Below, piece by piece: positions 1 to 9,466 of a stretch of 9,466 nucleotides of DNA. The stretch is from Candidatus Eiseniibacteriota bacterium (GTDB lineage: Bacteria > Arandabacterota > Arandabacteria > JAGLYR01). Below the pieces are notes generated by a model. It saw only the letters and a program-made list of their open reading frames with translations. It did not search any database and was not told the DNA's origin. Both the position numbers and the translations under genes were made by a program. The stretch covers positions 1 through 9,466 of the forward strand of contig JAGLYR010000093.1 in the NCBI GenBank assembly GCA_023132135.1, written 5' to 3'. The first letter of the stretch is position 1, and every line of letters begins with the position of its first letter.

Positions 1-29
1 TCGCAGCAGGGATTCATGAATAACCCAGG

Positions 30-1268
30 CTAGAAGCGGTAGGCTGCAGAAACCAGCACCCGGGTGAAGGATTCGTCCCGGAGGATCTCCCGGTCGGTGA
101 TTTCGTCCGACCACCACTTGAGATCCCCGATAACCACGGCTGCATCGATCGTCAGGATATCGTCGATCAGGATCCCCGCTCCAAAGGTGTAGAAGGACCG
201 GTCCTTCTCCAGCTCGAGAGACGATCTGTAGGCGAGAGGTTCCGTGTAGTAACCTGCGCGGAGCCGCATGGGATAGAACGGCAGCAGATACTCCGTACCG
301 AAGTGCCACTGCGTCGTGGAGCGGTACTGGAACTGTCCGTCGTCCCGGAGGATTCCTTCGTAATCCAGCTGACGCCAATCCGTGTAGCGAACATCTCCGG
401 CGAAGGAGAAAGCGCCGAGTCTCAGGGCGGCGCCGCTGACGAAGGAGAAAGGCAGGCGGATCTTGTCCTCGTAGTAGTAGGTCATGGCGCCGAGACCATA
501 CCGGGCCGCCGTCCCTTCAAGTGTGAACTCCACGGGTGATTCTATACTGAAACCGAGACCCAGATTGGCACCCAGGCGCAGCTGGAGGCCCAGGACGGCA
601 CTGAAGGCAGAGTAGTCCGTGGCGATGGTTTCGTGAAAGTCGACCGAGTCGGCTTCGCCGACGCAGGACTCGCAATCGAACGTGTTGAGGACGTCGTCAT
701 GGCCATCCCAGAAGAGCACCGAGAGACCGAGAGACGCGCTGGGGGAGATGTCGATGGCGCCGCCGACGGCCCAGGCGGACACGCCGCCGGTCACGGAATA
801 GCTCTCCAGTTCCGAGAAGGTCCCGTCCTCGGTCCTGCCCCGGTAGACCATCTCCATATCGGAGCTGAAAATCCGATCGACTCCGGCCGCCACGACGGCG
901 CTGCCCCGGTAGGTTGGGAAGGGGTACACGCCTGTGAGAGAACCGAATCGCGTAGCGACGGATTCCCCCGATATGGGATCACAGGTGTAGCCGTCGTCGG
1001 AGAAGCGATAGCGGGTGTCCAGATCGTAGGATTGGTGCCTGAGACCCGCTGCCAGCTCGATTCTGCGGACCCGCGCCAGTCCGGCCGGGTTCAGGAACAG
1101 TGCGGATCCATCATCGACGAGAGCAACACTCGCGCCTCCCATGCCCATCGAGCGCGGCCCGGTGCCAAAGCGGCGGGTCACCGTAATCTCCCGCTCGTCG
1201 CCCTCTGCAGCGGTCGTCAGCATCAGGCTGAGCAGGAGGAACATCCAGATCCACGTTCGCAGTCTCAT
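30..1268 (-). CDS. Outer-membrane beta-barrel protein, PorV/FadL(OmpP1)-like
   Basis: A 412-residue exported protein, probably an outer-membrane barrel. Residues 1-22 form a signal peptide (basic MRLR, then a Trp/Leu/Met-rich core ending TTAAEG). Residues 40-65 carry the signature SMGMGGASVAL followed by an FLNPAGLA turn, shared by FadL/OmpP1, PorV and related barrels. The rest shows alternating polar/aromatic strands, and the chain ends SAAYRF; a terminal Phe is the usual BAM recognition residue. Family members move hydrophobic compounds or act as secretion-system shuttles; the substrate here is unknown. Three Cys (97, 200, 203) lie in the barrel region, the last two as CESC. The start is ATG at 1268, with an AGGAAG ribosome-binding site about 6 bases upstream and only 24 bases from the stop of the preceding lipoprotein gene, so the two are probably co-transcribed. 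The barrel class is fairly certain; the exact family is not. Confidence 0.85.
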   Translation of the reverse strand: MRLRTWIWMFLLLSLMLTTAAEGDEREITVTRRFGTGPRSMGMGGASVALVDDGSALFLNPAGLARVRRIELAAGLRHQSYDLDTRYRFSDDGYTCDPISGESVATRFGSLTGVYPFPTYRGSAVVAAGVDRIFSSDMEMVYRGRTEDGTFSELESYSVTGGVSAWAVGGAIDISPSASLGLSVLFWDGHDDVLNTFDCESCVGEADSVDFHETIATDYSAFSAVLGLQLRLGANLGLGFSIESPVEFTLEGTAARYGLGAMTYYYEDKIRLPFSFVSGAALRLGAFSFAGDVRYTDWRQLDYEGILRDDGQFQYRSTTQWHFGTEYLLPFYPMRLRAGYYTEPLAYRSSLELEKDRSFYTFGAGILIDDILTIDAAVVIGDLKWWSDEITDREILRDESFTRVLVSAAYRF

Positions 1269-1292
1269 GACTTGCTTCCTCGCTGTGGGAGG

Positions 1293-1889
1293 TTACTTCT
1301 TTGGCTCATCGGCCTGCTTCTTGGGCTCGGCCTTCTTGCCTTCCTCTGTTTTCTGCGCGCCGCCGCTTCCGCTCGGAGGTGGTTTTGGCCGATCCGGCTT
1401 GCTGCCCCAGCGAGTCCGCTTTTCCTTGTCGACGGAACTGGAGGACCCCGATCCCGAGCTGCCTCCGCCTGAGTTGTTTTTCGGTTGGATGTCCCCCGAT
1501 CCCGGGGATCCTATGTTTGTCGTCGCGCCGCGCTCGGGCGGTTTGGGCCGGGCCGGGTCGCCCCCCCAGCGGGTCCGTCCGGTTTTCTGGAGGGCCGGAC
1601 TCTCTCCCTCCCATGAATCGTAGTACCAGTAGTTATCGTACCACCAGGGATCGTTGTAGTACCCGTACCATTGGTTGTGGTAGGAGTGGCGATCGTAGTA
1701 CCGGTACATGAAGGGGTCGTGGTAGTACTGGGCCTGATCATGACAGTCCGAACAGGATCGCCGGGCTCCATGTTCGTCGGTCATGGACACCTGGCGGGGA
1801 TGCTTGAGGACGGTGTAGCAGCCGGAGAGGCAGGCCAGGGCGGCGAGGACAACAATCGCCATAGTCAACGGGTATGCCTTGGATTTCAT
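1293..1889 (-). CDS. Lipoprotein with single CxxCH motif and aromatic-rich segment
   Basis: A 198-residue predicted lipoprotein of no family I can name firmly. Residues 1-24 are a lipoprotein signal (MKSK, hydrophobic core, lipobox LSGC with Cys24). YTVLKHP follows, then C46-S-D-C49-H50, a CxxCH motif as used for covalent heme c. Residues 55-93 are dominated by Tyr, Trp, His and Asp. The rest is low-complexity: Gly/Ser runs, two near-identical copies of an RTRWG...RPKPP block (105-118 and 158-171) and a Lys/Glu/Pro tail. A distal Met or a cytochrome fold cannot be made out, so heme binding is possible but unproven; metal binding is the alternative. The frame is open to a GTG at 1907, but ATG 1889 is preferred: a GAGGAGGG site lies 8 bases upstream and the promoter puts the RNA start at about 1906. 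It is the first gene of an operon with the barrel protein. Confidence 0.8.
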   Translation of the reverse strand: MKSKAYPLTMAIVVLAALACLSGCYTVLKHPRQVSMTDEHGARRSCSDCHDQAQYYHDPFMYRYYDRHSYHNQWYGYYNDPWWYDNYWYYDSWEGESPALQKTGRTRWGGDPARPKPPERGATTNIGSPGSGDIQPKNNSGGGSSGSGSSSSVDKEKRTRWGSKPDRPKPPPSGSGGAQKTEEGKKAEPKKQADEPKK

Positions 1890-1897
1890 GAGTGTTT

Positions 1898-1905
1898 CCC
1901 TCCTC
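1898..1905 (-). promoter_or_regulatory. Ribosome-binding site fixing the CxxCH lipoprotein start
   Basis: Read on the minus strand, GAGGAGGG ends 8 bases before the ATG at 1889. It overlaps the alternative upstream GTG (1907), which therefore cannot use it. It is close to the anti-Shine-Dalgarno complement and decides the start at 1889. Confidence 0.8.
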
Positions 1906-1912
1906 ACACCCC

Positions 1913-1941
1913 ATCCTACGAACCTTCGCCGGAAATGTCAA
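1913..1941 (-). promoter_or_regulatory. Sigma-70-type promoter of the lipoprotein/barrel operon
   Basis: On the minus strand TTGACA (1936-1941) and TAGGAT (1913-1918) are separated by exactly 17 bases. The -35 box is a perfect consensus match and the -10 box matches at four of six positions. The expected transcription start is about 1906, leaving a short leader of about 17 bases that holds the ribosome-binding site. This is the best promoter in the window and implies housekeeping expression of the minus-strand operon. Confidence 0.75.
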
Positions 1942-1981
1942 CCGAGCTCGCCCGGGTGGATCTCCGGGTATTTTCAGTTGT

Positions 1982-2010
1982 GGAACCTGCGAGCCCTGTG
2001 TAGGCTATAA
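1982..2010 (+). promoter_or_regulatory. Possible ECF-type promoter upstream of the TPR lipoprotein operon
   Basis: GGAACCT (1982-1988) is followed after 16 bases by CTATAA (2005-2010), an arrangement like ECF sigma promoters (GGAAC -35 family). No good sigma-70 -35 box pairs with the local TATAAC or TATGAT sequences. It would give a leader of about 115 bases before the ATG at 2135. The motif is short, and GGAAC also occurs inside genes of this window, so this is only a candidate. It resembles the GGAACTT motif before the ECF sigma gene. Confidence 0.25.
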
Positions 2011-2055
2011 CTATGATCAGTAATGATGGCCACTGACAAGGACGATGGTTGGATT

Positions 2056-2102
2056 GTGCGCGAACAGCTGTCGCGATACGGCTGAACCGCTTCGTGCGCG
2101 AA
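2056..2102 (+). repeat. Short direct repeat GTGCGCGAA in the TPR operon leader
   Basis: GTGCGCGAA occurs at 2056-2064 and 2094-2102, 38 bases apart, just upstream of the TPR lipoprotein gene. The first copy runs into a near-palindrome (CGCGAACAGCTGTCGCG, 2059-2075) with one extra A. The second sits inside TTCGTGCGCGAA, itself an inverted repeat. This could be an operator or leader structure, or chance in GC-rich DNA. Confidence 0.3.
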
Positions 2103-2134
2103 TTCTTGGCTATGGTACTGCAACGGGGTGAGCC

Positions 2135-3841
2135 ATGTTCCGACTGCATCGCTTGGGATTCCTGATAGTGCTGCTCCTGGTAATTGGGTGCGCGCGGCCG
2201 GCTCCTTCCCCCACAGTGGAGAAACCCCGCCCTCCTCGCAGGGTTCCCGAGGGTCGGGCCATGACGCATTTCATGGTGGGGGAGATGTTCGCGGGAGGAG
2301 CGGACTTCGGGCAGGCAATCATCCACTACTGGGAGAGCCTGAAGTACGATCGGGACGCTGTTGAGGTGTGGGTGCGCCTGGGTGGTGCTCTGCTGGCGGA
2401 CGGGCAGGTAGAGGAAGCGGCAGAGGTGGCGGTCCGGGCACGCGAGCTTTCGCCGGAGTATGCGCCGGCCATCAAACTGATGGCGAATACGCGGTGGGCT
2501 CAGGGGCATGCGGAGGAGGCGATTGCCCAGTTCCGACATCTGATTGTTCTGGATCCTGGGGATCTGGATGCCCACTTCCGCCTGGGAATGGTCCTGGTTC
2601 GAAGCGGGCGGGTAGCGGATGGCGCCGAGGTGTTCCAGGAAATCCAGGGACGGTCCGCGTTCCCGCCGCGATTGCTGATTGAGATAGCGCGCGTTTACGG
2701 CTCGGTGGGAGAACACGAGAGGGCAATAGAGACGTACGGGGAGTTGAGGGAGCGCCAGCCGAAGAATGCGCAGGTACTGCGAGAGATGGCCCAGAAGTAC
2801 TTCGAGCTCGGCAGGAAGCCGGAAGCGATGGCCGCATTGGAAAAGGTGGTCAGCCTTCGGCCCGGGGACCTGGGATCCTGGCAGCGCCTTCTCCGCTTGT
2901 ACCTTGAGCAGGGGAAACTCGGCCAGGCGCTCGGTGTCACAGAAGAGATCCTGCGCCGGGACAGCACGAATGTCTCCATCCGCAAGGACCATGCTCTCCT
3001 TCTCGAGCAGACGGGCAACCCCGACGGCGCTCTGGAGGAGTGGCAATCCCTGACAACCGTCGTCCCGGAAGATCCGATGGTGTGGGAGCAGTTAGCGGCT
3101 CGGTTGTGGCGCAGAGGCGAGACCGGGAAAGCGGCAGCGGCCTTTGAGACTGCGCTGAGACTGGACTCAACCGAAATCCGGCTGTACCACAGCCTTGGTT
3201 CCCTCTACCTCGATGCGGGGAACTACGGGCGGGCGCAGGAGGTGCTGGAAGACGGCAACCGCATCTATCCGGACAACGCCGGGATACATTTCCTGTTGGG
3301 AACAGCCGTGTCCAGAGGCGGTCATCCCGAGAAGGGACTCATACATCTCCGGCGGGCGTTGGATCTGAATCCGGATCAGGAGGACATCCTGTTTGAGATG
3401 GGAATTTCGCTGGAATCCGCGGGCCGGATGGAAGAGTCGGTCGGAGTCTTCAGGAGGGTGATCCAGATCAATCCGGGCAACTCGGCGGCCTACAACTACA
3501 TCGCGTACATGTACGCGGAGCAGGGAGTCCATCTTGACGAAGCCATGGGGCTTGTCAAGATGGCTCTGGAGCTGGAGCCCGAGAACCCGTCCTATCTGGA
3601 CAGCCTCGGTTGGGTTCTCTTCCGGCAGGGGAAGCCTGCCGCGGCCGAACCGTTCCTGCGGCAGGCGGCGGAGCTGGACCCCGATCAGGCCGTGGTTCAC
3701 GAGCACCTGGGGGCCGTATACTACGGGATGGGAATGAGGGGAGAGGCAAGGGAAGCGTGGGAGAGGGCCCTGGAACTGGATCCGGACAACGAGGCTATTG
3801 CAGCGCAGCTGCGGCGTATGGAAGGTGAAATCGACCAATGA
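2135..3841 (+). CDS. TPR-repeat lipoprotein (about 15 TPRs)
   Basis: A 568-residue lipoprotein made almost wholly of tetratricopeptide repeats. Residues 1-19 are a lipoprotein signal with lipobox VIGC (Cys19), followed by a Pro-rich linker (20-38). From about residue 42 to 560 roughly fifteen 34-residue TPR units follow; clear ones end in phrases such as ALELEPENPSYLDSLGW and ALELDPDNEAIAAQL. One unit near residue 470 has an extra residue (AEQGVHLDEA). TPR superhelices are protein-binding scaffolds, so it probably organises partners at the periplasmic face of a membrane; no enzyme motif is visible. The start ATG 2135 has a GGGGTGAG site a few bases upstream. Its TGA overlaps the next gene's ATG (ATGA), implying translational coupling with the LolB-like lipoprotein. 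The same pairing of a TPR lipoprotein with a LolB/DUF4292-like lipoprotein is common in the FCB group. Confidence 0.9.
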   Translation: MFRLHRLGFLIVLLLVIGCARPAPSPTVEKPRPPRRVPEGRAMTHFMVGEMFAGGADFGQAIIHYWESLKYDRDAVEVWVRLGGALLADGQVEEAAEVAVRARELSPEYAPAIKLMANTRWAQGHAEEAIAQFRHLIVLDPGDLDAHFRLGMVLVRSGRVADGAEVFQEIQGRSAFPPRLLIEIARVYGSVGEHERAIETYGELRERQPKNAQVLREMAQKYFELGRKPEAMAALEKVVSLRPGDLGSWQRLLRLYLEQGKLGQALGVTEEILRRDSTNVSIRKDHALLLEQTGNPDGALEEWQSLTTVVPEDPMVWEQLAARLWRRGETGKAAAAFETALRLDSTEIRLYHSLGSLYLDAGNYGRAQEVLEDGNRIYPDNAGIHFLLGTAVSRGGHPEKGLIHLRRALDLNPDQEDILFEMGISLESAGRMEESVGVFRRVIQINPGNSAAYNYIAYMYAEQGVHLDEAMGLVKMALELEPENPSYLDSLGWVLFRQGKPAAAEPFLRQAAELDPDQAVVHEHLGAVYYGMGMRGEAREAWERALELDPDNEAIAAQLRRMEGEIDQ

Positions 3842-4614
3842 GAACGGGTGTGAGATGGGTGGTGGTTGGAGCGATTGCACTCGCAGGGTGCGCTCCTCCG
3901 GGCAGTCGTCTGCAAATGCCCCGGGAGGTATCGACACGAGATGTGCTGAGTCGTGTGGCCGCGCGCGTTGACACGGTCCGGACGGTCTCCGCATCGGGAC
4001 GAATGTCGATCGTGCAGGACGGAACACGCTTTGACGCGAAGCACAGGCTGCTGTTCCAGCGGCCGGAGCGGTTCCGCATTGAAGTTGAGTCGAAACCCTT
4101 TCTGGGACTGTTTGAGGCGCAGGCCGTGCTGGTCGCGGACGGTGACTCCTTTTCCGTCTATTCGCCGACCCACGACGTTGTACTGGAAGTGTCGGTGGCG
4201 GAGGACCAGGATCTCCTTGGGGGGCTGAAATGGGTGGTGCTGGCGGGCGTCCGCGATGTCCTTTTGGGACTCCCGCGGACCTGTGGGGTTTCATCTCTTC
4301 AGAGAACCGTACGGGCCGGAAAGGACGGCAAGTACGAGATCCTTCTTGATACCGGGGCGGGAACGCGGATCCTGTGGGTGGATTCCCGGAGCCTTCTCGT
4401 CGAGAAAGTCGAGCTGCGGGACGACGCGGGGGATCTCATCGTAGCCGGTACCTACCGGTATGGGTCGGACGACAGGCTGGGCCCAAAGAGGGTGGAGGTT
4501 CAGTGTCCCGGCAGTGGCGCTGTAATTACGCTGACGTATGAGCAGTTCGAGGTGAATCTGGAGGTCGACCCGTCGGATTTCGAACTGGTAGTTCCGGCGG
4601 ATGTCCGGCGGTAA
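3838..4614 (+). CDS. LolA/LolB-fold lipoprotein (DUF4292-like)
   Basis: A 258-residue lipoprotein. Residues 1-18 are the signal with lipobox LAGC (Cys18). The mature part looks like the half-barrel fold of LolA/LolB and DUF4292 proteins: SASGRMSIVQDGTRFDAKHRL near 51-71, then RPERFRIEVESK, a LVADGDSFSVYSP strand pair, a GLPRTCG region, and C-terminal strands around ILWVDSRSLLVEKVEL and EVDPSDFELVVPAD. LolB receives lipoproteins from LolA at the outer membrane; DUF4292 proteins are uncharacterised. I cannot tell whether this one carries lipoproteins or is a structural relative. ATG 3838 overlaps the TPR gene's stop by four bases, with AAGGTGA 9 bases upstream. It lies just before the sigma factor gene. 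Family assignment rests on pattern reading, so the functional claim is modest. Confidence 0.72.
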   Translation: MRTGVRWVVVGAIALAGCAPPGSRLQMPREVSTRDVLSRVAARVDTVRTVSASGRMSIVQDGTRFDAKHRLLFQRPERFRIEVESKPFLGLFEAQAVLVADGDSFSVYSPTHDVVLEVSVAEDQDLLGGLKWVVLAGVRDVLLGLPRTCGVSSLQRTVRAGKDGKYEILLDTGAGTRILWVDSRSLLVEKVELRDDAGDLIVAGTYRYGSDDRLGPKRVEVQCPGSGAVITLTYEQFEVNLEVDPSDFELVVPADVRR

Positions 4615-4674
4615 TAGCGAAAGGGCGAGAAAGCGAAGCGTCCGGTTGCAGACTGCGCAGATGACGCTTCTCCG

Positions 4675-4703
4675 GGAACTTCCTATGGATGACAAGGGTA
4701 AAA
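4675..4703 (+). promoter_or_regulatory. Candidate ECF (autoregulatory) promoter of the sigma factor gene
   Basis: GGAACTT (4675-4681), identical to the E. coli sigma-E -35 consensus, is followed after 15 bases by GGTAAAA (4697-4703) as a possible -10 box. Transcription would start near 4710, leaving about 20 bases of leader containing GGAGG before the ATG at 4730. This fits the usual autoregulation of ECF sigma operons and supports the short sigma start. The -10 element is not the classic sigma-E TCTAA type, so confidence is limited. Confidence 0.4.
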
Positions 4704-4729
4704 GAAGCAGAATGGAGGAAGAAGATCGG

Positions 4730-5371
4730 ATGAATCTTGCCTTGGTTCAAGGTGCAAAGAGCCGCGAGGTCCTCCTGGCATGGGCGGACGAGGACCTGAT
4801 CCAGCTCGTTGATGGTGGGAATGATGACGCTTTTGAAATCATCGTTTCGCGGTTCAAGTCTCCCATCATCAACTTCCTGTACCGTATGCTGGGTGATCGC
4901 GACAGCGCGGAGGACCTGACACAGGAGACTTTCATCCGTGTCTACAGGAGCGCCGGGCGCTACAAGCGGATCGCCAAGTTCTCTACATGGATCTACACAA
5001 TAGCGGCTAACCTGGGGAAGAATGAACTGCGCAATCGCTCGCGCCGACACGGCGTGACGTGGGAAGATATGCAGAACTTCGATCTGAAAATGGACTGTGG
5101 CGCGCCCATGCAGCTGCACTCCCCCAAGACAGATCGGCTTGTGGAGCGGGAGGAGCTGAGAGCTGCTCTCAATCAGGCAATTGCGAGCTTGCCGGAAAAG
5201 TTCAAGGTTCCGTTCGTGATGAGGGATGTGGAAGGATTCGCGTACGAAGAGATCGCGGTGATGCTGAAGATGCCCAAGGGAACGGTGAAGTCGAGGATAA
5301 ACCGGGCGAGACTTCGTTTCAGAGAGTACCTGGAAGAGAACTGCGAGGAAGTGCTGCGGTTTGAGACGTGA
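4730..5371 (+). CDS. ECF sigma factor (RpoE-like, group 4 sigma-70)
   Basis: A 213-residue ECF sigma factor that directs RNA polymerase to a stress or envelope regulon. Region 2 spans about residues 18-106, with DSAEDLTQETFIRVY (58-72, the core-binding and -10 segment) and FSTWIYTIAANLGKNELR (84-101). A linker follows, then region 4 (about 143-201), with LPEKFKVPFVMRDVEGF and the helix-turn-helix YEEIAVMLKMPKGTVKSRINRAR that reads the -35 box. Length fits the family. The frame stays open to ATG 4601, with further ATGs at 4661, 4685 and 4712, but only 4730 has a good site (GGAGG, 4714-4718), and residues before it look non-homologous. The longest form would overlap the LolB-like gene by 14 bases. 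It is followed after 29 bases by its anti-sigma gene. Confidence 0.9.
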   Translation: MNLALVQGAKSREVLLAWADEDLIQLVDGGNDDAFEIIVSRFKSPIINFLYRMLGDRDSAEDLTQETFIRVYRSAGRYKRIAKFSTWIYTIAANLGKNELRNRSRRHGVTWEDMQNFDLKMDCGAPMQLHSPKTDRLVEREELRAALNQAIASLPEKFKVPFVMRDVEGFAYEEIAVMLKMPKGTVKSRINRARLRFREYLEENCEEVLRFET

Positions 5372-5400
5372 CGGTTCGGTTGCGAGGGAGTGGTGGACAG

Positions 5401-6033
5401 ATGAATTGCAAGAAAACCCGATCGTTGTTCGGGCGATTCCTGGATCAGGGACTGGAACAGCGGAAGGCCCGCTCATTGATGCTGCATCTGGATTCGTGTC
5501 CTGAGTGCGCCCGCGCGTGGGAGCGATTCCGGCTGAGTCTCGAGGAATTGAAGAACCTCGAGCGGATTGAGCCGTCGCCGGCCTTTGAGTCGGAGCTGTG
5601 GCGGCGTATTCACACCGGGGAATCGGAGTCGGCCTGGCGCAGTGCCTGGGCCCGTGTCGAGAGCGGTGCTCTGTGGACAAAAATGGCGGCGGCTGCGGCC
5701 GCGGCGGCCATAGTGGTGGGCGGTCTCCTGGTGAGCGGTGTTGTGGGTCCGGGGCGAGTAGCTGTCCCGGTGGTTGAGAACATGGATCCTGGGGCGACTA
5801 CTGCGCCCGTTCGAGGCGCGCTGGACTTCCATCGCGCGGATGTAGACCTGGTGGGAAACAACGAAGCGCTGTCGGACTGGGACATTCCCAATTGGGCCTG
5901 GACCCACTCGGGTCGTCTGGAGCGCGGATTCATGGGGATCGAGGGAATAATCGACACAGCGGAGGTCGAGCCGGAATTCGTGATCCGGCGTGTGAGCCAG
6001 AACTACAATTCGCCGCCGCGAAGAGCGTTCTAG
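5401..6033 (+). CDS. Membrane anti-sigma factor with zinc-finger (ZAS) domain
   Basis: A 210-residue single-pass membrane protein, very probably the antagonist of the ECF sigma factor just upstream. The N-terminal cytoplasmic domain has the ZAS signature: Cys3, then His29-L-D-S-Cys33-P-E-Cys36 (HxxxCxxC), which binds zinc and clamps the sigma factor. A Glu/Leu helical linker (43-93) leads to one membrane span at about 95-116 (an Ala run, then IVVGGLLVSGVVG). About 94 periplasmic residues follow with no family I recognise; they could sense the signal or serve as substrate for regulated proteolysis. GTG 5368 would overlap the sigma gene in GTGA fashion, but ATG 5401 is chosen because ZAS proteins typically begin MxC and GGTGGA lies 3 bases upstream. 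The TAG stop is the first triplet of the palindromic element that follows. Confidence 0.87.
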   Translation: MNCKKTRSLFGRFLDQGLEQRKARSLMLHLDSCPECARAWERFRLSLEELKNLERIEPSPAFESELWRRIHTGESESAWRSAWARVESGALWTKMAAAAAAAAIVVGGLLVSGVVGPGRVAVPVVENMDPGATTAPVRGALDFHRADVDLVGNNEALSDWDIPNWAWTHSGRLERGFMGIEGIIDTAEVEPEFVIRRVSQNYNSPPRRAF

Positions 6034-6214
6034 AGCCCGCATTTCTCACCAGGCTTCGTCGCGAGGTGTCGTAGCTGCCTGTGATGCCAAGGAATGCGAG
6101 CGAGGGGACCGGAAGCGTACTGGTCAGTACGTTGAGGATCACCGAGCGAGTATGACGCAGTCAGCATAGGCAGATCCGACGCCGCAGCAGATTCCTGGTG
6201 AGAAACGCGGGCTA
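6031..6214 (+). repeat. 184-base imperfect palindromic element (possible repeat family or structured RNA)
   Basis: This non-coding stretch is symmetric about base 6123. The outer arms at 6031-6053 and 6194-6214 pair at 20 of 21 positions, with two unpaired bases at 6034-6035; the core is CCCGCATTTCTCACCAGG against CCTGGTGAGAAACGCGGG. Inner arms 6066-6086 and 6162-6182 match at 16 of 21 positions, and two of the five differences become G-U pairs in RNA. The centre is a perfect CGTACTG/CAGTACG (6116-6131). CGAGCGAG is directly repeated at 6097-6104 and 6143-6150. No T tract follows, so it is not a classic terminator. It starts with the anti-sigma stop codon and ends 3 bases before the HtrA-like start codon. 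It could be a MITE- or REP-like element, a structured RNA or an mRNA control hairpin. Confidence 0.75.
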
Positions 6215-6217
6215 GCC

Positions 6218-7483
6218 ATGTTAGCCATTCATCCATTCACCCACTCATTCTTCCGAGCGTTGCTCTGTGCCCTCGCTCCGGTGCTGTTCATATTTCCCGG
6301 GGCATTCGCAATTGCGATCGCAGACGATGCCGGATTTGCTGCAGAGCACCTGGGCGAACAGATCGCCGCCGCTCAGCACTCCATTGTTGTTGTCATATCC
6401 CAACCACAGGTGTCCGGGCATGGGCTGGATGAGCGGGCAAGGCCGCGTCGTCTGGTTGGTTGCGGAGTGGTTGTGGATGGGCAAGGCCATCTCCTCACGA
6501 CGGCCAGCGTTGTCCAGAGCGCGCGGCGCGTGATGGTTATTCCCATGGATGGCAAACCGATTCCGGGTGAAGTGATCGGGGTCGATCCCGCGCTGGATCT
6601 TGCCGTTGTGCGGTTACCGTCAGGTGCGGTGCCTGGGGTCGCTGTTGGGAACTCGGACAGTCTGCAGACGGGAGCGTGGGTAGCGCTGCTTGCGGCCGGG
6701 CATGGATCGGGTCCGATGATTTCCCTGGGTGTGCTGACGGGACGTTCGGAGCTGCCAATGGGGTATTGCGGGGAAGTGCTCCGGATCTACGCCCCGATCC
6801 GTCCTGGAGACAGTGGCGCCGTTCTCCTGAACGAGAAGGGGGAGGCCGTCGGGATTGTGTCGGCGACTCTTGAGATCCCGTCGCGGTCCGGCGACTCAGG
6901 GGAGAGGAGACGGGATGCTCCGCGCGGTTGCGCGTGGGCACTCGGTGACTATGTCGATGGAATTGCGATTCCCATGAATGATGCTCTGTCCGCGGCCTGG
7001 GAGGTGATTGAACGGGGCCCCATACATCGCGGTTTCCTGGGCGTCACGGTTCAACAGTTGAGCCCGCGGCTCAAAGAGGTTCTGGGTCTGGAGAGCGGCC
7101 TGGGCGCCTACGTCCTGCGTGTGGTTGACGGCGGTCCGGCAGCCGAGGCTGGAATCCGTATGGGGGACGTGATCGTGGGGGTGGACGGTGGTTCTCTGGC
7201 GGATTTGGGCGGGTTCCACCGCTGGGTTGTCGAGGCTTCACCAGGGGATCGACGGCAGATCACGGTGGTGGCGGGCGGCCAGAGGCGAGATCTGGCGGTG
7301 CGGATCGGGGACTCTGCGCAGTTCGTACACGAATTCCTGCCCGGCTTTACCCTGCAACCCGGTTGGTCCACTTCCAGCCTCGCTGCAACCAGCGTCCGCC
7401 GCAATGAGCTCGAAGGCGAAGTGGATCTTCTCAAGATCCGTCTCGAAGAGCTGGAGCGCCGCCTCGAGCAGCTCGATCGTTAG
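6218..7483 (+). CDS. HtrA/DegP-like trypsin-PDZ protein lacking the catalytic His
   Basis: A 421-residue exported protein with HtrA architecture. Residues 1-36 look like a signal peptide (Arg13, then a long hydrophobic core ending AIAIADD). The trypsin-like domain (about 50-255) has GCGVVVDGQGHLLTTASVV where HtrA proteases have a G(S/T)G...TNxHVV motif: the catalytic His position is Ser97. The Asp (DPALDLAVV, Asp127) and the nucleophile loop (PGDSGA, Ser199) remain; GDSGA differs from the usual GNSGG. DGIAIPMNDA and RGFLGVTVQQL lead into one PDZ domain (about 270-365). A short linker and a charged coiled coil (about 394-421) end the chain. HtrA proteins degrade or refold envelope proteins; without His this one may be a scaffold, chaperone or sensor. 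It lies behind a sigma/anti-sigma pair, as expected for a stress regulon member. The start lacks a clear ribosome-binding site. Confidence 0.87.
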   Translation: MLAIHPFTHSFFRALLCALAPVLFIFPGAFAIAIADDAGFAAEHLGEQIAAAQHSIVVVISQPQVSGHGLDERARPRRLVGCGVVVDGQGHLLTTASVVQSARRVMVIPMDGKPIPGEVIGVDPALDLAVVRLPSGAVPGVAVGNSDSLQTGAWVALLAAGHGSGPMISLGVLTGRSELPMGYCGEVLRIYAPIRPGDSGAVLLNEKGEAVGIVSATLEIPSRSGDSGERRRDAPRGCAWALGDYVDGIAIPMNDALSAAWEVIERGPIHRGFLGVTVQQLSPRLKEVLGLESGLGAYVLRVVDGGPAAEAGIRMGDVIVGVDGGSLADLGGFHRWVVEASPGDRRQITVVAGGQRRDLAVRIGDSAQFVHEFLPGFTLQPGWSTSSLAATSVRRNELEGEVDLLKIRLEELERRLEQLDR

Positions 7484-7502
7484 AGCACCCGCCTCCCTCG
7501 TT

Positions 7503-7524
7503 GCTTGCGCAGCGTGGCGCAAGC
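7503..7524 (+). terminator. GC-rich hairpin after the HtrA-like gene (weak terminator candidate)
   Basis: A perfect 8-base stem, GCTTGCGC (7503-7510) with GCGCAAGC (7517-7524), encloses a 6-base loop 20 bases after the stop codon. There is no T run on either side, so it does not meet the rule for an intrinsic terminator. It may stabilise the mRNA 3' end or act with Rho. Confidence 0.35.
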
Positions 7525-7558
7525 GGCGGACAGCAGTATTCCCCAATCCTAGTCGCGT

Positions 7559-7634
7559 GTCACCCGTCACCTGTCACTGGGTCGGGACCGGCGCCCCCCG
7601 CCCATGTGACGAGGGCGAGTGACGAGTGTCGAGG
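7559..7634. repeat. Inverted clusters of a 7-base repeat (CnnGTCA type)
   Basis: GTCAC occurs at 7559-7563, 7566-7570 and 7573-7577, exactly 7 bases apart. On the far side of a GC-rich core, GTGAC occurs at 7606-7610 and 7619-7623, followed by CGAGTGT, again with 7-base phasing (CGAGTGA, CGAGTGT, CGAGGAA). The two clusters face each other, so the block is a set of short tandem repeats in inverted orientation. It could be a protein-binding iteron array or a slipped-strand repeat. Confidence 0.5.
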
Positions 7635-7728
7635 AAATGGGGCAGCATTCCGCAGGCTAGACGGAACTATGCTCTGACCGGATTTCGCGCCCTCGCCCTG
7701 TCGCGCCCTCGGCATCCTGCCAGAAGCG

Positions 7729-7757
7729 TTGACATAGACCGCAGCGTTGGGCATATT
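7729..7757 (+). promoter_or_regulatory. Sigma-70-type promoter of the DUF4837-like gene
   Basis: A perfect TTGACA (7729-7734) is followed by 17 bases and CATATT (7752-7757), four of six matches to the -10 consensus. Transcription would start near 7764, giving a leader of about 40 bases with a GGGGGTGGGA ribosome-binding site. It implies that the DUF4837-like gene is transcribed separately from the HtrA-like gene. Confidence 0.6.
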
Positions 7758-7804
7758 CGACGCAGTGGGATTGGCAACTACAACACTTGGATTGGGGGTG
7801 GGAC

Positions 7805-8824
7805 GTGAAGGGGAAAAAGGCAATCTGCGTTCTGCTGTTGCTGGCTGCGATCGCCATCCTTCCCGGCTGCGGCAAGAAAGTCCGGTCTGCCATGGGATCG
7901 GGTTCCATCGTTGCGCTGATCCGGACGGACGCTAACGCTGAGGCGGCAGATGCTCTTGCGGAGTTCCTGGGTCGTGACCGCTACTTGGTCCCGCGGCCGG
8001 AGAAACCCTTCAAGATAACACAGATGACCATTGCGGGCCTGGATAGTCACCGCTACGACAAGAACATCGTTCTCCTGTGCGACGTGTCGGAAAAGGGGGA
8101 ATTGCTCAAGACCGTGCGGAACATCCTCAGTGAGGAGGACCGCCGGCAACTGGGACGGGGAGAATCGAGAGCCATTTCTCTCTCGGACAGCTGGGGCAAG
8201 TTCCAGAACGTCGTGGTCATCGCTGCTCCATCCTCCGAGAAACTCCTCCGGTTGGTCGAAGATGAAGGCGCAGCGATTGTCGATCGCCTGGAGGAAGACG
8301 TGATAGGGGTGATGGTGCGTATGTTTGCCGAGCGGACCGTAGTGCCGGGGCTGGGTAGCCGGGCGGTGAGCAGGGACGGATGGAGTTTACAACTCCCGGA
8401 AGGCTACAGGATGAAAGCGGAAAAGGAAGACGTTCCGCTCCTGCATTTCGAGGCCGCGGCGCCGCCCCGGATCGTCTTCGTGCACTGGTATGAAGGAACA
8501 CCGGAAATGACAGTGGACGATCTGATTGAGTTCCGGAGCCGGTTTGGATGGGATCAGTACGACGAGGATGAGATCGCCGAAGGACGGGTCCGGGGACAGG
8601 TCACGACACTCGCCGGGAACCCGGCCGTTCGTATCGAAGGGCTCTGGCAGAATGCCAAGTACACCATTGGGGGGCCTTTCATCACATATCTGGTGTTGTG
8701 CCCGGACGGCAAACAGACGATCCTGCTGGATCTCATCGTGTATGCTCCGGGGATGGACCAGGTTCGATACCTGAGAGAGCTCGAGGCCGTGGCCAGGACT
8801 CTGAAGTGCTCTGCAGGGACCTAG
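7805..8824 (+). CDS. DUF4837-like lipoprotein
   Basis: A 339-residue lipoprotein of unknown function. Residues 1-22 are a lipoprotein signal (MKGKK, a Leu/Ala/Ile core, lipobox LPGC with Cys22). The mature part resembles the Pfam DUF4837 pattern known mostly from Bacteroidetes: an early strand SGSIVALIRTD, a helix ending LAEFLG, PRPEKPFKITQMTI, the YDKNIVLLCDV strand, WGKFQNVVVIAAPSSEKL, and a later half with GWSLQLPEGYRMKAEK and HWYEGTPEMTVDDLIEFRSRFG. No catalytic motif is seen. The frame extends to a TTG at 7787, but GTG 7805 is preferred: it sits after GGGGGTGGGA and gives a normal signal peptide. It has its own promoter at 7729-7757. The stop TAG (8822-8824) runs straight into CCGCATTTCTCA, the left end shared with the 6031 element. 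The DUF4837 assignment is from memory of the family pattern and is moderately sure. Confidence 0.8.
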   Translation: MKGKKAICVLLLLAAIAILPGCGKKVRSAMGSGSIVALIRTDANAEAADALAEFLGRDRYLVPRPEKPFKITQMTIAGLDSHRYDKNIVLLCDVSEKGELLKTVRNILSEEDRRQLGRGESRAISLSDSWGKFQNVVVIAAPSSEKLLRLVEDEGAAIVDRLEEDVIGVMVRMFAERTVVPGLGSRAVSRDGWSLQLPEGYRMKAEKEDVPLLHFEAAAPPRIVFVHWYEGTPEMTVDDLIEFRSRFGWDQYDEDEIAEGRVRGQVTTLAGNPAVRIEGLWQNAKYTIGGPFITYLVLCPDGKQTILLDLIVYAPGMDQVRYLRELEAVARTLKCSAGT

Positions 8825-8895
8825 ACCGCATTTCTCAGCTGCGACATACGGATTGACAGTACTCTGCGCTTCTGATAGCGTCAGATGCGGGTCAA
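8824..8895 (+). repeat. Short palindromic stretch sharing the left end of the 6031 element
   Basis: CCGCATTTCTCA (8826-8837) is identical to bases 6037-6048 of the large palindrome and likewise follows a TAGA stop context. Near 8884-8894, AGATGCGGGTC is an imperfect inverted copy of the left end (GACCGCATTTCT, 8824-8835, two small indels). The inner part differs from the large element, apart from a small CGCT/AGCG hairpin (8867-8880). It may be a shortened or diverged family member. Confidence 0.4.
8853..8881 (+). promoter_or_regulatory. Possible sigma-70 promoter of the right-edge TPR gene
   Basis: TTGACA (8853-8858) is a perfect -35 box; TAGCGT (8876-8881) lies 17 bases on but matches the -10 consensus at only three of six positions. 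It would give a leader of about 60 bases to the GTG at 8947. It lies inside the short palindromic stretch. Confidence 0.4.
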
Positions 8896-8946
8896 CCCCG
8901 CGGTCATAGATTGTTTGGTGGACGGATTTTTGGGGGATAGGGGGAG

Positions 8947-9466
8947 GTGCTCATTATCACGGGCGAGAGTGTTTCGCTGGGAAATCTGGTTGCTCTTGCT
9001 GAGTCCGAACGAGCGGGCGGGCATTTCGGTGAGGCCCTCAAGCAGGCTCAGGTCGTGATCGCGAGAAACCCCAACTACTCCAGCGGGCAGCTGGTTGCCG
9101 GGCGCTGCCACCTGGAAATGGGAGAGTTCCGGCTGGCGCTGGAGCTCCTCGGCAGGGCTGTCGAGATCGATGGCGACAACACCTTGGCGCTGAGACTCCT
9201 GGGCGATGCGCTGGCGCTCTCTGGAATGAGGCAAGAGGCGGAAGCCGTGTACGAAAGGGGTGGGGCGGCTTCCGGAGACAGCCAGGGGGTGGAGCTGGCC
9301 CGGAAGATTCTGTCCATGGGAAAGAGCGACCCTGCCCATCAGGATGCGGAAGAGGAGCGCGCAGGAATCATTCGCGGGTCCATGAACCCGGCGGAAATGC
9401 TTGACGCGGCGGATCTGGAGCTGAAGGGTGCTTTCGGAACGGCGACGATGGCGCAGATTTGTGAGG
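8947..9466 (+). CDS. TPR-repeat protein, truncated by the window's right edge
   Basis: The open frame runs from GTG 8947 to the window end (173 codons seen). After a short N-terminus (LIITGESVSLGNLVALAESER) the protein is built of TPR units: GGHFGEALKQAQVVIARNPNYSSGQ, then GEFRLALELLGRAVEIDGDN and a third, SGMRQEAEAVYERG. A less regular Glu/Ala-rich segment follows, and the visible end (AFGTATMAQICE) looks like the start of another TPR helix. There is no signal peptide or lipobox, so unlike the TPR lipoprotein at 2135 it should be cytoplasmic. An in-frame TAG at 8938 limits the start. GTG 8947 follows GGGGGA by 9 bases; a rare ATT at 8953, placed after GGGGGAGG, cannot be excluded. Function unknown; it probably acts as an assembly scaffold. 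Confidence 0.75.
   Translation, partial: MLIITGESVSLGNLVALAESERAGGHFGEALKQAQVVIARNPNYSSGQLVAGRCHLEMGEFRLALELLGRAVEIDGDNTLALRLLGDALALSGMRQEAEAVYERGGAASGDSQGVELARKILSMGKSDPAHQDAEEERAGIIRGSMNPAEMLDAADLELKGAFGTATMAQICE

Follow-up and report, generated by a model that had tools for sequence, protein, structure and literature searches.

The palindrome between the anti-sigma factor and HtrA genes

The window (the whole stretch of 9466 nucleotides that was analysed) carries on its plus strand a gene for an anti-sigma factor with a zf-HC2 zinc finger (5368–6033), followed by a gene for an HtrA-like trypsin/PDZ protease (6218–7483, with its ATG at 6218). The gap between these two host genes is occupied by a palindrome of 176 bp (6036–6211; CCCGC...GCGGG) with the tetranucleotide CTAG on either side. 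The left CTAG (6030–6033) includes the anti-sigma stop codon, TAG at 6031–6033, and the right CTAG (6212–6215) lies 2 bases 5' of the HtrA ATG. Two extra bases, AG (6034–6035), stand between the left CTAG and the element, while in other copies CTAG directly abuts CCCGC; they probably represent a small duplication that postdates insertion. A preliminary description had noticed that a palindrome fills this gap, which is confirmed here with refined borders; it had placed the start of the element at the anti-sigma TAG, but the element proper starts at 6036 and the TAG sits in the left target copy.

Several parts can be distinguished within the palindrome (coordinates refer to the plus strand, on which the fold with GA/GA loops forms). 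The left terminal inverted repeat, CCCGCATTTCTCACCAGG (6036–6053), is identical to the ends of IS1380-family elements, and its counterpart on the right lies at 6194–6211 (CCCGCGTTTCTCACCAGG on the minus strand). Next come the two halves of a basal motif, TTCGTCGCGAGG (6055–6066), a near-invariant internal loop, and CCGCAGCAGA (6182–6191). They are followed by the two halves of a stem with tandem GA mismatches, located at 6092–6103 (GA at 6092–6093, 6098–6099 and 6102–6103) and 6144–6155 (GA at 6144–6145, 6148–6149 and 6154–6155). The centre is a core hairpin with a strongly covarying stem, GGA-AGCGTACTG..CAGTACGTT-GA (6111–6135). The outer arms (6034–6053 and 6194–6213, complementary at 95% over 20 bases) and the perfect 7-base centre (CGTACTG at 6116–6122 and CAGTACG at 6125–6131, centred at 6123.5) had been correctly described beforehand. 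The inner arms, for which 16 of 21 positions had been reported to match with wobble pairs, do pair, but they are not a separate repeat: they belong to the longer regular stem with tandem GA mismatches.

Folding of this stretch is far beyond chance. With RNA energies the palindrome reaches −97.5 kcal/mol (z = −6.9; 0 of 200 shuffled sequences equalled it) and its complement −85.3 (z = −4.8); with DNA energies the z-scores are −4.4 and −5.6, the two strands of the complete window element having equal energies. The element codes for no transposase or sizeable gene, the only open reading frames being short or overlapping mechanical ones.

The same junction in relatives

The sigma, anti-sigma and HtrA genes are adjacent in relatives too. 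In seven of these (L156, L158, L160, L161, L167, L168 and L170; L155 was left out, the match to its anti-sigma gene having started before the start codon) no more than 14 bp separate the anti-sigma stop codon from the first plausible start of HtrA; this gap has a Shine-Dalgarno sequence and lacks the palindrome. In all seven the anti-sigma gene ends, like that of the window, with TTC and a stop codon, and in L156 this end is TTCTAG. The most fitting interpretation of the window junction, TTC TAG (element) CTAG CC ATG, is thus that the stop codon received an insertion. Since the seven relatives come from other genera, the precise form of the junction before insertion in the window's own lineage can only be inferred.

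Dispersed copies and their insertion sites

The preliminary description had suggested that copies be sought in the same genome and in related ones. This search, carried out mostly on draft assemblies, yielded dozens of dispersed copies, so the palindrome is not specific to this locus. The window's own genome (G000; 345 contigs) contains about 47 full or partial matches, among them seven full-length copies (L001–L007) with 83–100% identity. A covariance model of the interior (R1) found 33 matches in G000, 59 in G006, 38 in G042 and 21 in Acanthopleuribacter pedis. Other genomes from different phyla contributed at least 120 stretches with the exact 21-base end; among the matches listed are Gammaproteobacteria, Acidobacteria, Planctomycetota, Verrucomicrobia and others. 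Carriage by phages or plasmids was considered and rejected, as no plasmid or phage record searched with the palindrome gave a match. Terminal inverted repeats are thus combined with several dispersed copies, as expected for a MITE. G000 also contains shorter palindromes (L011, L014, L016 and L022) of 123, 62 and 54 bp in which the hairpin centre is missing symmetrically; the first two sizes follow steps of 61 bp, and these forms probably arose via deletion between short direct repeats. A pair of ends 1.2 kb apart (L039) was examined and discarded: it encloses ordinary genes, without a transposase.

In a first set of copies, which was biased by its search pattern, the flanking tetranucleotides were mostly CTAG, CTAA, TTAG or TTAA. 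A second, unbiased set was drawn from copies found by interior or whole-element models with the flanks disregarded. Identical tetranucleotides were present on both sides in 21 of its 55 paired-end copies (the flanks differ in the other 34), against 8.5 after shuffling (maximum of 16 in 2000 shuffles), and YTAR was present at the left end of 35 copies and at the right end of 40. The window copy itself has CTAG on both sides, with the extra AG at the left. Both a target-site duplication and an empty site are associated with the element. Insertions are far more frequent between convergent genes (20) than between divergent genes (3). Because CTAG contains TAG, element ends often provide stop codons: 32% of them form the stop codon of an open reading frame of at least 80 codons, against 17% at other CTAG sites. 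The exact fit between stop and start codons in the window is explained in the same way, the target CTAG being that of the anti-sigma stop codon.

Terminal repeats and potential mobilizing elements

Ends equal to those of an IS1380 element were found at several loci. At L139 an IS1380-family transposase gene (NCBIfam NF033539, 405 bits) lies between the same ends as those of the palindrome. G000 has a single IS1380 transposase gene (PF13701, E = 1e-155), at L151, which is followed by the same right end; its left end has been replaced by an IS3-like element, as judged from the open reading frames (L151:262–1437 and 1489–2868, contig C139, the element being truncated at the left). The resident mobilizer of G000 thus looks broken, and no intact autonomous partner was found in its assembly, which, being split into 345 contigs, may lack a complete copy that the genome has. 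G287 has two complete IS1380 copies with the terminal repeat CCCGGATTATGCAT between CTAG duplications (L326/L331), and ends of this type are also present among its palindromes. A PF13701 search of the copy-bearing genomes gave no match in 9 of 14, including A. pedis, so past or intermittent mobilization must be assumed there. IS1380 serves as the prokaryotic outgroup of piggyBac, which duplicates TTAA or variants of it, TTAG and CTAA among them (PMC10813416).

The interior is absent from every IS1380 element seen, and the interior model had no match in L139 or L151. An origin by internal deletion of an IS1380 element was consequently rejected, and the MITE is no simple deletion derivative of the IS1380 elements seen.

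A covarying fold on one strand

Interiors from G000, G006, G003 and G042 align at 69–96% despite the different ends of the G006 copies (CCCGGATTATTCAC). Their consensus fold, on the strand corresponding to the window's plus strand, is a long stem made of short helices split by 2×2 loops, mostly GA/GA, with an energy of −62.0 against −37.3 on the complement. Among interior pairs, G.U occupies 40 cells of the alignment and A.C only 1, whereas the terminal repeats have 6 and 7, respectively. A constraint on double-stranded DNA would give symmetry; this asymmetry is the one expected from selection on one folded strand.

The fold was analysed in 41 copies, including those of A. pedis (Acidobacteriota). 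Pairing is maintained in 94.6% of cells and 26 of 36 pairs are double-changed; the copies were aligned by means of the model itself, a procedure biased towards the structure, and the pair counts ignore phylogeny. Covariation is 0.503 against 0.207 ± 0.009 in shuffled alignments. None of 500 shuffles matched the observed fold values, with the exception of the number of pair types (2 of 500), and structures slid along the alignment pair at 23–45%. An independent MAFFT alignment (A1) gave 22 double-changed pairs. In the 41-copy set G.U and A.C occupy 83 and 16 cells. The loops are conserved as well: GA/GCA or GA/GTA in 41 of 41 copies, one GA/GA loop in 36 of 41, and GGA or GCA opposite GA in 37 of 41. 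The interior is thus more than decayed arms; it is a covarying fold on one strand.

Tandem mismatches of this kind are found beyond the present family. In other IS1380-ended elements of unrelated sequence, GA-NN-GA mismatches around the stem occur in 39 of 106 (0–2 in shuffles), although elements of the same family are not independent and the fairer figure is 14 of 37 clusters. Control dinucleotides gave at most 1, except TC (the complement) and the self-pairing CG. One such family is a 240-bp IS1380-ended MITE of Gammaproteobacteria (L060, L051, L083, L092 and others), with an unrelated interior and GA-NN-GA mismatches around a CGTAGC hairpin.

The interior was found in 3 of 8 genomes of the window's own phylum with model R1 and, with a second model (R2), in 2 of 7 genomes of the phylum of G042 and 45 of 297 genomes of that of A. 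pedis (Acidobacteriota). It is joined to at least three variants of the terminal repeats, and different ends (TTTCTCAC, TTATTCAT and TTATGCAT types) can accompany the same interior in a single genome (G343, G303 and G287). The core GGAGGCGTAC..GTACGTCGAG is also found in palindromes whose ends are of a quite different kind (GGGCTGTTGAAAACC, CCTAAAGTGTGCG; L215 and L212 in G003; L244, L248 and L254 in A. pedis); the structured core may extend past IS1380-ended elements.

Is the fold expressed as RNA?

The folded strand runs in the same direction as the neighbouring gene in 45 cases and in the opposite direction in 47; this absence of orientation bias makes control of HtrA an unlikely purpose of the fold. 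A sigma-70-like promoter was looked for inside the element and not found, and the stem is followed by AGCCATG instead of the T run of an intrinsic terminator. RNA energies favour the folded strand in 40 of 41 copies and DNA energies in 37 of 41, so for the interior the two do not discriminate. Rfam gave no match above the gathering cut-off and a permissive search was also without a family; L029 had two sub-threshold matches to EBv-sisRNA-2, both beyond the borders of the element and regarded as chance. No earlier description was found in open-licence PMC papers, although the wider literature may hold one.

GC-skew counts for the folded strand were 11 of 21 in A. pedis, and 3 of 11 and 1 of 9 in two other genomes. 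In G066 and G307 (copies L306–L325), 16 of 20 folded strands coincide with the G-poor strand, against 10 of 21 in A. pedis, which may reflect a replication-strand effect.

Origin and role of the element

The palindrome is very probably one insertion of a dispersed non-autonomous MITE, the ends of which are recognized in trans by IS1380-family (piggyBac-like) transposases. That it might be a non-autonomous mobile palindrome had been among the initial proposals, and it is the one supported by the dispersed copies, the target duplications, the empty site in relatives and the matching IS1380 ends. The element would have inserted into the CTAG forming the anti-sigma stop codon, presumably through an IS1380 transposase acting in trans; duplication of these four bases would have retained the stop codon and moved HtrA 184 bp downstream. 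Much more tentatively, the conserved folded strand may serve the element's own spread rather than HtrA regulation. Our preference, on slender grounds, is for a single-strand DNA hairpin that might bring the two ends together or protect the element.

The main rival concerns the nature of the fold and is compatible with a MITE: a structured RNA from the element could act in trans, for the element or for the host, the fold being selected as RNA. The proposal of a structured RNA has gained in that the interior is indeed a covarying single-strand fold, which covaries strongly and tolerates G.U on just one strand, and RNA energies favour that strand; but DNA energies do so too, and the lack of a sigma-70-like promoter, of an orientation bias towards transcription and of an Rfam match all weigh against it, leaving it a possible but rather doubtful reading. 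A cis-acting hairpin regulating HtrA relative to the sigma/anti-sigma pair, which had also been envisaged, would suit a conserved stress-type operon in which co-transcription is expected, and the only Shine-Dalgarno-like sequence before HtrA, GGTGAG, lies in the right arm, where it would be paired. Such a role is nevertheless very unlikely, given the dozens of copies at other sites, which the preliminary description had itself named as grounds for dismissing a locus-specific control role, the seven relatives without a palindrome at this junction, the folded strand's indifference to gene direction and the missing terminator. The insertion may all the same have the incidental consequence of lowering HtrA translation, through this pairing of the nearest GGTGAG.

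Quasi-palindromes are known to undergo correction by template switching or gene conversion, and this process acting between the arms, instead of selection on the fold, would likewise produce double changes. Under such correction, however, the GA/GA and GA/GCA mismatches should have disappeared, yet they are conserved, and the one-strand preference for G.U rather than A.C seen inside the element would not be expected; it is thus an improbable explanation of the arm likeness. A further candidate, a REP/REPIN pair whose mobility depends on a RAYT (a Y1 tyrosine transposase), would also be palindromic, multicopy and mostly intergenic. Yet only one weak 112-aa Y1_Tnp fragment, without these ends, was detected in the genome, with no RAYT flanked by the repeat, and the 4-bp target duplications and DDE-type ends point elsewhere; this candidate was rejected as hardly credible.

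Returning to the MITE, we consider it about an even chance that it belongs to a class spread over several phyla, in which a conserved one-strand fold with tandem GA loops is combined with ends exchanged to suit different IS1380/piggyBac-like transposases, selection keeping the fold and not the sequence or the ends. Palindromic MITEs are usually taken for decayed transposon ends, but here the interior seems to be kept by selection as a fold of one strand, in several phyla and with varying ends. This makes a testable case of a mobile element that would carry a structure as its cargo, and models R1 and R2 detect the interior blind to the ends. The locus also illustrates that a precise stop-to-start palindrome within an operon can stem from target preference, and not from regulation.

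Comparison with known elements

ERIC, Correia/NEMIS and YPAL (PMC10969869; PMC3733652) are similarly small and geneless, have terminal repeats, occur in many copies beside genes and form strong hairpins when transcribed. The present element differs in its IS1380-type ends, its 4-bp YTAR duplication, its lack of orientation bias and an interior fold with GA/GA loops that covaries across phyla; it had no match in Rfam or in the text of open-licence papers. REP/REPIN sequences with RAYT (PMC3733652) are also palindromes dispersed in several phyla, but the present element is much longer, has target duplications and is not associated with a RAYT. Chunjie, a 235-bp MITE of Geobacter uraniireducens (cited in PMC10969869), resembles it in being a MITE placed in an operon. 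In its ends the element resembles the IS1380 family, with its terminal repeats starting with CCC and its 4-bp YTAR duplication (PMC10813416); resident IS1380 elements have the same terminal repeat as the palindrome, which differs from them in having no transposase and an interior unrelated to that of any IS1380 element seen.
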